A stretch of 64,000 nt of DNA from positions 1,302,001 to 1,366,000 of the forward strand of contig NZ_CP031217.1 in NCBI RefSeq assembly GCF_003346815.1, written 5' to 3'. Shown here one piece after another: positions 1 through 64,000 of this stretch (the first letter of the stretch is position 1; every line of letters begins with the position of its first letter). Made by a program: the position numbers and the translations under genes. The notes beneath the pieces are model-generated. The model worked only from the letters and a program-made list of their open reading frames with translations. It searched no databases and was not told the DNA's origin. Source of the stretch: Halarcobacter bivalviorum (GTDB lineage Bacteria; Campylobacterota; Campylobacteria; Campylobacterales; Arcobacteraceae).

Positions 1-466
1 GTACATTCATATGTTCTTTAGTAAAATATCTTGGGTCAACTTCACATGAAATCTCAGCATCTTCACTAAAATTAGGGAAAACAGTTTTTATCATAGAGAT
101 TACTTCTTGTAGCTGAGTAGGAGAGAAATATGTTGGAGTTCCTCCTCCAAAGTGCATTTGTGTTACAACTCTTTTAGTATTCAAGTGTTTTTTTAAAATA
201 TTTAACTCTTTTTGCAAATACTCTAAATATCTTACTTTTTTATCTTCTTTTGATGTAAAAATAACATTACATCCACAGAAATAACAAGCAGACCTACAAA
301 AAGGTAGATGTACATATAAAGATAAACTTCTAGTATCTTCTTGATTTTTAAAGTAGTTAATTAAATCATCTTGAGTGAACTCTTCAGAAAACTCAGGTGC
401 AGTTGGATATGAAGTATATCTAGGTCCTGGTCTTGAATATTTTTCAAATTTTTTAAAATCAATCAT
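1..466 (-). CDS. hemN: Oxygen-independent coproporphyrinogen III oxidase HemN (3' part outside window)
   Basis: Radical-SAM enzyme that decarboxylates coproporphyrinogen III to protoporphyrinogen IX without oxygen in haem synthesis. Translating the minus strand from ATG at 466 gives [20 protein letters not shown], the typical HemN start, then the SAM cluster motif [15 protein letters not shown] (Cys-x3-Cys-x2-Cys, plus the extra Cys seen in HemN) and the glycine-rich HFGGGTPTY. Only about 155 codons lie in the window; the rest is beyond base 1. The start overlaps the argF stop by 8 bp, so the two are probably translationally coupled at the end of a purK-purE-argF-hemN run. The extra Cys and the YTSYPTAP stretch separate it from the HemW paralogue at 40896. 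Confidence 0.93.
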
Positions 467-1397
467 TATTTTTCTTTTCTAATAGGTTATTTAGCCAAAC
501 CATTACACCTTTTTGAGCATGTAATCTATTTTCAGCCTCTTCAAATACTAAGCTTTGGTTTCCTTCAATTACATCAGGACTTACTTCATAACCTCTATAA
601 GCTGGTAAACAATGTAAGAAAATTGCATTTGAAGTTCCTAATTTCATCATCTCTTCATCTACAATATATCCATCAAAATCTTTTAATCTTTGCTCTTTTT
701 CATCTTCTTGACCCATAGAAACCCAAGTATCAGTTGTAATAATAGTAGCATTTTTACATGCTTCTTTAGGATCATTTCCAACAATAATTTTAGCACCAGA
801 TTCTTTTGCAAAAGTTAGAGCATCATTTAAAATATTTTCATCTACTTCATAACCTTTTGGAGTAGCTATTCTAAGTTCAAATCCTAGTTTTGAAGCTAAC
901 ATAAGCCATGAATGAGCTAGATTATTTCCATCTCCAATATAAGCAACTACTAAATTTTTTTCTAGTCCTGCTTCTTGTATTGTCATATAATCAGCCATAA
1001 GTTGTACCGGATGATATTCATTTGTAAGTCCATTAATAACTGGAACTTTAGAATATTTAGCAAATTCTTCAATTTTTGATTGTTCAAAAGTTCGAATCAT
1101 AACCATATCAACCATACTAGATACAACTCTTGCTGTATCTGACATAGGTTCTCCTCTTCCTAATTGAATATCATTTGAAGATAAAAAAAGACCAATTCCA
1201 CCTAATTGGTAAATACCTACTTCAAAGCTAACTCTTGTTCTTGTACTTGATTTTTCAAAAATCATCCCTAATGCTTTTTTAGGCATATAGTCTTTAAAAA
1301 CTCTATTTTTAGTCTCTTTTTTTATTTTATGTGCTACTTCTAAAATCTCTAAAATTTCTTCTTTTGAATAATCTTTTAATGTTAAAAAATGTCTCAT
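459..1397 (-). CDS. argF: Ornithine carbamoyltransferase
   Basis: Cytosolic arginine-pathway enzyme making citrulline from ornithine and carbamoyl phosphate. At 312 aa it has the usual family length. The carbamoyl-phosphate motif STRTR is at residues 51-55, HPVQ lies near residue 128, and the ornithine-loop [11 protein letters not shown] is near residue 265; this last motif, with the absence of aspartate-carbamoyltransferase signatures, favours OTC over ATCase. The ATG at 1397 is preceded by a strong AAGGGG ribosome binding site. A TATAAT about 30 bp upstream suggests its own promoter although purE lies only 66 bp upstream. The 3' end overlaps hemN by 8 bp. Confidence 0.96.
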
Positions 1398-1425
1398 CGG
1401 GTACCCCTTTATAATAAAAGCACAA

Positions 1426-1431
1426 ATTATA
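1426..1431 (-). promoter_or_regulatory. Candidate -10 box for argF
   Basis: TATAAT on the minus strand about 28 bp before the argF ATG, in the 66-bp gap after purE. No convincing -35 is seen, which is usual for Campylobacterota vegetative promoters. It sits in the loop of a weak inverted repeat (about 1416-1445) that has no U-run and so is not called a terminator. Confidence 0.4.
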
Positions 1432-1463
1432 TATTAAGTGCCTTTACTTTAACTTATATTGTT

Positions 1464-1994
1464 TTATTTTTTTTTAGGCATTTGCTCTAAATATTTTTTG
1501 TATTTTAATTCATCTAGTTTTTCAATTTTTGCATTTACTTCATCTAGCATCTCTTGTTTATATTCAGCTACTTTTTTTCTAATCTCTTTAGATTTAATAC
1601 CAATCATTTGTGCAGCTAAGATACCTGCATTTTTAGCTCCATTTACTGCAACAGTTGCAACTGGAACTCCCCCTGGCATTTGTACAATTGATAATAAAGA
1701 ATCCATTCCTTCTAAGTTAGAACCTTTAACTGGAACTCCTACTACTGGAAGTGCTGTCATTGAAGCTACCATACCTGGTAAGTGTGCTGCTCCACCAGCT
1801 CCTGCTACAATAACTCTTAAACCTCTTTTTTCTGCACCAGTAGCATAATTAACTAATCTTTCTGGTGTTCTATGTGCTGAAACAATTGTTACTTCATATT
1901 CAATTCCAAATTTTTCACACATCTCTGCGGCAGCACTCATAACTGGTAAGTCAGAGTCACTTCCCATAATAATTCCTACTAGTGGCTTACTCAT
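1464..1994 (-). CDS. purE: N5-carboxyaminoimidazole ribonucleotide mutase
   Basis: Class I PurE of purine synthesis, moving the carboxyl group of N5-CAIR to give CAIR. The 176-aa protein has GSDSDLPVM near residue 11, SAHRTPERL near residue 40 and [11 protein letters not shown] near residue 64, all active-site landmarks of the octameric enzyme. The ATG at 1994 overlaps the purK stop by 4 bp, the classical purK-purE coupling; both enzymes act in sequence on the unstable N5-CAIR. The C-terminal tail (about 15 residues after LDELKY) is Lys-rich and slightly longer than in E. coli. Confidence 0.96.
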
Positions 1995-3145
1995 ACTTTT
2001 TTGCTCCCTTTGATTTTTAAAATATTTTTTGCTTTATTTGCTTTTTCTAATGCTACATTAATATCATCATCTAAAACAGTGATATGTCCCATTTTTCTAA
2101 ATGGTTTTGTAAATGATTTTCCATAAAAGTGAAAAGATAATTCAGGAATCTCTAATGCATCATGAATTCCATCAATAAAAGGTTCTCCCTCATATCCTTC
2201 TTCTCCTAATAAATTAACCATAACAGCAGGAGAAATTAATTTTGTAGAACCTAATGGTAAGTTTGTAACTGCACGAATAATCTGTTCAAATTGTGATGTT
2301 GCACATGCTTCAACAGTATAGTGTCCTGAGTTATGTGGTCTTGGAGCAATTTCATTTACTTGAATTTGACCAGTTTTTGTTAAGAATAGTTCAACTCCAA
2401 AGATACCAACCCCATCTAAAGCCTTAATAGACTCTGTTGATACTCTAATTGCTTCTTCTTCTACTTCTTTAGATATTCTAGCAGGAGCCATAACAGAATC
2501 ACAAATATTTACTCTTTCATCAAAAAGCATCTCAACCACTGGATAACATTTAATTTCACCTTCAATGTTTCTAGCTACAATAATTGCAAGTTCTTTATCA
2601 ATATCAACCATCTCTTCAATAAAAGAGTCTGTTTTTAGTGCTTTTGTTTTTACATCTTCAAGTGATTTTAATACTTGAACACCTTGTCCATCATATCCAC
2701 CAAGTTTAGCTTTTTGTACAACTGGAAAACCAAAAGCACACAAATCTTCTTCTGATTTCACATCTTTATATGCAGGTACTGGAATACCTTTTTCATCTAA
2801 AAGTTTTTTTTGTTCGTATTTATTTTGGATTAATTCCATTACATATGGAGAGGGATGAATATTATGACCATTATCATATAACTCTTTTAAAATAGAAGTA
2901 TCAACATGTTCTAATTCAAAAGTAGTAACATCACTTTCTTGAACTAACTGTTCTAGTTTTTCTTTATCATAGAAGCCACCCATGATATGTTTGTCTGAAA
3001 CTTGTGCTGCAGGACAATTAAATGTTGGGTCTAAAATAGTTACATGAAATCCCATTTTTTTTGCTTTTTGAGACATAATCTTACCTAATTGTCCACCACC
3101 AATAATTCCAAGCTTTAAACTAGAATAGTTAAAGTTTTTATCCAT
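1991..3145 (-). CDS. purK: N5-carboxyaminoimidazole ribonucleotide synthase
   Basis: ATP-grasp enzyme converting AIR, bicarbonate and ATP to N5-CAIR. Near the start is the glycine-rich [11 protein letters not shown], followed by the ATP-grasp fold with [14 protein letters not shown] and the metal-binding [15 protein letters not shown] chose the ATG at 3145 (384 aa, starting MDKNFNY) because a GGAG Shine-Dalgarno sits 9 nt before it. The longer frame opening at 3187 has no ribosome binding site and adds 14 residues not expected in PurK. First gene of the purK-purE unit, with a candidate promoter at 3214-3219. Confidence 0.94.
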
Positions 3146-3208
3146 TAATCTTTTCTCCATCTGTTTTTTGTCTAAGTAAATAAACACTATATATAATTGT
3201 TTTAAAAG

Positions 3209-3231
3209 GCAATATTATATCTAATATTTGC
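3209..3231. repeat. Imperfect palindrome in the purK/nrdD divergent region
   Basis: Arms GCAATATTA and TAATATTTGC around a 4-nt centre (one bulge). It overlaps the purK -10 box and is followed on the plus strand by a short T-run, so it could be an operator or a weak hairpin. The remaining divergent region to 3376 holds a GTGAC-TTTTTT-GTGAC direct repeat at about 3299-3315 and an AT-rich leader. A clear FNR site is not seen. Confidence 0.35.
3214..3219 (-). promoter_or_regulatory. Candidate -10 box for purK-purE
   Basis: TATAAT on the minus strand about 70 bp before the chosen purK start, with no recognisable -35. The predicted start of transcription near 3207 would leave the alternative purK start at 3187 inside the transcript, so it does not decide between the two starts. 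Confidence 0.4.
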
Positions 3232-3376
3232 TTTTTATAAAATGAAAAAAGTTGATAGAAATTATTTATTTCAATAATAGCGTTAAATAGGCTTTCTAGT
3301 GACTTTTTTGTGACATTTTTAATTATTATTTTTTAAGTACTAAAGCTCTAATATTTCTTTTGCGAAAGGTTAAATT

Positions 3377-5488
3377 ATGGTAAAAAAAATATTAAAAAGA
3401 GATGGAAATTATGAAGAGTTTCATCCTTATAAAATTAAGGATGCAGTAAAAAAAGCTTTTAAAAGTGCACACCTCACTTTTGATTCTTCAATATTTTTTA
3501 ATGTATTAGCAATTATTGATCAAAAAAGAGTAGTTGCAGTAGAAGATATTCAAGATGCAATAGAAAATGAACTTTTTAAGGCAAGATATTTTGATGTAAT
3601 GAAATCTTTCATGTTATATAGACATCTTCATAAATTACAAAGAGAACAAGTTTTAGGTTTAAATGATGATACAACTTATATTAATTCTACACAAACAATT
3701 GAAGAGTATATAAATGGAAGTGACTGGAGAATTAAAGCAAACTCTAATACAGGTTATTCTCATGCTGGACTTATAAATAATACTGCAGGAAAAGTTATTG
3801 CAAATTATTGGTTAGATAAAGTCTATTCAAAGGAAGAAGGGCAAGCTCATAGAAATGCAGATTATCATATCCATGATTTGGATTGTTTAAGTGGGTATTG
3901 TGCTGGATGGAGTTTAAGAGTATTACTTGATGAGGGTTTTAATGGTGTTAGAGGAAGAGTTGAGAGTACTGCTCCTAATCACTTTAGAGAAGCCTTAGGT
4001 CAAATGGCAAATTTTCTAGGAATATTACAAAGCGAATGGGCAGGTGCACAAGCATTTTCTTCTTTTGATACTTATTTAGCTCCTTATGTTTTTAAAGATA
4101 AATTATCTTTTAATGAAGTAAAGAAAAATATTCGAAGTTTTATTTATAATTTAAATGTTCCTGCAAGATGGGGACAAAGCCCTTTTACAAATGTAACTAT
4201 TGATTGGACCGTTCCTGAAGATTTAAAAGATCAAATTCCAACAAAAAATCAAGAGCATCTTTTTAAAGGAATAGAAGATGAAGAGCTTTTAGAAAAAGCA
4301 AAAGCAAAAGGTTATAACTCTTTAACTTCAATGACCTATAAAGCTTTTCAAAAGCAGATGGATATGATAAATAAAGCTTATTATGAAGTAATGACAGAAG
4401 GAGATAAAACAGGGCAACCTTTTACTTTTCCTATTCCAACTGTTAATATTACAGAAGATTTTGACTGGTATGGAGAAAATACTGATTTACTTTTTGAAAA
4501 TACTGCAAAAATAGGTAGCTCATATTTTCAAAACTTTATAGGAAGCCAATATACAAAAGATGAAAAAGGAAATCTAATTTTAAATGATAAGGCTTATAAA
4601 CCTGGTCACGTAAGGTCAATGTGCTGTAGATTACAACTTGATTTAAGAGAACTTCTTAAACGAGGTGGTGGTCTTTTTGGAAGTGCAGAAATGACAGGAA
4701 GTATTGGTGTCGTAACAATTAATATGGCTAGACTTGGGTATCTGTTTCAAGGAGATAAAGATAGCTTATTATCTAGACTTGAAGAGTTAATGGACTTAGC
4801 AAAATCAACTTTAGAGAAAAAAAGAGTTTTTGTAAATGAGATGTATGAAAGAGGATTATTCCCTTATACAAAAAGATATCTTCCTAGTTTTAATAACCAT
4901 TTTTCAACAATTGGTGTAAATGGTATTAATGAAATGATAATTAACTTTACTCAAAAAGAGTTTGATATTGCAAGTGAGTATGGTATTTCTTTTGCTAATG
5001 AAATCTTAGAATTTATGAGAGACAAGATGGTTCATTATCAAGAAGAGACAGGAAACCTATATAATCTAGAAGCTACACCAGCAGAGGGTACAACATATCG
5101 TTTTGCCAAAGAAGATAAAAAAAGATATAAAGATATTTTACAAGCAGGATTTGGGAAAAATATCTATTATACAAATTCATCTCAGCTTCCAGTTGATTAT
5201 ACAGATGATGTCTTTAAAGCTTTAGATTTACAAGATAATTTACAAACTAAATATACAGGAGGAACAGTTTTACATCTTTATATGCAAGAAAAAATTTCAA
5301 GTGTAGAAGCTTGTAGGAAGTTAGTTAAAAATGTAATTTCAAATTATACTCTACCTTATATAACAATAACACCTGTTTTTTCAATTTGTCCAAAACATGG
5401 ATATATAAGTGGGGAGTATGAATATTGTCCAAAATGTGACCAAGAAATCTTAGATGAGGAGTTAGAAAATGCAAAGCATAGAGCTTAA
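3377..5488 (+). CDS. nrdD: Anaerobic ribonucleoside-triphosphate reductase, catalytic part without glycyl-radical domain
   Basis: Class III ribonucleotide reductase, reducing NTPs to dNTPs without oxygen. Residues 1-90 form an ATP-cone, followed by the NrdD barrel with LSGYCAGWSLR, CCRLQLDLREL and GGGLFGSAEMTGSIG, and a C-terminal zinc site (ICPKHGY...EYCPKCD). The 703-aa frame stops 15 codons after the last zinc Cys. Every active NrdD needs a glycyl-radical segment (RVxGY) after this point, and that segment is absent from this frame. It is found immediately downstream in the +1 frame as a separate ORF with its own ribosome binding site. The gene starts at ATG 3377 after AAAGG and heads an nrdD-radical ORF-nrdG operon. 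Confidence 0.95.
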   Translation: MVKKILKRDGNYEEFHPYKIKDAVKKAFKSAHLTFDSSIFFNVLAIIDQKRVVAVEDIQDAIENELFKARYFDVMKSFMLYRHLHKLQREQVLGLNDDTTYINSTQTIEEYINGSDWRIKANSNTGYSHAGLINNTAGKVIANYWLDKVYSKEEGQAHRNADYHIHDLDCLSGYCAGWSLRVLLDEGFNGVRGRVESTAPNHFREALGQMANFLGILQSEWAGAQAFSSFDTYLAPYVFKDKLSFNEVKKNIRSFIYNLNVPARWGQSPFTNVTIDWTVPEDLKDQIPTKNQEHLFKGIEDEELLEKAKAKGYNSLTSMTYKAFQKQMDMINKAYYEVMTEGDKTGQPFTFPIPTVNITEDFDWYGENTDLLFENTAKIGSSYFQNFIGSQYTKDEKGNLILNDKAYKPGHVRSMCCRLQLDLRELLKRGGGLFGSAEMTGSIGVVTINMARLGYLFQGDKDSLLSRLEELMDLAKSTLEKKRVFVNEMYERGLFPYTKRYLPSFNNHFSTIGVNGINEMIINFTQKEFDIASEYGISFANEILEFMRDKMVHYQEETGNLYNLEATPAEGTTYRFAKEDKKRYKDILQAGFGKNIYYTNSSQLPVDYTDDVFKALDLQDNLQTKYTGGTVLHLYMQEKISSVEACRKLVKNVISNYTLPYITITPVFSICPKHGYISGEYEYCPKCDQEILDEELENAKHRA

Positions 5489-5627
5489 AAAGTTACAAGA
5501 AAGAAGAACAAGATGTATTGTATATACGAGAGTTATGGGATATCATAGACCAGTTGAAAGTTTTAATATTGGTAAAAAAGGTGAACATAAACAAAGGATA
5601 AAGTTTCTTGAAAAAGATCATTTATAG
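5469..5627 (+). CDS. Separate glycyl-radical domain of class III ribonucleotide reductase
   Basis: A 52-aa ORF in the +1 frame relative to nrdD. It carries TRVMGYHRPVESFNIGKKGE, which matches the C-terminal radical segment of NrdD (E. coli RRVCGYLG...PFNAGKQ); the radical Gly would be residue 24. The ATG at 5469 lies inside the end of nrdD (20-bp overlap) and has a near-perfect AGGAG 7 nt before it; the 3' end overlaps the nrdG start by 20 bp. The stacked overlaps and the ribosome binding site suggest a separately translated radical subunit, comparable in principle to the spare radical domain YfiD/GrcA of pyruvate formate-lyase. The alternatives are a frameshift mutation, a sequencing indel or programmed +1 frameshifting. 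I have a faint memory of short NrdD-like ORFs being annotated elsewhere, which I cannot check. Confidence 0.85.
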   Translation: MQSIELKKLQERRTRCIVYTRVMGYHRPVESFNIGKKGEHKQRIKFLEKDHL

Positions 5628-6279
5628 TATTACACCCTTTACAACAGTTGACTATAAAGACCATCTTTCTTGTATTGTATGGTTTATTCATTGTAATATG
5701 CAGTGTCAATATTGCTATAATAGTAATATTGTCTCTGCAAAAAATGGACAATATACAGTAGAAGATTTATATGATTTTTTAAAAAGAAGAGTAGGGCTTT
5801 TAGATTCTGTTGTATTAAGTGGTGGAGAAGCTACAATTCATAATCTCTTACCTATTTGTAAAGAGATAAAAGAGTTTGGTTTTAAAATAAAACTTGATAC
5901 AAATGGTTCAAACCCAAAACTAATTAAAACACTACTTGATAGAAATCTATTAGACTTTGTTTCTTTAGATTTTAAAGCTACAGAAGAAAAATTTAAAATG
6001 ATTACGAAAAGTTTGTTATATGATAGATTTTTAGAAACTTTAGAGTTATTAAATAAATCAAAAATAAATTATGAAGTAAGAACAACTTTGCATAGAGATT
6101 TATTAGATGAAGACGATATTAATCTTATGCAAAATACTTTGATAAATAGAGGTTATAAAAAAAGCTTTTATCTTCAAAATTTTTTAGAAACAACAAACTT
6201 TAAGAATTTAAAAGAGAGCCATACTGCTTATGATAAAAATAAAATTGAAAATAATTTAGAGCTCATCTTTAGAAATTAA
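5608..6279 (+). CDS. nrdG: Anaerobic ribonucleotide reductase activating protein (radical SAM)
   Basis: Activase that generates the glycyl radical on the reductase using a 4Fe-4S cluster and S-adenosylmethionine. The 223-aa product has the cluster motif CNMQCQYC (Cys-x3-Cys-x2-Cys) near residues 29-36, then VLSGGEATIH and KLDTNGSNP, typical of the longer NrdG2-type activases rather than the ~155-aa enterobacterial NrdG. It starts at TTG 5608, supported by AAGGA 9 nt upstream that lies within the radical-domain ORF. The 3' end overlaps the convergent response-regulator gene by 24 bp. Its placement directly after the radical ORF fits activation of that ORF's product. Confidence 0.92.
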   Translation: MKKIIYSITPFTTVDYKDHLSCIVWFIHCNMQCQYCYNSNIVSAKNGQYTVEDLYDFLKRRVGLLDSVVLSGGEATIHNLLPICKEIKEFGFKIKLDTNGSNPKLIKTLLDRNLLDFVSLDFKATEEKFKMITKSLLYDRFLETLELLNKSKINYEVRTTLHRDLLDEDDINLMQNTLINRGYKKSFYLQNFLETTNFKNLKESHTAYDKNKIENNLELIFRN

Positions 6280-6939
6280 ATATCCTTGTCCTGAAATATT
6301 TACAATTAGTTCTTTATTTGTTTTTTGTCTTAATCTTTTAATAAAAGTTCTAATTCTTTCATCTGAAACAACCTCATCTTCCCATAAGATAGTTTTCATT
6401 GTATCAATTGATACAAAATCTTTTTTACTTTTAACTAATAAATTAATAAATTCTTTCTCTCTTTTACTTAATTTTATTAAGCTCTCTTTTTCAAAAAGAT
6501 TTTTACTATTTACATCAAAAGAGAAATATTTATTTAAACAAATAACCCTTTGTTTATCAATCTTTTGTGCTAATACTGTTATATATTCTAATAACTCTTC
6601 AGGGTCAAAAGGTTTTATAAAATATTTACTTATTCCTAAATCAATTGCTTTTAAAAGTTTCTCTTTTTCAGAAAAAGCACTTAAAATAATAATAGGGATA
6701 GAATCATTTAATTCTTTGATTTTTTTTGTCATCTCTAAACCATCAAGTTTAGGCATCATAATATCAGTAATTATAATATCAGGTGAAACTTTTTCAAATT
6801 TTTCTAAACCTTCAATACCATCTTTTGCAATTGCAAAAGAGTAAAAGTTCTCTCCAATTGCATTTTTTAATAGTTTTGAAATATTTTCTTCATCTTCAAC
6901 ACATAAAATCTTTAAATCATTTAATAAATTTTTTTGCAC
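6256..6939 (-). CDS. OmpR-type response regulator
   Basis: Two-component regulator of 227 aa. The N-terminal receiver has the acidic pair near residue 16 (VEDEE), the phospho-acceptor Asp in DIIITDIMMP and the Lys in YFIKPFDP. The C-terminal ~95 residues form a winged-helix DNA-binding domain (LSKREKEFINLL ... RIRTFIKRLRQK ... ISGQGYLI). The start codon ATG 6939 follows the stop of the upstream kinase gene with no spacer, so the pair is translated together and the kinase is the obvious partner. The stimulus and targets cannot be told from sequence. The 3' end runs into the convergent nrdG. Confidence 0.93.
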   Translation of the reverse strand: MQKNLLNDLKILCVEDEENISKLLKNAIGENFYSFAIAKDGIEGLEKFEKVSPDIIITDIMMPKLDGLEMTKKIKELNDSIPIIILSAFSEKEKLLKAIDLGISKYFIKPFDPEELLEYITVLAQKIDKQRVICLNKYFSFDVNSKNLFEKESLIKLSKREKEFINLLVKSKKDFVSIDTMKTILWEDEVVSDERIRTFIKRLRQKTNKELIVNISGQGYLISKDEL

Positions 6940-8139
6940 TTATTTCTCCAAAGGAATTTTTATTTCTAGTTTTAGTCCATTATTATAATTTTTTGCACTA
7001 ACTTTTCCATTTAAACTTTTTTCAATAATCATTTTAGACATAAATAGTCCAAGTCCCGTACCATTTGCTTGGTGTTTCGTTGTAAAATAGGGTTCAAATA
7101 TTTTATCTAAAGTTTGCTCTTCTATTCCACCTGCATTATCACTAAATTCAATTATGGCATTAGAGTTTTCAATAAAAGTTTTTATATGAATTTTCTTTTC
7201 ATTCTCTTTATCTTTTAAGGCGTCTGTAGAGTTTTGCAATAAATTAATAATAACTTGAGAAAGTTCATTTGAGATACCAAAAATACTAAATCTTTCAATA
7301 TCAGTACTTATATTTATACCCTGTTTTTCAAGCATTTTTTTTGTAATAGTTAAAGCCTCTTCTATACAAGTCTTTACACAAAATTTCTTTTTTTCCTTGT
7401 TTGGATTAAAAAAGTTAGAAAAATCATCAATAGTTTTTGACATATTATTGATTATTTTTAATGATTCTTTATAATATAAATCAATACTCTTTTCTTTTTG
7501 CACTTTAGAAGCTTTTTTTAAATTATAAAGGGTTAATGTAAGTTCAGTAAGAGGTTGTCTCCATTGATGGGCAATATTTGCTAGCATTTGACCTAAACTT
7601 GCCATTCTTGATTGCCAAAAAAGAAGTTTTTGTTTCTCTTTGTTTTTTTCAACTTCCTTTTCAATTCTTTGTTCTAAAGTTTGATTTAATTCAAGAAGTT
7701 TTGCTGTTTGCTCTTTAACTTTTTGTTCTAAAGTTTTATTTAATAGCTTTAACTCTTTATCTTTTTGTTCTAAATCTTTTTTTAATTCTACTTCTTGTGT
7801 AACATCATATCTAATAGCAATAAACTCTTTGATTTTTTCATTTTCATCTAAAATAGGAGTAATAGTGGTATTTAAATATACTGTCTGACCATTTTTACAA
7901 AGGTTTTTAACTGTAGTCTTATAGGGCTTTTTTGAAAGAATTGTACTCCAAAGAAGAGTAAAGTTCTCCTTTGGAACATCAGGGTGTCTTACGATATTAT
8001 GATTACTACCAAGAAGCTCTTCTTTTGTAAAACCTGAAATTTTACAGAATTCATCATTTACAAAAGTGATAATTCCATTAATATCAGTTTTTGATACTAT
8101 ATTTGAGTTTTCAATTGCTTCTTGATATGTTTGACTCAT
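6940..8139 (-). CDS. PAS-domain sensor histidine kinase
   Basis: A 399-aa cytoplasmic kinase with no membrane segment. Residues ~5-115 are a PAS domain of the aerotaxis-like kind (ITFVNDEFCKISGFTKEEL, NIVRHPDVP), followed by a long coiled coil (~120-180). The H-box is SLGQMLANIAHQWRQPL, where His is the phospho-acceptor, and the C-terminal ATPase has an N-box (NLLQNSTDAL), DNAGGI, FEPYFTTKH and GTGLGLFMSK. The PAS type is often redox- or flavin-linked, but no cofactor-specific residue can be proven here. It is adjacent to its response regulator and follows hemB with a 4-bp gap. Confidence 0.92.
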   Translation of the reverse strand: MSQTYQEAIENSNIVSKTDINGIITFVNDEFCKISGFTKEELLGSNHNIVRHPDVPKENFTLLWSTILSKKPYKTTVKNLCKNGQTVYLNTTITPILDENEKIKEFIAIRYDVTQEVELKKDLEQKDKELKLLNKTLEQKVKEQTAKLLELNQTLEQRIEKEVEKNKEKQKLLFWQSRMASLGQMLANIAHQWRQPLTELTLTLYNLKKASKVQKEKSIDLYYKESLKIINNMSKTIDDFSNFFNPNKEKKKFCVKTCIEEALTITKKMLEKQGINISTDIERFSIFGISNELSQVIINLLQNSTDALKDKENEKKIHIKTFIENSNAIIEFSDNAGGIEEQTLDKIFEPYFTTKHQANGTGLGLFMSKMIIEKSLNGKVSAKNYNNGLKLEIKIPLEK

Positions 8140-8143
8140 AAGA

Positions 8144-9118
8144 CTATTTTTTATTTAAAAGTTCACAAGCCTCTTTTGCATGATAAGTAATAATTAAATC
8201 AGCACCAGCTCTTTTAAATCCTATTAATGTCTCTAACATTACTCTTTCATAATCAATAAGTCCAGCTGCACCTGCATGTTTAAGCATTGCATACTCTCCA
8301 CTTACATTATATGCACAAATAGGAAGATTTGAGTTATTTCTAATATCTCTTATTACATCCATAAATGCTAAAGCAGGTTTAACCATTAAAATATCTGCAC
8401 CTTGCTTTTCATCTTCTAAAGACTCTTCTAAAGCTTCTAATCTATTTGCAGGATTCATTTGATATGTTCTTCTATCTCCAAAAGATGGAGTTGATTCTGC
8501 AACATCTCTAAATGGTCCATAATATGCACTTGCAAATTTTGTAGAATAAGCCATAATAGGAAGGTCTTTATAACCATTTGAATCAAGAGCTGTTCTTAAA
8601 CATTCAATAATTCCATCCATCATTCCAGAAGGAGCAATCATATCAGCCCCAGCTTTTGCGTGAACAATTGCTTGTTGTGCAGATATTTCTAATGTTTTAT
8701 CATTATCAACTGTTCCTGTTTTAGGATCTAAAATTCCACAATGTCCATGGTCTGTATACTCACAAAAACAAAGGTCAGTTACAATAAACATATCTGGAAA
8801 TTTTGCTTTTATTGCTCTAATTGTTCTTGCAATAATACTCTCATCACATAAACACTCACTTCCAACAGAGTCTTTTACATCTGGAATCGCAAAAAGAATA
8901 ATTGAATTTAATCCAACTGTTCTTATATATTCACACTCTTTTAAAATTTCATCAATACTCATTTGGAATACACCAGGCATTGATTCAATCTCTTTTTTAA
9001 TATTTTTACCTTCTCTTACAAATAGTGGATAGATAAAATCATTTGATGTAAGAGTAGTCTCTTGTACTAGATTTCTTAGAGTTTCATTAATTCTTAATCT
9101 TCTAAATCTTTTAAACAT
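8144..9118 (-). CDS. hemB: Porphobilinogen synthase (delta-aminolevulinate dehydratase)
   Basis: Condenses two 5-aminolevulinate molecules to porphobilinogen in haem synthesis. The 324-aa protein has the family signature around the two Schiff-base lysines (STKFASAYYGPFRD near residue 195 and LMVKPALAF near residue 248). The metal loop reads DLCFCEYTDHGHCG: the three Cys indicate the zinc-dependent form rather than the Asp-rich magnesium form. It is divergent from ribA with a 59-bp intergenic region, and the kinase gene follows 4 bp downstream. It complements hemN and the HemW homologue elsewhere in the window. Confidence 0.96.
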   Translation of the reverse strand: MFKRFRRLRINETLRNLVQETTLTSNDFIYPLFVREGKNIKKEIESMPGVFQMSIDEILKECEYIRTVGLNSIILFAIPDVKDSVGSECLCDESIIARTIRAIKAKFPDMFIVTDLCFCEYTDHGHCGILDPKTGTVDNDKTLEISAQQAIVHAKAGADMIAPSGMMDGIIECLRTALDSNGYKDLPIMAYSTKFASAYYGPFRDVAESTPSFGDRRTYQMNPANRLEALEESLEDEKQGADILMVKPALAFMDVIRDIRNNSNLPICAYNVSGEYAMLKHAGAAGLIDYERVMLETLIGFKRAGADLIITYHAKEACELLNKK

Positions 9119-9137
9119 AATATTTACCTTTATTAGC

Positions 9138-9143
9138 TATAAT
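9138..9143 (+). promoter_or_regulatory. Candidate -10 box for ribA operon
   Basis: TATAAT 35 bp before the ribA ATG, in the 59-bp hemB/ribA divergent region. No -35 match. Transcription from about 9150 would give a short leader. Confidence 0.4.
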
Positions 9144-9177
9144 CTCGCTATTTTAACAGTTTAAGGTTTAAAAAGAT

Positions 9178-9753
9178 ATGAATATAGAAAAATCGAATAT
9201 TGCTAACCTGCCTACAAAATATGGAAAATTTAAAATAAGAGCTTATAAGCAAGATAACCAAGAACATTTAGCAATAATGAGTGAAAACTTTGAAAATATT
9301 GAATCTCCTTATGTAAGAATTCACTCTGAATGTTTAACTGGTGATACACTAGGAAGCTTAAAATGTGATTGTCAAAATCAACTTGACTTAGCACTTAAAT
9401 TTATCTCAAAAGAGGGTGGTTTAGTAATTTATCACAGACAAGAAGGAAGAAACATAGGTTTATTAAATAAAGTTAATGCCTATGCTTTACAAGACCAAGG
9501 TAGAAATACAATTGAAGCAAATTTAGAGCTTGGATTTGGTGAAGATGATAGAGATTACTCTGTAGTTGATGAAATCTTCAAAGATTTAGGTTTAAAAAAG
9601 ATTAAATTAATTACAAATAATCCTGAAAAAATTGCTTATGTTGAATCTTTAGGAGTTGAAATAGTAGAAAGAATTCCTGCTATTACAAAAATAAATGTTC
9701 ATAATGAACACTATGTAAATACAAAAAAAGAGAAAATGGGGCATATGTTTTAA
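9178..9753 (+). CDS. ribA: GTP cyclohydrolase II
   Basis: First riboflavin enzyme, opening GTP to the pyrimidine diamine. The 191-aa protein keeps all catalytic landmarks: the zinc cysteines in ECLTGDTLGSLKCDCQ, the nucleophilic Arg region HRQEGRNIGL, and NAYALQDQGRNTIEAN. It is a complete stand-alone RibA, which matters because the RibBA encoded at 16194 has lost these residues in its own second domain. The stop codon overlaps the rsmG start by 1 base (TAATG), so the two are coupled. Confidence 0.95.
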   Translation: MNIEKSNIANLPTKYGKFKIRAYKQDNQEHLAIMSENFENIESPYVRIHSECLTGDTLGSLKCDCQNQLDLALKFISKEGGLVIYHRQEGRNIGLLNKVNAYALQDQGRNTIEANLELGFGEDDRDYSVVDEIFKDLGLKKIKLITNNPEKIAYVESLGVEIVERIPAITKINVHNEHYVNTKKEKMGHMF

Positions 9754-10334
9754 TGCTTCATAATATAGATTTAGAAAAACTAAAGATAGACAAAGAGTTT
9801 TTTCATAGATGTGATATTTTTATCACTTTACTTCAAAAATGGGGTAAAGTTCATAATTTAAGTGGAAGATTAACTAAAGAAGACATTGAAGAGAATATTA
9901 TTGATTCAATCTCTCCTTTAGAGTTCATTGATAATTATGATAGCTTTGCTGATATTGGTACAGGAGCAGGTTATCCTGGACTTATTTTAGCTATGGCAAA
10001 AGCAGATAAAAAATCTTATTTAATTGAGCCAAGACAAAAAAGAGTTGCTTTTTTAAATTTTGTAAAAAATAGTCTAGGTTTAAAAAATGTAGAAGTTCTT
10101 TGTAAAAGAGTTGAAGAGGTTGAAGGGTTAAAAGTTGATTTAGTTACTTCAAGAGCAGTTACTAATACAAAACTTCTCTTGGATATTACAGCAAACATCT
10201 CTACTGATAAAACATCTTTTTTATTTTATAAAGGTTCTTTGTTAGAAAGTGAAATTGAAGAGGCTAAACTAAAAAATTGTATTATTCATAGCAGAAAAGA
10301 TAGAAACTACTTATATTTAAAAGGTAAAATATGA
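9753..10334 (+). CDS. rsmG: 16S rRNA (guanine-N7)-methyltransferase RsmG
   Basis: Methylates G527 of 16S rRNA using S-adenosylmethionine. The 193-aa protein has KWGKVHNLSGRLTKEDI followed by the SAM site FADIGTGAGYPGLILAM, then YLIEPRQKRVAFL and a TSRAVT stretch, all diagnostic of RsmG (GidB). The ATG is within the ribA stop (TAATG) and the 3' end overlaps the next small gene by 4 bp (ATGA), indicating one operon from ribA through at least 10555. Confidence 0.93.
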   Translation: MLHNIDLEKLKIDKEFFHRCDIFITLLQKWGKVHNLSGRLTKEDIEENIIDSISPLEFIDNYDSFADIGTGAGYPGLILAMAKADKKSYLIEPRQKRVAFLNFVKNSLGLKNVEVLCKRVEEVEGLKVDLVTSRAVTNTKLLLDITANISTDKTSFLFYKGSLLESEIEEAKLKNCIIHSRKDRNYLYLKGKI

Positions 10335-10555
10335 TTTTAAAGATTTTAGCAGTAGCTCTTGTCCTATTTTTAATCTATATTGTTTTGTTTAAAAAAGATA
10401 GAGAAAAAAGTGTAAATAATAAATCTAAAGAAAATGAAAAAATTGAAGATGTTATGGTTGAATGTCCAACTTGTGGTACTTATGTTTCTAAAAAAGAGGC
10501 AATAATAAGTAATGGCAAATACTTTTGTTCAAAAGATTGTTTATTAAATAAATAG
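10331..10555 (+). CDS. Small membrane-anchored zinc-finger-like protein (PP0621-like)
   Basis: A 74-aa protein with one N-terminal membrane helix (residues ~3-20) followed by a charged linker and a cytoplasmic mini-domain ECPTCGTYVSKKEAI...YFCSKDCL, i.e. CxxC...CxxxC as in the PP0621 family of uncharacterised bacterial proteins. The paired Cys suggest a zinc knuckle. Function is unknown. It overlaps rsmG by 4 bp and sits 9 bp before the next gene, so it is part of the ribA-rsmG operon. Confidence 0.75.
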   Translation: MILKILAVALVLFLIYIVLFKKDREKSVNNKSKENEKIEDVMVECPTCGTYVSKKEAIISNGKYFCSKDCLLNK

Positions 10556-10564
10556 GAGTAAAAA

Positions 10565-10939
10565 TTGATTTTAATAGGTGATAATCTTGTTCCTTATGAA
10601 AATTTGAGTTTTATTGATGCAATTGATGATATAGAATATACAGTTGCAAATTCAACTTTAATCTTTAATTATGATGAAAATTTATTACTTTATTGTAGTA
10701 AAAATGATTTAGATTTTGCAGTTGTTGTAAAGAGTATAACAGAAGCAATTTATTGTAATGCTTTAAATTGTAAATATATTATCTCTGATAAAAAACAAGC
10801 AAAAAATATTCAAAAAATTGCAGAAAACTATATGTTTGATTCAAAAATACTTGCTATTATTGAAGATAGCAGTGAAATTGAAAAGATTGCATTAAATGAA
10901 ATAGATGGAGTAATCTACTCTTTCTTACTGGAAAAATAA
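10565..10939 (+). CDS. Uncharacterised conserved-looking protein
   Basis: A 124-aa acidic protein I do not recognise. It starts at TTG 10565, supported by AGGAG 6 nt upstream. Predicted alternating beta/alpha pattern with AVVVKSITEAIYCNALNCKYIISDKKQAKNIQKIAENYMFDSKILAIIED; the two Cys near residues 59-64 are the only notable residues. No signal peptide or membrane segment. Position between PP0621-like and a tiny membrane protein in one transcription unit, ending at the terminator at 11083-11105. Confidence 0.65.
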   Translation: MILIGDNLVPYENLSFIDAIDDIEYTVANSTLIFNYDENLLLYCSKNDLDFAVVVKSITEAIYCNALNCKYIISDKKQAKNIQKIAENYMFDSKILAIIEDSSEIEKIALNEIDGVIYSFLLEK

Positions 10940-10940
10940 A

Positions 10941-11087
10941 ATGAAAGAAATATTAGATATTGTTGTTTTAGTTCTTTTTGTTTTCTTTGTTTTCATGTTT
11001 ATAAAAGGTTTTAATAAACAACAAATTGAAAAACATAAAAATAGAGTTGATCCTACAACAAAAGAGAATACAACTAAAGAAGAGTAG
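10941..11087 (+). CDS. Tiny single-pass membrane protein
   Basis: A 48-codon ORF starting 1 bp after the previous stop. Translation begins MKEILDIVVLVLFVFFVFMF (one very hydrophobic helix) followed by a short charged tail KGFNKQQIEKHKNRVDPTTKEN. Its stop codon lies inside a terminator hairpin, the usual place for a last gene in an operon. Function unknown. The ribosome binding site is weak, so translation probably depends on coupling to the upstream gene. Confidence 0.6.
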   Translation: MKEILDIVVLVLFVFFVFMFIKGFNKQQIEKHKNRVDPTTKENTTKEE

Positions 11088-11105
11088 GGTATTCCTCTAC
11101 TTTTT
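11083..11105 (+). terminator. Rho-independent terminator of the ribA operon
   Basis: Stem AGTAG-GG paired with CC-(bulged T)-CTACT around a TATT loop, followed by TTTTT. It directly follows the tiny membrane gene, with the stop codon in the 5' arm. Confidence 0.7.
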
Positions 11106-11194
11106 ACTAACCAAAAAATAAGCCTTCATTAGATAAAATATCTACTTTTTAAGACAGATAAATACTTCATAGAGTTAATTTAAGGATAATATAA

Positions 11195-13210
11195 ATGAAT
11201 AAACCATTATTAATAGAGATTGGTGTAGAAGAATTACCAGCAATTCCATTTTTAAAAGAGTTACCAAATATAGAGAAAAAATGGGCAGATATTTTAGAAA
11301 AGAATAGATTATTATGTGATTTTGATTTCTTTTATACACCAAGAAGATTAGTATTATGGCATAGAGAATTTCAAATTAAACAAGAAGATTCAGTAGAAGA
11401 ACTATTTGGAGCTCCTGTAAAAATTGCTTTTAAAGATGGTAAGCCAACTCCTGCAGCAGAAGGTTTTGCTAAAAAATGTGGTGTAAACGTTGACGAATTA
11501 GGAAAAGTTGACCAAGGAAGAGGGGAAGTATTATATTATAAAAAAGAGGTTTCAGGAATTGAAGCTAAAGATTTATTAAATGAGATGATTAATGAATTTA
11601 TTGCCTCTTTAGAGTTTGGTAAATCAATGAGATGGTCAAGTAGAAGTGATAGCTTTATTAGACCTATTAGATCATTATCTATTATTTTAGGAGAAGAGAT
11701 AGTTGAAGCTGAACTTTTTGGAGTAAAATCTTCTAACTTCTCATTCGCACATAGAATGGTTTCATATGAGCCATTTACATATGATTTTGCAGGTGATTAT
11801 TTTTGTAAATTAGATAAAAATGGTGTTATTCTTTATCCTGATGAAAGAAAGAAAACTATTTTAGAACAAATGAAAAAAATAGAAGAAGAGAATTCTGTAA
11901 AAATTGAAATTGACCAAGAATTATTAGAAGAAGTAGTTGCAATTACTGAATATCCAACTGCTTTAATTGGTAAATTTGATGAAGAGTTCTTAGAGTTACC
12001 AGAAGAGGTTATTGTAACTTCTATGAAAGAACATCAAAGATATTTTGCTGTTTATAAAGATACAGAATTAACAAATAACTTTATTGTAGTATCAAACTCT
12101 AAAACTGAAGATTTCTCATTAATAGTTGCTGGAAATGAAAAAGTATTAAGACCAAGACTTGCTGATGCAATGTTTTTCTGGAAAAATGATATTGCAAATG
12201 GACTTTCAAATGAGGGACTTAAAAAGCTTGTATTTGTTGAAGGTTTAGGTTCAATGTATGAAAAATGTGAAAGAGAAGCTAAGATAGCAACATTTTTAGC
12301 AAATGAGTTTAAACTAGAAGATAAAGAGCTGGTTCAAAAAGCAGTAATGCTTTCAAAAGCTGATTTAATGTCAGAAATGGTTTATGAATTTACAGAGTTA
12401 CAAGGTCTTATGGGATACTACTATGCTAAAATTGCTGGAGAAAAAGAAGAACTTTATACAGCATTAAAAGAGCAATATTTACCAGATGGAGAAGACTCAG
12501 ATTTACCATCTACGGTTTTCTCATCAATTGTAGCTCTTTCATATAAACTTGATAATTTAATGGGATTATTCTCTGTTGGAAAAATTCCTAGTGGCTCAAA
12601 AGATCCATTTGGATTAAGAAGAGCAGCAGCAGGTATTGTTAAGATTGCAATAGAGCATAAACTACCAATTGATTTAGAGAAAATTATTGATGCCTTACTT
12701 GAGAATTATAAAGGTTTAGATAAACAAAAACTTATTGAGTTTTTTAATGAAAGACTATTTAAAATTTTTGATGTAAACCCATCTGTATTAAAAGCTGTAC
12801 TTGGTTCAAAAGAGACAGATGTTTATGAAATTTCTAAGAAATTATGTGCTTTAAATCCAATTGTATTAAGTGATAATTTTAAAGAGTATTCAGCAACATT
12901 TAAAAGGGTTGCAAATATTATCAAAGATATTAATGTAGATTCTGAATTAACTGTAGATGAGACACTTTTTGAAGATAAAGAAGAAAAAGAGTTATACTCT
13001 TCATTTAATAATGTAGTTTCTAAAGAATACTTAAATTATGAAGATGAGTTAGATGCTTTATTTGGATTAAAGCCTCAACTGGATAATTTCTTTGACAATG
13101 TTTTTGTTAATCATGAAGATGAAAAAATAAAAGCAAATAGAAAAAATATTATAGGTAAAGTATATCAAGCATTTAAAAAGATTGCAGATATAAAAGAGAT
13201 TACAATATAA
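11195..13210 (+). CDS. glyS: Glycyl-tRNA synthetase beta subunit
   Basis: Beta chain of the bacterial alpha2-beta2 GlyRS, needed for tRNA recognition and charging with the alpha chain (glyQ, not in this window). At 671 aa it is typical. It begins LLIEIGVEELPAIPF, contains RPIRSLSIIL and FAHRM (the GlyS N-terminal domain), the HD-like region VQKAVMLSKADLMSEMVYEFTELQGLMG, and KDPFGLRRAAAGIVKI, all GlyS landmarks. ATG 11195 follows AAGGA. A small lipoprotein gene follows 24 bp downstream and probably shares the transcript. Confidence 0.96.
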   Translation: MNKPLLIEIGVEELPAIPFLKELPNIEKKWADILEKNRLLCDFDFFYTPRRLVLWHREFQIKQEDSVEELFGAPVKIAFKDGKPTPAAEGFAKKCGVNVDELGKVDQGRGEVLYYKKEVSGIEAKDLLNEMINEFIASLEFGKSMRWSSRSDSFIRPIRSLSIILGEEIVEAELFGVKSSNFSFAHRMVSYEPFTYDFAGDYFCKLDKNGVILYPDERKKTILEQMKKIEEENSVKIEIDQELLEEVVAITEYPTALIGKFDEEFLELPEEVIVTSMKEHQRYFAVYKDTELTNNFIVVSNSKTEDFSLIVAGNEKVLRPRLADAMFFWKNDIANGLSNEGLKKLVFVEGLGSMYEKCEREAKIATFLANEFKLEDKELVQKAVMLSKADLMSEMVYEFTELQGLMGYYYAKIAGEKEELYTALKEQYLPDGEDSDLPSTVFSSIVALSYKLDNLMGLFSVGKIPSGSKDPFGLRRAAAGIVKIAIEHKLPIDLEKIIDALLENYKGLDKQKLIEFFNERLFKIFDVNPSVLKAVLGSKETDVYEISKKLCALNPIVLSDNFKEYSATFKRVANIIKDINVDSELTVDETLFEDKEEKELYSSFNNVVSKEYLNYEDELDALFGLKPQLDNFFDNVFVNHEDEKIKANRKNIIGKVYQAFKKIADIKEITI

Positions 13211-13234
13211 TTTATTTTAAAGAAGGGAGATATT

Positions 13235-13399
13235 ATGAGAACTTTTTTAATTTCACTTGGAGTAATTGCAATACTTAGTGGTTGTGCAACATGGAAAGGG
13301 GTGAAAAAAGATTCATCTGATGCATGGAAAGCTACAAAAAAAGGTACAAATAAAGCTTATAATGCTACTAAAGAAGCTATTCATGAAGCTACTGATTGA
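13235..13399 (+). CDS. Small entericidin-like lipoprotein
   Basis: A 54-aa ORF with AGGGAG 6-7 nt before ATG 13235. Residues 1-16 are a lipoprotein signal with lipobox LSGC (acylated Cys 17), and the mature part is a short, repeating Lys/Ala/Thr helix (WKGVKKDSSDAWKATKKGTN, then AYNATKEAIHEATD), similar in design to entericidin-type small lipoproteins. Probably an envelope protein; its role is unknown. The 3' end overlaps the convergent kinase gene by 19 bp. Confidence 0.7.
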   Translation: MRTFLISLGVIAILSGCATWKGVKKDSSDAWKATKKGTNKAYNATKEAIHEATD

Positions 13400-14793
13400 T
13401 TTTTTAAGGGGATTGTTATTGTAAAACAAGCCCCTTTAAATTCTTTCTCTTTATAAGATTTAACTTCATTTCTTGCTACAATTTTTCCTTTAAAAATTGT
13501 TTCTATAATTTGTTTACAATTATATAAATCAATACCTTTTCCTAAAGATTGATGTTTTGTTGTAAAATATGGCTCAAATATTTTATTTTCAATAGCAAGG
13601 CTAATACCTTTTCCATTATCTTGTATTTTTATAAGAATTAAATCATTATATTTTTTAATATTTATAAAAATATATCTATTATTAGCCTCTTTCTCTTTTA
13701 ATACATCAATACAATTATTTAAAATATGAATAAATACTTGTGTTATTTTTGTTTCATTACCATAATAAGAAATTTCTTCAATTTCTTCAATAATATTAAT
13801 ATGGCTATTATCTAATTTATGAGAAAGAAGTTCTTTTGCTTTTGAGATAATAGTGTTAAAACTATAATATGTATTACTAGTCTCATCAAAAAAGGCTCTA
13901 AAGTTTTCTATTGTATTTGAAAGATAAGTTGAGTTTTCTAATACAATATCAATACTTTTTTGTAAATCTTCATCACTCAGGTTATTATAATCCTTTTTTA
14001 ACCGTAAACCACTAACACAAGTAGTTATTATAGATAAAGGTTGTCTCCATTGGTGGGCAATATTATTTAAAATCTCTTTCATTGTAAGATTTTTTGAGTG
14101 TTCTGCAATTATTAGGTTTTGTCTTCTATTTTTACTTACTTCTTCTTCTATTTGTTTTTTTAAACTTGTATTTAAATCAATTAATTCTTGTTCTTTCTTT
14201 TTGTTATATCGTATTGAAGGAACTACAATTAAAATTGCTTCAAGAAGAATAGTTAATAAAGTACCTAATAAAATATAAAGTTCTTGATTTTTTAAACTCT
14301 CTATTTTTTCATCACTCTCTTTTTCAAAATTAACTACTGCATAATCGAGTTTTGGAAGGATTTCATTTGAATATTTTTCTATATTTAGTAAGTTCTCTTT
14401 ACTTTTGTTATTTAAGAACTCTTCAATTAATTTAAGATAAGTTTGAACATGAAAATCAAGTCTATATTTCTCTTCAAAATAGATTTTTTTAATTTTGTCA
14501 GAAGTAATATTAGAAATAATAAAGTTGTGATCAGTTCGCATTTTTTCTAGTAGTTCTTTTGTTTTATCTATATGATAGCTACTTCCACTTTCAAAACTTA
14601 ATTTAGCCATTAGAGCTGTTCTTTGTGAAAGCATTCTTTGTTTTCCAGTAATATTTATTATTTTTGCATATATCTTTTGACTTGCAATCATTTGGTTCAT
14701 TGTTGAAAATGCAAAAAATGCCCAAAATATAAGTGATATAAATACAATAAAATAAACTATTGTTAGCTTTTTTAAGTTAATTAAACTTTCCAT
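13381..14793 (-). CDS. Membrane sensor histidine kinase with PilJ-type periplasmic domain
   Basis: A 470-aa kinase with membrane helices at ~10-32 and ~172-192 enclosing a periplasmic helical domain containing ITGKQRMLSQRTALMAKL, the PilJ/type-IV-pilus methyl-accepting N-domain motif found also in nitrate sensors. The cytoplasmic part has a coiled coil, the H-box NNIAHQWRQPLSII, an N-box (ILNNCIDVLKE), DNGKGI and FEPYFTTKH. The glycine-rich G2 box reads GKGIDLYNC where GTGIGLY is usual, so ATP-lid function may be altered. No response regulator is adjacent. The neighbouring gene is an alpha/beta hydrolase and the convergent neighbour a small lipoprotein. Confidence 0.88.
   Translation of the reverse strand: MESLINLKKLTIVYFIVFISLIFWAFFAFSTMNQMIASQKIYAKIINITGKQRMLSQRTALMAKLSFESGSSYHIDKTKELLEKMRTDHNFIISNITSDKIKKIYFEEKYRLDFHVQTYLKLIEEFLNNKSKENLLNIEKYSNEILPKLDYAVVNFEKESDEKIESLKNQELYILLGTLLTILLEAILIVVPSIRYNKKKEQELIDLNTSLKKQIEEEVSKNRRQNLIIAEHSKNLTMKEILNNIAHQWRQPLSIITTCVSGLRLKKDYNNLSDEDLQKSIDIVLENSTYLSNTIENFRAFFDETSNTYYSFNTIISKAKELLSHKLDNSHINIIEEIEEISYYGNETKITQVFIHILNNCIDVLKEKEANNRYIFINIKKYNDLILIKIQDNGKGISLAIENKIFEPYFTTKHQSLGKGIDLYNCKQIIETIFKGKIVARNEVKSYKEKEFKGACFTITIPLKNQSVAS
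13406..13437 (+). terminator. Possible terminator for glyS and the small lipoprotein gene
   Basis: Hairpin AAGGGG/CCCCTT with an inner TTGTT/AACAA stem, just after the lipoprotein stop and inside the 3' end of the convergent kinase gene. The following T-run is short and interrupted, so confidence is limited. Confidence 0.4.
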
Positions 14794-14814
14794 AAAAAAT
14801 TATAACATCATTTA

Positions 14815-15492
14815 TTAAAAAAAGTTTAGGATTTCCTTGTATAAAAAGTAATCATACTCCAAAGGAATCATATGAGAAGAGGAATCTAATAGTTTTAAAT
14901 CAAAGTTCTTATTTGTGTTACAAAGTTTTTTTATGTTAGTTAAATCAACTAAAGAGTCATTGTTACTAGCAATAAATAAGACTTCATTACTAACTTCTTT
15001 TAACATGTTAAAAAGGTTTTCTCTTTCTAATGTTGCTAATAATTGCTGTTTATATGTATCAACTCCTAAATCATCAAACATCTCTTTTATTAAAGAGATA
15101 TTCTCAGTATCGTTTTTATCTTCTAAAAGTTGACAAATTGCCTTATTGCTAAGAGTTCTTATTTTATGTGTATCCATTCTTTTGAGATTATTTTGCCTTA
15201 AAAGGATCTCTTTTGAAGATAAGTTATTGATACTAGAAGAGACAACTAATACCTTATTTACCTTGTTTGGATATTTTGTTAAGTAATTTAATGATAAATA
15301 TCCTCCTAGTGAAAAACCTATGATATTTACCTTTTTCTCTTCTTTTGAAATAGTTTTATCTAAACTTTTTATCATTTTCTCTATAGAATCTTCTTTGGGA
15401 ATAGGGAGGCTTTTATAGTTGTTAAGTTCTATTTTTGACCAAAGTTTTTCATTACACATTAAACCTGGTATCATAAGTAGTTTTTTGTTCAT
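14815..15492 (-). CDS. Alpha/beta-hydrolase fold protein
   Basis: A 225-aa cytoplasmic hydrolase. It opens LLMIPGLMCNEKLW (oxyanion-hole region), carries the nucleophile elbow GFSLGG near residue 62, an acidic residue in FIASNNDSLVD, and a catalytic-type His in DSSSHMIPLEYD. These make a complete Ser-Asp-His triad. The family covers esterases, lactonases and MhpC/BioH-like enzymes; the substrate cannot be inferred. It lies 21 bp upstream of the PilJ-type kinase on the same strand, so the two may be co-transcribed, but nothing links their functions. Confidence 0.85.
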   Translation of the reverse strand: MNKKLLMIPGLMCNEKLWSKIELNNYKSLPIPKEDSIEKMIKSLDKTISKEEKKVNIIGFSLGGYLSLNYLTKYPNKVNKVLVVSSSINNLSSKEILLRQNNLKRMDTHKIRTLSNKAICQLLEDKNDTENISLIKEMFDDLGVDTYKQQLLATLERENLFNMLKEVSNEVLFIASNNDSLVDLTNIKKLCNTNKNFDLKLLDSSSHMIPLEYDYFLYKEILNFF

Positions 15493-15517
15493 TAAAGGAT
15501 TTTACATAAAAGAATAT

Positions 15518-15608
15518 AAAAATGAAATAGAATAAAAAAGTATTTAAATTTTTTAGGAGGGAAAATTAATTCAATTATATGTATAAAAAGTAATTCTATT
15601 TCATTTTT
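15518..15608. repeat. 16-bp perfect inverted repeat after the tRNA operon
   Basis: AAAAATGAAATAGAAT at 15518-15533 and its exact complement ATTCTATTTCATTTTT at 15593-15608, 59 nt apart. With one indel the arms extend to about 21 bp. It lies directly 3' of tRNA-Thr on the tRNA operon's transcribed strand. The loop contains AGGAGGG on the plus strand (CCCTCCT on the transcribed strand). I see no protein-coding gene in it. Confidence 0.6.
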
Positions 15609-15618
15609 ATTCGCAAAA

Positions 15619-15695
15619 TGGAGCTGGTGAAGGGATTTGAACCCCCGACCTGCTGATTACAAATCAGCTGCTCTAGCCAACTGAGCTACACCAGC
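15619..15695 (-). tRNA. tRNA-Thr (anticodon TGT)
   Basis: 77 nt with encoded CCA. Acceptor GCTGGTG pairs with CACCAGC, discriminator T; anticodon stem GCTGA/TCAGC with loop TTTGTAA gives TGT (Thr, codon ACA); T-arm GGTTCAAAT. Last gene of the four-tRNA unit, separated from tRNA-Met by about 100 nt that contains the hairpin AACTTAG/CTAAGTT (15777-15795), perhaps a processing element. Confidence 0.96.
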
Positions 15696-15798
15696 AAATA
15701 AAAAATTAACCCTTAAATATTTGAAGTTTAACAATATAAAAAATAAGGGAAAATAAATAAAGTGATGTCCATCCAACTTAGCGATTCTAAGTTTTAAA

Positions 15799-15875
15799 TG
15801 GTGTCAAGAGAGGGACTTGAACCCTCGACCTCCGGCTTATGAGACCAGCGCTCTAGCCAGCTGAGCTACCTTGAC
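15799..15875 (-). tRNA. Elongator tRNA-Met (anticodon CAT)
   Basis: 77 nt with encoded CCA. Acceptor GTCAAGG/TCTTGAC (last pair G-T), anticodon stem CTGGT/GCCGG with loop CTCATAA, T-arm GGTTCAAGT. The complete 1-72 pair and lack of three G-C pairs in the anticodon stem mark it as elongator, not initiator. The absence of tilS-identity evidence means an Ile2 (modified CAT) reading cannot be formally excluded, but the sequence resembles elongator Met. Confidence 0.88.
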
Positions 15876-15898
15876 ATAAAGACATCATTTATTAAAGT

Positions 15899-15975
<77 letters not shown>

Positions 15976-15992
15976 AGTTGTTTACTTAAAAG

Positions 15993-16067
15993 TGGATGGG
16001 GTAGCAGGATTCGAACCTGCGAATACTGGTACCAAAAACCAGGGCCTTACCGCTTGGCGATACCCCA
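15993..16067 (-). tRNA. tRNA-Gln (anticodon TTG)
   Basis: 75 nt with encoded CCA. Acceptor TGGGGTA/TACCCCA with discriminator T, anticodon stem CTGGT/ACCAG with loop TTTTGGT giving TTG, T-arm GGTTCGAAT. First gene of the tRNA operon. Campylobacterota generally make Gln-tRNA via mis-charging with Glu and GatCAB, which links this gene to the GltX paralogue at 29953. Confidence 0.96.
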
Positions 16068-16084
16068 ACTTTTTAAGTGCCGAA

Positions 16085-16113
16085 ATTATAGTAAAAAACG
16101 TTTGGTTTGTCAA
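16085..16113 (-). promoter_or_regulatory. Consensus sigma-70 promoter of the tRNA operon
   Basis: On the minus strand, TTGACA (16113-16108), a 17-bp spacer and TATAAT (16090-16085): both hexamers perfect and spacing optimal. Transcription would begin near 16078, 11 bp before tRNA-Gln. Strong promoters of this kind are expected for stable RNA genes. Confidence 0.9.
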
Positions 16114-16141
16114 GGGTTTTTAGAAAAAATTTTGAAATTTT

Positions 16142-16150
16142 TGATATAAT
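16142..16150 (+). promoter_or_regulatory. Extended -10 promoter of ribBA
   Basis: TGATATAAT, a perfect TGn-TATAAT extended -10. Predicted start near 16157, which lies downstream of the TTG at 16107 and therefore rules out that long frame start for ribBA. Confidence 0.7.
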
Positions 16151-16193
16151 GTTAGAAATTTACGAAATATATAATAATATGAAAGAAGAAAAT

Positions 16194-17225
16194 ATGAATG
16201 CAATACAAAGAGTAAAAGAGGCAATAGAAGAGATACAAAAAGGTAATATGGTAATCATGTTAGATGATGAAGATAGAGAGAATGAGGGAGATTTAGTATA
16301 TGCAGCAGCATTAAGTACTCCTGAAAAAGTAAACTTTATGGCAACTCATGCCAAAGGTTTAATTTGTGTATCTGTTACAAAAGATACAGCTCATAGATTA
16401 AAATTAAATCCAATGGTTGAATCTAATACTTCTTCTTATGAAACAGCATTTACAGTATCAGTTGATGCAGCAGATGCAGCAACAGGAATTAGTGCAGGGG
16501 AGAGAGATGATACTATTAAAATTCTTGCAAACCCAATTTCAAAAGAGACAGAACTTGTAAAACCTGGACATATCTTTCCATTAATAGCAAAAGATGGTGG
16601 GGTGCTAGTTAGAACTGGACATACAGAAGGAAGTGTTGATTTATGTAAATTAGCTGGACTAAATGGTGAAGCTGTTATTTGTGAAATTATGAAAGATGAT
16701 GGAACAATGGCAAGAAGAGATGATTTAGATATTTTTGCTCAAGTTCATAATATGAAACAAATCTATATTTCTGATTTAGTAGAGTATAGATTAAGTCATG
16801 AAAAATTAGTTGATGAGATTAAACAAGAGGAAATCTCTTTCTTTGGAACAAAAGCTATAAAAAAAGAGTTTAAAGATCATCTAGGAAATATCCATACTGC
16901 AATACTATTTGGAGAGACAGAAGAATTAACTCATGTGAAATTTCATACAGTAATTCCAGATATTGAACTATTTTTAAATGATGAAAAATTAAATTCAATG
17001 TTAAAAACAATTAACTTTCTTCAATCAAAAGGTGGATTATTAATCTTCTTAGCACAAGATAAAATCCAAAAAGAATCTCAAAAAGATTATGGGATAGGAG
17101 CACAAATTCTTAATACATTAAATGTAAAGAAAATTAAACTAATGACAAGTGGAGGGAAACACTCGTTTGTAGGATTAAATGGATTTGGTTTAGAAATAGT
17201 TGAAGAAATTCAAATAGAGTGTTAA
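16194..17225 (+). CDS. ribBA: RibBA: DHBP synthase with degenerate GTP cyclohydrolase II domain
   Basis: The N-terminal ~205 residues are an intact 3,4-dihydroxy-2-butanone 4-phosphate synthase (DDEDRENEGD, RTGHTEGSVDLCKLAGL, CEIMKDDGTMARRDD). The C-terminal ~140 residues align in position with GTP cyclohydrolase II but lack the zinc cysteines and the RQEGR motif; only YGIGAQILNTLNVKKIKLMT is recognisable. This domain should be inactive for GTP opening, and a complete RibA is encoded at 9178. I recall similar RibBA in H. pylori. Start chosen at ATG 16194 (343 aa, MNAIQRVKEA) behind the promoter at 16142; ATG 16179 is an alternative. The stop codon lies in a bidirectional terminator. Confidence 0.9.
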   Translation: MNAIQRVKEAIEEIQKGNMVIMLDDEDRENEGDLVYAAALSTPEKVNFMATHAKGLICVSVTKDTAHRLKLNPMVESNTSSYETAFTVSVDAADAATGISAGERDDTIKILANPISKETELVKPGHIFPLIAKDGGVLVRTGHTEGSVDLCKLAGLNGEAVICEIMKDDGTMARRDDLDIFAQVHNMKQIYISDLVEYRLSHEKLVDEIKQEEISFFGTKAIKKEFKDHLGNIHTAILFGETEELTHVKFHTVIPDIELFLNDEKLNSMLKTINFLQSKGGLLIFLAQDKIQKESQKDYGIGAQILNTLNVKKIKLMTSGGKHSFVGLNGFGLEIVEEIQIEC

Positions 17226-17247
17226 AAACACTCTATTTATATTTTTA
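17212..17247. terminator. Bidirectional terminator between ribBA and pckA
   Basis: Perfect 12-bp stem AAATAGAGTGTT/AACACTCTATTT with an AAA loop, followed by ATATTTTT on the plus strand; it also lies just past the pckA stop on the minus strand. The ribBA stop is within the hairpin. Confidence 0.75.
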
Positions 17248-18825
17248 TTGTAGTTTAGGACCAGCTGACGTAAAGTCGTAATCACTCTCTAATGTTAAAT
17301 ACTTTTTAAAGTTATCAATATACATACCTGCTAATTTAATAGCTGTCTCATCATAAGACTCTTTATCTTCCCAAGTATTTCTTGGATTTAATACTTCTGT
17401 ATCAACACCACTTAGTGTTTTTGGAATGTTTAAATTAAAAATTGGAAGAGTTTCAAATTCTGAAGTTTCAATTGAACCATCTAAAATTGCATCAATACAA
17501 GCTCTTGTATTTTTGATACTCATTCTTGAACCAATACCATATGGACCACCAGTCCAACCAGTATTTACTAAGTATACATTTACACCATGCTCATCAATTT
17601 TTTTACCAAGTAATTCAGCATAAACAGTAGGGTTTAAAGGTAAAAAAGCTTCTCCGAAACAAGAACTAAATGTAGCAACTGGTTCTGTAATACCTCTTTC
17701 TGTTCCTGCAACTTTTGCAGTATATCCACTTAGGAAGTAGTACATTGCCTGTCTTTTATCTAATTTTGAAACAGGAGGTAATACACCAAATGCATCTGCA
17801 CATAAGAAGATAATATTTTCAGGATGACCACCTCTCATATCTGGAGTATGATTAGGAATATGATCAATTGGGTATGAAACTCTTGTATTTTCTGTTTTAC
17901 TACCATCTGTATAGTCAACAACACCATTTTCATCAGCTACTACATTTTCTAAAATAGCACCTTTTTTAATAGCATTGAAAATATCAGGTTCAGATTCACC
18001 ATCTAAGTTAATAACTTTTGCATAGCAACCACCTTCGAAGTTAAATACTCCATTATCATCCCAACCATGTTCATCATCACCAATTAATCTTCTTTTTGGA
18101 TCAGTTGATAAAGTTGTTTTTCCTGTTCCTGATAAACCAAAGAATAGGGCAGTATCACCTTTTTCTCCAATATTTGCTGAACAGTGCATTGGAAGTTTAC
18201 CTTCTAAAGGTAACCAATAGTTCATCATAGAGAAAACACCTTTTTTCATCTCACCTGCGTACCAAGTTCCACCGATAAGTGCTGTATTATCTTCTACATT
18301 AAATACAACAAATACTTCTGAGTGTAAACCATGACTTACATAAGCCATATCAACTGTTTTACAAGCATTATAAACAGTAAATTCTGGTTTAAAGTCTTCT
18401 AAATCTTCTTTAGGAGGAACAATAAACATATTTTGAATAAAATGTGCTTGCCAAGCTACTTCAGTAATAAATCTTACAGATTTTCTACTATCTAAAGATG
18501 AACCACAATATACATCAGTTACATATAAATCTTTTCCACCAAGTTGTTTTTTAGCTACTACTTCTAAATCTTCATATACTTCTTTAGAAACTTTTCTATT
18601 AATATCACCCCAAGCAATATATTTATTTGAAGGATCTTGATTTACAAAAAATTTATCTTTTGGACTTCTTCCTGTAAAAATCCCTGTATCAACCATTAAT
18701 GCACCAGTTGAAGAAACTTTTGCTCCTTCATTCTCTACGGCGTGTTGTATTAAGCTATCTATATCTAAGTTTCTATAAACTTTACCTACATTTTCTAAAC
18801 CAAGTGAGTCTTTAATTTCAGACAT
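17245..18825 (-). CDS. pckA: Phosphoenolpyruvate carboxykinase (ATP)
   Basis: Converts oxaloacetate and ATP to PEP and CO2, the entry step of gluconeogenesis. The 526-aa protein has the P-loop [11 protein letters not shown], the kinase-2 region [21 protein letters not shown] and the substrate-binding SGRSPKDK-like stretch ([11 protein letters not shown]) near residue 50. ATP-type because of the GLSGTGKT P-loop and overall length. Last gene after oadGAB with a 27-bp gap, so oxaloacetate use for PEP and for decarboxylation are placed under one control. Confidence 0.96.
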
Positions 18826-18852
18826 TTCCTATTTTCCCTACTAATTAAAATT

Positions 18853-20169
18853 TTAAAAAATCGATAAAAGTACACCAGCAGCTACGGCAGAGCCAATAAC
18901 ACCAGCAACATTAGGACCCATCGCATGCATTAATAATACATTTGATTTGTCATATTCTTGTCCAACTTTACTAACAACTCTTGCTGCCATTGGTACAGCT
19001 GATACTCCTGCAGCACCAATAAGAGGGTTAATCTTATTCTCATCAGACGAAAATTTATTCATGATCTTTGCCATGATTACACCTGCTGCTGTTCCTGCTG
19101 CAAATGCAATTAATCCAATAACCATAATCCCAAGTGTCTCTAACACTAAGAATTTATCAGCAGCTAGTTTTGAACCAACCCCTAATCCTAAGAAAATTGT
19201 TACTATATTGATTAATGAATTCTGCATTGTATCAGAAAGTCTCTCAACAACTCCTGATTGTTTGAAGAAATTTCCTAAACAAAATGCTCCAATTAGTGGA
19301 GTTGACTCTGGTAAGAACAGAATTGCTAACAATAATATAACAATTGGCAGTGTTAAATTCTCTAATTTATGCACTTTTCTTAATTTTGGCATTTTGATTT
19401 TTCTTTCAGCCTCTGAAGTAAGTGCCTTCATAATTGGAGGTTGAATTACTGGTACTAATGCCATATAAGAGTATGCTGCTACTGCAATTGCACCTAATAA
19501 TTCAGGAGCTAATCTATTTGCAATAAAGATTGATGTTGGTCCATCAGCTCCACCAATAATAGAAATAGCTGAAGCAGACTGTAAATCAAATCCTAAAACT
19601 ACTGCACCTACTAGTGATCCAAAGATACCAAACTGTGCTGCTCCTCCTAGGATTGCTGCTTTTGGATTTGCTAATAGTGGAGTAAAGTCTGTCATTGCTC
19701 CAACTCCCATAAAAATTAATAATGGGAAAAATCCATTTGCAATACCCATATTATAAATAATACCAAGCATTCCAGTCTCTCCACCAATTCCAGCTAGTGG
19801 AATATTAGCTAAGATACCACCAAAGGCTATTGGCATTAATAATAATGGTTCAAATCCTTTTGCAATTGCAAGGTAGAATAAGAATAGACAAATTGCTATC
19901 ATTATTAATCTACCCCAAGTTTGTTCAAAAGTAGTCATAACTCTTGCATCTTCGGCATGAGCTTCTGAAGTCATTACATCATCACTTGGATTTGTAAAAG
20001 CATAAATCCCTGTTGTTTTATAGAATGACTCTAATAATTGACCTAATGATTTTTCATGATATTCATGTTTTACTTCTTCTGCAGGTGCTGCATTTGCACT
20101 TGCAAAAGAGTTTGTTGTGAATAGTGTAAAAAACAACAGTAGCATTGAAGCTAGTATTTTTTTATTCAT
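18853..20169 (-). CDS. oadB: Oxaloacetate decarboxylase beta subunit (sodium pump)
   Basis: Membrane subunit that couples decarboxylation of carboxybiotin to Na+ export. The 438-aa protein starts with a signal-like helix (residues 1-24) and a ~60-residue polar segment, then about nine membrane helices. The diagnostic stretches are [21 protein letters not shown], the Na+-site region [17 protein letters not shown], and [14 protein letters not shown]...[15 protein letters not shown]. The N-terminal extension is longer than in Klebsiella OadB. Middle of the oadG-oadA-oadB-pckA run with 26-27-bp gaps. Confidence 0.95.
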
Positions 20170-20195
20170 TAAATATTTCTCCAGTTCTTTATAGC

Positions 20196-22001
20196 TTAGC
20201 TAATTGTTGCTATTGCTTGACCTTCTTCAACAGCATCACCTGGATTAGCTAAAATTGCACTTACTGTTCCATCACAAGGAGCTTCTACATCAATTTCCAT
20301 TTTCATTGCTTCTAGAATTGCTACGATATCACCTTGTTTTACTGTATCTCCAACTTTAACATTTACTTTCCATACATTTCCTGCAACAGTTGCTCCAACT
20401 TCTGCTCCACCACCACTTACTGGTGCTGCTGATGCTGATGTTTCTACTGGTGTTACTTGAATATCTGCATTACCTTCAGCTACAGTTACATTAAATTTTT
20501 GTCCATCTACAACTACTGTATAGTTTCCTGTTGCATTACTCATACTATTTTTCTCTCCTAATTTACATTCTTTATCATTTTCGCATGTTGCATCATTTGT
20601 TTTTCTTACATTTAATGGGCTTTCACCTTTTAGAAAAGCAATTCCTTTTTCATCACAAGCTGCTGCTATAAAGATATTCTCATCACTTGTTTCGATATTC
20701 TCTTCTTTTAATCTTCCTTCCCAGTAAGACATAGTTTTCTTCTCATCTCTATCTGCTATATCTAGTGGGTTTTCACTTGTTGGTTCAAGTTTTAGTTTTT
20801 CAGAAGCTAATTTAACAATCTCTTGGTCTGGTTCAACTGGTGTTTTACCGAAGTATCCTAATACCATCTTTCCATAACCTGGTGCAATTTGTTTCCATGG
20901 TCCAAACATTACATTTGCGTATGCTTGTTGCCAATAGAATTGTGAAACTGGTGTTACTGATGTTCCATATCCACCTTTTTCTACTACTTCTTGCATTGCT
21001 TTTATTACTTCTGGGAATTTATCTAAAGTTCCATTATCTCTCATCATTTGTGTATTTGCTGTTAATGCTCCACCTGGCATTGGAGAGAATGGGATTAAAG
21101 GAGAAACTTGTGTTGCTTCTGGTGGCATAAAGTAATCTTTTAAACAAGATTGTAAAGTATCTTGATATTTTAATACTTTAGAGATTTCTAATCCACCTAA
21201 ATCATAATTCATACCTTTTACTGCGTGCATCATTGTTAGGATATCTGGTTGAGATGTCCCTCCACTTACAGGAGATGCTGCTAGGTCTATTCCATCTGCT
21301 CCTGCATCTAATGCTGCTAAGTAACAAGCTACTGATACTCCTGCTGTTTCATGTGTATGTAATCTAATATGAGTATCTTCACCTACTAATTTTCTTGCCA
21401 TTTTAATAGTATCAAATACTTTTTGTGGAGAAGATGTTCCACTTGCATCTTTAAAACAAATAGAGTCAAATGGTAAGCCACTATCTAGGATATTTCTTAA
21501 TGTCTTTTCATAGAATGGTACATCATGAGCTCCTTCACATCCTGGAGGTAAGTCCATTAATGTTACTACTACTTCATGATTTAGTCCATATTTTTTTATA
21601 CATTCTGCACTATATTCTAAGTTTTGTACATCATTTAATGCATCAAAGTTTCTTATTGTTGTTACACCATGTTTTGCAAACATTTTTGCGTGCATCTCTA
21701 CTAGTTCTCTTGAACCTGTATCTAGCATTACTGTATTTATACCTCTTGCTAGGGTTTGTAGATTCGCTTCTGGTCCTACAATTTCTCTAAATTTATCCAT
21801 CATTTCGAATGCGTTTTCTTGTAGATAGAAGAATAAAGATTGGAATCTTGCTCCTCCTCCGAACTCGAAATGATTGATACCTGCTTCTTTCGCAGCTTCA
21901 ACAGCTGGAAAAAAATCTTCCATTAAAACTCTACCTCCGAAGACAGATTGGAATCCATCTCTAAATGTAGTATCCATAACATCAATATATTTTTTTGACA
22001 T
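20196..22001 (-). CDS. oadA: Oxaloacetate decarboxylase alpha subunit (biotin carboxyltransferase)
   Basis: Soluble subunit: residues ~1-460 are the carboxyltransferase domain ([16 protein letters not shown] near residue 10, [32 protein letters not shown]), and the C-terminal ~75 residues are the biotinyl domain with EAMKMEIDV, Lys being biotinylated. A long Ala/Pro/Gly-like linker ([14 protein letters not shown]) joins them. Related to pyruvate carboxylase subunit B, but the oadG and oadB neighbours identify the sodium pump. The carboxyltransferase has FRDG where DxHQS is usual ([10 protein letters not shown]), so the second metal-site residues deserve inspection. Confidence 0.93.
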
Positions 22002-22006
22002 TTAAT

Positions 22007-22252
22007 TTAACCTTTTAGATTTTTATGATGTTGAACAGCTGCTACTATAGCCGCTATCTTTGCAGTTTTCTCTTTTGAAGCCTCTGTAGTTCTTGGCTTT
22101 GTAGGTGCTGGTGTCTCTCCTTGCGGAAAATACTTACCAATTATTTTTGCTTGCAGTTTTAAAGCATAGACCATTACGATCAAGAATAAGAATACTATCC
22201 CCATCCCCAAGACCATAAACTTTATCGCTTCTGCAACTAAGTTTGTTTCCAT
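22007..22252 (-). CDS. oadG: Oxaloacetate decarboxylase gamma subunit
   Basis: Small subunit that anchors the alpha chain to the beta membrane subunit. A single membrane helix (FMVLGMGIVFLFLIVMVYAL) is followed by a Pro/Lys linker and a short C-terminal helix ending in AAIVAAVQHHKNLKG, whose His residues match the metal/alpha-binding tail of OadG. I chose ATG 22252 (81 aa, METNLVAEA) because GGGGAG precedes it by 4 nt; the upstream ATG at 22273 has no ribosome binding site. First gene of the operon, 5 bp before oadA. Confidence 0.9.
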   Translation of the reverse strand: METNLVAEAIKFMVLGMGIVFLFLIVMVYALKLQAKIIGKYFPQGETPAPTKPRTTEASKEKTAKIAAIVAAVQHHKNLKG

Positions 22253-22339
22253 ATTACTCCCCGTGGTTACCATCGTGTAATTAGTAAAGTAATTTTATAT
22301 AAACTTTGCTTTAGTAAAATTTATTTTTAACACTAAGTG

Positions 22340-22345
22340 ATTATA
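22340..22345 (-). promoter_or_regulatory. Candidate -10 box of oadGAB-pckA
   Basis: TATAAT on the minus strand about 90 bp before oadG in the 320-bp gene-free region. No -35 is evident. The surrounding region carries repeated TTTAGTAA elements (see the operator feature), so the promoter may be shared in regulation with the divergent S24 repressor. Confidence 0.35.
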
Positions 22346-22527
22346 AATTTGAGAATTTAACTTTATTATTAATTTTTATAATATTTTTTTACCAACAACT
22401 AATAATAAATTATCAATTTTTAGTAAAAAATTCATTACAGAATTTGTTGCTTTAGTAATTTTTGCTGACATTTTAAAGTCCTTTTTTTAATAATATGTCA
22501 AAATTTTATAATTTTTTCATAAAAGAC

Positions 22528-22556
22528 TTGAAAAATATTGCATTTTGTAATATAAT
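22528..22556 (+). promoter_or_regulatory. Promoter of the S24 repressor gene
   Basis: TTGAAA (22528), 17-bp spacer, TATAAT (22551). Transcription from about 22563 would leave only an ~11-nt leader carrying AAGGAG. Overlapping the -10 is GTAAT-ATA-ATTAC, a candidate autoregulatory operator. Confidence 0.75.
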
Positions 22557-22573
22557 TACTAAAAGGAGTTATT

Positions 22574-23230
22574 ATGTTAGCTGTATCAGAAATAATAGAA
22601 AAATTAAAAGACATTATAAGTAAAGATGGAAAAGATGGTAAGGTTTTTGATAAAGATGTTGCTGGTGCATTAGAGTTAAGCCAAGTAAATTTTGCAACAA
22701 TGAAGAATAGAGGAAAAATACCTTTTTCTAATATTTTAGACTTTTGTGCAAGAAAAAAAATCTCTATTAACTGGTTACTATACAATCAAAATCCAGGTTC
22801 ATTAGTAGATTCTACAGATAAATATTGGATTAGATACTATCCTGAAGTTAGAGTAAGTGCTGGTGGAGGTGCTTATGAAAATGATGATGAATATGAGAGT
22901 TTAGAAGTTCCTCCTTATTTTATTAATATGTTAGGTGGACAAGATAATCTTAAAAATGTAGAGGCAATCAATGTAGTAGGGGACTCTATGGAGCCAACAT
23001 TAAATAGTGATAATATAATTTTTATTGATAAGAGTAAAAAAGATGTAGCAAGAGATGGAATTTATGCTTTTACTACAAATCATGGTTTATTTGTAAAAAG
23101 AATTCAAAAAAGAGTTGATGGAAAGTTAGATGTTATCTCTGATAATAAAGATTATCCTATTCAAGTTTTAGAAAATAGAGAACTAAATATAATTGGAAAA
23201 GTTGTAAGTACTTTTGGTATGATTTACTAA
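22574..23230 (+). CDS. Helix-turn-helix S24-type repressor (LexA/CI-like)
   Basis: 218 aa: an N-terminal ~70-residue helix-turn-helix domain of the CI/bacteriophage type (VAGALELSQVNFATMKNRGKIPF), and a C-terminal S24 peptidase-like domain with the Ser in VVGDSMEPT and the Lys in GLFVKRIQK, as in self-cleaving repressors; the cleavage site Ala-Gly would be near SAGGGAY. No phage genes are nearby, so it is a chromosomal regulator of a type frequent in Campylobacterota, possibly stress-responsive. ATG 22574 follows AAGGAG. It is divergent from oadGAB and could control it, but this is inference. Confidence 0.9.
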   Translation: MLAVSEIIEKLKDIISKDGKDGKVFDKDVAGALELSQVNFATMKNRGKIPFSNILDFCARKKISINWLLYNQNPGSLVDSTDKYWIRYYPEVRVSAGGGAYENDDEYESLEVPPYFINMLGGQDNLKNVEAINVVGDSMEPTLNSDNIIFIDKSKKDVARDGIYAFTTNHGLFVKRIQKRVDGKLDVISDNKDYPIQVLENRELNIIGKVVSTFGMIY

Positions 23231-23236
23231 AAGTAC

Positions 23237-24232
23237 TTAGATTAAAGTAGGTTCATTGTTCTCTTTAGAAACTTGTTCATAAAGAGTTTCATAATCTAAT
23301 CCTACAAAATATACAGCATTAAATGAGTTTTTCTTTAAAAAGAATTTTAAATCATCTAAAGAATCAAGATGTGTGAACTCTATATGTGTATTATCTGTTA
23401 TCTCTTCTAAAGTTAAATATAGTATTTTTGCATATTTATATTTATTTTTTAAATATGCAATTTCTGCTTCCATTAGCTCTTTATTTTCTTGAGCCAATAA
23501 AAACTTATCAGTTCTTCCATGTTCTGTATGGTTTATTAATTTATCTACAAAAATAGGTTTTAATTTATTAAATTTTTTTAATTTATTTAAATCTGCATCA
23601 AAACCTAAAAAACTATATACATCAAGAAACTCTTTTAAATAAAGGCTTGGTATCTTTATTTTTGAAAAATATTTATCTTGATAAGAAAAAGTTGTTTCAA
23701 AAATAGAGTGTTCTATTAAGTTTTTAATTTCATAATCTTTTGTATTAAAATTAAAATTAACAGGATAGATATTCTCTAATGTTTTTTGACAAGAACAAAT
23801 AATTGTATCATTCTCTTCAATATCATCAATAATTCTAAAGAATTTAGATAAATCTTTAGGAATTAGTTTAATTTTTGTATGAGAAGTTGTTTTTCTAAGT
23901 ATTTCAAATAAATTATAACTTACTACATTGCAATAAAATGCAGTAAGTTTTTTATTTGAAAGTTGAAATCTTATTAATTTAGTAATAGATTCTTTTATAC
24001 TTTGAACTTTTATCCAAGCTATCTCTTTATCTATAATATCGATATTCTCATCTACAATCAAAGCAAAAGCTCCATTTTCCAGAGCCTCATTAATATCCTC
24101 TTTATTTTGAACAATAAAAAGGTCACCTTCTTTTACTTTTTTAACATTTGTTTTAATTGAGTAAATAAATGAAATTGATGGTTGGTTTAATAACCTACCA
24201 TCAACTATATCAAGAATAGATGTTATTTGCAC
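23237..24232 (-). CDS. Uncharacterised protein with MurF-like N-terminal domain
   Basis: A 331-aa protein with a Mur-ligase-style N-terminal stretch (VKKVKEGDLFIVQNKEDINEALENGAFALIVDE, residues ~31-63), the pattern that binds UDP in MurE/MurF. The rest does not show the ATP-binding GTNGKT motif of Mur ligases, so it cannot be a complete ligase. It starts at GTG, overlapping the metG stop by one base (TAGTG), and so is translationally coupled to metG. I recall the same arrangement in C. jejuni (Cj0837c beside metG). Function unknown; a peptidoglycan-precursor-binding role is only a guess. Confidence 0.7.
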   Translation of the reverse strand: MQITSILDIVDGRLLNQPSISFIYSIKTNVKKVKEGDLFIVQNKEDINEALENGAFALIVDENIDIIDKEIAWIKVQSIKESITKLIRFQLSNKKLTAFYCNVVSYNLFEILRKTTSHTKIKLIPKDLSKFFRIIDDIEENDTIICSCQKTLENIYPVNFNFNTKDYEIKNLIEHSIFETTFSYQDKYFSKIKIPSLYLKEFLDVYSFLGFDADLNKLKKFNKLKPIFVDKLINHTEHGRTDKFLLAQENKELMEAEIAYLKNKYKYAKILYLTLEEITDNTHIEFTHLDSLDDLKFFLKKNSFNAVYFVGLDYETLYEQVSKENNEPTLI

Positions 24233-26187
24233 TAGCTTATTTTTGTCCCATTAGTTTTAGAAGTTTCTGGTCTAATTAATGATAAACCATTTTCATCTTT
24301 TGCAGCAAGAAGCATACCTTCACTTAGCATTCCCATTAGTTTTGCTGGTTTAAGGTTTGCTACAACACAAGCTTGTGTACCAACTAAACTTTCAGCAGAA
24401 TAGAACTCTTTAATTCCAGCAAGAACTTGTCTTGGTTTTTCTTCTCCTACATCAACTTGTAGTTTTAATAGTTTACTTGATTTTGGAACTTCTTCGGCTT
24501 CTATAATTGTTCCTATTTTTAGAGTAGTTTCAAAGAATTTATCAATAGTAATTAGATTATCTTCTTCAACTTTTTCCTCTTTTTTTACTTCTTTTTTCTT
24601 TTCTGCTTCAGCTTTTGAAACCTCTGTTGGCTTTGCTTGTTCTAATAAGATATCTTCAATTCTTGGGAAAAGTTGCTCAACTTTTGTAATAGTTGTTTCT
24701 CCTATTAGTTCTTTATTAACAATAAGTTTAGTATATGAGTCATTATTAATTTCTAAACCTAATGAAGTAGCAATTTTAGCAATTTTTTCAGGCATTACAG
24801 AATCTAGAAGTAGGGCAACTTTAGCCATAATATTAGTAATTAAGGCTACTAATGCCATAGCTTCTTCTTCTTTCCCATCTTTCATTTTTGCCCAAGGCTC
24901 ATAATCTCCAATTGCTTTATTAGCAATTGTTAATACTTTCCAAATATCTTCAAGGTATTTATTTAGTTGCATTTTAAATACATAGTTTTCTACATTATCT
25001 AAAATCTCTTGAACTTCATTTAACTCTTTTTGATGATATTTTTCAACATCTTTAGAATCAATTTTATAGTCAAAATATTTTCCCGACATACCAGAAATTC
25101 TATTTAAAAGATTTCCTAAATCATTTCCTAAATCTGAGTTGATTCTATCCATTAGAGCTTTTTGAGAAAAATCTCCATCTTGTCCAAAAGGAACTTCTCT
25201 TAGCATAAAGTATCTAAATGCATCTAACCCATAAGCATCTGCTACTTCTTTTGGATCAACAACATTTCCCTTTGATTTAGACATTTTTTCACCATCTCTT
25301 GTCCACCAACCATGTGCTGCAATATGGTCTGGTAATGGTAAATCTAAAGACATTAAAAATGCTGGCCAATAAACAGAGTGAAACCTTAAAATATCTTTAC
25401 CTACTAAATGAACTTTAGCTGGCCAAAAATTCATATTTTTTTCATCATTTCCATAACCTAAAGCAGTTACATAGTTCATTAACGCATCTAACCAAACATA
25501 CATTACATGTTTTGGTTCATTTAAAGATTCAGGTAGTTTTACACCCCAATCAAATGAAGTTCTTGAAATAGAAAGGTCTTTTAATCCACCTTTAACAAAA
25601 TTTAAAATTTCATTTTTCTTTGCTCTTGGTAGAATACAGTCTTCATTCTCTTCATACCATTTAATTAGTTTATCTTCATATTTAGATAATTTGAAGAAAT
25701 AACTCTCTTCTTTTACAATATTTGTAGGTTTCCCACAATCAGGACAGAATTGCTCATCAATTAACTGTTTTTCTGTAAAGAAAGTTTCACATGATACACA
25801 ATAAAAACCTTCATATTCTCCTTTGTATATATCACCTTTTTCATACATTTTTTCAAAAGCTTTTTGAACACCAATTTTATGTTCTTCATCTGTAGTACGA
25901 ATAAATTTATCATAAGAGATATCAAAATCATCCCAAAGTTTTCTAAACTTTCCAGAAACTTCATCTGCATACTCTTTAGGAGTTTTTCCTCTAGCTTCTG
26001 CACTTTGAGCAATTTTTTGCCCATGTTCATCTGTTCCTGTTAAAAAATATGTGTTATATCCAGTTAGTCTTGAATATCTAGCTAACATATCAGCAATAAT
26101 TGTTGTATATGCATGACCAATATGAGCTACATCATTCACATAATAAATAGGAGTTGTAATATAAACATTTTTACAAGAATTTTCCAT
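24232..26187 (-). CDS. metG: Methionyl-tRNA synthetase
   Basis: Charges initiator and elongator tRNA-Met. The 651-aa protein has the class I HIGH motif in NDVAHIGHAYTT, a zinc knuckle (CVSCETFF...CPDCGKPT), KMSKSKGNVVDP, and a C-terminal tRNA-binding (Trbp111/EMAP-like) domain (FFETTLKIGTIIEAEEVP...VVANLKPAKLMGMLSEGMLLAA). A Lys/Glu-rich linker separates this domain from the core. The two tRNA-Met genes at 15799 and 15899 are its substrates. The next gene (26208) is 20 bp upstream. Confidence 0.97.
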   Translation of the reverse strand: MENSCKNVYITTPIYYVNDVAHIGHAYTTIIADMLARYSRLTGYNTYFLTGTDEHGQKIAQSAEARGKTPKEYADEVSGKFRKLWDDFDISYDKFIRTTDEEHKIGVQKAFEKMYEKGDIYKGEYEGFYCVSCETFFTEKQLIDEQFCPDCGKPTNIVKEESYFFKLSKYEDKLIKWYEENEDCILPRAKKNEILNFVKGGLKDLSISRTSFDWGVKLPESLNEPKHVMYVWLDALMNYVTALGYGNDEKNMNFWPAKVHLVGKDILRFHSVYWPAFLMSLDLPLPDHIAAHGWWTRDGEKMSKSKGNVVDPKEVADAYGLDAFRYFMLREVPFGQDGDFSQKALMDRINSDLGNDLGNLLNRISGMSGKYFDYKIDSKDVEKYHQKELNEVQEILDNVENYVFKMQLNKYLEDIWKVLTIANKAIGDYEPWAKMKDGKEEEAMALVALITNIMAKVALLLDSVMPEKIAKIATSLGLEINNDSYTKLIVNKELIGETTITKVEQLFPRIEDILLEQAKPTEVSKAEAEKKKEVKKEEKVEEDNLITIDKFFETTLKIGTIIEAEEVPKSSKLLKLQVDVGEEKPRQVLAGIKEFYSAESLVGTQACVVANLKPAKLMGMLSEGMLLAAKDENGLSLIRPETSKTNGTKIS

Positions 26188-26207
26188 ATAAATACCTTCT
26201 TTTTTAA

Positions 26208-26423
26208 TTAAAATTCAAATCCACCGCCAGAGCCTTTGTTCATAGACTCATAAACAGCAATTACATATTTTTTTCTAAGTTCACACTCAAAAAACTTTTC
26301 ACAAAAATTATTATTAGGTTGACAAGACTCTTTTTGATGTAAAGAGAGTTGGCAACTATTTAATTCTGCTTTAACATTTTCTAGGTTTTGTTCCCATTGA
26401 TCTTTTTCTTGATTTTCAGACAT
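26208..26423 (-). CDS. Small four-cysteine protein
   Basis: 71 aa with no signal peptide or membrane helix. Four Cys at 24, 34, 41 and 47 (Cys-x9-Cys-x6-Cys-x5-Cys) lie in two short helices, with a charged N-terminus and a Gly-rich tail (GSGGGFEF). The Cx9C spacing recalls oxidatively folded CHCH proteins, but with no known homologue to compare. The ATG overlaps fbp by 8 bp and it sits between fbp and metG, as I recall for C. jejuni Cj0839c. Function unknown. Confidence 0.7.
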
Positions 26424-27261
26424 GATCTTTGTAAACTTCTAAAACTCTTTTAATCTCATCTTTTGAACCAAAAAAACAAGGGCTAGTATCATGAATATGA
26501 GTTGTTTCAATCTCTAGAACTCTACTTTTCCCATTAACTGCTTGTCCACCTGCATATTCATATGCTAAAGCAAAAGGGAAAACTTCAAATAGTTGTCTTA
26601 GTTTACCTTTTGGTTTATCTGTAGTACCAGGATAAGAGAATAATCCTCCACCTTTTAGAAGAATTTGATGTAAATCAGGAACCATTCCTCCAGAATATCT
26701 TAAATAATAACCATCTTTATACATACTATTTATTAGTTCTTTATGGTGCTCTGGCCAGCACATTTGAGTAGAACCTGTTGCAGTTAACTTTCCTTTTTCT
26801 TCTAATTTAATATCTTTAATATAATTAAATTCTCCATCAAAAAGTCTATATAATTTTACACTATTTTTATATGCAACAACCATTTCAACTCTTGGTCCAA
26901 AAACAACATAAACTGAAGCAATAATATTATCTCCAGTAAAATCATTTTTATAAATACCATAAATAGAACCAACTGATAAATTTACATCAACTAATGAAGA
27001 ACCATCTAATGGATCATATGCAATTAGGTATTCACCCTTATCATTTAAGTGTACAATCTCTTCTTGCTCTTCACTAACTATAGCTTTAATACTAGGTACA
27101 GTAGCAAAAACTTTTTCAATAATAACATCACTAGCAATATCAAGTTTTAGTTGAGTATCACCTGTAGAGTTTTCATTTTCACTTTTTGCTGTATCACCTA
27201 ATTCTATAACATCTTGAATCTGTTTACTAGCTTCTTTTATTGCTTCAAATATCTCTTGCAT
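26416..27261 (-). CDS. fbp: Fructose-1,6-bisphosphatase class I
   Basis: Gluconeogenic phosphatase giving fructose 6-phosphate. At 281 aa it is shorter than the ~335-aa enterobacterial form but has the metal-binding VSEEQEE, the signature [17 protein letters not shown] and the active-site [21 protein letters not shown], where Lys-Leu-Arg is the substrate-binding turn. With pckA in the same window it supports sugar synthesis from C4 acids. ATG overlaps the mobB stop by one base, and the 3' end overlaps the small four-Cys gene. Confidence 0.95.
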
Positions 27262-27764
27262 TAAACTCTCTTTGCATTATTTTCAATCCAATTTATAATC
27301 TCTTCTGGATTGTTTAAGTCTAGTTTATCTAAGTTTGAAGGAATTTCATTTTTATTAATAGTTTCATCAAAAGCTATTGAATTACTATATTTAAAATAAG
27401 TTTCATCTATTTCATCCCTAAAAATAGTAATTCTAGGAAGAGGTAGTGTTTTTAATCCTTCAACTAATAAATAATCAAAATCTTTAAAAGTTTCAATTAT
27501 CTCATCAATTGATGAAGTTTCATTTTTAAAATATGTAGTTCTTTTAGGACTTACTACAGCAACATCAGCACCTGTTTCAAAGAATCTAAAACTATCTTTT
27601 TTAGGTATGTCAAAAGTTGCTTTATTTCCCGGGTCATGTTTTACTATACACACTTTATATCCTCTTTCTTGTAAAAGAGTTGATACTTTAATAATAAGTG
27701 TTGTTTTACCGCTATTTGACGGGCCACTAAAAGCAACTGCAAGTTTTTTATATTGATTATTCAT
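27261..27764 (-). CDS. mobB: Molybdopterin-guanine dinucleotide biosynthesis adapter MobB
   Basis: A 167-aa P-loop NTPase ([21 protein letters not shown] near residue 12) that assists MobA in attaching GMP to molybdopterin. The [28 protein letters not shown] stretch and YLLVEGLK are characteristic of MobB. Molybdoenzymes such as nitrate reductase or formate dehydrogenase, expected in this lifestyle, would need it. First gene of a mobB-fbp-small ORF-metG run with overlapping ends. Confidence 0.93.
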
Positions 27765-27805
27765 AAGAGGGATTTTATCTAAATATATGTTAAAGTAAAA
27801 TTAGG

Positions 27806-27822
27806 GTAAGATACCATCTTAC
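27806..27822. repeat. Perfect palindrome upstream of a lipoprotein gene
   Basis: GTAAGAT-ACC-ATCTTAC, a 7-bp inverted repeat 20 bp before the 27843 start and overlapping a possible -10 (TACAAT, 27820-27825). It may be an operator; the neighbour on the other side is mobB on the minus strand. Confidence 0.35.
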
Positions 27823-27842
27823 AATATTTTAGGATGTTTTTT

Positions 27843-28331
27843 ATGAAGATAATTAGTAGTTTTTTTATACTATTTTTAATACTTTTTTTTACAGGATGTG
27901 CAGATAAAACAAGTGCATTAAATCATTTTGAAAATGATAAACTAAGTGCAAAAGCAATTCAATATACAAAAAAAAGAGATTTGCTTGTAAATAATGAAGT
28001 AGAGGCTTTGATTTTTTTAACTTACTTAAATAAAGTTGATAAAAAATATAGTGATGATAAAATAGAAACTTTTATTTTTGGTGTACAAATTGCAAATAAA
28101 GATAAAGAAAACTTTTTCAAAGACTCTTATAAACTTTTATTGGAAGATAAAGAAGCCCTTTCTATTAAAGGATTAGATTCTAACTCTGAGTTAGTAAAAT
28201 CAATACCTCTAAAAAACCCTTGGGCTAGATACTATTTAGTTAAATTTAATAATAAAGAAGAGAAAAGAGAGTTAGTTTTAAACTTCATACATACTAAGTA
28301 TGGAACAACTACTTTAAGTTTTCAAAAATAG
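27843..28331 (+). CDS. Uncharacterised lipoprotein
   Basis: 162 aa from ATG 27843, chosen because AGGA lies 8 nt upstream; an ATG at 27834 would put the start inside that ribosome binding site. A hydrophobic signal ends in the lipobox FFTGC (Cys about residue 19 after MKIISSFFILFLILFF). The mature part is an acidic/basic mixed region (KKRDLLVNNEVEALIFLTYLN, VQIANKDKENFFKDS) of unknown fold. I recall the same position of a lipoprotein in C. jejuni (Cj0842). Its 3' end overlaps the convergent transglycosylase-like gene by 23 bp. Confidence 0.8.
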   Translation: MKIISSFFILFLILFFTGCADKTSALNHFENDKLSAKAIQYTKKRDLLVNNEVEALIFLTYLNKVDKKYSDDKIETFIFGVQIANKDKENFFKDSYKLLLEDKEALSIKGLDSNSELVKSIPLKNPWARYYLVKFNNKEEKRELVLNFIHTKYGTTTLSFQK

Positions 28332-29676
28332 AAGAGAGAGTCTCTTTCTTCTTACTTTTTAAATTATAAAAAGAGTAATAAGTAAATAAAAACTCTTTTA
28401 ATTTCTTATCAGAAAGTATTTCAAAAATAAAATCTCTATCACTTTCTTCATTTTGATAAATTATTTCAAGTTTCTCTTTTTCTTTTTTAAATAGTAGATA
28501 TTTTATAATAATATTTTCATCTCTATTCTCTTCAAAAAAGTTATTTTCAATTAATTTAAGACTTTTTTCTAAAGGTAATCCTTCTAAAAAGAACTTTTCA
28601 ATATCTATTAAATCATATTTTGTATTTAATAGTCCTATTTTAAAGTCTTTTGAAATAAATTTATTGTTAAAGTTTGATTCATTTGAAATCATTGCATATA
28701 AAAAGGCTTTATCTCCTATTTTATAGTTTTTTGTAGCTTTAATGAATTCATTGTTTTGATTAAGATTTGAAGTTAATACAAGCTCTTCTTTTAAAATCTC
28801 ATATGATAAAATAGTATAAATATCTATTTTCTTTTCTTGAATAATATCTTTTAAAAAACTATCATTTTTTGTTGTTTTATAAAGCCAAAATAGAATTTTA
28901 TTTTGGTTCTCTTTATCTTTTGCTAAGGCATTTAAAAAAAAGTTTTGTGCTTTGTCTTTTTCATTAAAGGCAAAAGCATTAAGTCCTAATAAAAAAGAAG
29001 CATTGGCACTTAAAGTAGTCTCATCAATAGCTAAAAGAGAGTAGTTTAAGATATCTAATTTTCTATTTTTTATATTTACTTCTAAATATTTTTCAAAATT
29101 CTCTTTATCTTCAAAAATTTTAAAAAAGGTTTTTCGTGGAAGTTTATAATTAAAATAGTTTTCTCTAAATTCATTAGAAATATTTAAATATAGCTCATAA
29201 AACTCATCTTTTTCTAGGGTAATTAATCTCGTAAAAGGTATTGAAGAAGACAAAAGTTTTACTTTCTTCGCATATTTAGGGTACTTTTCAGAAGTTATAT
29301 TTATAATTTGTTCAGCTTCTAAAGAGTTTAGTTTTGAGATTTCATTATAAGATAAACCAACTCTTATACAATCATCATATGAAGATAAAAGCTGATTCGT
29401 AGGCATATTCATACATTGAACTACTGCTAAAGTTTCATCATCTGCATATTTATTAGCAAAATTTGTAAATAGTGTAGTGTTCATATTATCAATAAATTGT
29501 AAGGTACTAAAAGCCTCTTCACTTGTAGTTGCTTCTTTTTTTAGAAACTCATTTATTAAAAAGTCTCTTTTAATACCTTTTTTCTCTTTTTCTATTGTAT
29601 CTAAGCTTAAGAAATTACTTGCATATAAGCTTGAAGATAATAGTGTAATTAAAAAAAGAGAAGAGGGGTATTTCAT
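28309..29676 (-). CDS. Slt-type lytic transglycosylase homologue, catalytically worn
   Basis: 455 aa with a signal peptide (cleavage about residue 19, SLYAS) and the helical U/L superhelix typical of soluble lytic transglycosylases. In place of a full SLT domain the C-terminus has LYAMISNESNFNNKFISKDFK (Glu 333 in the catalytic position) but GLLN at 348-351 where GLMQ is usual, and no clear AYNxG or later motifs. C. jejuni and H. pylori Slt (from memory about 530-560 aa) are longer. It may be a non-catalytic or weakened relative that binds peptidoglycan or enzymes. Position between a lipoprotein, yggT and gltX is that of Cj0843c. Confidence 0.75.
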   Translation of the reverse strand: MKYPSSLFLITLLSSSLYASNFLSLDTIEKEKKGIKRDFLINEFLKKEATTSEEAFSTLQFIDNMNTTLFTNFANKYADDETLAVVQCMNMPTNQLLSSYDDCIRVGLSYNEISKLNSLEAEQIINITSEKYPKYAKKVKLLSSSIPFTRLITLEKDEFYELYLNISNEFRENYFNYKLPRKTFFKIFEDKENFEKYLEVNIKNRKLDILNYSLLAIDETTLSANASFLLGLNAFAFNEKDKAQNFFLNALAKDKENQNKILFWLYKTTKNDSFLKDIIQEKKIDIYTILSYEILKEELVLTSNLNQNNEFIKATKNYKIGDKAFLYAMISNESNFNNKFISKDFKIGLLNTKYDLIDIEKFFLEGLPLEKSLKLIENNFFEENRDENIIIKYLLFKKEKEKLEIIYQNEESDRDFIFEILSDKKLKEFLFTYYSFYNLKSKKKETLSSIFENLK

Positions 29677-29677
29677 T

Positions 29678-29956
29678 TTACATTCCCATAAAAAGTTTTC
29701 CTAAGAAAGTCTCTAAGAAAATTAATGCAAAAATTAAAATTATTGGTGCAAAATCCATTCCTCCAAAAACTGTTGGAATAAATCTTCTAACTAAATTATA
29801 TGCAGGCTCTGTTAATCTATAAAGCATCTGTACAATTGGATTATAAGGATCAGGTTTAACCCATGAAATGATTGCTGAAATTATAATTACCCATTTATAT
29901 AAAAATATTACAGTTAATACAACTGTAAAAACTGAACTTAAAAGTGCATCTATCAT
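29678..29956 (-). CDS. YggT family membrane protein
   Basis: 92 aa with two hydrophobic segments ([24 protein letters not shown] and [20 protein letters not shown]) around a short loop with the YggT motif [27 protein letters not shown]. The family sits beside division or osmotic-stress genes in many bacteria; its action is unknown. It overlaps gltX by 4 bp and lies 1 bp before the transglycosylase gene, forming one transcription unit with both. Confidence 0.88.
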
Positions 29957-31224
29957 TTTACGATTTCTCCTAAATAGTTTTTGATTAAAGGATAAACTTC
30001 TGAAATATCAGTTGTTTTTGTCCCTGTAAGAAGATAAGACAGAGGAGTTAATAGCTTTTCTTGCTTTAATCCTGTTTTTTCTATTATATAAGTTTTTAGC
30101 TCATTAAAACTTTCAATATAAGGAGCATCTTTTAAACATAATTTTAATTCAACAAATTCTTCTTCAAAACCTTCACAAGTTGATTTTGGAGAAAAAATAA
30201 GGTTAATTTTCTCTTTAAGCTCTTTAATTGTACTTACTTCATTTAAAAAAAGTTTGGCAAGTCTGCCAATATCTGTATCTGCAAAACCTAAAATTTTTGA
30301 AAGTCTCATCTCATCAAATGATTGAAGATGTTTTTTATTTAATTCTTTTAGTTTTTTAATATCAAAATGTACATTTTCTTTAGATATATTTTTAATATCA
30401 AACCATTCTATAGCCTCTTCTAAAGTAAAAAACTCTTTAGGTGCATCATTTCCAAGTAAAACTAAATAGTTTGCAATTGCTGCTGGTAAAAAACCTTCAT
30501 CAATTAAATATTTTACAGAAGAGTTCTCTAAATCACTACTTACATTAGGAATATGAGTATAGTTTATCTCTTTATCATAATTTAAAAGCTTTCTTATATG
30601 AACTTGCCTTGGGCTCTCAATTAATTGCTCTTCTGAAGTAATAACATCAGAAATATCATATAACATATCATCAATAGCACTTGCATAGTTATCTGTTGGT
30701 GTTTTATCATGCCTTAAAATAGGGAAAAAGTCTATTTCAGAAGACTTATATAAAAGATTTCCTTTTAAAAGATCTTTTATTTCAATATTTTCTTCAGGTT
30801 TTTTAATTCTTACAATAAAAGGAGAGTTTACATTTAAAATTGTTTCATCAGAAAGTGTTTGACAAAAACCATCATATTCATAAGATTTATTTTCTTTTTT
30901 TGCACTCTCTTTTAACTCTTCAATTTTTGCATCAGAACAGAAACAGGCAAAAGCATTTTTTTGTCCCATTAATTGCATAGCAATTTTTTGATGATATTTT
31001 AAATTTTCACTCTCATAAACAACATTCGCGTAATCAATTGAAAAAAGATTTAATAATTCTAAAATCTCTTTCTCTTTTCCTTCTATATTATTCTCTTTAT
31101 CTGTATCATCAATTCTAATTAAAAGTTTTTGATTCTTTTGTTTTGAAACAATATAATTAAATATTGCTACTCTTAAATCACCTAAATGCATATCTCTTGT
31201 TGGACTTTGTGCAAATCTTAACAA
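29953..31224 (-). CDS. gltX: Glutamyl-tRNA synthetase-like protein with degraded catalytic motifs
   Basis: 423 aa. Order and length match the second GluRS of Campylobacterota (H. pylori HP0643, from memory GltX2, which charges tRNA-Gln), including the anticodon-binding C-terminus. The catalytic core is altered: the class I signature reads [10 protein letters not shown] (residues 7-16) instead of SPTGxMHIGN, the site normally RGEDHxxNT is SEEQLIES near residues 197-204, and the KMSKR loop is missing, with [19 protein letters not shown] running straight into the following helix. The frame is intact, with TTG 31224 preceded by AAGGA. It may be inactive, re-purposed or still active by another route. 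Confidence 0.85.
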
Positions 31225-31225
31225 A

Positions 31226-32515
31226 CTACTTCCTTACTATTGAAAATGATAAATTTTTAATCTCATCATGAGATTTGATATAAGTATTTAAATCTTCTAA
31301 TTTAAGATTTTCTATTTTTTCTAACTCTTTTTGAGTATGATTAAAGTCTAAACCTTTATAGAATAGGGTAAATGCTCTATTTAATCTTTGAGATAAAGTT
31401 TCCGTTCTTAAAGGTTCACTTCCTAAAAGAAAGTTTTTAGCAGCATCAAGTTCTACTTGTGTAACACCATCTTTTACAAAATCTGTAATAATCTTTGAAA
31501 CAAGCTCTTTAGCTTCATCCGCACTCTCTAGTTTTGTTTGTAAATATCCAGTAAAATAGTTGTGAGATTTATTTATAGAAACATATCCATAAGCAGAATA
31601 AGCTAAACCTCTCTTTACTCTTATCTCTTCCATTAATCTACTTCCAAAACCACTTCCCCCAAGAATAAATGAAGCAACTTTAGCTTTATAATTTTCTTCA
31701 TTTGTTACTGTTGTATTAAAAGGGCTACCAAAATAGATATAAGCTTGTTGTGTATCTTTCGTAATAGTTTTAGTTTGAGCTTTATCATTAGTTGTTACAC
31801 TAATAAATTTATTCTCTTTATTTGCATTTAGATTTTTAAGTAACTTTGTTAATTTTATTGATAATTCATCAAAATCAATATCTCCACCAGCGACAATAAT
31901 TAAATTATTTAAATCAATTGTTTTTTCTAAAAAAGTTTTTATATCAGCTAGTTTAATCTTTGATATAGATTCAATTGTACCACTTGCAGGGTTTTCTAAA
32001 GCACTATTTTTAAAAAGTAATGTTTTTAGTTCTTTACTTGCAATATAATCAAAATCGTTCTCTTTTCTTTTTAATGAACCTGTTTTTATTGTTTTTATTT
32101 TTTCTAAAACTTTATTGTCATAATTAGGATCATTTAAAAGCTCTTTTAGAAGTTTTAATGCTTTATCATTTACTTCTTTGATAGATGAAAGTTCTATTAC
32201 AAAAGTTTCAAATCCAACACTTGAGCTTAAAGAGATTGCAGAATCTTCTAGTTTTTGAGCAAATTTTGTAGAACCTAACTCTTTTGTTCCTTCATCAAGT
32301 AATTTTGATGAAAGAGAAGCAAGACCACTTTTCTTTTTGTCTTGCATATAACCAGAGTTTTTAAAAACAAGTTGTAAATTTAATATTGGTAAATTTTTAT
32401 CTTGCTCAAAAATTACTGGAATATCTATATTATTTATTTTTATGTGCTTAACTGTAGCAGACATTAAATATCCTTGAATTAATAGTAGTAATAAAAAAGA
32501 TTTAAAGAGGTTCAT
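31226..32515 (-). CDS. M16 peptidase-family protein lacking the zinc motif
   Basis: 429 aa with a signal peptide (residues ~1-19). The overall fold is M16 (two clan-ME domains with [24 protein letters not shown] near residues 285-305), but at the position of HxxEH the sequence is GLASLSSKL (Ser67, Ser70, Lys71), so it cannot bind catalytic zinc. Such proteins usually act as the non-peptidase partner of an active M16 chain or as scaffold. Located in the periplasm by its signal. Neighbours gltX (1 bp after its stop) and mqnC (3 bp before its start) give a tightly packed unit. Confidence 0.85.
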
Positions 32516-32518
32516 ATG

Positions 32519-33589
32519 TTAAAACCTCTCTAAAATCTCATAAGCAGTGTTTCTTTTGGCTGGATTTTCACCAACATCTTGGATTAATTGAATCATCTCT
32601 TCTTGATTCATGCAGTTTGTCGCTCCAGCAGCTGCAACAACATTTTCTTCCATCATTGTACTTCCTAAATCATTTGCTCCAAACTTAAGAGCCATTTGAC
32701 CAATATAACTTCCTTGTGTCACCCAAGAACTTTGAATATTTGGAAAATTATCTAAATATAGTCTTGAAACAGCAAGTAATCTTAAATATCTATTTGACGA
32801 TTGTGGTTTTAAATCAGGAATTTCTTCTTTTAGTTTTGTATTTGCACTTTGAAAAGACCACATAATAAAGGCTCTAAATCCACCTGTTTCATCTTGAAGT
32901 TGTCTAATTTTGTTCCAATGTTCAATAATCTCTTCATCTGTCTCAACTGTTCCAAACATCATTGTAGCAGTTGTTTTCATACCAATTGAGTGAGCTAATC
33001 TATGAACATCTAACCAATCTTCAGTATCAATTTTTCTAGGAGCAATAATATCTCTTACTCTATCTGATAAAATTTCAGCCCCAGCTCCTGGAATTGAACT
33101 TAAACCTTTTGCTTGAAGTCTTTGTAGTACTTCAAGTCTAGAGATTTTTGAAACCTTTGCAATATAACAAATTTCAATAGCAGAAAAAGAGTGTAGAGTG
33201 ATTTGAGGGAATTTTGTATGAATATGTTCAACTAATTCCTCATAATAATCTATTTTTAGTTTTGGATGAACTCCACCTTGCATTAAGATTTGTGTTCCAC
33301 CAATTTCTAATAATTCTTCTATCTTTTTATCAATTTCATCAAATTTTAAAACATAAGAATCTTCATCTCTTCCATGTCTATAAAAAGCACAGAACTTACA
33401 GTCAACCCAACATACATTTGTATAGTTGATATTTCTATCTACTACGAAAGTAGTTATTTTTTCAGGGTGTAATTGTGCTTTTTTCTTAGAAGCTAATTCA
33501 CCTAGTTTTACTAAAGAAGCATTTTGAATTAAATCTAATGCCTCTTCATCAGTGATTCTTCTATCTATAATATCCATTTTTTTTACCAT
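32519..33589 (-). CDS. mqnC: Dehypoxanthine futalosine cyclase
   Basis: Radical-SAM enzyme of the futalosine menaquinone pathway, cyclising dehypoxanthine futalosine. 356 aa with the cluster motif CWVDCKFCAFYR (Cys-x3-Cys-x2-Cys) near residue 59, and IGGTQILMQGGVHPKLKIDYY and GAGAEILSDRVRD, which distinguish MqnC from MqnE. The alternative pathway is general in Campylobacterota and provides the respiratory quinone. ATG 33589 follows GGA with ordinary spacing. Between bamA and the M16 homologue on the same strand. Confidence 0.92.
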   Translation of the reverse strand: MVKKMDIIDRRITDEEALDLIQNASLVKLGELASKKKAQLHPEKITTFVVDRNINYTNVCWVDCKFCAFYRHGRDEDSYVLKFDEIDKKIEELLEIGGTQILMQGGVHPKLKIDYYEELVEHIHTKFPQITLHSFSAIEICYIAKVSKISRLEVLQRLQAKGLSSIPGAGAEILSDRVRDIIAPRKIDTEDWLDVHRLAHSIGMKTTATMMFGTVETDEEIIEHWNKIRQLQDETGGFRAFIMWSFQSANTKLKEEIPDLKPQSSNRYLRLLAVSRLYLDNFPNIQSSWVTQGSYIGQMALKFGANDLGSTMMEENVVAAAGATNCMNQEEMIQLIQDVGENPAKRNTAYEILERF

Positions 33590-33615
33590 AAATTATCCAA
33601 TTTTTATTTTATATA

Positions 33616-35862
33616 TTAAAAACTAGACCCTAATGAGAATTCAAATGATGATGTATCATCACCTTTTTCATCATCTAATGGCTGAGCAAAAATTAGTTGT
33701 AATGGTCCAAATGGTGAAATCCATTCAAAAAGGGCACCTGTTGAAGATCTTTTTACATCTGACATATTATCTTCCCCAATCATACCATAATCATAGAAAA
33801 CACCCCATCTCATCTTAGCTTGTTGAGAGATAGGAAAACTCATTTCTAAAGATGTTGCTGCCATCTGTTTATAAGGGTCAACTCTTTCTCCTGATTCATT
33901 TTTAGGGAAAGCATAAGATTTAAATCCTCTTAAAGATTTTGTTCCACCTAAGTACAATGAATCCCCTTGATTGATTTGACCATTATCCACAAGAAAGTTT
34001 GCTTGTAGCTTATATCTAAAAATCCAATCTAAATCATAAAGATCGTTTAAAGAATAGAAGTATTTAAAATAAGAAGAACTCTTAAGATATTCTGAATCTC
34101 CACCAAGTCCTGCTATTTCTAAAGAAGAACCTGTTCTAATACCACTTCTTGGGTTTAAATAATCATCTGTATTATCAAAGTTTAGATATGGAGTAATAGA
34201 ACTTGTTACATAATCAGTATCAACAAATCTTTTACTTTCTGGAACTCCCGCATCATCTTCATAATCATATTCTTCTTTAATAAAGTCTAATCTATATTTT
34301 GCACCAGCTCTTAAGTTTCTAATAAACTCTTTACCCACACCAACTGTGAAACCTTTAACATCTTTATTTAATTCATATTTAGAGCTATCAATTTCAATTT
34401 CATCTGAGTGAATATCTAAATCACCATGATATTTACTATCTGCAATTGCTGGATTTTTAAGTCTAATTGAAAGGTCTGTTTTTCTTTTAGATAAATCAAC
34501 TGAAACACCTAACGAAAGACCTGAACCAAAGATATTATTATCAACAATAGAACCATTAATCATGAATCCATCATAAGAACCATATCCCCCACCAAGAATA
34601 ATATTTCCAGTTGCAGCTTCTTTAACTTTAACTACAATATCCATTTTATCAGCTGTAACTCTTTTTTGTTCAATAATTACATCTTCAAAATAACCTGTTC
34701 TTCTTAGTTTATTTCTAGAATCATTGAAATCAGTTAAACTAAATAGATCTCCTGGTGCTAAATATACATCTCTTCTAATAACTCTATCAAGAGTTCTTGT
34801 ATTTCCTGAAATTTTTACATCTCTAATATAAACTTTTTCCCCTGGAATTACATTATATACTAAATCTGCTGTTCCATTTTTTTCATCTTTTTTGATATCA
34901 TATTTAACTTGTGCAAATGCATAACCTTTATCTGCTACTAAAGTTTTAATATAGTCTGCATCTTTTCTAAGTCTTTTTATATTGAAAGTTCGACCTTTTC
35001 TTAGTTTTAACTCAGGATAAATATCTTCTGCTTTTACAATTTCAGAATTAACATAAATAGCAATATCATTTACATTGTATTGTCTACCTTCTTCAATATA
35101 AAAATCAAGTTCTGCTTGATTTGAAGAAAAATCAACTTCTAAGAAAGGATCTTTTACTTTTGCATCTAAGTATCCATTTTCAAAATATACTTCTTGTATT
35201 CTTTTACTATCATATTCTAATTGTTCTGCTGCTAGTTCACCACTATTTTGTGTAATAAACCATGAAGCAAATTCTACTTCTTTGTTTGCAGTTGCTGGTT
35301 CAAAATCACTTGCTTCTAAGTTCTCAGAACCAAAATAGTTTACTTTTTTGATAATAATCTCATCACCTTTATTTACATTAAAAGTAATAGCTACAGAATC
35401 TTCATTAAGATGTTCAACTTCTGCTTCAACAACTGAGTTTATGTATCCTTCTCTTTCAAGTTCTTTTAAAAGCTTCTCTTTTGCACTCTTTATTCTTTTT
35501 TCAGAGTACATATTTCCTTTTTCAAGACCTATTTGTTTTCTTAAGATATTAATATCATCTTCTCTTGATTTATAACCAGTAATATCAACATTTGCAATTG
35601 AAGGTTTTTCATCAAAAATAAATTGTAATTTTCCATTATCAATATTAACTTTAATATCTTCAAAATAATTAAATTTATAAAAATCTTTTATTGCTTTATT
35701 TACTGATTCTACATCAATTTCATCGCCAACTTTTAGTTTTAAAGTTTCGTTTGCTACAGGTAAAGAAATTTTAGTTAGATTAACATATTCAATAGAAGTA
35801 ATTTGTTCAGCTTGTAAAAGTGAAGCCAGAGTGATAGATAATAAGATACTTTTCTTTTTCAC
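33616..35862 (-). CDS. bamA: Outer membrane protein assembly factor BamA
   Basis: Core of the beta-barrel insertion machine in the outer membrane. 748 aa: signal peptide (~1-18), five POTRA domains (residues ~20-355; e.g. VKKVNYFGSENLEASDF-like and VKISGNTRTLDRVIRRDV), and a 16-stranded barrel ending in Phe (SSFEFSLGSSF). The L6 loop motif is GTKSLRGFKSYAFP (usual VRGF). The ATG at 35862 is preceded by an AGGATAA-type site. tyrA is divergent; mqnC follows 26 bp downstream. Confidence 0.96.
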   Translation of the reverse strand: MKKKSILLSITLASLLQAEQITSIEYVNLTKISLPVANETLKLKVGDEIDVESVNKAIKDFYKFNYFEDIKVNIDNGKLQFIFDEKPSIANVDITGYKSREDDINILRKQIGLEKGNMYSEKRIKSAKEKLLKELEREGYINSVVEAEVEHLNEDSVAITFNVNKGDEIIIKKVNYFGSENLEASDFEPATANKEVEFASWFITQNSGELAAEQLEYDSKRIQEVYFENGYLDAKVKDPFLEVDFSSNQAELDFYIEEGRQYNVNDIAIYVNSEIVKAEDIYPELKLRKGRTFNIKRLRKDADYIKTLVADKGYAFAQVKYDIKKDEKNGTADLVYNVIPGEKVYIRDVKISGNTRTLDRVIRRDVYLAPGDLFSLTDFNDSRNKLRRTGYFEDVIIEQKRVTADKMDIVVKVKEAATGNIILGGGYGSYDGFMINGSIVDNNIFGSGLSLGVSVDLSKRKTDLSIRLKNPAIADSKYHGDLDIHSDEIEIDSSKYELNKDVKGFTVGVGKEFIRNLRAGAKYRLDFIKEEYDYEDDAGVPESKRFVDTDYVTSSITPYLNFDNTDDYLNPRSGIRTGSSLEIAGLGGDSEYLKSSSYFKYFYSLNDLYDLDWIFRYKLQANFLVDNGQINQGDSLYLGGTKSLRGFKSYAFPKNESGERVDPYKQMAATSLEMSFPISQQAKMRWGVFYDYGMIGEDNMSDVKRSSTGALFEWISPFGPLQLIFAQPLDDEKGDDTSSFEFSLGSSF

Positions 35863-35927
35863 AGTTATCCTTATTTTAATAATTAAAGCTAAAATATATC
35901 TAAATAAACTTTATAGGATGTTTAAGA

Positions 35928-35933
35928 TATAAT
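35928..35933 (+). promoter_or_regulatory. Candidate -10 box of tyrA
   Basis: TATAAT 33 bp before the TTG start of tyrA. No -35. Predicted transcription start near 35940. Confidence 0.4.
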
Positions 35934-35965
35934 CGCTTTTTAAATATATTTTAAAGGTTATAAAA

Positions 35966-36796
35966 TTGAATATAGGTATTATTGGTTTAGGTTTAATGGG
36001 TGGTTCTTTTGCAAAGGCTGTAAAAAAATACTCAATTGCCACAGAAGTTTACGGATATGCAAGAAATGAAAAGACAAAAAAAGAGATTGAAGAATTAAAT
36101 TTAGTTGACCAACTAGTTGATATTAAAACAATGAAAGAAAAATGTGATTTAATTGTTCTTGCAATCCCTGTAGATAATATTATTTCGATGCTTCCAGAAT
36201 TTTTAGATATTAAAGATAAAACTACAATTATGGATTTAGGTTCAACAAAAGAGTTTATTATTAAAAGTGTACCTCCTAAAATTAGAAAAAATTTTATTGC
36301 AGCACACCCAATGACAGGAACTGAAAAGTCAGGTCCAAAAGCTGCAATTGATAATTTATATGAAGGGAAAACAGTAGTTTTATGTAATCTTGAAGAAAAT
36401 GAAAATCAACATGTTAATAGAGCATTTAAGGTTTTTCAAGAAATAGGAATGCGAATTGTTGCAATGGATGCAGATGAGCACGATATTCATGCTTGTTATA
36501 TGTCTCATTTACCTCATGCTATCTCTTACTCTTTAGCAAATACAGTAATGGGACATGAAGACCCAAAATCAATTATTGCTTTAGCAGCAGGTGGTTTTAA
36601 AGATATGAGTAGAATCGCTAAATCAAGTCCTGATATGTGGACTGATATTTTTAAACAAAATAGAAAAAATCTTTTAGCTTCAATCGATTTATTTGAAAAT
36701 CACATGAAAAAAGTACGAGAAATGATTGAGACTGAAGATTATTCTTCTTTAAAAGAGTGGATGAAAAAAGCAAATACACTACATGAGATTTTATAA
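35966..36796 (+). CDS. tyrA: Prephenate dehydrogenase
   Basis: Tyrosine-pathway enzyme oxidising prephenate to 4-hydroxyphenylpyruvate. The 276-aa protein has the NAD-binding GIIGLGLMGGSFAKAV at the start, the substrate region HPMTGTEKSGPKAA and AMDADEHDIHACYMSHLPHAISYSL. Starts at TTG 35966 (AAAGG 8 nt before). The convergent folP overlaps its end by 6 bp. The enzyme is the monofunctional form, without chorismate mutase. Confidence 0.93.
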   Translation: MNIGIIGLGLMGGSFAKAVKKYSIATEVYGYARNEKTKKEIEELNLVDQLVDIKTMKEKCDLIVLAIPVDNIISMLPEFLDIKDKTTIMDLGSTKEFIIKSVPPKIRKNFIAAHPMTGTEKSGPKAAIDNLYEGKTVVLCNLEENENQHVNRAFKVFQEIGMRIVAMDADEHDIHACYMSHLPHAISYSLANTVMGHEDPKSIIALAAGGFKDMSRIAKSSPDMWTDIFKQNRKNLLASIDLFENHMKKVREMIETEDYSSLKEWMKKANTLHEIL

Positions 36797-37939
36797 AATC
36801 TCTTGTGTATTTATAGCTTCTTGAACTTTAAGAGCCTGAAAATGTTCTTTTACATCATGGCATCTAATAATTGAAGCTCCATAATTTATTGATTCTAAAT
36901 GTATTGCTAAAGTACCAGGAAGCCTCTCTTCTGTAGGGGTTGGAATAATCTTATCAATCATAGATTTTCTACTTGCACCTATTAATAATTCACAGTTAAA
37001 ATGTTTAAAATGTTCTAAATTTTTTAGAAGTTGTAAATTATGAGTTAAGGTTTTACCAAAACCAATTCCTACATCTAATATAATGTTATTTTTTATTCCA
37101 AAATCTTTTGCTTTTACAATTCTTTCTTGAAAAAAATCATCAATTTCTTGAATCAAATCTTCATAAACAGGATTCTCTTGCATAACAGTTGGATCTTTTT
37201 GCATATGCATAATTACTACTTCCGCATTGTATTTTGCAGCAACTTTACATACCTCATTGTTTGCTAAACCTGTAATATCATTTACAATAGAAAAACCCTT
37301 ATCTAAAGCATATTCTAAAACTTTTGGCTCATATGAATCTAAAGAGAATCTAGCTTTTTCATATAAATTATTTTCATAAATTGTATCTATTATTGGTTTT
37401 GCTCTTTGAAGTTCTTCTTGCCAAGATACAGGTGTACTACCTGGCCTACTTGAAACAGCTCCAATATCAACAATAGAAGCTCCATCTTCTATAAGCTTGA
37501 TTATTCTTTCTTGGGCATCTTTTTGGCTAAATCTACTATCTTTAAAAAAAGAGTCTTCATTTGCATTTAATACACCCATAATTTTTGTAGGATATTTTTT
37601 TAAGTTAATAAAGGCTTTAAGCTCTTTTGCAAACTCTTTTAGTCCAAAAGGTTGAGATAGCTCTTTTCTTGAAAGTATTTCTAAATGCTTATTTGTAGCT
37701 ATTAAAATTGCATCTACATATTTCTCTTTTGCAACAATAACCCCTGTTGGTACAGCTAAATCTGCTCCAATTGATAGAGCATCTTGTTTTAAAATATTTG
37801 CTGCTCCTACATGTAGGTTTTTAATTAAAATAGTTTGTAAAGATGATTTCTTTGAAAGAATAGAGATTCCACCTTTATCACAACCTAAGGCTTCAAAAAC
37901 TTTTTTTTTGTCATTAATATTTATTTTTTGTAGCTTCAT
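36791..37939 (-). CDS. folP: Dihydropteroate synthase with N-terminal extension
   Basis: Folate-pathway condensation of 6-hydroxymethyl dihydropterin pyrophosphate with p-aminobenzoate. 382 aa: the FolP barrel begins at MGVLNANEDSFFKDSRF (usual GILNVTPDSF), followed by GASIVDIGAVSSRPG, NDITGL, MHMQKDPTVMQ and ASRKSMID. About 110 residues precede it, as I recall for H. pylori and C. jejuni FolP. Substitutions relative to the consensus at the first motif (NANED for NVTPD) are worth noting. Downstream of holB by 1 bp in the lysC-hobA-holB-folP unit. Confidence 0.93.
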   Translation of the reverse strand: MKLQKININDKKKVFEALGCDKGGISILSKKSSLQTILIKNLHVGAANILKQDALSIGADLAVPTGVIVAKEKYVDAILIATNKHLEILSRKELSQPFGLKEFAKELKAFINLKKYPTKIMGVLNANEDSFFKDSRFSQKDAQERIIKLIEDGASIVDIGAVSSRPGSTPVSWQEELQRAKPIIDTIYENNLYEKARFSLDSYEPKVLEYALDKGFSIVNDITGLANNEVCKVAAKYNAEVVIMHMQKDPTVMQENPVYEDLIQEIDDFFQERIVKAKDFGIKNNIILDVGIGFGKTLTHNLQLLKNLEHFKHFNCELLIGASRKSMIDKIIPTPTEERLPGTLAIHLESINYGASIIRCHDVKEHFQALKVQEAINTQEIL

Positions 37940-37940
37940 C

Positions 37941-38576
37941 TTAATATTTATTTTTTCTATTTATTAGTGTTAAAAGTAGGGTAGTTAACACATTTATTGG
38001 TCTAGAATTTAGATTTAAAAGTTTAATAGATTTAGAAAATAGTTCTAATTCTGCTTGAGATAGAGTTATTTTCTCTTTATTTATTTTTAAAAGTAAAGAC
38101 TCAACAAAAGAGATAGACTCTTTTTTATCTATTCTTTGATTCGTTTTTAAAAATTCATATACATCTTTTAAATCAAGTTTTTTTATATCTAAACTAAGTT
38201 CCTCTTTCTCTTTAGTTTTTCTAAGAATTTTATGGGGCATTCTTGAAAAAATTGTAGGTAAAATAGTAGATTTTGAGTTTGTAATTATTATAAATACAAT
38301 ATTTGAAGGAGGCTCTTCTAAAATCTTTAATAAAGAGTTTTGCGCCTCTTTTCTAAATACTTTTCCACAAAGAAAAATATATTTTTTTTCATTTGAAGAG
38401 ATATATGCTTCTTTTATTGTAGCTGTTGCTTGAGCTAATTGAAACTCCTCTTTCTCCTCATTCTTTATTACTCTTATATTATGTTTAGAGTAAAAAGGCA
38501 ATAAAGAGTTTAATGCCTCATCAATATCATTAACAATTAAAATATGAGCAGTTTCAATTTTTTCATTAAACATCAT
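37941..38576 (-). CDS. holB: DNA polymerase III delta-prime subunit (short form)
   Basis: A 211-aa clamp-loader subunit. It has the delta-prime pattern FLCGKVFRKEAQNSLLKILEEPPSNIVFIIITNS with the SRC-like turn TIFSRM, but no Walker A P-loop, as in other delta-prime proteins; it is shorter than E. coli HolB (334 aa), as usual in this phylum. Starts ATG 38576 overlapping the hobA stop by one base (TAATG). Co-transcribed with hobA, linking replication initiation and clamp loading. Confidence 0.85.
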   Translation of the reverse strand: MMFNEKIETAHILIVNDIDEALNSLLPFYSKHNIRVIKNEEKEEFQLAQATATIKEAYISSNEKKYIFLCGKVFRKEAQNSLLKILEEPPSNIVFIIITNSKSTILPTIFSRMPHKILRKTKEKEELSLDIKKLDLKDVYEFLKTNQRIDKKESISFVESLLLKINKEKITLSQAELELFSKSIKLLNLNSRPINVLTTLLLTLINRKNKY

Positions 38577-39127
38577 TAGTGTTCTACATTAATCTCCGCA
38601 AAAAGTGCCGCACTTAAAGTTTTATCATAAAGCCTAAACATTTGTAAAAGTTTCATATCTAAAGCCTCATCATTATTTTTTAAATTAAATGCATCTTGTA
38701 TCTCTTCATCAAAAATCCAAAGAAAAGAGTTCTTTGAAAATTTAGGTAAGATTGCTCTTGCATCTTGACTTCTTCCAATATACCAAAAGCAATATCCATT
38801 TGGAAAAGATATATTTAACATATCTTTGATGAATTTTATCTCATCTTCTGTTTTTACTTCATCTAAATCTTTATAGAAAGATTTAAAGTTATAAAAAGGT
38901 AAGAATGGTCTATTTTTCTTTTGAGAATTAATATGTGTTAAAACATATTTTAAAAACCAATCTCTATCACTATCTGTAATAACTAATACTGATCTTCCTT
39001 TTTCTAAAATATTTGTAATTGATTTAGAAACTAAAGGAACCCATTCATACTTTTTTTCTTCTAACCAAGGTGAAATAAGCCTATCTTCTCTAATTGTATC
39101 TACTGTCCAATTCAGAAATTCTTGCAC
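38576..39127 (-). CDS. hobA: HobA, DnaA-orisome assembly factor
   Basis: 183 aa. The length, the opening FLNWTVDTIREDRLISPWLEEK, the central VLVITDSDRDWFLKYVLTHIN and the ending LDMKLLQMFRLYDKTLSAALFAE match my memory of H. pylori HobA (HP1230), a tetrameric SIS-like partner of DnaA domain I-II that arranges DnaA on oriC. Restricted to Campylobacterota. Gene order lysC-hobA-holB-folP is as in H. pylori. Gap to lysC is 2 bp and the holB start overlaps its stop, so the unit is coupled. Confidence 0.88.
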   Translation of the reverse strand: MQEFLNWTVDTIREDRLISPWLEEKKYEWVPLVSKSITNILEKGRSVLVITDSDRDWFLKYVLTHINSQKKNRPFLPFYNFKSFYKDLDEVKTEDEIKFIKDMLNISFPNGYCFWYIGRSQDARAILPKFSKNSFLWIFDEEIQDAFNLKNNDEALDMKLLQMFRLYDKTLSAALFAEINVEH

Positions 39128-39129
39128 GT

Positions 39130-40341
39130 TTATTTATCCAAGTTATAAGCATCATGTAGAGCTCTTACTGCAAGCTCTGCATATTTTTCTTCAATAATCA
39201 TAGAAACTTTGATTTCAGAAGTTGAAATAATTCTAATATTGATGTTTTCATTTGCTAAAGCTGTAAAAGCTTTAGAAGCAACTCCAGTATGAGATTTCAT
39301 ACCTACACCAACAATTGATACTTTACAAATTGATTCATTGTAATCAATGTTTTCTGCATCATTTTTAAATTTTTCCATTACTAATTTACAATTTTCCCAA
39401 TCAGTTACAGGAATTGTAAAGTCTAAATCTGTTTTACCATCAACACCAACTGTTTGAACAATCATATCAACATTTATATTAGCATCTGCAAGTGCAGTAA
39501 AAATTGATGATGCAATACCTGGTCTATCAGTTACTCCATACATTCCAACTCTTACTTGATTTTTATCTAAAGCAATACCACTTACAACTGGTTTTTCCAT
39601 AATATTTTCTTCCTTAGTAATTAATGTACCTTCAACTTCTGGCGTAAAGCTGCTTCTTGATACTAAATTTACATTTAATTTTTTCGCCATTTCAACTGAT
39701 CTATTTTGTAATACTTTTGCACCTAAGCTTGCAAGTTCTAACATCTCATCATAAGAAATTTTATCTAACTTCTTAGCTTTAGGTTCAATTCTTGGGTCTG
39801 TAGTATAAATACCATCAACATCAGTATAGATTTCACAAACGTCTGCATCTATTGCACCAGCAATTGCAACTGCTGTTAAATCAGAACCACCTCTACCTAA
39901 AGTAGAAACTCTACTTGAATCTTGCGTTACACCTTGAAAACCTGCTACGATAATTATTTTACCTTCTTTAATAGCATTTTCCATATTTGTTGTATCAATA
40001 GATTCAATTCTTGCTTTCATATGCGCATTATCTGTAACAATACCAGCTTCTCTTCCACTCATTGAAGTTGTTTTATATCCTTGTTCATTTAATGCAATTG
40101 AAAGTAGTGCAGAGGTAACTCTTTCCCCTGAACTTAATAACATATCTATTTCATTAGCAACAGGATTTTTAGAGAAGTGTGCTGCATAGTCTAATAACTT
40201 ATTTGTCTCACCACTCATTGCAGAAACAACTGCAATAATGTCGTGACCTTCATCTTTCATACTTTTTATAATGTTGGCAACATTTTGTATTCTTTCAAGT
40301 GAACCTACACTTGTACCACCAAATTTTAGAACTTTTAACAT
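39130..40341 (-). CDS. lysC: Aspartate kinase
   Basis: First enzyme of the lysine/threonine/methionine branch, phosphorylating aspartate. 403 aa with the kinase start VLKFGGTSVGSLERI, the active-site FQGVTQDSSRVSTLGRGGSDLTAVAIAGAI and two C-terminal ACT domains (e.g. GVTDRPGIASSIFTALADANI), which give feedback control. Starts ATG 40341 with an in-frame spacing typical of LysC. Encoded 4 bp after rppH and 2 bp before hobA. Confidence 0.95.
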   Translation of the reverse strand: MLKVLKFGGTSVGSLERIQNVANIIKSMKDEGHDIIAVVSAMSGETNKLLDYAAHFSKNPVANEIDMLLSSGERVTSALLSIALNEQGYKTTSMSGREAGIVTDNAHMKARIESIDTTNMENAIKEGKIIIVAGFQGVTQDSSRVSTLGRGGSDLTAVAIAGAIDADVCEIYTDVDGIYTTDPRIEPKAKKLDKISYDEMLELASLGAKVLQNRSVEMAKKLNVNLVSRSSFTPEVEGTLITKEENIMEKPVVSGIALDKNQVRVGMYGVTDRPGIASSIFTALADANINVDMIVQTVGVDGKTDLDFTIPVTDWENCKLVMEKFKNDAENIDYNESICKVSIVGVGMKSHTGVASKAFTALANENINIRIISTSEIKVSMIIEEKYAELAVRALHDAYNLDK

Positions 40342-40345
40342 TTTT

Positions 40346-40840
40346 TTAAATAAAACCCTCTTTTTTAAAATATTTTAAAACCTGCTTATATACAGTTCTT
40401 TTGAAGAATGTAATATAATCATAAATATTCTCAGTAGGAACAAATTTATATTCACTAAACTCAGGAATATGAGTATTAATATCTATTTTTGCACCTTTTT
40501 TTAATTTTACCAAGTAATACTTTTGGATTTGTCCATCATAAGGGTGCATTTTTTTGGCAATCACAGGCGGAAAATCATAGCTTACCCATTTTGGATATTC
40601 TGCGATTATCTCAACATCCCTTGTTCCAATTTCTTCTTCAAGCTCTCTAAACAATGCTTCATTTGGCTTTTCACCATCATCAATTCCACCTTGTGGAAAT
40701 TGCCAAGCATTCTCTACATCTGTTCTTGAAGCTATAAAAATTTCACATTTTTCAGGATATTTTGCTGATAATACTATTGCTGCTACATTTGGTCTGTAAT
40801 TCTTTTTATTTTTAGTATCTTTCATTTCTTTATCAGTCAT
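40346..40840 (-). CDS. rppH: RNA pyrophosphohydrolase RppH (Nudix)
   Basis: Removes pyrophosphate from mRNA 5' ends and starts 5'-dependent decay. 164 aa with the Nudix box GGIDDGEKPNEALFRELEEEIGT (residues ~50-72), intact Arg/Glu metal ligands. The WQFPQGG start and KWVSYDFPP are RppH-type, not Ap4A-specific. First gene of the rppH-lysC-hobA-holB-folP unit, divergent from hemW. I recall this as the H. pylori HP1228 position. Confidence 0.93.
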   Translation of the reverse strand: MTDKEMKDTKNKKNYRPNVAAIVLSAKYPEKCEIFIASRTDVENAWQFPQGGIDDGEKPNEALFRELEEEIGTRDVEIIAEYPKWVSYDFPPVIAKKMHPYDGQIQKYYLVKLKKGAKIDINTHIPEFSEYKFVPTENIYDYITFFKRTVYKQVLKYFKKEGFI

Positions 40841-40873
40841 AAATATTTTTTCCCTTATAATTAGCCGGATATT

Positions 40874-40879
40874 ATAATA
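40874..40879 (+). promoter_or_regulatory. Candidate -10 box of hemW
   Basis: TATAAT 16 bp before the TTG start of hemW, so the leader would be only about 10 nt and would carry AGGA. No -35. Confidence 0.4.
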
Positions 40880-40895
40880 AAATTAGGATTAAAAA

Positions 40896-41957
40896 TTGCT
40901 TTTATATATACATATACCTTTTTGTGATAGTAAGTGTCACTATTGCGCTTTTAACTCATATACAACTAAATTTAATCTAAAAAAAGATTATATGAAGGCT
41001 TTAAATATACAGTTAAAACATGATTTAGAAAATTATTGTAAAGATAAAACATTAGAAACAGTTTTTATAGGTGGAGGAACACCTAGTACTATAAAAATTG
41101 AAGATTATGAAGAGACTTTCAAAATTTTAGAAAACTATATAGATAAAAATACAGAAATAACAAGTGAGTCAAATCCAAACTCTGCAACAAAAGATTGGTT
41201 GCAAGGAATGAAAAACTATGGAGTAAATCGAATTAGTTTTGGAGTACAAAGTTTTCAAGAAAATAAGCTAAAAGAATTAAATCGAGCGCATAATGCAAAA
41301 AGTGCAATAACAGCTATACAAAATGCTTCTTGTATAGGTTTTGATAGTATTAACTGTGATATTATTTATGGTTTCAAAACAGATACTTTTGATAACTTAA
41401 AAGAGGATTTTTCTTTAGCATTTTCATTACCTATTACTCATTTAAGTGCTTACTCTTTAACCCTTGAAGAGGGTACAAAATTTTTCAATAAAAGTGAAGT
41501 TAAAATTGATGATGAAGAGTTATCATATAAAATATTTGATTTTTTAGAAAACAATGGTTTTTCTCAATATGAGATATCAAACTTTGCAAGAGGTAAAAAT
41601 TATCACTCAAAACATAATTTTGGTTATTGGCAACATAAAGAGTATTTAGGAGTTGGTGCTGGAGCTGTTGGATATGTAAACAATCAAAGATATTATCCAA
41701 ATAAAGATTTAGATGAGTATATTAAAAATCCAACTTCTTATGAGGTAGAAGAGTTATCAAATGATGATATAAAAGTTGAAAAAGTACTTTTAGGTTTTAG
41801 ATGTATTTTAGGAGTAGAACTTTCAGTTTTTACAGAAGATGAGTTAAAAAGAGTAAATCATTTAATAGAAGAAGAAAAAATCTATATAAAAGATAAAAAT
41901 GTTTTTAATAAAAACTTTCTTTTAGCAGATGAAATTTCTCTTTATATATTAGAGTAA
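40896..41957 (+). CDS. hemW: Radical-SAM haem chaperone HemW
   Basis: 353 aa. It shares HIPFCDSKCHYCAFNSY (Cys-x3-Cys-x2-Cys) with HemN but, unlike HemN at 1-466, has no fourth Cys after the motif and is shorter, which fits HemW, a haem-binding protein that inserts haem into respiratory enzymes. VFIGGGTPST, NRISFGVQSFQENKLKELNRAH and LSAYSLTLEEGT are family landmarks. Starts at TTG 40896, with AGGA 7 nt upstream. First gene of a plus-strand run toward the dif region. Confidence 0.9.
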   Translation: MLLYIHIPFCDSKCHYCAFNSYTTKFNLKKDYMKALNIQLKHDLENYCKDKTLETVFIGGGTPSTIKIEDYEETFKILENYIDKNTEITSESNPNSATKDWLQGMKNYGVNRISFGVQSFQENKLKELNRAHNAKSAITAIQNASCIGFDSINCDIIYGFKTDTFDNLKEDFSLAFSLPITHLSAYSLTLEEGTKFFNKSEVKIDDEELSYKIFDFLENNGFSQYEISNFARGKNYHSKHNFGYWQHKEYLGVGAGAVGYVNNQRYYPNKDLDEYIKNPTSYEVEELSNDDIKVEKVLLGFRCILGVELSVFTEDELKRVNHLIEEEKIYIKDKNVFNKNFLLADEISLYILE

Positions 41958-41965
41958 ACTCTTTT

Positions 41966-41974
41966 TGATATAAT
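41966..41974 (+). promoter_or_regulatory. Extended -10 promoter of prmC
   Basis: TGATATAAT, the same extended -10 sequence as for ribBA (16142), 26 bp before the prmC ATG. The context TTTTTGATATAATATCACC is also echoed loosely before the coiled-coil gene (TTTTTGTAATAATATCAC, 44813-44830). Confidence 0.55.
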
Positions 41975-41999
41975 ATCACCTTTATATATAAGGATATAA

Positions 42000-42827
42000 A
42001 TGACAATAAAAGAAGTTGTAAGAAACTATTCTCAAAGATTAAAACAAATTACTCATATTCCAGCAAAGGAAGTTGAAATATTAATTTGTCATATTTTAGA
42101 GAAAAACAATATTTGGTTACATCTAAATTATAATAATGAATTTAATCAAATAGAAAAACTAGAAAAACTTATTAATAAAAGAGAAAAAGATTATCCTTTA
42201 GAGTACTTAATAGGAAAAGCCTCTTTTTATGGAGAGAGTTTTCTAGTAAGAGAAAATGTATTAATACCAAGACCAGAAACAGAAATATTAGTTGATAATG
42301 CAATAGAAATATTAAAAGAAACTCAAAATAAAACAGTTTTAGAAATAGGAACTGGTTCTGGAATTATTTCTGTAATGTTAGCTCTTTTAATTAAAGATAT
42401 TAAAATTATAGCTGTTGATATAAATGATGATGCATTAGCTTTAGCAAAAGAGAATGCAAAAAAACATTCAGTAGAAGATAAAATCACCTTTATTAAAAGT
42501 GATTTATATACAGATATTGATAAGAATGAAGATATTTTTATGACTATCTCAAATCCTCCATATATTGCAAATAATTATAAGTTACCAACAAATGTAAAGT
42601 ACGAACCAAGCAATGCACTTTTTGGTGGAGAAGTAGGGGATGAATTATTAAAAAATATCATAGATGAAACTTCAAAAAGAGAGATAAAATATCTACTTTG
42701 TGAAATGGGATATGACCAAAAAAAACCTTTAGAAAACTATTTAAATAATTTTAATATAAAAGACTACTCTTTTTATCAAGATTATGAAAAGTTTGATAGA
42801 GGTTTTACAATAGAATTTAAAAATTAA
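42000..42827 (+). CDS. prmC: Release factor glutamine methyltransferase PrmC
   Basis: Methylates the GGQ glutamine of release factors. 275 aa with an N-terminal helical substrate domain, PLEYLIGKASFYGESFLVRENVLIPRPET, SAM site LEIGTGSGIISVML, and the catalytic SNPPYIA. ATG 42000 follows AAGGA. The M3 peptidase gene follows 11 bp downstream in the same unit. Confidence 0.95.
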   Translation: MTIKEVVRNYSQRLKQITHIPAKEVEILICHILEKNNIWLHLNYNNEFNQIEKLEKLINKREKDYPLEYLIGKASFYGESFLVRENVLIPRPETEILVDNAIEILKETQNKTVLEIGTGSGIISVMLALLIKDIKIIAVDINDDALALAKENAKKHSVEDKITFIKSDLYTDIDKNEDIFMTISNPPYIANNYKLPTNVKYEPSNALFGGEVGDELLKNIIDETSKREIKYLLCEMGYDQKKPLENYLNNFNIKDYSFYQDYEKFDRGFTIEFKN

Positions 42828-42838
42828 AAGGAATATAA

Positions 42839-44809
42839 ATGTTTAAAGAGTTTGATTTAACAAATTTAGAAAATAGTAAAAGTAAATTAGAAGAGATTTT
42901 AGAAAATAGTAAAAAAGAGATTGAAGCGTTATTAACAATAGAAAACAAAAGTTATGAAAATTTTGTAAAACCATATGAAGAGATAGGGGAGAGTATTAAT
43001 GAATTTATAACTCCAATCTTTCATATTGATTCAGTAAAAAATTCAGAAACAACTCAAAAAGTTTACGAAGAGTGCTTACCATTAATCTCAAATTACGAAA
43101 CTGAGATCTCACAAAATGATAATATTTATAGGTCTTTAAAAGATATACAAGATAACTATTATACAACTTTAAATGATATACAAAAAAAAGTATTAGAAAA
43201 TGAGATTAGAGATTTTAAATTAAGTGGTTGTCACTTAGAAGAAAAAGATAAAAAAAGATTAAAAGAGATCAATTTAAGACTTAGTGAGTTATCTCAAATT
43301 TTTTCTCAAAATCTTTTAAATGCAACAAATGCCTATGAAATGATAATTGAAAATTATGAAGATGTAAAAGAGATTCCTAAATCAGATTTAGAGTTTGCAA
43401 AGTTTGAAGAAGATGGAAAAACTAAATATAAATTTACTCTTCAAATGCCTTCTTATTTAGCATATATTACATATGGTTCAAATAGAGAAAGAAGAGAAGA
43501 AATCTATAAAGTATACACGACTAGAGCACCAGAGAATGAAAAAATAATAATTGAAATACTTTCATTAAAAGATGAAAAAGTTAAAATTTTAGGTTTTAAA
43601 AACTATGCTGAATATTCTTTACAAACTAAAATGGCAAATGAAGAAATTGAGGTAGTTACTTTCTTAGAAGAGCTTGCAAAAAAAGGAAAGAATAGAGCAA
43701 AAGAAGAGATTGAAGAACTAAAAAAATATGCTTTAAAAGATGGTATTTCTAAGATAGAAAGTTATGATTTAGCATATTATAGTGAGAAATTAAAAGAGGA
43801 AAAATATGATATTGATGAAGAGTACTATAGACCTTATTTTGAAAAGAATTCTGTTTTAAATGGTTTCTTTAATTTCTTAAATAAAATCTTTGAAGTTGAG
43901 TTTGAAAAAGCTTCAGATGCTAAAGCTTGGGATAAAGATGTACTAGTTTACAATATAAAAGAAAATTCAAAAGTATTTGCAAGAATTTATATTGACTTAG
44001 AGGCTAAAAAAGAGAAAAGAGGGGGTGCATGGATGAATAATTGGCACTCTCATTATGTAAACAAAAATGGTGAAAAAAGATTACCAACAGCTTATATTGT
44101 TTGTAATTTTCCTCAATCAAAAGAGGGTGTTCCTTCACTTTTAAGACACTCTGATGTAGTTACACTATTTCATGAAATGGGACATGCTTTACATCACTTA
44201 TTTAGTAAAGTTCCAGAAGCTTTTGTAAGTGGTATTGCTGGTGTTGCTTGGGATGTTGTAGAGTTTCCTTCTCAATTCCTTGAATACTTTTCTTATGATA
44301 AAGAAGTTTTAAAGATGTTTGCAAAGCATTATGAAACAGGAGAGGTTTTAGATGATGAAGCTATTGATAAGTTAATAAAAGCAAGAAACTTTCAATCAGC
44401 CTTAGCAATGTTAAGACAAATTGAGTTTGCATTGTTTGATTTTAAACTGCATCAAAAGTTATACAAAACGGAAAGTGAAATACAGGGTTTATTAAATAAC
44501 ATAAGAGATGAATATGCCGCTATTAAGCCACCTGAATACAATAAGTTTCAAAATGGTTTTTCTCATATTTTTGCAGGTGGGTATGCTGCTGGATACTACT
44601 CATATAAATGGGCAGAAGTTTTAAGTGCAGATGCATTTTATATGTTTATCAACTCTAAGAAAGTATTTAACAAAGAGTTAGCAATGAAATATAAAAAGTC
44701 TATTTTAGAAAAAGGTGGCTCTGAAGATATGAATAAACTTTTCTATGAATTTGCCTCTAGAGAGCCAAGTGTTGATTCTTTATTGAAAATTGATGGAATT
44801 ATTAGCTAG
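42839..44809 (+). CDS. M3 family oligopeptidase (oligopeptidase A-like)
   Basis: A 656-aa cytoplasmic metallopeptidase of the thimet oligopeptidase family that clears short peptides. It has the HEMGHALHHLF zinc motif (HExxH, near residue 442) and downstream EYFSYD and GGYAAGYYSYKW, family landmarks including the distal Tyr-rich helix. Length and motifs are like PrlC/OpdA. ATG 42839 follows AAAAGGA with a short spacer. Last recognisable enzyme before two uncharacterised genes. Confidence 0.93.
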   Translation: MFKEFDLTNLENSKSKLEEILENSKKEIEALLTIENKSYENFVKPYEEIGESINEFITPIFHIDSVKNSETTQKVYEECLPLISNYETEISQNDNIYRSLKDIQDNYYTTLNDIQKKVLENEIRDFKLSGCHLEEKDKKRLKEINLRLSELSQIFSQNLLNATNAYEMIIENYEDVKEIPKSDLEFAKFEEDGKTKYKFTLQMPSYLAYITYGSNRERREEIYKVYTTRAPENEKIIIEILSLKDEKVKILGFKNYAEYSLQTKMANEEIEVVTFLEELAKKGKNRAKEEIEELKKYALKDGISKIESYDLAYYSEKLKEEKYDIDEEYYRPYFEKNSVLNGFFNFLNKIFEVEFEKASDAKAWDKDVLVYNIKENSKVFARIYIDLEAKKEKRGGAWMNNWHSHYVNKNGEKRLPTAYIVCNFPQSKEGVPSLLRHSDVVTLFHEMGHALHHLFSKVPEAFVSGIAGVAWDVVEFPSQFLEYFSYDKEVLKMFAKHYETGEVLDDEAIDKLIKARNFQSALAMLRQIEFALFDFKLHQKLYKTESEIQGLLNNIRDEYAAIKPPEYNKFQNGFSHIFAGGYAAGYYSYKWAEVLSADAFYMFINSKKVFNKELAMKYKKSILEKGGSEDMNKLFYEFASREPSVDSLLKIDGIIS

Positions 44810-44865
44810 TTTTTGTAATAATATCACTTTTAATTAATATATAGAATTTTATAAGGGTTATTTAT

Positions 44866-45369
44866 ATGACAAACGCAGAAACAATCGCAAAACTTAATGA
44901 AGCTTTAGAAAAATTAATAGTTGCATACGAACAATTACAAAACTCTTATGACCAGCTTCAAGATGAGCATAATACTTTAGAAGATGAAAACGAAAAATTA
45001 AATAGTGAGAATAATAAACTAAAAGATAAAATTTCAGCTTTAGAAGCTGAGACGAGAAATTTAGAGGATAATCTAAATAATTTACAAGATAGTAGTGAAA
45101 AAGATTCTTCAAATATCAACTCAATGTTAAGTAAGATTGAGGGACTTTTAAGTAAAAAAGCTCATCCAGAAAAACATAAATATGAGTATGATGAAACATC
45201 AAAAGCAAGAGAAACAATACAAGAAGTAATTGTTGATAAGAAAAAAGAAGAGGAAACTGAAGAAAAAGAAGATAAAAAAGATTCTACTTTTTCAACAACA
45301 AGTAGTAGTTCTTCAGAAAAAATTGATTTAAATAGAATGGCATCATTATTAAACGGTTTTAATAACTAA
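44866..45369 (+). CDS. Coiled-coil protein (ZapB-like, uncertain)
   Basis: 167 aa. Residues ~5-75 form one continuous heptad coiled coil (LNEALEKLIVAYEQLQNSYD... NLEDNLNNLQ), followed by a low-complexity acidic/Ser region (KKEEETEEKEDKK, STTSSSSSEK) and a short conserved-looking end (DLNRMASLLNGFNN). Nothing more is recognisable. Small coiled-coil proteins of this design often belong to division or polar-organisation machinery; the placement next to xerH/dif is suggestive, no more. ATG 44866 follows AAGGG. Confidence 0.7.
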   Translation: MTNAETIAKLNEALEKLIVAYEQLQNSYDQLQDEHNTLEDENEKLNSENNKLKDKISALEAETRNLEDNLNNLQDSSEKDSSNINSMLSKIEGLLSKKAHPEKHKYEYDETSKARETIQEVIVDKKKEEETEEKEDKKDSTFSTTSSSSSEKIDLNRMASLLNGFNN

Positions 45370-45378
45370 TATAAAAAT

Positions 45379-45654
45379 ATGATACTTTTATTAAATAAAG
45401 ATTCACTCTTTTCTACTTTTGGAGTAAATACATTTCAAGACTTAGATTTAGCAATAAGTAGTATGGCACCTTCTATGGTAGATTACTACTTATCTGATTT
45501 ATCAAATGGAGTAGATGATACTTATTTAAATAAAAGAAGTATACAAGATAGTATTAGTATTGGAGAATTTTCAATATATTTAGATTATGATGATGAAGTT
45601 TATTTAGAAATAGAAGATAATCTTCAAGATTTTGAAACAGGTTCTTTATGGTAA
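45379..45654 (+). CDS. Uncharacterised acidic protein
   Basis: 91 aa, 9 bp after the coiled-coil gene. Acidic, mostly strand-helix alternation (SMAPSMVDYYLSDLSNGVDDTYLN, SIGEFSIYLDYDDEVYLEIED). No signal peptide or membrane segment and no recognisable motif. The ATG at 45379 lacks a clear ribosome binding site, so it is probably expressed by coupling. It ends at the bidirectional terminator facing xerH. Confidence 0.6.
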   Translation: MILLLNKDSLFSTFGVNTFQDLDLAISSMAPSMVDYYLSDLSNGVDDTYLNKRSIQDSISIGEFSIYLDYDDEVYLEIEDNLQDFETGSLW

Positions 45655-45688
45655 AAACTACTAATCCATAAGATTAGTAGTTGCTTTT
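45653..45688. terminator. Bidirectional terminator between 45379 gene and xerH
   Basis: Perfect 11-bp stem AACTACTAATC/GATTAGTAGTT with loop CATAA; TTTT follows on the plus strand (GCTTTT) and TTTTTA follows on the minus strand. The xerH stop codon lies inside it. Confidence 0.8.
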
Positions 45689-46716
45689 AGTCTATGTTTA
45701 TCAAAGTGGGTATAAATTCTAGATGTATTTATATCTGCATGTCCTAAAGCTTCTTGTACTAAAATCAAATCTTGATGTTTTTGATAAAGTAGGGTTGCAA
45801 AAGAGTGTCTTAACATATGAGCACCATTTTTCTCTTTTCTAATCCCTGCAAAAGTTAATATATTTTCTACTATTCTACTAACATAAGCTTGAGTTAACCT
45901 ATTTCCTTTTTTGTTACAAACAAGCAAATCATCATTTGCATCTCTTTGTTCTAACCAAAAAGCTAAATCATTTTCAATAATCTTAGTTTTAATCATTACA
46001 ACTCGAGGCTTATTACCTTTTCCTCTAACTTGTAAAATATAAACATCATCTTCTTTGTATATATCTTTTAGCCTCAAATTTAACATCTCTGAAACCCTAA
46101 TACCTGTATAAATTATAATTTTAAGGATAAGTCTATTTCTATATTGAGTATCAAGGGAGAATTCAAAATTATTAATAGCTTCTAAAAACCTATCTATTTC
46201 TGCCTTATTCATAAAAGCAGGTAGTTTTGTACCTGATTGACCTTTTAAACCACCCCAGTTTTTAAGTTCTATTTTAAAAAGATGAGAACTTCCATCCTGA
46301 TTTTCATTTTGTTTATCAATATAAGAAAATAGACCAAGTAGGGCAATTCTATGATTCTTTTTACTTGCATCTGATAAACCACTTGTATATGATGCTAAAA
46401 AATCACTTAGTAGCTCTTCATCTATCTCTTTCATTGAAGCTAAGCCAAGTTTTGTTAAGAAATTAAAAAGTTTTTCTAAAGGATTATAATAGGTATTAAT
46501 TCCACTTAAACCAATATTTCTTGCTTCTTTAACTAGAGTTTTCAAACTCTCAATAGAATCTGTACCTTTAACTAACTCTTGAATTATTAGTGCAAGTTTC
46601 TCTTTATCTAAAACATTTGAGTTTGAAAGTGTTGTTAATTTGTATCTAATAAATCTTTCTATCCAAAATAGAAGTGTTTTATCAAAGCTATTACAGAAAT
46701 CTAATTCATATCTCAT
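45661..46716 (-). CDS. xerH: XerH-type tyrosine recombinase
   Basis: 351 aa. Tyrosine-recombinase catalytic residues are all present: Arg in YTGIRVSEML, the beta-hairpin Lys in VRGKGNKPRV, HMLRHSFATLL (HxxR) and the C-terminal LGHADINTSRIYTHFD with nucleophilic Tyr. Length and the single-Xer setting are as in Campylobacterota XerH, which resolves chromosome dimers at difH. A dif-like sequence lies 56 bp beyond its start codon. The chromosome segregation partner FtsK is encoded at 62645. A phage or integron integrase is unlikely as no other mobile gene is near. Confidence 0.9.
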   Translation of the reverse strand: MRYELDFCNSFDKTLLFWIERFIRYKLTTLSNSNVLDKEKLALIIQELVKGTDSIESLKTLVKEARNIGLSGINTYYNPLEKLFNFLTKLGLASMKEIDEELLSDFLASYTSGLSDASKKNHRIALLGLFSYIDKQNENQDGSSHLFKIELKNWGGLKGQSGTKLPAFMNKAEIDRFLEAINNFEFSLDTQYRNRLILKIIIYTGIRVSEMLNLRLKDIYKEDDVYILQVRGKGNKPRVVMIKTKIIENDLAFWLEQRDANDDLLVCNKKGNRLTQAYVSRIVENILTFAGIRKEKNGAHMLRHSFATLLYQKHQDLILVQEALGHADINTSRIYTHFDKHRLKATTNLMD

Positions 46717-46768
46717 TTATAAGCCTTTTATTTAAATAAAAGAGATTATAACTAAATATATATTAATT

Positions 46769-46798
46769 AGTATTGAAAACTATAATTTTCAAACTTTT
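46769..46798. other. Candidate dif (difH-like) recombination site
   Basis: In the 104-bp gap between xerH and cheB: AGTATTGAAAA-CTATAA-TTTTCAAACTT. The inner 7-bp arms TTGAAAA/TTTTCAA are perfect and the 6-bp centre has the length expected of a Xer core site; the form closely resembles the H. pylori difH I recall (GAAAACTxxAATTTTC). Located next to the recombinase gene, as expected for XerH systems. Confidence 0.7.
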
Positions 46799-46820
46799 AC
46801 ATTGGGATAAAAGAAGAATA

Positions 46821-47897
46821 CTATCTTCTTTTATTTTTAGAGAATTCTATTATATATTGTGCAATTTCATCTAAATGAACAATATCTTTTACAGCTCCAG
46901 CTTGAATTGCTTTTGCAGGCATACCAAAAACAACACAACTTGCTTCATTTTGAGCAATTGTGTATGCTCCATTATCATGAAGTTCTTTCATGGCAATTGT
47001 ACCATCATCACCCATTCCTGTCATCATCACTGCCATTGCTGCTCCACCAACTGCATTATTAACAGATCTAAACATAACATCTACACTTGGTCTATGATGA
47101 CTAATCTTAATATCATCTAGTAATCTAATTTGATATTCACCCCTTGCAGTTCTTTCTATAGTCATATGCATATTTCCTGGTGCTAAATAAGCATGACCAT
47201 TTTCTAAAACCATACCTGTTTCTGCTTGTTGAACTCTAAGTGAAGAGTTATCATTAAGTCTATCTGCAAAAGATTTTGAGAAACCATAAGGTATATGTTG
47301 TGTTATTACTATAGGAGGAAGATCATTTGTTAAATTCTTAAAGACCCTTAACAATGATTCAACTCCACCTGTTGAAGAACCAATAGCTATAATTTTCTTC
47401 CCCATTAGTGGTGCAGGTCTTAAAGGTATAAGCATATCTGGATGATTTTTCTTATTAACTTCTAAAGTTCTAGTTTTTACTTCTTTTTTTGGTCTAGGTT
47501 TTTTTAATGTATATCTTTTTAAAAGGAATGTTAGGTTTAGTAGATTTTCTTTAATTCTTTCTCCAAAAGATATCATTGATTCCCCTGCTTCAGGTTTTGG
47601 TATAAACCCAACTGCACCATCATCAAAAATATCATTACCTCTTACACTTTCTCCTGATATAACTACAGCAGGCATTGGATGAAGTCTCATAAGGTTTCTT
47701 AAGAATGTTACACCATCCATTTTAGGCATATTTATATCAATTGTTACTAAATCTGGCTCATATTCTTTGATTTTTTCTCTTGCATCATAAGCATCAAAAG
47801 CTTCTGCAATAACTTCAAAATCTTCAATATTATTAACCATATCTTTAATAATTCTTCTCATTGAAGGAGAATCATCAATTACTAAAACTGTATACAT
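46821..47897 (-). CDS. cheB: Chemotaxis protein-glutamate methylesterase CheB
   Basis: 358 aa: N-terminal receiver (VIDDSPSMRR, DLVTIDINMPKMDG) and C-terminal methylesterase with the catalytic triad Ser in IAIGSSTGGVES (~172), His in THIPYGFSK (~199) and Asp in TGMGDDG (~295). It demethylates or deamidates chemoreceptors for adaptation and is switched on by CheA through the receiver. I recall that C. jejuni CheB lacks a receiver, whereas here it is present. Last gene of cheY-cheA-cheR-cheD-cheB, 19 bp after cheD. Confidence 0.95.
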   Translation of the reverse strand: MYTVLVIDDSPSMRRIIKDMVNNIEDFEVIAEAFDAYDAREKIKEYEPDLVTIDINMPKMDGVTFLRNLMRLHPMPAVVISGESVRGNDIFDDGAVGFIPKPEAGESMISFGERIKENLLNLTFLLKRYTLKKPRPKKEVKTRTLEVNKKNHPDMLIPLRPAPLMGKKIIAIGSSTGGVESLLRVFKNLTNDLPPIVITQHIPYGFSKSFADRLNDNSSLRVQQAETGMVLENGHAYLAPGNMHMTIERTARGEYQIRLLDDIKISHHRPSVDVMFRSVNNAVGGAAMAVMMTGMGDDGTIAMKELHDNGAYTIAQNEASCVVFGMPAKAIQAGAVKDIVHLDEIAQYIIEFSKNKRR

Positions 47898-47916
47898 TTA
47901 ATTCTACCCTACTTTA

Positions 47917-48594
47917 TTAGAATAATTCGATTTCCATCTCTGGTTGAGCTTTACTTGAATCATCATCAAATAAGTCAACAGCACCAACATATTCTTTGAT
48001 AACTGGTGCTTTTGTAATTTCTGTCTGTAATGCTTTTTCTTCTTTAAGAATTTTATTATCTGTTTCACTTTTCTGAGTTACTTTAATAAAAGTTTGAAAA
48101 GCATCAGCAAGGAGAATAAGTCTACCATGTTCTCCTCTTGTATGTTCACTAATTAATTGAAATCCCTCTGATTTACAAAAATCTTTTGCAAACTCTACAT
48201 TTCTATGACCAATTGAAACAGAAGATACATTTAGTTGCATAATATCTGCTCCACCTGATATTTTTGCAGACATATTCTTTTTGCTACATCCTAGTTTATA
48301 CATCTCATTTAGCATTGCTTCAACTGAATATAAACCATACTTCATATCATCATTTGTACTATTTGTTGTAGGTAATAAAAAGTGGTTCATACCCTTTATT
48401 TTTTGAACTTTATCATAAAACATAATAGCTACGCATGAACCTAAAAGAGTTTTAAAAGCCACATTATCTAGATCTTTACCCACAGCAAACTCTCCACCAA
48501 TTACGGTATGAGTGTTGTAACCTTTTGTTTTTTGAGTAAATCTTGATATAGAAGCTTTTTCAATGCTTCCATCTTTGTGACCTATAACAATCAA
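47917..48594 (-). CDS. cheD: Chemoreceptor glutamine deamidase CheD
   Basis: 225 aa. The catalytic Cys is in TLLGSCVAIMF, the His in KGMNHFLLP and the Thr in this same region, matching the Cys-His-Thr triad of CheD. SAKISGGADIMQ and VSIGHRNVEFAKDF follow. A ~45-residue C-terminal tail (EYVGAVDLFDDDSSKAQP...) is an addition beyond the core and resembles a linker; it may bind another chemotaxis protein. The ATG overlaps cheR by 4 bp. Confidence 0.93.
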   Translation of the reverse strand: MIVIGHKDGSIEKASISRFTQKTKGYNTHTVIGGEFAVGKDLDNVAFKTLLGSCVAIMFYDKVQKIKGMNHFLLPTTNSTNDDMKYGLYSVEAMLNEMYKLGCSKKNMSAKISGGADIMQLNVSSVSIGHRNVEFAKDFCKSEGFQLISEHTRGEHGRLILLADAFQTFIKVTQKSETDNKILKEEKALQTEITKAPVIKEYVGAVDLFDDDSSKAQPEMEIELF

Positions 48595-49433
48595 TTATAT
48601 TCCTTTTTTTTAATAAATATATTTTGACCTATTCTATCTACATAATTAACTAAATCATGAGGATTCTCAGAATGCCCTAAATATAATGTTCCACCTATTT
48701 TTAAATGAGAAAATAGTCTTTTTAAAATTTTATTTTGATCTTCAGAAGAGAAATAAATTAATACATTTCTACAAAATATCACATCAAAATAATCTTTTTG
48801 AAAAGGATATGATGAATCATTTAAATTGTTAACCTGAAAAGTAACCATTTTTTGAAGTTCTGGTTTAACTTTTATTAAAATTTCTTCTGTAGTTAAAGTT
48901 TTATTAACTCTTCTTTTAAAAAATTTAGGTGGTTTTATCCAGTTTGGAAACTCTTTTGATGATTTTGCATATCTATATACACCATTTGCTGCATATTGTA
49001 ATACATTAGTATCTATATCTGTTGCTATAATTGAGGCATTAATTCGACTATTTAGTAAATCTTGTGTCTCTAAAACAGTCATTGCCATCGAATATGGTTC
49101 TTCTCCTGTTGATGAAGCAGAACAATACATTTTAACATCTCTTCCAGAATTAGCAAATTGAGGAAGAACTCTATCTCTTAAATCTGTAAAATGAAACTCT
49201 TCCCTAAAAAAATGAGTCTTATTTGTTGTAAAAGAGTTAATAAATTCCATAGTGAAAGAACCCTCTTCTATTGCATCAAGTAAATGATCAATATCACCAG
49301 TGTATTTAGTATCTCTTTTTAACTTATGAAGCCTGTTTGCTATCATAATATCCTTGTTCTCTGCTAGGGTAATCCCTGTTAGAGAATAAAGGATTTTTTT
49401 AACTCTCTCGTGTAAAACTCTATCACTTGCCAT
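48591..49433 (-). CDS. cheR: Chemotaxis protein methyltransferase CheR
   Basis: 280 aa SAM-dependent methyltransferase of chemoreceptors. The N-terminal helical domain is followed by TNKTHFFREEFHF and YCSASSTGEEPYSMAM, the DIDTNVL region, and DVIFCRNVLIYFSSEDQNKI, all characteristic of CheR. It counteracts CheB encoded two genes downstream. 5 bp after cheA, 4-bp overlap with cheD. Confidence 0.95.
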   Translation of the reverse strand: MASDRVLHERVKKILYSLTGITLAENKDIMIANRLHKLKRDTKYTGDIDHLLDAIEEGSFTMEFINSFTTNKTHFFREEFHFTDLRDRVLPQFANSGRDVKMYCSASSTGEEPYSMAMTVLETQDLLNSRINASIIATDIDTNVLQYAANGVYRYAKSSKEFPNWIKPPKFFKRRVNKTLTTEEILIKVKPELQKMVTFQVNNLNDSSYPFQKDYFDVIFCRNVLIYFSSEDQNKILKRLFSHLKIGGTLYLGHSENPHDLVNYVDRIGQNIFIKKKEYN

Positions 49434-49438
49434 ATTTA

Positions 49439-51538
49439 TTATGAAGCGAATTGAGCTGCAGTTAAATCTTTTTCAATTTTGATTTGTGCATTGATAATAC
49501 CTAGAACATCTAAAATTAGACCAATACTTCCATCACCTCTTACTGTTGCAGCACCTATTCCTTCTACACTTCTAAAGTTTTTATCTAAAGGTTTTACAAC
49601 AACTTGATGTTGATTTAAGAACTCATCAATAGAAATTGCAACTTTTTGATTACCTGACTTAACAACAATTAACATTCCATCTTCTAAGTTTTCAAAAGTT
49701 GGTTCAACACCGAATAATTGATGTAGCCTTACTACAGGAATAAACTCTTCTCTTAACATTAATAAATCTTGAGAACCATCACCAATCTTTTTAATCATTT
49801 CTGAAGTTGGTTGTAATGATTCAACAATTGAACTTAATGGTAAAATATATTTTTGATTTCCTACTGCTATATCTAAGCCATCAAGAATTGCAAGAGTTAG
49901 AGGTAACATAATAGTAATTATAGTACCTGCTCCTGGTGTAGTATCTAATTTAATTGCACCACCAAGTTTTTGGATATTAGTTTTAACAACGTCCATTCCA
50001 ACACCTCTTCCTGAGATATCAGTAATCTTATCTGCTGTTGAAACTCCTGCTCCAAATACAAGCATTGCTTTTTCATTGTCACTCATTGTATTATATTGAT
50101 TTTCATCAATTTGCCCTTGCTCTAAAGCTTTAAGTGCAACTCTTTCTCCATCAATACCTTTACCATCATCCTCAATAGTAATAATCATTTGACCATTTGC
50201 TTGTTCAGCAGAAATTGCAATAATACCAACTTCTTCTTTTCCATTTGCAATTCTTACATCAGGTGTCTCTAAACCGTGGTCTAAAGAATTTCTAATAATA
50301 TGCATTAAAGGATCTGTTAATCCTTCAATCATTGCTTTATCAATTTCAACACCATCACCATAATGCTTAAATTCTACTTTTTTACCTAATTTTTTAGAGA
50401 TATCTCTTACAACTTTAGGGAATTTAGAGTAAATAGCATCCATAGGTACCATTCTGATACTCATAATAGAGTCTTGCATCTCCCTAATATGTCTCTCTAA
50501 TAATTCTAATCTTTCAAGAACAGCATTTCTAGTTTTATCAGCTTCAATCGTTGTAGAAAATTGAGTTAACATAGCATTTGTAATAACTAAATCTCCAACA
50601 TTATTCATTAGTAAATCGATCTTTTCAAGATTTACTCTAATATTATTATTATTTGAAGCTGCAACTTTTTTACCTGTATCTTTCTCTTTTCTTTCAGGTA
50701 TTTTTTTACTAGCTGCTGAAGCTGTTGGAGTTTGTTGAGTTGCTACAGGCTTAGTTTCTTGAGCTATAGGAGTAGCTTTCTCTTCTTGTGCAATTAATTC
50801 TTCTTTTTGATCACTATTATTTGCTTCAAGTTTTGAATCCGCAGTAATTGCTGCCATATCATCAAAGAAACCAAAATCATCATTATCATCATGTTCTATT
50901 ACAGGGGTTTGCGCTGTTTGAGATAATTTATCTAATTCTTCATCGAAGAAACCATAATTCTCATTGTCTTGATTGATTTCATCATTAAAAAATCCAAAAG
51001 TTACATTAAACTTATTATCATTAATATTTTCATCATAAAGACCTATATTATCTGTATTTGTTTGAGGTACTTCTACTGGAGCAGCAACAGTTTCAACTAC
51101 AACAGGTGTTTCTTGTTGAGTTTCAGTAGGTGTTTCTCCATTTATGTATGCTCTAATAACAGTTAAAAGTTCTGATGTCTTTTCTTCAAACATTTCTCTT
51201 GTAAGTTCTTCTGCAACTTCTAATTCAAGAAGTTCTTTCATAACATCTAAACCATCTATCAAAGTTCCTGCCATTTCTGGTTGGAATTCAATTTGATGAT
51301 TTCTTAATTTATCCATCATATTTTCAACATCATGAGTAAATTCAGCAAAAAGATTTAATTCAACAGAAGCTCCACTTCCTTTTAGAGTATGAACATCTCT
51401 GAACAGTTGTCCCATCTCTTCATCAGTAAGTGTTCCATTGCTTTCTGCTTCAAGTAAAACATTATCTGCAGATTCAAAAAGCTCTTCAGCTTCCTCTACA
51501 AACATCTCTCTATATTTAGATATATCAAAACCAGACAT
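49439..51538 (-). CDS. cheA: Chemotaxis sensor kinase CheA with GFFDE-type repeats in linker
   Basis: 699 aa. P1 His phosphotransfer domain (phospho-His 50 in VHTLKGSGAS), P3 dimerisation (MNNVGDLVITNAMLTQFS), P4 kinase (HIIRNSLDHGLETP, DDGKGID, GRGVGMDVVK) and P5 CheW-like domain (GLDIAVGNQKYILPLSSIVE). Residues ~135-290 show no recognisable P2 CheY-binding domain. Instead they hold four short motifs: IGLYDE (165), FGFFNDE (181), YGFFDEE (195) and FGFFDD (222), spread in acidic, disordered-looking sequence. These may be docking sites for CheY or CheB. No separate CheW is encoded in the window. Confidence 0.95.
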   Translation of the reverse strand: MSGFDISKYREMFVEEAEELFESADNVLLEAESNGTLTDEEMGQLFRDVHTLKGSGASVELNLFAEFTHDVENMMDKLRNHQIEFQPEMAGTLIDGLDVMKELLELEVAEELTREMFEEKTSELLTVIRAYINGETPTETQQETPVVVETVAAPVEVPQTNTDNIGLYDENINDNKFNVTFGFFNDEINQDNENYGFFDEELDKLSQTAQTPVIEHDDNDDFGFFDDMAAITADSKLEANNSDQKEELIAQEEKATPIAQETKPVATQQTPTASAASKKIPERKEKDTGKKVAASNNNNIRVNLEKIDLLMNNVGDLVITNAMLTQFSTTIEADKTRNAVLERLELLERHIREMQDSIMSIRMVPMDAIYSKFPKVVRDISKKLGKKVEFKHYGDGVEIDKAMIEGLTDPLMHIIRNSLDHGLETPDVRIANGKEEVGIIAISAEQANGQMIITIEDDGKGIDGERVALKALEQGQIDENQYNTMSDNEKAMLVFGAGVSTADKITDISGRGVGMDVVKTNIQKLGGAIKLDTTPGAGTIITIMLPLTLAILDGLDIAVGNQKYILPLSSIVESLQPTSEMIKKIGDGSQDLLMLREEFIPVVRLHQLFGVEPTFENLEDGMLIVVKSGNQKVAISIDEFLNQHQVVVKPLDKNFRSVEGIGAATVRGDGSIGLILDVLGIINAQIKIEKDLTAAQFAS

Positions 51539-51572
51539 GATAAAACCTTTTTATATTTATCTTTTTAAATTA

Positions 51573-51941
51573 TTATCTACTTAAAACTATGTTTACTGCT
51601 TTTAGTAACTGCTCTGGTACAAAAGGTTTTACAATCCAACCAGTAGCTCCTGCAGCTTTACCTTTAGCTTTCATTTCATCACTTCTTTCAGTTGTTAAAA
51701 CTAAAATAGGTTTTGAAGCATATTGTGGTAATTTTCTTAATTCACCAATTAATGTTAAACCATCCATATTAGGCATGTTAACATCAGTAATAATTAAATC
51801 ATATGAAGTTGCCTTAGCTTTTTCTAAACCATCAACTCCATCAATTGCCTCTGTTACGTCAGTATAACCACCTTCGTTCAGCGCATAGTTTAGCATATCC
51901 CTTAACATTGTAGAATCATCTACGATTAAAAGCTTAGCCAT
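51573..51941 (-). CDS. cheY: Chemotaxis response regulator CheY
   Basis: 122-aa single receiver domain. Acidic pocket VDDSTM (~7), phospho-Asp in LIITDVNMPNMDG (~54), Thr in VLTTERSDE and Lys in WIVKPFVPEQ. The sequence is of the CheA-adjacent CheY type (GATGWIVKPF) common in Campylobacterota. First gene of the cheY-cheA-cheR-cheD-cheB operon with AAGGGG before ATG 51941. Confidence 0.95.
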   Translation of the reverse strand: MAKLLIVDDSTMLRDMLNYALNEGGYTDVTEAIDGVDGLEKAKATSYDLIITDVNMPNMDGLTLIGELRKLPQYASKPILVLTTERSDEMKAKGKAAGATGWIVKPFVPEQLLKAVNIVLSR

Positions 51942-52017
51942 ATAAACCCCTTATTTGTAATAAAAATATATTATTTAAATCATCTTAACTAAACATATAT
52001 TAATTTAGTATTAAATT

Positions 52018-54201
52018 TTAAAACTGAGCTGAAGCCAGTTCTATTCTATCTTTCTTAACTTTTAACACTTTAATTTCAACATTATCATCTACTTTTAAAA
52101 CATCTTCTACTTTATTAACTCTCTCTTTAGAAATCTTTGAAATATGTAAAAGACCTTCCCCACCCTTTGGTAATTCTATAAATGCACCAAAGTCAGCAAT
52201 TCTTACTACTTTTCCAGTAAGAATTTCATCAATACTATATAGTTTTTCAAAATCAATATATTTCTTTTGATTATCTTTTCTCTCAGGAGCATTATTAGAA
52301 ATTGTTTTAATATGTTCACAAGCATCTAAAACATTTTGTTTGTTTTCTCCACTTACTTTAACATTTCCTGTGTCTCTATCTAAATCAATAGAAACAGAGA
52401 ATTTTTCAATAATTTCTTTAATTGTTGCACCTGCTTTACCAATAATTACCATAAATTTACTTGGATCAATGGCAAATTGCTCAATTAATGGTAATGCTTC
52501 ACTTGGAACAATCTCTTGTGCTGCTTCTTCCATAAGACCTAAAATATGCTCTCTTCCCTCTTTTGCTTGAAGTAAAGCCTCTTTTAATACTGAAAGTTCA
52601 ATTCCACCAAGTTTAATATCCATTTGAAGAGCAGTAATACCCTCTTTAGTTCCTGCTACTTTAAAATCCATATCTCCATCATGGTCCTCAAGACCCATAA
52701 TATCAGTTAATACAGAGTAGTTATCACCTTCTACAACCATACCCATAGCAACACCTGCTACTAAGTTAGAAATAGGAACACCTGCTGCTTTTAAAGCTAA
52801 AGAACCACCACAAACAGTAGCCATTGAAGAAGAACCATTTGATTCTAAAATTTCAGAAACTAATCTTACTGTTTCACTATAATCTTTATCAATTGTTGCT
52901 TCTAATGCTTTTTTAGCTAAGTTTCCATGTCCTAATTCTCTTCTCCCTACTCCAAACATAGGTTTAGCTTCACCCACAGAAAAACCTGGAAAGTTATAGT
53001 GAACCATGAAATTTTCAGTAGAAGTTGATTTTTCAGTTAAAATTTCATACATTTGACCATCTTTAGAACCTGCTAAAGTACCTACAACTAAAGCTTGTGT
53101 TTCACCTCTTGTAAAAAGACAAGAAGAGTGTGCAGAAGGTAAAATATTTGTATCAATAGAGATAGGTCTTACATCTTTAAGCCCTCTTCCATCAGCTCTT
53201 ACTTTCTCATTTACAATCATTTCTCTTACTGCTTCTCTTTTTACTATTGAAACAGCTTCATAAATAGTACTAAACTCAAGTTCTTTTTCAACACAATATT
53301 CATCAACTAAAATTAATCTTGCTACTTCTTTTAACTCTGTAGCTCTTTCACTTTTAGCTAATTTTTTAATAGCTTCTTTGATATTTTCTAAGTAGTTATT
53401 TCTTACATGATTGATAATTGCTTCATCAATTGAAAATTCTACTAGTTTTACATCTGCAAGTTCTTTACAAACTGATTCAAAACCTTTTTCATATGTTTCA
53501 TTTGATTCTTTTAAAGCATTTTGCGCAACTGAAATAGCTTCAACTAAATCATCTTCACTCATCTCATTTGTTTGGTGTACTTTTGTAAATGCTTCAATAT
53601 CTACTTCAACCATCTCTTCTGATGAGATTGATTTCATTTCAATCATTAAAAGTTCTTCTTTTGAACCAGCTACATATAAGTCTAATGTTGAATCATCCAT
53701 TTCATCATTTTTAGGATTAACTACATACTCTCCATTGATTTTTCCAATTCTAACACCTGCAACAGATTTTCTTATTGGTAAATTAGAAGTATATAAAGCT
53801 GCACTTGCTGCATTTAATGATAAAACTTGTAAATCAACATCTTTATCGGCACTTAATACCATTACAGTAATAGTTGTTGGATATACATATCCTTTTGGAA
53901 ATAATGGTCTTAAACTTCTATCAATAACCCTTGATGTTAATGTTTCAAACTCACTAGGTTTTGCTTCTCTTTTTATAAAACCACCTGGTAGTTTTGCAGC
54001 AGCATAAGTTTTTTCAACATACTGTACTGTTAAAGGAGTAAAATCTTCTTCAACAGGATTATCAAACTCACTAACTACAGTTGCTAGAACAACTGCATTT
54101 CCTAATTTAGCTAATACTGATCCGTTTGATTGCTTAGCTACTTTATTAAATTCGAAAACCTCTTGTTTCCCATTTAATTCAAATTCACATACTGTTGACA
54201 T
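52018..54201 (-). CDS. pnp: Polyribonucleotide nucleotidyltransferase
   Basis: 727-aa phosphorolytic exoribonuclease. Two RNase PH-like domains (MSTVCEFELNGKQEVFEFNK start; SSMATVCGGSLALKAAGVP in the second), a KH domain (MVIIGKAGATIKEIIEK) and a C-terminal S1 domain (GKVVRIADFGAFIELPKGGEGLLHISKIS). Full-length and complete. It is part of the purD-RDD-lptD-PRTase-pnp unit on the minus strand. Confidence 0.97.
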   Translation of the reverse strand: MSTVCEFELNGKQEVFEFNKVAKQSNGSVLAKLGNAVVLATVVSEFDNPVEEDFTPLTVQYVEKTYAAAKLPGGFIKREAKPSEFETLTSRVIDRSLRPLFPKGYVYPTTITVMVLSADKDVDLQVLSLNAASAALYTSNLPIRKSVAGVRIGKINGEYVVNPKNDEMDDSTLDLYVAGSKEELLMIEMKSISSEEMVEVDIEAFTKVHQTNEMSEDDLVEAISVAQNALKESNETYEKGFESVCKELADVKLVEFSIDEAIINHVRNNYLENIKEAIKKLAKSERATELKEVARLILVDEYCVEKELEFSTIYEAVSIVKREAVREMIVNEKVRADGRGLKDVRPISIDTNILPSAHSSCLFTRGETQALVVGTLAGSKDGQMYEILTEKSTSTENFMVHYNFPGFSVGEAKPMFGVGRRELGHGNLAKKALEATIDKDYSETVRLVSEILESNGSSSMATVCGGSLALKAAGVPISNLVAGVAMGMVVEGDNYSVLTDIMGLEDHDGDMDFKVAGTKEGITALQMDIKLGGIELSVLKEALLQAKEGREHILGLMEEAAQEIVPSEALPLIEQFAIDPSKFMVIIGKAGATIKEIIEKFSVSIDLDRDTGNVKVSGENKQNVLDACEHIKTISNNAPERKDNQKKYIDFEKLYSIDEILTGKVVRIADFGAFIELPKGGEGLLHISKISKERVNKVEDVLKVDDNVEIKVLKVKKDRIELASAQF

Positions 54202-54206
54202 AAGTT

Positions 54207-54860
54207 TTATCCTTTATTCATAATTTTTAATAAGTCATCATAAGTAATTTCTTCTAATTGATCATAATAAAATCCAATATCTATAAAATGATCAAGACTC
54301 TCTACATAATATAAGTCATCTGCAATAGATTCTATAGTATTTATGCTTACTTTTGGTAAAATTGGTGTTGCTACAGAAACAGATTTTGCTCCTAAGTTAA
54401 TTGCTGTTTTAATACAAGCCATCATTGTAAGACTAGTATTTAAACCTTCATCAACTAGAAGTATATTTTTGTTTGTAAAACTTCCTAATTTTTTACCTCT
54501 TCTATGTTTACACACCATTTTAGATAAATCATTATCATAAATATATCTAGATTTTGAAAAAACAAAATCTAAACTAATATCAAAAGCTTTAACTAACTCT
54601 TCATGTATTACAACTTCTTCTGTTTCTGTAACAATTGCAACTTCACAGTCTTCATTGTTTGGAGATAAAATTTTTCTAGAAAACATTACATCACAACTAC
54701 CTTCTAACTCTTTTGCAATAATTTTAGCAACAGGGTACCCTCCATAAGAAGTAGCAATTACAATCCATTCTTCAAGTTTCATTTTATTTACAGGAAGAAC
54801 ATCAATAAGTCTATATGCAGCTACTTCTCTATTTTTAAAGAAAATCTTATCAGGAGTCAT
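54207..54860 (-). CDS. Phosphoribosyltransferase-like protein
   Basis: 217 aa with the PRTase binding motif ILLVDEGLNTSLTMMACIKTAINLGAKSV, near VLVDDGLATG of ComF/PRTases, and WIVIATSYGGYPVAKIIAKEL, which resembles the substrate side. The 5-bp gap to pnp and 2-bp gap to lptD place it in the same unit. I recall the same gene beside pnp in H. pylori (HP1214). The substrate is unknown. Confidence 0.8.
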   Translation of the reverse strand: MTPDKIFFKNREVAAYRLIDVLPVNKMKLEEWIVIATSYGGYPVAKIIAKELEGSCDVMFSRKILSPNNEDCEVAIVTETEEVVIHEELVKAFDISLDFVFSKSRYIYDNDLSKMVCKHRRGKKLGSFTNKNILLVDEGLNTSLTMMACIKTAINLGAKSVSVATPILPKVSINTIESIADDLYYVESLDHFIDIGFYYDQLEEITYDDLLKIMNKG

Positions 54861-54862
54861 AA

Positions 54863-56953
54863 TTAATCATTTCTTTTTAATTCAAATTGTTGTTTTAATG
54901 TACCAAGAGGTTTTAATACTAACTGAACATAAAAAATATCTTGCCTAATTGGTGTTAAATCATTTGTTGAAGCAGGCTCTGTTTCTCTTTCAAGTCTAAT
55001 ATCAAAGTTCCAACACATATCATTAATATTAAAAGAGATAGCCTCTTTACTTCTATAATCTCTTTCTAAATCATAAGTTGTTGAATAAGTAATTTTATAA
55101 TCATGAGATAATTTATAGCTTGTTGCAATATTATAAGATTCTAATTCTTCTTTCCCTGAATTAGGAGTATCTTTAGACATATAATATCCTAACCCTAAAT
55201 AATAGTCTTCATAATTAAAAGTAAAATTAGAAGAGTGCTCAATAAACTCTTTATCTTGATGATTATAAACAACTTTATTTGAAATTTGACCTAAACCATA
55301 ATTATAAGTAATTTGATTTTCTAAATTATGTAATTTAGCATTATCTGCATCATCATAGATTATTGATTGTCTAATTCTATGATTAATAATTTGACTTAAA
55401 TCTTCTTTATCATAAATTGATTGATTAAGACCAAATATAATATTATCAGAGCTTTCTGAAATAGGGAAAGGACTTAATTGAGCATTATCAGTAGAAATAC
55501 TATATAAGTCACCCTCTTCAGTAACTGTATTGAAATGATTATATTCTGCACTTAAATTCATTGTATGAATATAATTTTCATAAGGTTTTATTAAATCACT
55601 GTTTAAAATAACACTTGTTGAATTTTCAACAAATGTTGCATCTTCAAAATCAATAGAAGATTCATTTTTATATTTCAGTTTATTTGCTGTAATTTGATTT
55701 TTAAGAGTAAGTGTTAAATAGTCATCAAATAGTGAAAATGAGTAAGAAACAGGAATAGAAAATTCATATTGATCAGCTGTTAAACCTTCTCTTTTATAAT
55801 GATTTGTATATTTTAAATCTGTAGAATATAATAATCTATCAAAAAATAGAGGTCTTGTATAAGAGTGAGCTTGCAGTTTTGGTAATTCCTGTAAGGTATC
55901 TGCATTTGACTCTTTTTGAGTATCAATATAGTATCTTGAATATGCACCTAAAAGATAATTTGGTGTATCATATACATAATTTATTTTTGATTCAATTTTT
56001 TTCTCAATAGATTCTTGATATCTACTATCTTCTAAAGAGTTAAACTCTACATCATTTAAATATCTAATAGATGCATATAGACCATCTTTTGAGTCAAAAG
56101 TATCTGCAAAAAGATTTACTCTTTCATAATCTAAATTAAATCCATAGTGTTCATCATTTCTTAGATTATGCTCTTTTACATAAGAATCTTTTTCTTTAAA
56201 ATATCCTGTTCCAATTCTTAACATAGAATCTGGTGAGTCTGCATATCTAAAATATAAGTAAGAACCATATCCTCTATTAGTTCTAATTTGTGGAACTAAT
56301 TCTATATCATAATTTGGTGCTGGAGCAAAATATATTGGTTGATTATAGTAAAATCCTTCATTTCTTGAATAACCTAATAAAGGAATAAGAAGACCTGTTC
56401 TTCTTCTTGTATCAGTAGAGAATCCTAAATAAGGAGTATAAATTACTGGAAAATCTTTTACATATAAAGTTGTGTTATATGTATTAATCCACATATCTTT
56501 AGTATCATAATCCATACTAGAAGATCGAATACTCCAATCTGGATCTACACAATCACAACTAGAAAGAATAGATTTACCTAAAGTAATTAAATCATTCTTT
56601 TTATCAGACTCTTTTGAATTAATCCAAATAGCACTTTTTTCTTCATAAAAAATATTTGGTTTTTGATATAAGTCATCTGTATTTAAATCTAAAAATGCAT
56701 AATCACTTTTTGTTTGAACATTATTATTTTTAACAATAACAACATCATCAAAAAGCTCTAAAGTATTTTTATCTTTATCATGAATTATTTTTTGTGCAGT
56801 TATATAGTAGCTTGGAGAAAAAACAACTACATCTCCATTTGCTACTAAGATATTATTCTTTGTATTTAAATTATTAGCAATTACTTGAAACTTTTCATTT
56901 TCTGCATGTAAAAATACAACTAAGATTGCTGTTGCTAAAACTTTTTTAAGCAT
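54863..56953 (-). CDS. lptD: LPS-assembly protein LptD
   Basis: 696 aa. Signal peptide (~1-17), an N-terminal OstA jellyroll (VIANNLNTKNNILVANGDVVVFSPSYYITAQKI) and a C-terminal barrel. The conserved Cys pair is SSCDCVDPDWSIRS (two adjacent Cys plus the later ones); the barrel-entry landmark YLGFSTDTRRRTGLLIPLLGYS and APNYDIELVPQIRTNRGYG are LptD-type. It inserts LPS or lipooligosaccharide in the outer membrane. The start overlaps the RDD gene by 8 bp. Confidence 0.93.
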   Translation of the reverse strand: MLKKVLATAILVVFLHAENEKFQVIANNLNTKNNILVANGDVVVFSPSYYITAQKIIHDKDKNTLELFDDVVIVKNNNVQTKSDYAFLDLNTDDLYQKPNIFYEEKSAIWINSKESDKKNDLITLGKSILSSCDCVDPDWSIRSSSMDYDTKDMWINTYNTTLYVKDFPVIYTPYLGFSTDTRRRTGLLIPLLGYSRNEGFYYNQPIYFAPAPNYDIELVPQIRTNRGYGSYLYFRYADSPDSMLRIGTGYFKEKDSYVKEHNLRNDEHYGFNLDYERVNLFADTFDSKDGLYASIRYLNDVEFNSLEDSRYQESIEKKIESKINYVYDTPNYLLGAYSRYYIDTQKESNADTLQELPKLQAHSYTRPLFFDRLLYSTDLKYTNHYKREGLTADQYEFSIPVSYSFSLFDDYLTLTLKNQITANKLKYKNESSIDFEDATFVENSTSVILNSDLIKPYENYIHTMNLSAEYNHFNTVTEEGDLYSISTDNAQLSPFPISESSDNIIFGLNQSIYDKEDLSQIINHRIRQSIIYDDADNAKLHNLENQITYNYGLGQISNKVVYNHQDKEFIEHSSNFTFNYEDYYLGLGYYMSKDTPNSGKEELESYNIATSYKLSHDYKITYSTTYDLERDYRSKEAISFNINDMCWNFDIRLERETEPASTNDLTPIRQDIFYVQLVLKPLGTLKQQFELKRND

Positions 56954-57374
56954 TAATTACTAATGTCCTTCCTACTTTATCATGTAATGTTTGTCTACTC
57001 TCTGTAAAAAAAGCAAATATAAAACCAAAATAGAAAAACATCTCACTAATAAGTCTAAATACTGACCTAGTAGCAGAAGTAAGTAAACTTACTCTTCCAA
57101 AGTTATTAAAATCAATAACTCTAATTTTAGTAATAATTTTACCAACTGTTGCACCATAATACCAAATAAAAAAAGTTTGATAAATAAATTTCAATAGTAG
57201 TACTTGCCAAATAAAAGCATTCATTACAGCAAGAACAGAAACTAAATCTGTCCCATTTAATACTATATTATCCCAAAACATTGCTACAATAATAAATGTA
57301 ACTAAGAAGTCATCAATTACATAAGCTAAAGCTCTTTTTCTATTTGAAGCTAATTCTAAATTTTCTGTATTCAT
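56946..57374 (-). CDS. RDD family membrane protein
   Basis: 142 aa with three hydrophobic segments and the RDD-type residues (RKRALAYVIDDFLVTF, Arg-Asp-Asp near the first helix; RVSLLTSATRSVFR and ESRQTLHDKVGRTLVI at the end). The family is often coupled to envelope processes or transport; its activity is unknown. 8-bp overlap with lptD and 5-bp gap to purD. Confidence 0.85.
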   Translation of the reverse strand: MNTENLELASNRKRALAYVIDDFLVTFIIVAMFWDNIVLNGTDLVSVLAVMNAFIWQVLLLKFIYQTFFIWYYGATVGKIITKIRVIDFNNFGRVSLLTSATRSVFRLISEMFFYFGFIFAFFTESRQTLHDKVGRTLVINA

Positions 57375-57379
57375 ACTTT

Positions 57380-58648
57380 TTATTTTAATGCTTGATAAGC
57401 AATATCTGTTCTAATTTTTTTACCAGCAAAATGAACTTGTCCACAAAGTGCATAAGCTCTATCTCTTGCTTCTTGAATAGATTTACCAAAACCAACACAA
57501 AGAAGAACTCTTCCTCCTGTTGCCATTAGTTTACCATCTTCTAATGAAACACCTGCATATGAAATATGAGTATGTTCTTTTAAATCCTCATCAACTATTT
57601 CATCTACAATAATTTCTGCTGGTTCACTAGAACCATAAGGATAATTACCACTTGCCATAACAACAGCAACACCATAATCATCTTTAATTTTAATATCTAA
57701 TTTATCAAGTTGTTTTGTAGCACCTTTATAAAATAATTCAGAAACAGGTGTTTCTAATAAAGGCATTAAAATTTCACATTCTGGGTCACCAAATCTTACA
57801 TTATATTCTAAAATAATTGGTTCACCTTTTACAACCATTACTCCAATAAATAAAACACCTTCAAAAGGAGCACCTTCTTTTTTCATACCTTCTAAAGTTG
57901 GTTTAATTACTCTCTCTTCTACTTTTTTGTAAATATCATCATTTACTAATGGTGTTGGAGCATAAGCACCCATACCACCTGTATTTGGTCCAGTATCTCC
58001 ATCCCCTATTCTTTTATGATCTTGAGCTGCTGGTAAAACTTTATAGTTTTCTCCATCACAAATGGCAAAAATAGATAATTCATAACCATCTAAGTACTCT
58101 TCAACAACAATTGAAGTTCCTGCATCTCCAAAAGATTCTCCACTAAGCATATCAGATGCTGCTTGTTTAGCTTCCTCTTTTGATTGAGCAATGATTACAC
58201 CTTTTCCAGCACATAAACCATCTGCTTTAACAACAATTGGTTCACTCATTGTATCAATAAAATCATGTGCTTCTTTTTCACTTGTAGTTTCAATAAATGC
58301 TGCTGTTGGTATGTTGTATTTTTTTAAAATATTTTTCATATAAACTTTAGAACCCTCTAACTGTGCTGCAGCCTTACTTGGTCCAAATACTGTTAAACCA
58401 TGTTCTTTAAAAATATCAACAACACCATCTACTAGTGGAGCTTCTGGTCCAACGATAGTTAAATCAATAAAGTTCTCTTTTGCCCAAATTGCTAATTCAT
58501 TATAATCTTTAATATCAATATTCTCTGCAAGTTGAGAAGTTGCACCATTCCCTGGATTAAAATATAATTTATGATCTTCTTTTTCTTTTGAAAGTGCAAG
58601 ACCAATAGAGTATTCTCTTCCACCACTACCAAGTATTAAAATATTCAC
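57380..58648 (-). CDS. purD: Phosphoribosylamine-glycine ligase
   Basis: Purine-pathway ATP-grasp enzyme joining phosphoribosylamine and glycine. 422 aa from the GTG at 58648, which has AGGGG upstream and begins [16 protein letters not shown] (usual PurD start). The frame extends open upstream to 58762, but that part overlaps the structured RNA and lacks homology, so it is not coding. Landmarks: [42 protein letters not shown] and [12 protein letters not shown]. The last gene upstream is a 6S-like RNA on the same strand. Confidence 0.95.
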
Positions 58649-58674
58649 TTTTATTTCCCCTAAAAAAATTATAA

Positions 58675-58855
58675 AAGTATCCAAGTAGTCGTTAACCATC
58701 AAATGGCCCACAAAAGCCAACGTTAGCAGGTAAGAAACATACTTCAGGAGCAGAAATACCAAAGGTAAACGCTACACACCGTATGAGTTACATTACCCAC
58801 AAAAATATAGTATCGGACCCTCAACAATGGAAATCCCGTGCCACTTAGATATATA
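58675..58855 (-). ncRNA. ssrS: Probable 6S RNA upstream of purD
   Basis: About 180 nt that are GC-richer than the surroundings and fold as one long rod on the minus strand. The ends close in a 10-bp stem (AUCUAAGUGG at 58850-58841 with CUACUUGGAU at 58688-58679, two G-U pairs). Within it CCAUU/GAUGG-like, GGUCC/GGGCC, GGUAA/UUACC and CAUAC/GUAUG stems enclose internal loops, and the apical part has UACC/GGUA. A long, self-complementary rod with a central bubble is the 6S design, and I recall the Campylobacterota 6S gene lying near purD. A U-rich run follows the 3' arm. No protein gene is open across the full length on either strand. Confidence 0.7.
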
Positions 58856-58867
58856 TTATTTTAGCTA

Positions 58868-58873
58868 ATTATA
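58868..58873 (-). promoter_or_regulatory. Candidate -10 box of the 6S-like RNA
   Basis: TATAAT on the minus strand. It would start transcription near 58861, about 10 nt before the closing stem; a second possible -10 (TAAAAT, 58863-58858) would start at about 58851, exactly at the stem. Confidence 0.4.
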
Positions 58874-58896
58874 TATGAATTAAACATTAAATCGTG

Positions 58897-60489
58897 CTAT
58901 ACAAGGGCTTTTTTATAATTATTTTCTTGTATGGCATTTACAGCATCATCTATTTTATTAAAAATTTTAATATTACCAAATACATTGTTTTCATCTAGTT
59001 TTATAATACGTTTCTTATTACCTATTCCTAATAATAATATTACTTCAATATCTCTACTATTTAATTTTGTTATAACTTCTTGCAACATAAAAATAGCAGA
59101 AAGGTCTAAATCTGAGACCTCTAAACAGTCTAAGATGATAGTTTTTGTTCTTTCTCTTACCTTATCAATTCTTCTATCTAAAATTGATGCTGTACCAAAA
59201 AATAGAGAACCTTTAATTTTTATTATTTTGGTTGATTTATCTTCTATATCAATATCAAACCCTATATTTTTCTTTGGATAGATTGTTTTTATTTTAGTGT
59301 TTTTTGAAACTTTGTATATTGCAATTATTGAGGCAAAGGTTATTCCTACACCAACAGCCATAATTAAATCAACAAAAACTGTTAAAAGTACAACAGTAAT
59401 CATAATTAATAAATCTTGTCTTGAAACTTTATTTATTAATCGTATAAATTTATAATCTAAAATATCAAATCCTACTTTAATTAAAATACCAGAAAGAACA
59501 GCAAGTGGAATACTTGAAGCAAAAGGAGCAAGAACTAAAACAATCAAAAGAAGAGTTAAAGAGTGAACTATTCCTGAAACTCTTGTTGTCCCTCCACTTT
59601 TAATATTTATAACAGTTCTCATTGTAGCACCCGCACCTGGGATTGCTCCAAAAAAAGAGCATAATGAATTTCCTATTCCTTGAGCTATAAGCTCTTTATT
59701 TGGTTTATGTTTTGTTTTTGTCATTGAATCTGCGACTAAAGAGGTAAGTAAAGAGTCAATTGAGCCTAATAAAGCAAGAGTAATAGCTAAAGTAATAATA
59801 GTACTTAACTGTAGAATATCAAAACTAAAAGGAAGAGTTATCTCTGGTAATCCCATGGGAATCTCACCAATTGTAGAGATAGATAAGTTTAAAAAAACAG
59901 TTAAAAGAGTTACAAAAACTAAAGCAATTAAAGCAGGTGGAATATATTTAGAGACTTTTTTTGGAGTGAAAAACATTATAATTAAAGTCAATAAAGCAAT
60001 AAAAAAAGATTGACTATTACTATTTTTAATAGTTTGAGGTAATTCTACTATTGTTTGTATAACTGAACCATAAGATTCTACTCCTAAAAAAGAGTTTATT
60101 TGTAGAATAATTATAATAAGCCCTATTCCTGTCATAAAGCCAGAAATTATTGGATAAGGAATATACTTTATCCATTGTCCTATTTTAATAACTCCAAATG
60201 AGATTTGAATTAATCCAGCTAAAAAAATAACTGTAAATACAGCACTTAGATTATTTTGAAAAGCCACTATAGCAGATGCTGTAATAACTGTCATAGGACC
60301 TGTTGGTCCAGAAATTTGAGTAGAGGTTCCACCAAAAAGTGAAGCAAAGAAGCCTAAAATAATAGCTCCATATAGTCCTGCAATTGCACCTGCACCACTT
60401 GCTACTCCAAAGGCTAAAGCCAATGGAAGTGCAACAATTGCTGCAGTTACACCCCCAAAAATATCATTTTTAAAAGTGTTTATATTCAA
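58897..60489 (-). CDS. SulP family anion transporter with STAS domain
   Basis: 530 aa: about 12-14 membrane helices starting with GGVTAAIVALPLALAFGVASGAG, including the SulP hallmark GTSTQISGPTGPMTVI and GIGNSLCSFFGAIPGAGATMRTVINIKSGG, and a C-terminal STAS domain (IIKIKGSLFFGTASILDRRIDKV...LDCLEVSDLDLSAIFMLQE) in the cytosol. Substrate (sulfate, bicarbonate or other anion) cannot be told from sequence. ATG 60489 with AAGGAG-like site; der is 13 bp upstream, so the two could be co-transcribed. Confidence 0.93.
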   Translation of the reverse strand: MNINTFKNDIFGGVTAAIVALPLALAFGVASGAGAIAGLYGAIILGFFASLFGGTSTQISGPTGPMTVITASAIVAFQNNLSAVFTVIFLAGLIQISFGVIKIGQWIKYIPYPIISGFMTGIGLIIIILQINSFLGVESYGSVIQTIVELPQTIKNSNSQSFFIALLTLIIMFFTPKKVSKYIPPALIALVFVTLLTVFLNLSISTIGEIPMGLPEITLPFSFDILQLSTIITLAITLALLGSIDSLLTSLVADSMTKTKHKPNKELIAQGIGNSLCSFFGAIPGAGATMRTVINIKSGGTTRVSGIVHSLTLLLIVLVLAPFASSIPLAVLSGILIKVGFDILDYKFIRLINKVSRQDLLIMITVVLLTVFVDLIMAVGVGITFASIIAIYKVSKNTKIKTIYPKKNIGFDIDIEDKSTKIIKIKGSLFFGTASILDRRIDKVRERTKTIILDCLEVSDLDLSAIFMLQEVITKLNSRDIEVILLLGIGNKKRIIKLDENNVFGNIKIFNKIDDAVNAIQENNYKKALV

Positions 60490-60502
60490 GAAGAACTCCT
60501 TA

Positions 60503-61939
60503 TTAGAAATCTTCTACTTCATCCTCATCAATATCTCTTTGACCTTTTCCTCTTGCAACGATATGAATTGGAGTTCCTTCAAAGTTAATATTTTTTCTTA
60601 AAAAATTAATTAAATATCTTTTATATGAAAAATGTAGTAGTTTAGGTTTGTTCATAATAAGTGCGATTCTTGGAGGCTTAACCTCAAATTGTGTTGTATA
60701 ATAAATTCTTAAGTATGCACCATTTGGACTTGGTAAAGCATGTCTAATTGTTGCTTCTTCAATAGCCTTATTTAAAACTGATGTTGGTATTCTTTGTGCA
60801 TAGTTTTCATAAATTTCTATAATTTTATCTTTTAATCTATCAATACTTCTTCCTGTTTTAGCTGAAACTGCAATAATTGGAGCGAAATATAAAAATTTAA
60901 ATTTTGATCTAACTTTCTCTTCAAGTTTTTGGAAAGTATCCATGTTTTCATCCCATTTATTCAATACAATAATAGTTCCTAAACCATATTTATCAACAAG
61001 TCCTGCAATTTTTTCATCTAAATCAACTAATTCAGAAGAAGCATCTAATACTAGAAGAGCTAAATTTGCTTTTTCTAACATCTCTGTAGTTCTATTTAAA
61101 GCAAATTTTTCAATTCCTTCAATTTTTCCTCTTCTTCGTAAACCTGCTGTATCAACAAAAGTAATATTTTTATCTTTATATTCAAATGATTCATCAACTG
61201 GATCAATAGTAGTTCCAGCAATAGGAGAAACAACAGATCTCTCTTCTCCTACAAGAGCATTTAAGATAGAAGATTTTCCTACATTTACTCTTCCAATAAT
61301 AGCAACTTTAATTTCTCCATCATCAAGTTGTGCAGTCTCATTTATATCTTCGATAGGATCTAAAAATTCTTCTAAAGATAGGTCTTCATCTTCTATTTCA
61401 CTATTTATAATAAGTTCAGGCTCTATTTCTCTAGCAGGAAGTCTTGCCGCAACCCATTCCAATAAAGATTTAGTTCCTCTATTATGAGAAACAGAGATAC
61501 CAAAAAGATTTTCATCATCAATTCCAAATTCGTAGAAACTCCAAAGTCTCTCTTTCTCTTTATCATTATCAATTTTATTTACAACTAAAGCAAGTTGTTT
61601 CCCTAAATCTTGAAGCTCATAAAATAGTTCTTTATCTTTATCATCTGGTATTTTTTTACCATCCACCATAAAAAGTATTATATCAGCCTCTTTTGCACAC
61701 TCAATAGCTTTTCTTTTAACATTTGTAAAAATTGCATCATTAGTTTCGTCAATACCACCTGTGTCTAACATTAATGCATCTTTTTCAAGAATCTCTACTT
61801 CATGTCTTCTAATATCTCTTGTTGTTCCTGCCATATCAGATACAATAGCAATTCTTTTTTTTGCAATTCTATTAAATAGTGATGATTTCCCAACATTTGG
61901 TTGACCAATTAAGGCAATTTTTTTAAGTGTTTTGTCCAT
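60503..61939 (-). CDS. der: GTPase Der
   Basis: 478-aa ribosome-assembly GTPase with two G domains: the first P-loop GQPNVGKSSLFNRIAKKR (~11), DTGGID, and NKID; the second GRVNVGKSSILNALVGEER (~215), DTAGLRR, NKWDEN. A KH-like C-terminal domain ends the protein. An acidic linker (SEIEDEDLSLEEFLDPIED) separates the G domains. Complete, with ATG 61939. Confidence 0.96.
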   Translation of the reverse strand: MDKTLKKIALIGQPNVGKSSLFNRIAKKRIAIVSDMAGTTRDIRRHEVEILEKDALMLDTGGIDETNDAIFTNVKRKAIECAKEADIILFMVDGKKIPDDKDKELFYELQDLGKQLALVVNKIDNDKEKERLWSFYEFGIDDENLFGISVSHNRGTKSLLEWVAARLPAREIEPELIINSEIEDEDLSLEEFLDPIEDINETAQLDDGEIKVAIIGRVNVGKSSILNALVGEERSVVSPIAGTTIDPVDESFEYKDKNITFVDTAGLRRRGKIEGIEKFALNRTTEMLEKANLALLVLDASSELVDLDEKIAGLVDKYGLGTIIVLNKWDENMDTFQKLEEKVRSKFKFLYFAPIIAVSAKTGRSIDRLKDKIIEIYENYAQRIPTSVLNKAIEEATIRHALPSPNGAYLRIYYTTQFEVKPPRIALIMNKPKLLHFSYKRYLINFLRKNINFEGTPIHIVARGKGQRDIDEDEVEDF

Positions 61940-61962
61940 TTAGTTTTTATGTCCTTTAAAAA

Positions 61963-61996
61963 GTAAAAAAGGTATTAGCAAAAAAGCTAATACCTT
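61963..61996 (-). terminator. Rho-independent terminator of hpf
   Basis: Perfect 11-bp stem AAGGTATTAGC/GCTAATACCTT, loop TTTTTT, followed by a T-run on the minus strand. It separates hpf from der. Confidence 0.85.
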
Positions 61997-62020
61997 AAGT
62001 TAATCAATTTAGACTACTTA

Positions 62021-62563
62021 TTAGTATAGTCCAAATTTTCCTTCATCTTTTGATTTGTATAATACTCTCATATTATCATCTTTATCATAGAATACTTTGA
62101 AGATAGCATCTGAAGCTTTTAATTCAGTTAATGCTTCTTCAATATCTATTGGTTTATAAGAAGAAAGTCTTACTGGGAAAATTTCTGTATCTAATTTATC
62201 TAATTCATTAGCAATTTGATCTTCAATTTCTTGAGAAACTACTTCTGTAAGCTTAGTTGCTTTGTGTCCAGTAATTTTATCATGATGTCTTCTTAAAACT
62301 TTTGATACTCTATCTACAGCAATATCTACTGCTGCATATAAATCTTTATCTTTTTGTTTTACAACTACAGTATCTAAATGTGCAATATTTAAAGTGAATT
62401 CAAAAGTAAAAGCTTTTCTACCATTTTTTTCTTCTTGTGCAATAATTGCATTCACAGATATAATATCTAAATTATATTTTTTGAAAATTTCAATTGAGCT
62501 ATTAATATAATCTTTAATTGGCTCTGTTAATTCTATGTGTCTTCCTACAATACTTGTATTCAT
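62021..62563 (-). CDS. hpf: Ribosome hibernation-promoting factor (long form)
   Basis: 180 aa. N-terminal S30AE domain (SIVGRHIELTEPIKDYINSS..., AVDIAVDRVSKVLRRHHDKI) that sits in the ribosomal decoding channel, and a C-terminal dimerisation domain (FPVRLSSYKPIDIEEALTELKASDAIFKVFYD) which makes it the long form that builds 100S ribosomes. AAGGAG precedes ATG 62563. Own promoter and terminator make it a one-gene transcript. Confidence 0.93.
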   Translation of the reverse strand: MNTSIVGRHIELTEPIKDYINSSIEIFKKYNLDIISVNAIIAQEEKNGRKAFTFEFTLNIAHLDTVVVKQKDKDLYAAVDIAVDRVSKVLRRHHDKITGHKATKLTEVVSQEIEDQIANELDKLDTEIFPVRLSSYKPIDIEEALTELKASDAIFKVFYDKDDNMRVLYKSKDEGKFGLY

Positions 62564-62593
62564 AACATACTCCTTTGCTTATATAATAAAGAT

Positions 62594-62599
62594 ATTTTA
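62594..62599 (-). promoter_or_regulatory. Candidate extended -10 promoter of hpf
   Basis: TG-C-TAAAAT on the minus strand, an extended -10 type, 31 bp before the hpf ATG. Distinct from the purine or chemotaxis units. Confidence 0.4.
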
Positions 62600-62644
62600 G
62601 CACAAAATAAATAAAAGCAGCATATATAATATTAAAATAGATGA

Positions 62645-64000
62645 CTAAATTAATATTTCTCTGTTACCTTTTGCATTTGCTTCACTTAGAACACCTGTTT
62701 GTTCTAATTGTTCTACAATTGTTGCTGCTCTGTTATACCCTATTCTTAGTTTTCTTTGAATATATGAAATAGAAGTTTTTCTATCTGTTAATACAACATC
62801 TTTTGCATCTTCATAAAGCTCATCTAATTCACCTAATTCAACTCCAGTTGCACCAGCTATATCAGAAGAACTTCTATCTTTTACAAAATTCATATCATAT
62901 TGAACTTCTCTTTGGTACTTTAAGAAATCAACAACTGCTTCAATTTCATCTTCTTTTGACCAAGGAGCATGAATTCTTACTATATTTGAAGTACCTGGAG
63001 GTGTAAATAACATATCTCCTCGACCTAATAATGATTCTGCACCTAATGAATCTAAAATAATTTTAGAATCTACTTTTTGACCAACCTTATATGATAATCT
63101 ACTCGGAAGATTTGCTTTAATAAGTCCTGTAACAACGTCTACAGAAGGTCTTTGTGTTGCAACAATTAAGTGAATTCCACTTGCTCTTGCCATTTGAGCA
63201 AGTCTTGCTATTGAGTGTTCAACATCTTTTCCACTTGTCATCATTAAATCTGCTAACTCATCAATAACTACAACAATATAAGGTATCTTATCAAAACCTT
63301 CTTTTGTAGCTTTTTCATTATAGTTTTCAATATTTTTAGTTTTTGTTTGAGACATTAAAGTATATCGTCTTTCCATCTCAGCAACCATATTAGATAGAGC
63401 ATTTATTGCATCTGTTGGTTTTGTAATAACAGGTGTTAAAAGATGAGGAATATCATTATACATAGAAAACTCAAGCATTTTTGGATCAATCATTACAAGT
63501 CTAAGGTTATCTGGAGAGTTCTTATACAATAATGATAAAATCATTGCATTAATCCCAACAGATTTACCTGAACCAGTAGTTCCAGCAATAAGTAAATGTG
63601 GTAATTTTTTAAGATCAGTAATAAAAGGTTTTCCTACAATATCTTTTCCTAAAACCATAGTTAATGATGATTTAGAGTTTTGAAAAATTTCACTCTCTAA
63701 AAGTTCTCTTATATAAATAGTTTGCATATCTTCATTAGGAACTTCAATACCAACAACATCTTTACCTGGAATTGGAGCTTGGATTCTTATTGTTTGAGCT
63801 TTTAAAGCCATCGCTAAATCATCTTGAAGATTTAAAATTTTAGAAACTTTAACATTTGGTGCTGGTTTAAATTCAAAAGTTGTAACTACAGGGCCTGTAT
63901 AAGTTCTTACAACATCTCCTTCAATTTTAAACATTAATAGTTTTTCTAATAAATCCTCTATTTTCTTATCTATAACTGCTTCAGAAATTTTTGATTTTTT
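62645..64000 (-). CDS. ftsK: DNA translocase FtsK, motor and gamma domains (5' part beyond window)
   Basis: The frame continues open to base 64000 (a further 22 residues, KKSKISEAVIDKKIEDLLEK, precede the first in-frame Met), so the gene starts outside. Visible: the beginning of the motor domain, Walker A AGTTGSGKSVGINAM, Walker B YIVVVIDELADLMM, and the C-terminal gamma domain (SSDIAGATGVELGELDELYED...SYIQRKLRIGYNRAATIVEQLE), which recognises KOPS and activates Xer. FtsK brings dif sites together at division; the XerH/dif pair lies 16 kb away in the same window. Confidence 0.96.
   Translation of the reverse strand, partial: KKSKISEAVIDKKIEDLLEKLLMFKIEGDVVRTYTGPVVTTFEFKPAPNVKVSKILNLQDDLAMALKAQTIRIQAPIPGKDVVGIEVPNEDMQTIYIRELLESEIFQNSKSSLTMVLGKDIVGKPFITDLKKLPHLLIAGTTGSGKSVGINAMILSLLYKNSPDNLRLVMIDPKMLEFSMYNDIPHLLTPVITKPTDAINALSNMVAEMERRYTLMSQTKTKNIENYNEKATKEGFDKIPYIVVVIDELADLMMTSGKDVEHSIARLAQMARASGIHLIVATQRPSVDVVTGLIKANLPSRLSYKVGQKVDSKIILDSLGAESLLGRGDMLFTPPGTSNIVRIHAPWSKEDEIEAVVDFLKYQREVQYDMNFVKDRSSSDIAGATGVELGELDELYEDAKDVVLTDRKTSISYIQRKLRIGYNRAATIVEQLEQTGVLSEANAKGNREILI

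Follow-up and report, generated by a model that had tools for sequence, protein, structure and literature searches.

The ancestral second glutamyl-tRNA synthetase of Campylobacterota, GluRS2 (GltX2), charges tRNA-Gln with glutamate for GatCAB. GlnRS was found together with GluRS2 in six of 10 epsilon-proteobacteria, and in 2014 this GlnRS was suggested to be possibly non-functional (PMC3927822). Synthetase-derived proteins that have no charging activity are already known (PMC9437257): HisZ, the HisRS-like regulatory subunit of HisG, is a bacterial protein that does not adenylate and serves a non-charging role, and LeuRS-I of Sulfolobaceae is a class I paralogue that binds tRNA without aminoacylating it and is needed for optimal growth. 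The second GluRS of T. maritima has likewise been reported as inactive, with a reported origin in duplication of the catalytic domain (PMC3927822), and GluQRS (YadB) is a GluRS-derived paralogue that is catalytic and lacks an anticodon domain.

We analyzed a gltX2 gene in a 64,000-nucleotide stretch of the Halarcobacter bivalviorum genome (the window). Its product resembles the GluRS2 of the H. pylori type in that it is an orthologue by sequence and fold, comes from the HIGN-type lineage and keeps the zinc and helical domains, but it has no KMSKS loop and no RGEDH glycine, its HIGH motif is altered, and it occurs together with GlnRS. HisZ offers a parallel, but it is a class II protein with a known partner, whereas decayed GltX2 is class I and was inactivated recurrently and independently. 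LeuRS-I still forms leucyl-adenylate, whereas the ATP site of decayed GltX2 appears from its residues to be destroyed; T. maritima GluRS2 differs in having no tie to a gain of GlnRS; and GluQRS, which shares the same type of zinc motif, is the reverse of decayed GltX2 in what it has kept. We found no prior report of recurrent GluRS2 inactivation in the open-access literature searched. Our preferred reading, to which we give a probability of roughly 75%, is that this protein is a GluRS2 pseudoenzyme, whose ATP site was erased after the gain of GlnRS and which has been retained for binding rather than for catalysis.

The window gltX2 gene and its catalytic site

The gltX2 gene (29953..31224, minus strand) starts with TTG and encodes 423 amino acids with no interruption of the frame. 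Its assignment rests on matches to the profiles PF00749 (167 bits) and TIGR00464, the GluRS equivalog, for which its 298 bits barely exceed the cut-off of 289.95 (~290). Thus, annotation by profile would misname this copy, since it is still above the curated cut-off for "glutamate--tRNA ligase." The match to the GluQRS (YadB) profile reached 125 bits, short of the cut-off of 277, and the product keeps a C-terminal helical domain, unlike GluQRS, which is a catalytic core without an anticodon-binding domain. The product aligns over its full length with GltX2 relatives, at 51-74% identity (74% for the nearest), compared to ~32% for GltX1, and these comparisons point to membership by descent in the Campylobacterota GltX2 orthologue group. 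The downstream gene (29678..29956, minus strand), which we take from the appearance of its sequence to encode a yggT-like membrane protein, overlaps gltX2 by the four bases ATGA. The upstream gene (31226..32515, minus strand), presumably for an M16-peptidase-like protein, again by appearance, lies one base from gltX2, a spacing from which we place the two in one operon.

The original prediction held that a KMSKR loop of ~11 residues is missing between the flanking segments. Alignment with intact Arcobacteraceae orthologues confirmed the loss, which removes the whole KMSKR motif at residues 224-236 (30517..30555, minus strand), but corrected its size to nine residues; the same alignment showed no displaced KMSKS-like residues near the deletion. 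The other changes are as had been described. In the HIGH region (residues 7-16; 31177..31206, minus strand), where the aligned intact form is SPTGDMHIGN, SPTG has become SPTR and HIGN has become HLGD, with the histidine of the motif retained, as is a glycine that most sister copies have lost. The strand equivalent to RGEDH in the orthologue alignment reads TSEEQ (residues 196-200; 30625..30639, minus strand), and Y178 and R196 are also lost. The window protein therefore lacks three motifs of a working GluRS, namely the KMSKS loop, HIGH in an SPTG context and an RGEDH-type ATP strand. This loss of ATP-site residues supports the prediction of lost or changed catalysis, and suggests that neither adenylation nor charging activity remains.

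The body of the protein is well preserved. The zinc-binding motif CxCx20Yx3C, as defined in PMC4381286, is present (C94, C96, Y117 and C121; 30862..30945, minus strand). An AlphaFold model of the window protein has a mean pLDDT of 93.4 and no disordered stretches, and a PDB search with this model ranked GluRS structures at the top, with TM-scores of ~0.8. A model of an intact GltX2, built on a shallow alignment, has a pLDDT of 78. According to the model of the window protein, decayed GltX2 retains the GluRS fold.

GlnRS and the state of GltX2 across Campylobacterales

What the original prediction had missed is the cause: an acquired GlnRS beside an intact GltX1, with the loss tracking GlnRS throughout the phylum. 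The host genome (G000), which is closed and 2.68 Mb in size, carries three tRNA-synt_1c genes, encoding GltX1, GlnRS and the decayed GltX2. GltX1 (G000:C1:46326-47459) has HIGH and KLSKR intact. GlnRS (G000:C1:901347-902909; 710 bits) occupies a 777-residue frame with HIGH and MSKR intact, and its sequence implies that Gln-tRNA can now be made directly in this host. In the host and in nearly all of the GlnRS-bearing genomes listed, GlnRS ends in a tail that matches the YqeY-like region at the C terminus of GatB. GatB is present in the host, and AsnRS was not found there, the sole match to the AsnRS profile being below the family cut-off and only partial in its coverage; it lies in a frame of 584 residues, which fits AspRS. 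GatCAB is therefore still needed for Asn-tRNA, and loss of the whole indirect pathway is ruled out.

We examined GltX2 in 99 Arcobacteraceae genomes and in 84 genomes of other Campylobacterales families, many of them drafts or MAGs, and scored its state on 11 catalytic residues. Among the Arcobacteraceae without GlnRS, 39 of 40 kept 10-11 of these residues. In contrast, six or fewer were kept in 56 of the 59 with GlnRS (a count that takes in one partial gene, in G051, and leaves out two broken or stop-ridden matches, in G045 and G071); the other three were intact or partly altered. The one exception lacking GlnRS is G076 (L097; L318), which has a decayed GltX2 and no detected GlnRS in a genome that is 74% complete; its GlnRS is probably missing from the assembly. 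The same pattern holds in the other families, where GltX2 keeps 10-11 residues in all 19 genomes without GlnRS and seven or fewer in 55 of the 65 with it, the remaining ten being graded: all 11 residues are kept in G454, G224, G356 and G309, and 8-10 in G441, G316, G431, G376, G421 and G275. In G441, the only scored residue to be lost is the RGEDH glycine, which has become E, and KMSKR is intact. The association of GlnRS with decay is strong in both sets, if kinship is ignored (Fisher P = 8e-23 in Arcobacteraceae; 6e-12 in the other families).

The loop changes in GlnRS-bearing Arcobacteraceae run from substitutions through deletions of many sizes, and because 56 of 59 relatives with GlnRS each carry the loss in a form of their own, it is due to neither chance nor sequencing error. 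An assembly or frameshift artefact is similarly ruled out by the open frame and by graded, independent losses in ~110 relatives. Intact and decayed GltX2 both occur inside single genera, and on a quick single-gene tree of GltX1 from 61 genomes, some of whose branches are weak, GlnRS state and GltX2 decay each change 13 times; together these observations disfavor a single ancestral decay event. On supported branches of this tree, 10 independent pairs differ in GlnRS, of which a median of eight were concordant with decay and none were opposite (paired-contrast test, median P = 0.008, range 0.004-0.07). Up to 20 separate losses are needed on this tree should decay be irreversible.

These results bear on the 2014 suggestion, under which GluRS2 would retain a reduced but real activity and GlnRS would be a silent partner. 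That GlnRS is patchy and GluRS2 universal, as argued at the time (PMC3927822), is in its favor, but both the HIGH and the MSKR motif of GlnRS are intact in each of the 11 genomes checked from the window's genus, the dN/dS of GlnRS is ~0.07-0.2, and GltX2 motifs are lost only where GlnRS is present. We consider a silent GlnRS extremely improbable, since the sequence data point the other way.

Selection on decayed copies

A gene made redundant by GlnRS might simply erode, with frames that are open only through the recency of decay. We compared substitution patterns among copies, using pairwise Nei-Gojobori dN/dS (dS is saturated for distant pairs). Such slow erosion into a functionless relic would fit the graded series from intact through truncated to absent across families, and the complete loss of the gene from some genomes. 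Indeed, ~13 of 80 GlnRS-bearing genomes outside Arcobacteraceae have no recognizable gltX2 (G109, G111, G129, G142, G143, G144, G169, G180, G181, G222, G272, G345 and G355); they are apparently the end state of decay, and some lineages can thus do without the relic. However, when both copies of a pair have already lost their catalytic residues, dN/dS still falls well short of 1: it is 0.10-0.16 among the nearest decayed relatives of the window copy, 0.1-0.33 for most other decayed pairs and 0.06-0.32 for decayed pairs in other families, compared to ~0.1 for intact pairs. Single pairs gave 0.10 (G061/G063), 0.16 (G061/G062), 0.11 (G091/G095) and up to ~0.33 (G079/G082). Moreover, ~6% of single-base changes in the window codons create a stop, such that 20-50 stop hits are expected under neutrality at the observed dS, and none were seen. 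The zinc ligands C94, C96, Y117 and C121 are invariant in 57 of 57 decayed Arcobacteraceae copies, and the zinc domain is constrained as in live enzymes. Slow erosion is thus strongly disfavored, and we hold it to be unlikely; a plain pseudogene is ruled out by dN/dS, the stop expectation and the unbroken frames. The retained, intact frame of the original prediction is borne out by this purifying selection, as well as by the kept fold, and its proposal of another task gains support, in that the comparative evidence of retention suggests the protein may have one.

Constraint differs sharply along the protein. In decayed copies compared to intact ones, dN/dS rises from 0.05 to 0.72 in the KMSKS region, from 0.01 to 0.18 in the HIGH region, from 0.05 to 0.19 in the RGEDH region and from 0.13 to 0.42 at the anticodon-binding tip (approximately 30010..30111, minus strand), where constraint is relaxed. 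In contrast, values are 0.06 in decayed vs. 0.11 in intact copies for residues 61-90, 0.13 vs. 0.18 for the zinc domain (residues 91-140) and 0.11 vs. 0.10 for residues 301-340. R3, D185, D186, N261 and N305 share the invariance of the zinc ligands across the 57 copies. Thus, the ATP site has been abandoned while the zinc and helical parts remain constrained; some of this constraint could reflect maintenance of the fold rather than a partner surface. In sequence and model, the window copy shows what defines a pseudoenzyme, catalytic motifs lost from a fold under selection.

We also considered that decayed GltX2 continues to catalyze a reaction, one whose chemistry or substrate has changed such that the KMSKS loop is dispensable, much as GluQRS changed its acceptor. 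Most copies do keep R3 (57/57), S7 (54/57) and R196 (44/57), residues presumed, by analogy with T. thermophilus GluRS, to bind glutamate. But G197, the glycine of the RGEDH-equivalent strand, is kept in none of the 57 copies, its varied and often charged replacements being mostly D, S, E, N or T; the loop varies in extent, from complete but with changed residues to wholly absent, and has the dN/dS of 0.72 given above; no new conserved catalytic set replaces the lost residues; and the window copy has lost both Y178 and R196. A changed catalyst is accordingly very unlikely in our judgment.

Candidate partners of the proposed GltX2 pseudoenzyme

In the pseudoenzyme reading, the ancestral Campylobacterota GluRS2 would have been made redundant by the acquired GlnRS, and its apparatus for ATP binding and adenylation (HIGH, the RGEDH glycine and KMSKS) would then have been erased, such that the decayed protein should make neither Glu-AMP nor Glu-tRNA-Gln. 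The folded protein would be kept by selection and would most likely act by binding, through the zinc domain and helical core, both of which are under full constraint. The GluRS zinc domain is reported to contact GatCAB in the transamidosome of T. maritima, interaction with GatB having been proposed as its core function, and has a further part in placing the acceptor arm of the tRNA (PMC4381286). Based on these contacts, the candidate partners would be the tRNA acceptor arm and/or GatCAB, on which the supply of Asn-tRNA continues to depend, or GlnRS; the choice of partner is speculative, and we would not put it at even odds.

GatCAB alone does not explain retention. The GlnRS-bearing genomes without gltX2 have neither lost GatB nor gained AsnRS, and thus retention of GltX2 does not simply track GatCAB.

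The same reading with a named partner would make decayed GltX2 an accessory or regulator specific to the GlnRS that was acquired, in the way that HisZ serves HisG. Outside Arcobacteraceae, glnS directly adjoins gltX2 in 31 of 65 genomes, in tandem or divergent orientation, and linkage arose in several arrangements: the two genes form tandem overlapping pairs at L202, L208, L217 and L215, with an overlap of 8 nt in tandem examples, and are divergent at L229, L230 and L207, with gaps of roughly 100-250 nt. This linkage favors a dedicated GlnRS accessory, yet it could mirror the history of insertion; the genes are unlinked in the window genome and in most Arcobacteraceae, and gltX2 is absent from some GlnRS genomes. 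We therefore regard a role specific to GlnRS as rather doubtful. More broadly, and only tentatively, each gain of GlnRS may have led to a GluRS2 that was switched off at the ATP site and kept, via its zinc domain, as a partner of GatCAB, tRNA or GlnRS, forming a new subunit of a transamidosome or charging complex.

The phylum thus offers many independent replicates of the passage from indirect (GluRS2 and GatCAB) to direct (GlnRS) synthesis of Gln-tRNA, with the intermediates still alive. The repeated loss of the chemistry from a body that is still under selection sets the catalytic functions of a synthetase apart from the non-catalytic ones, which thereby become open to experiment.
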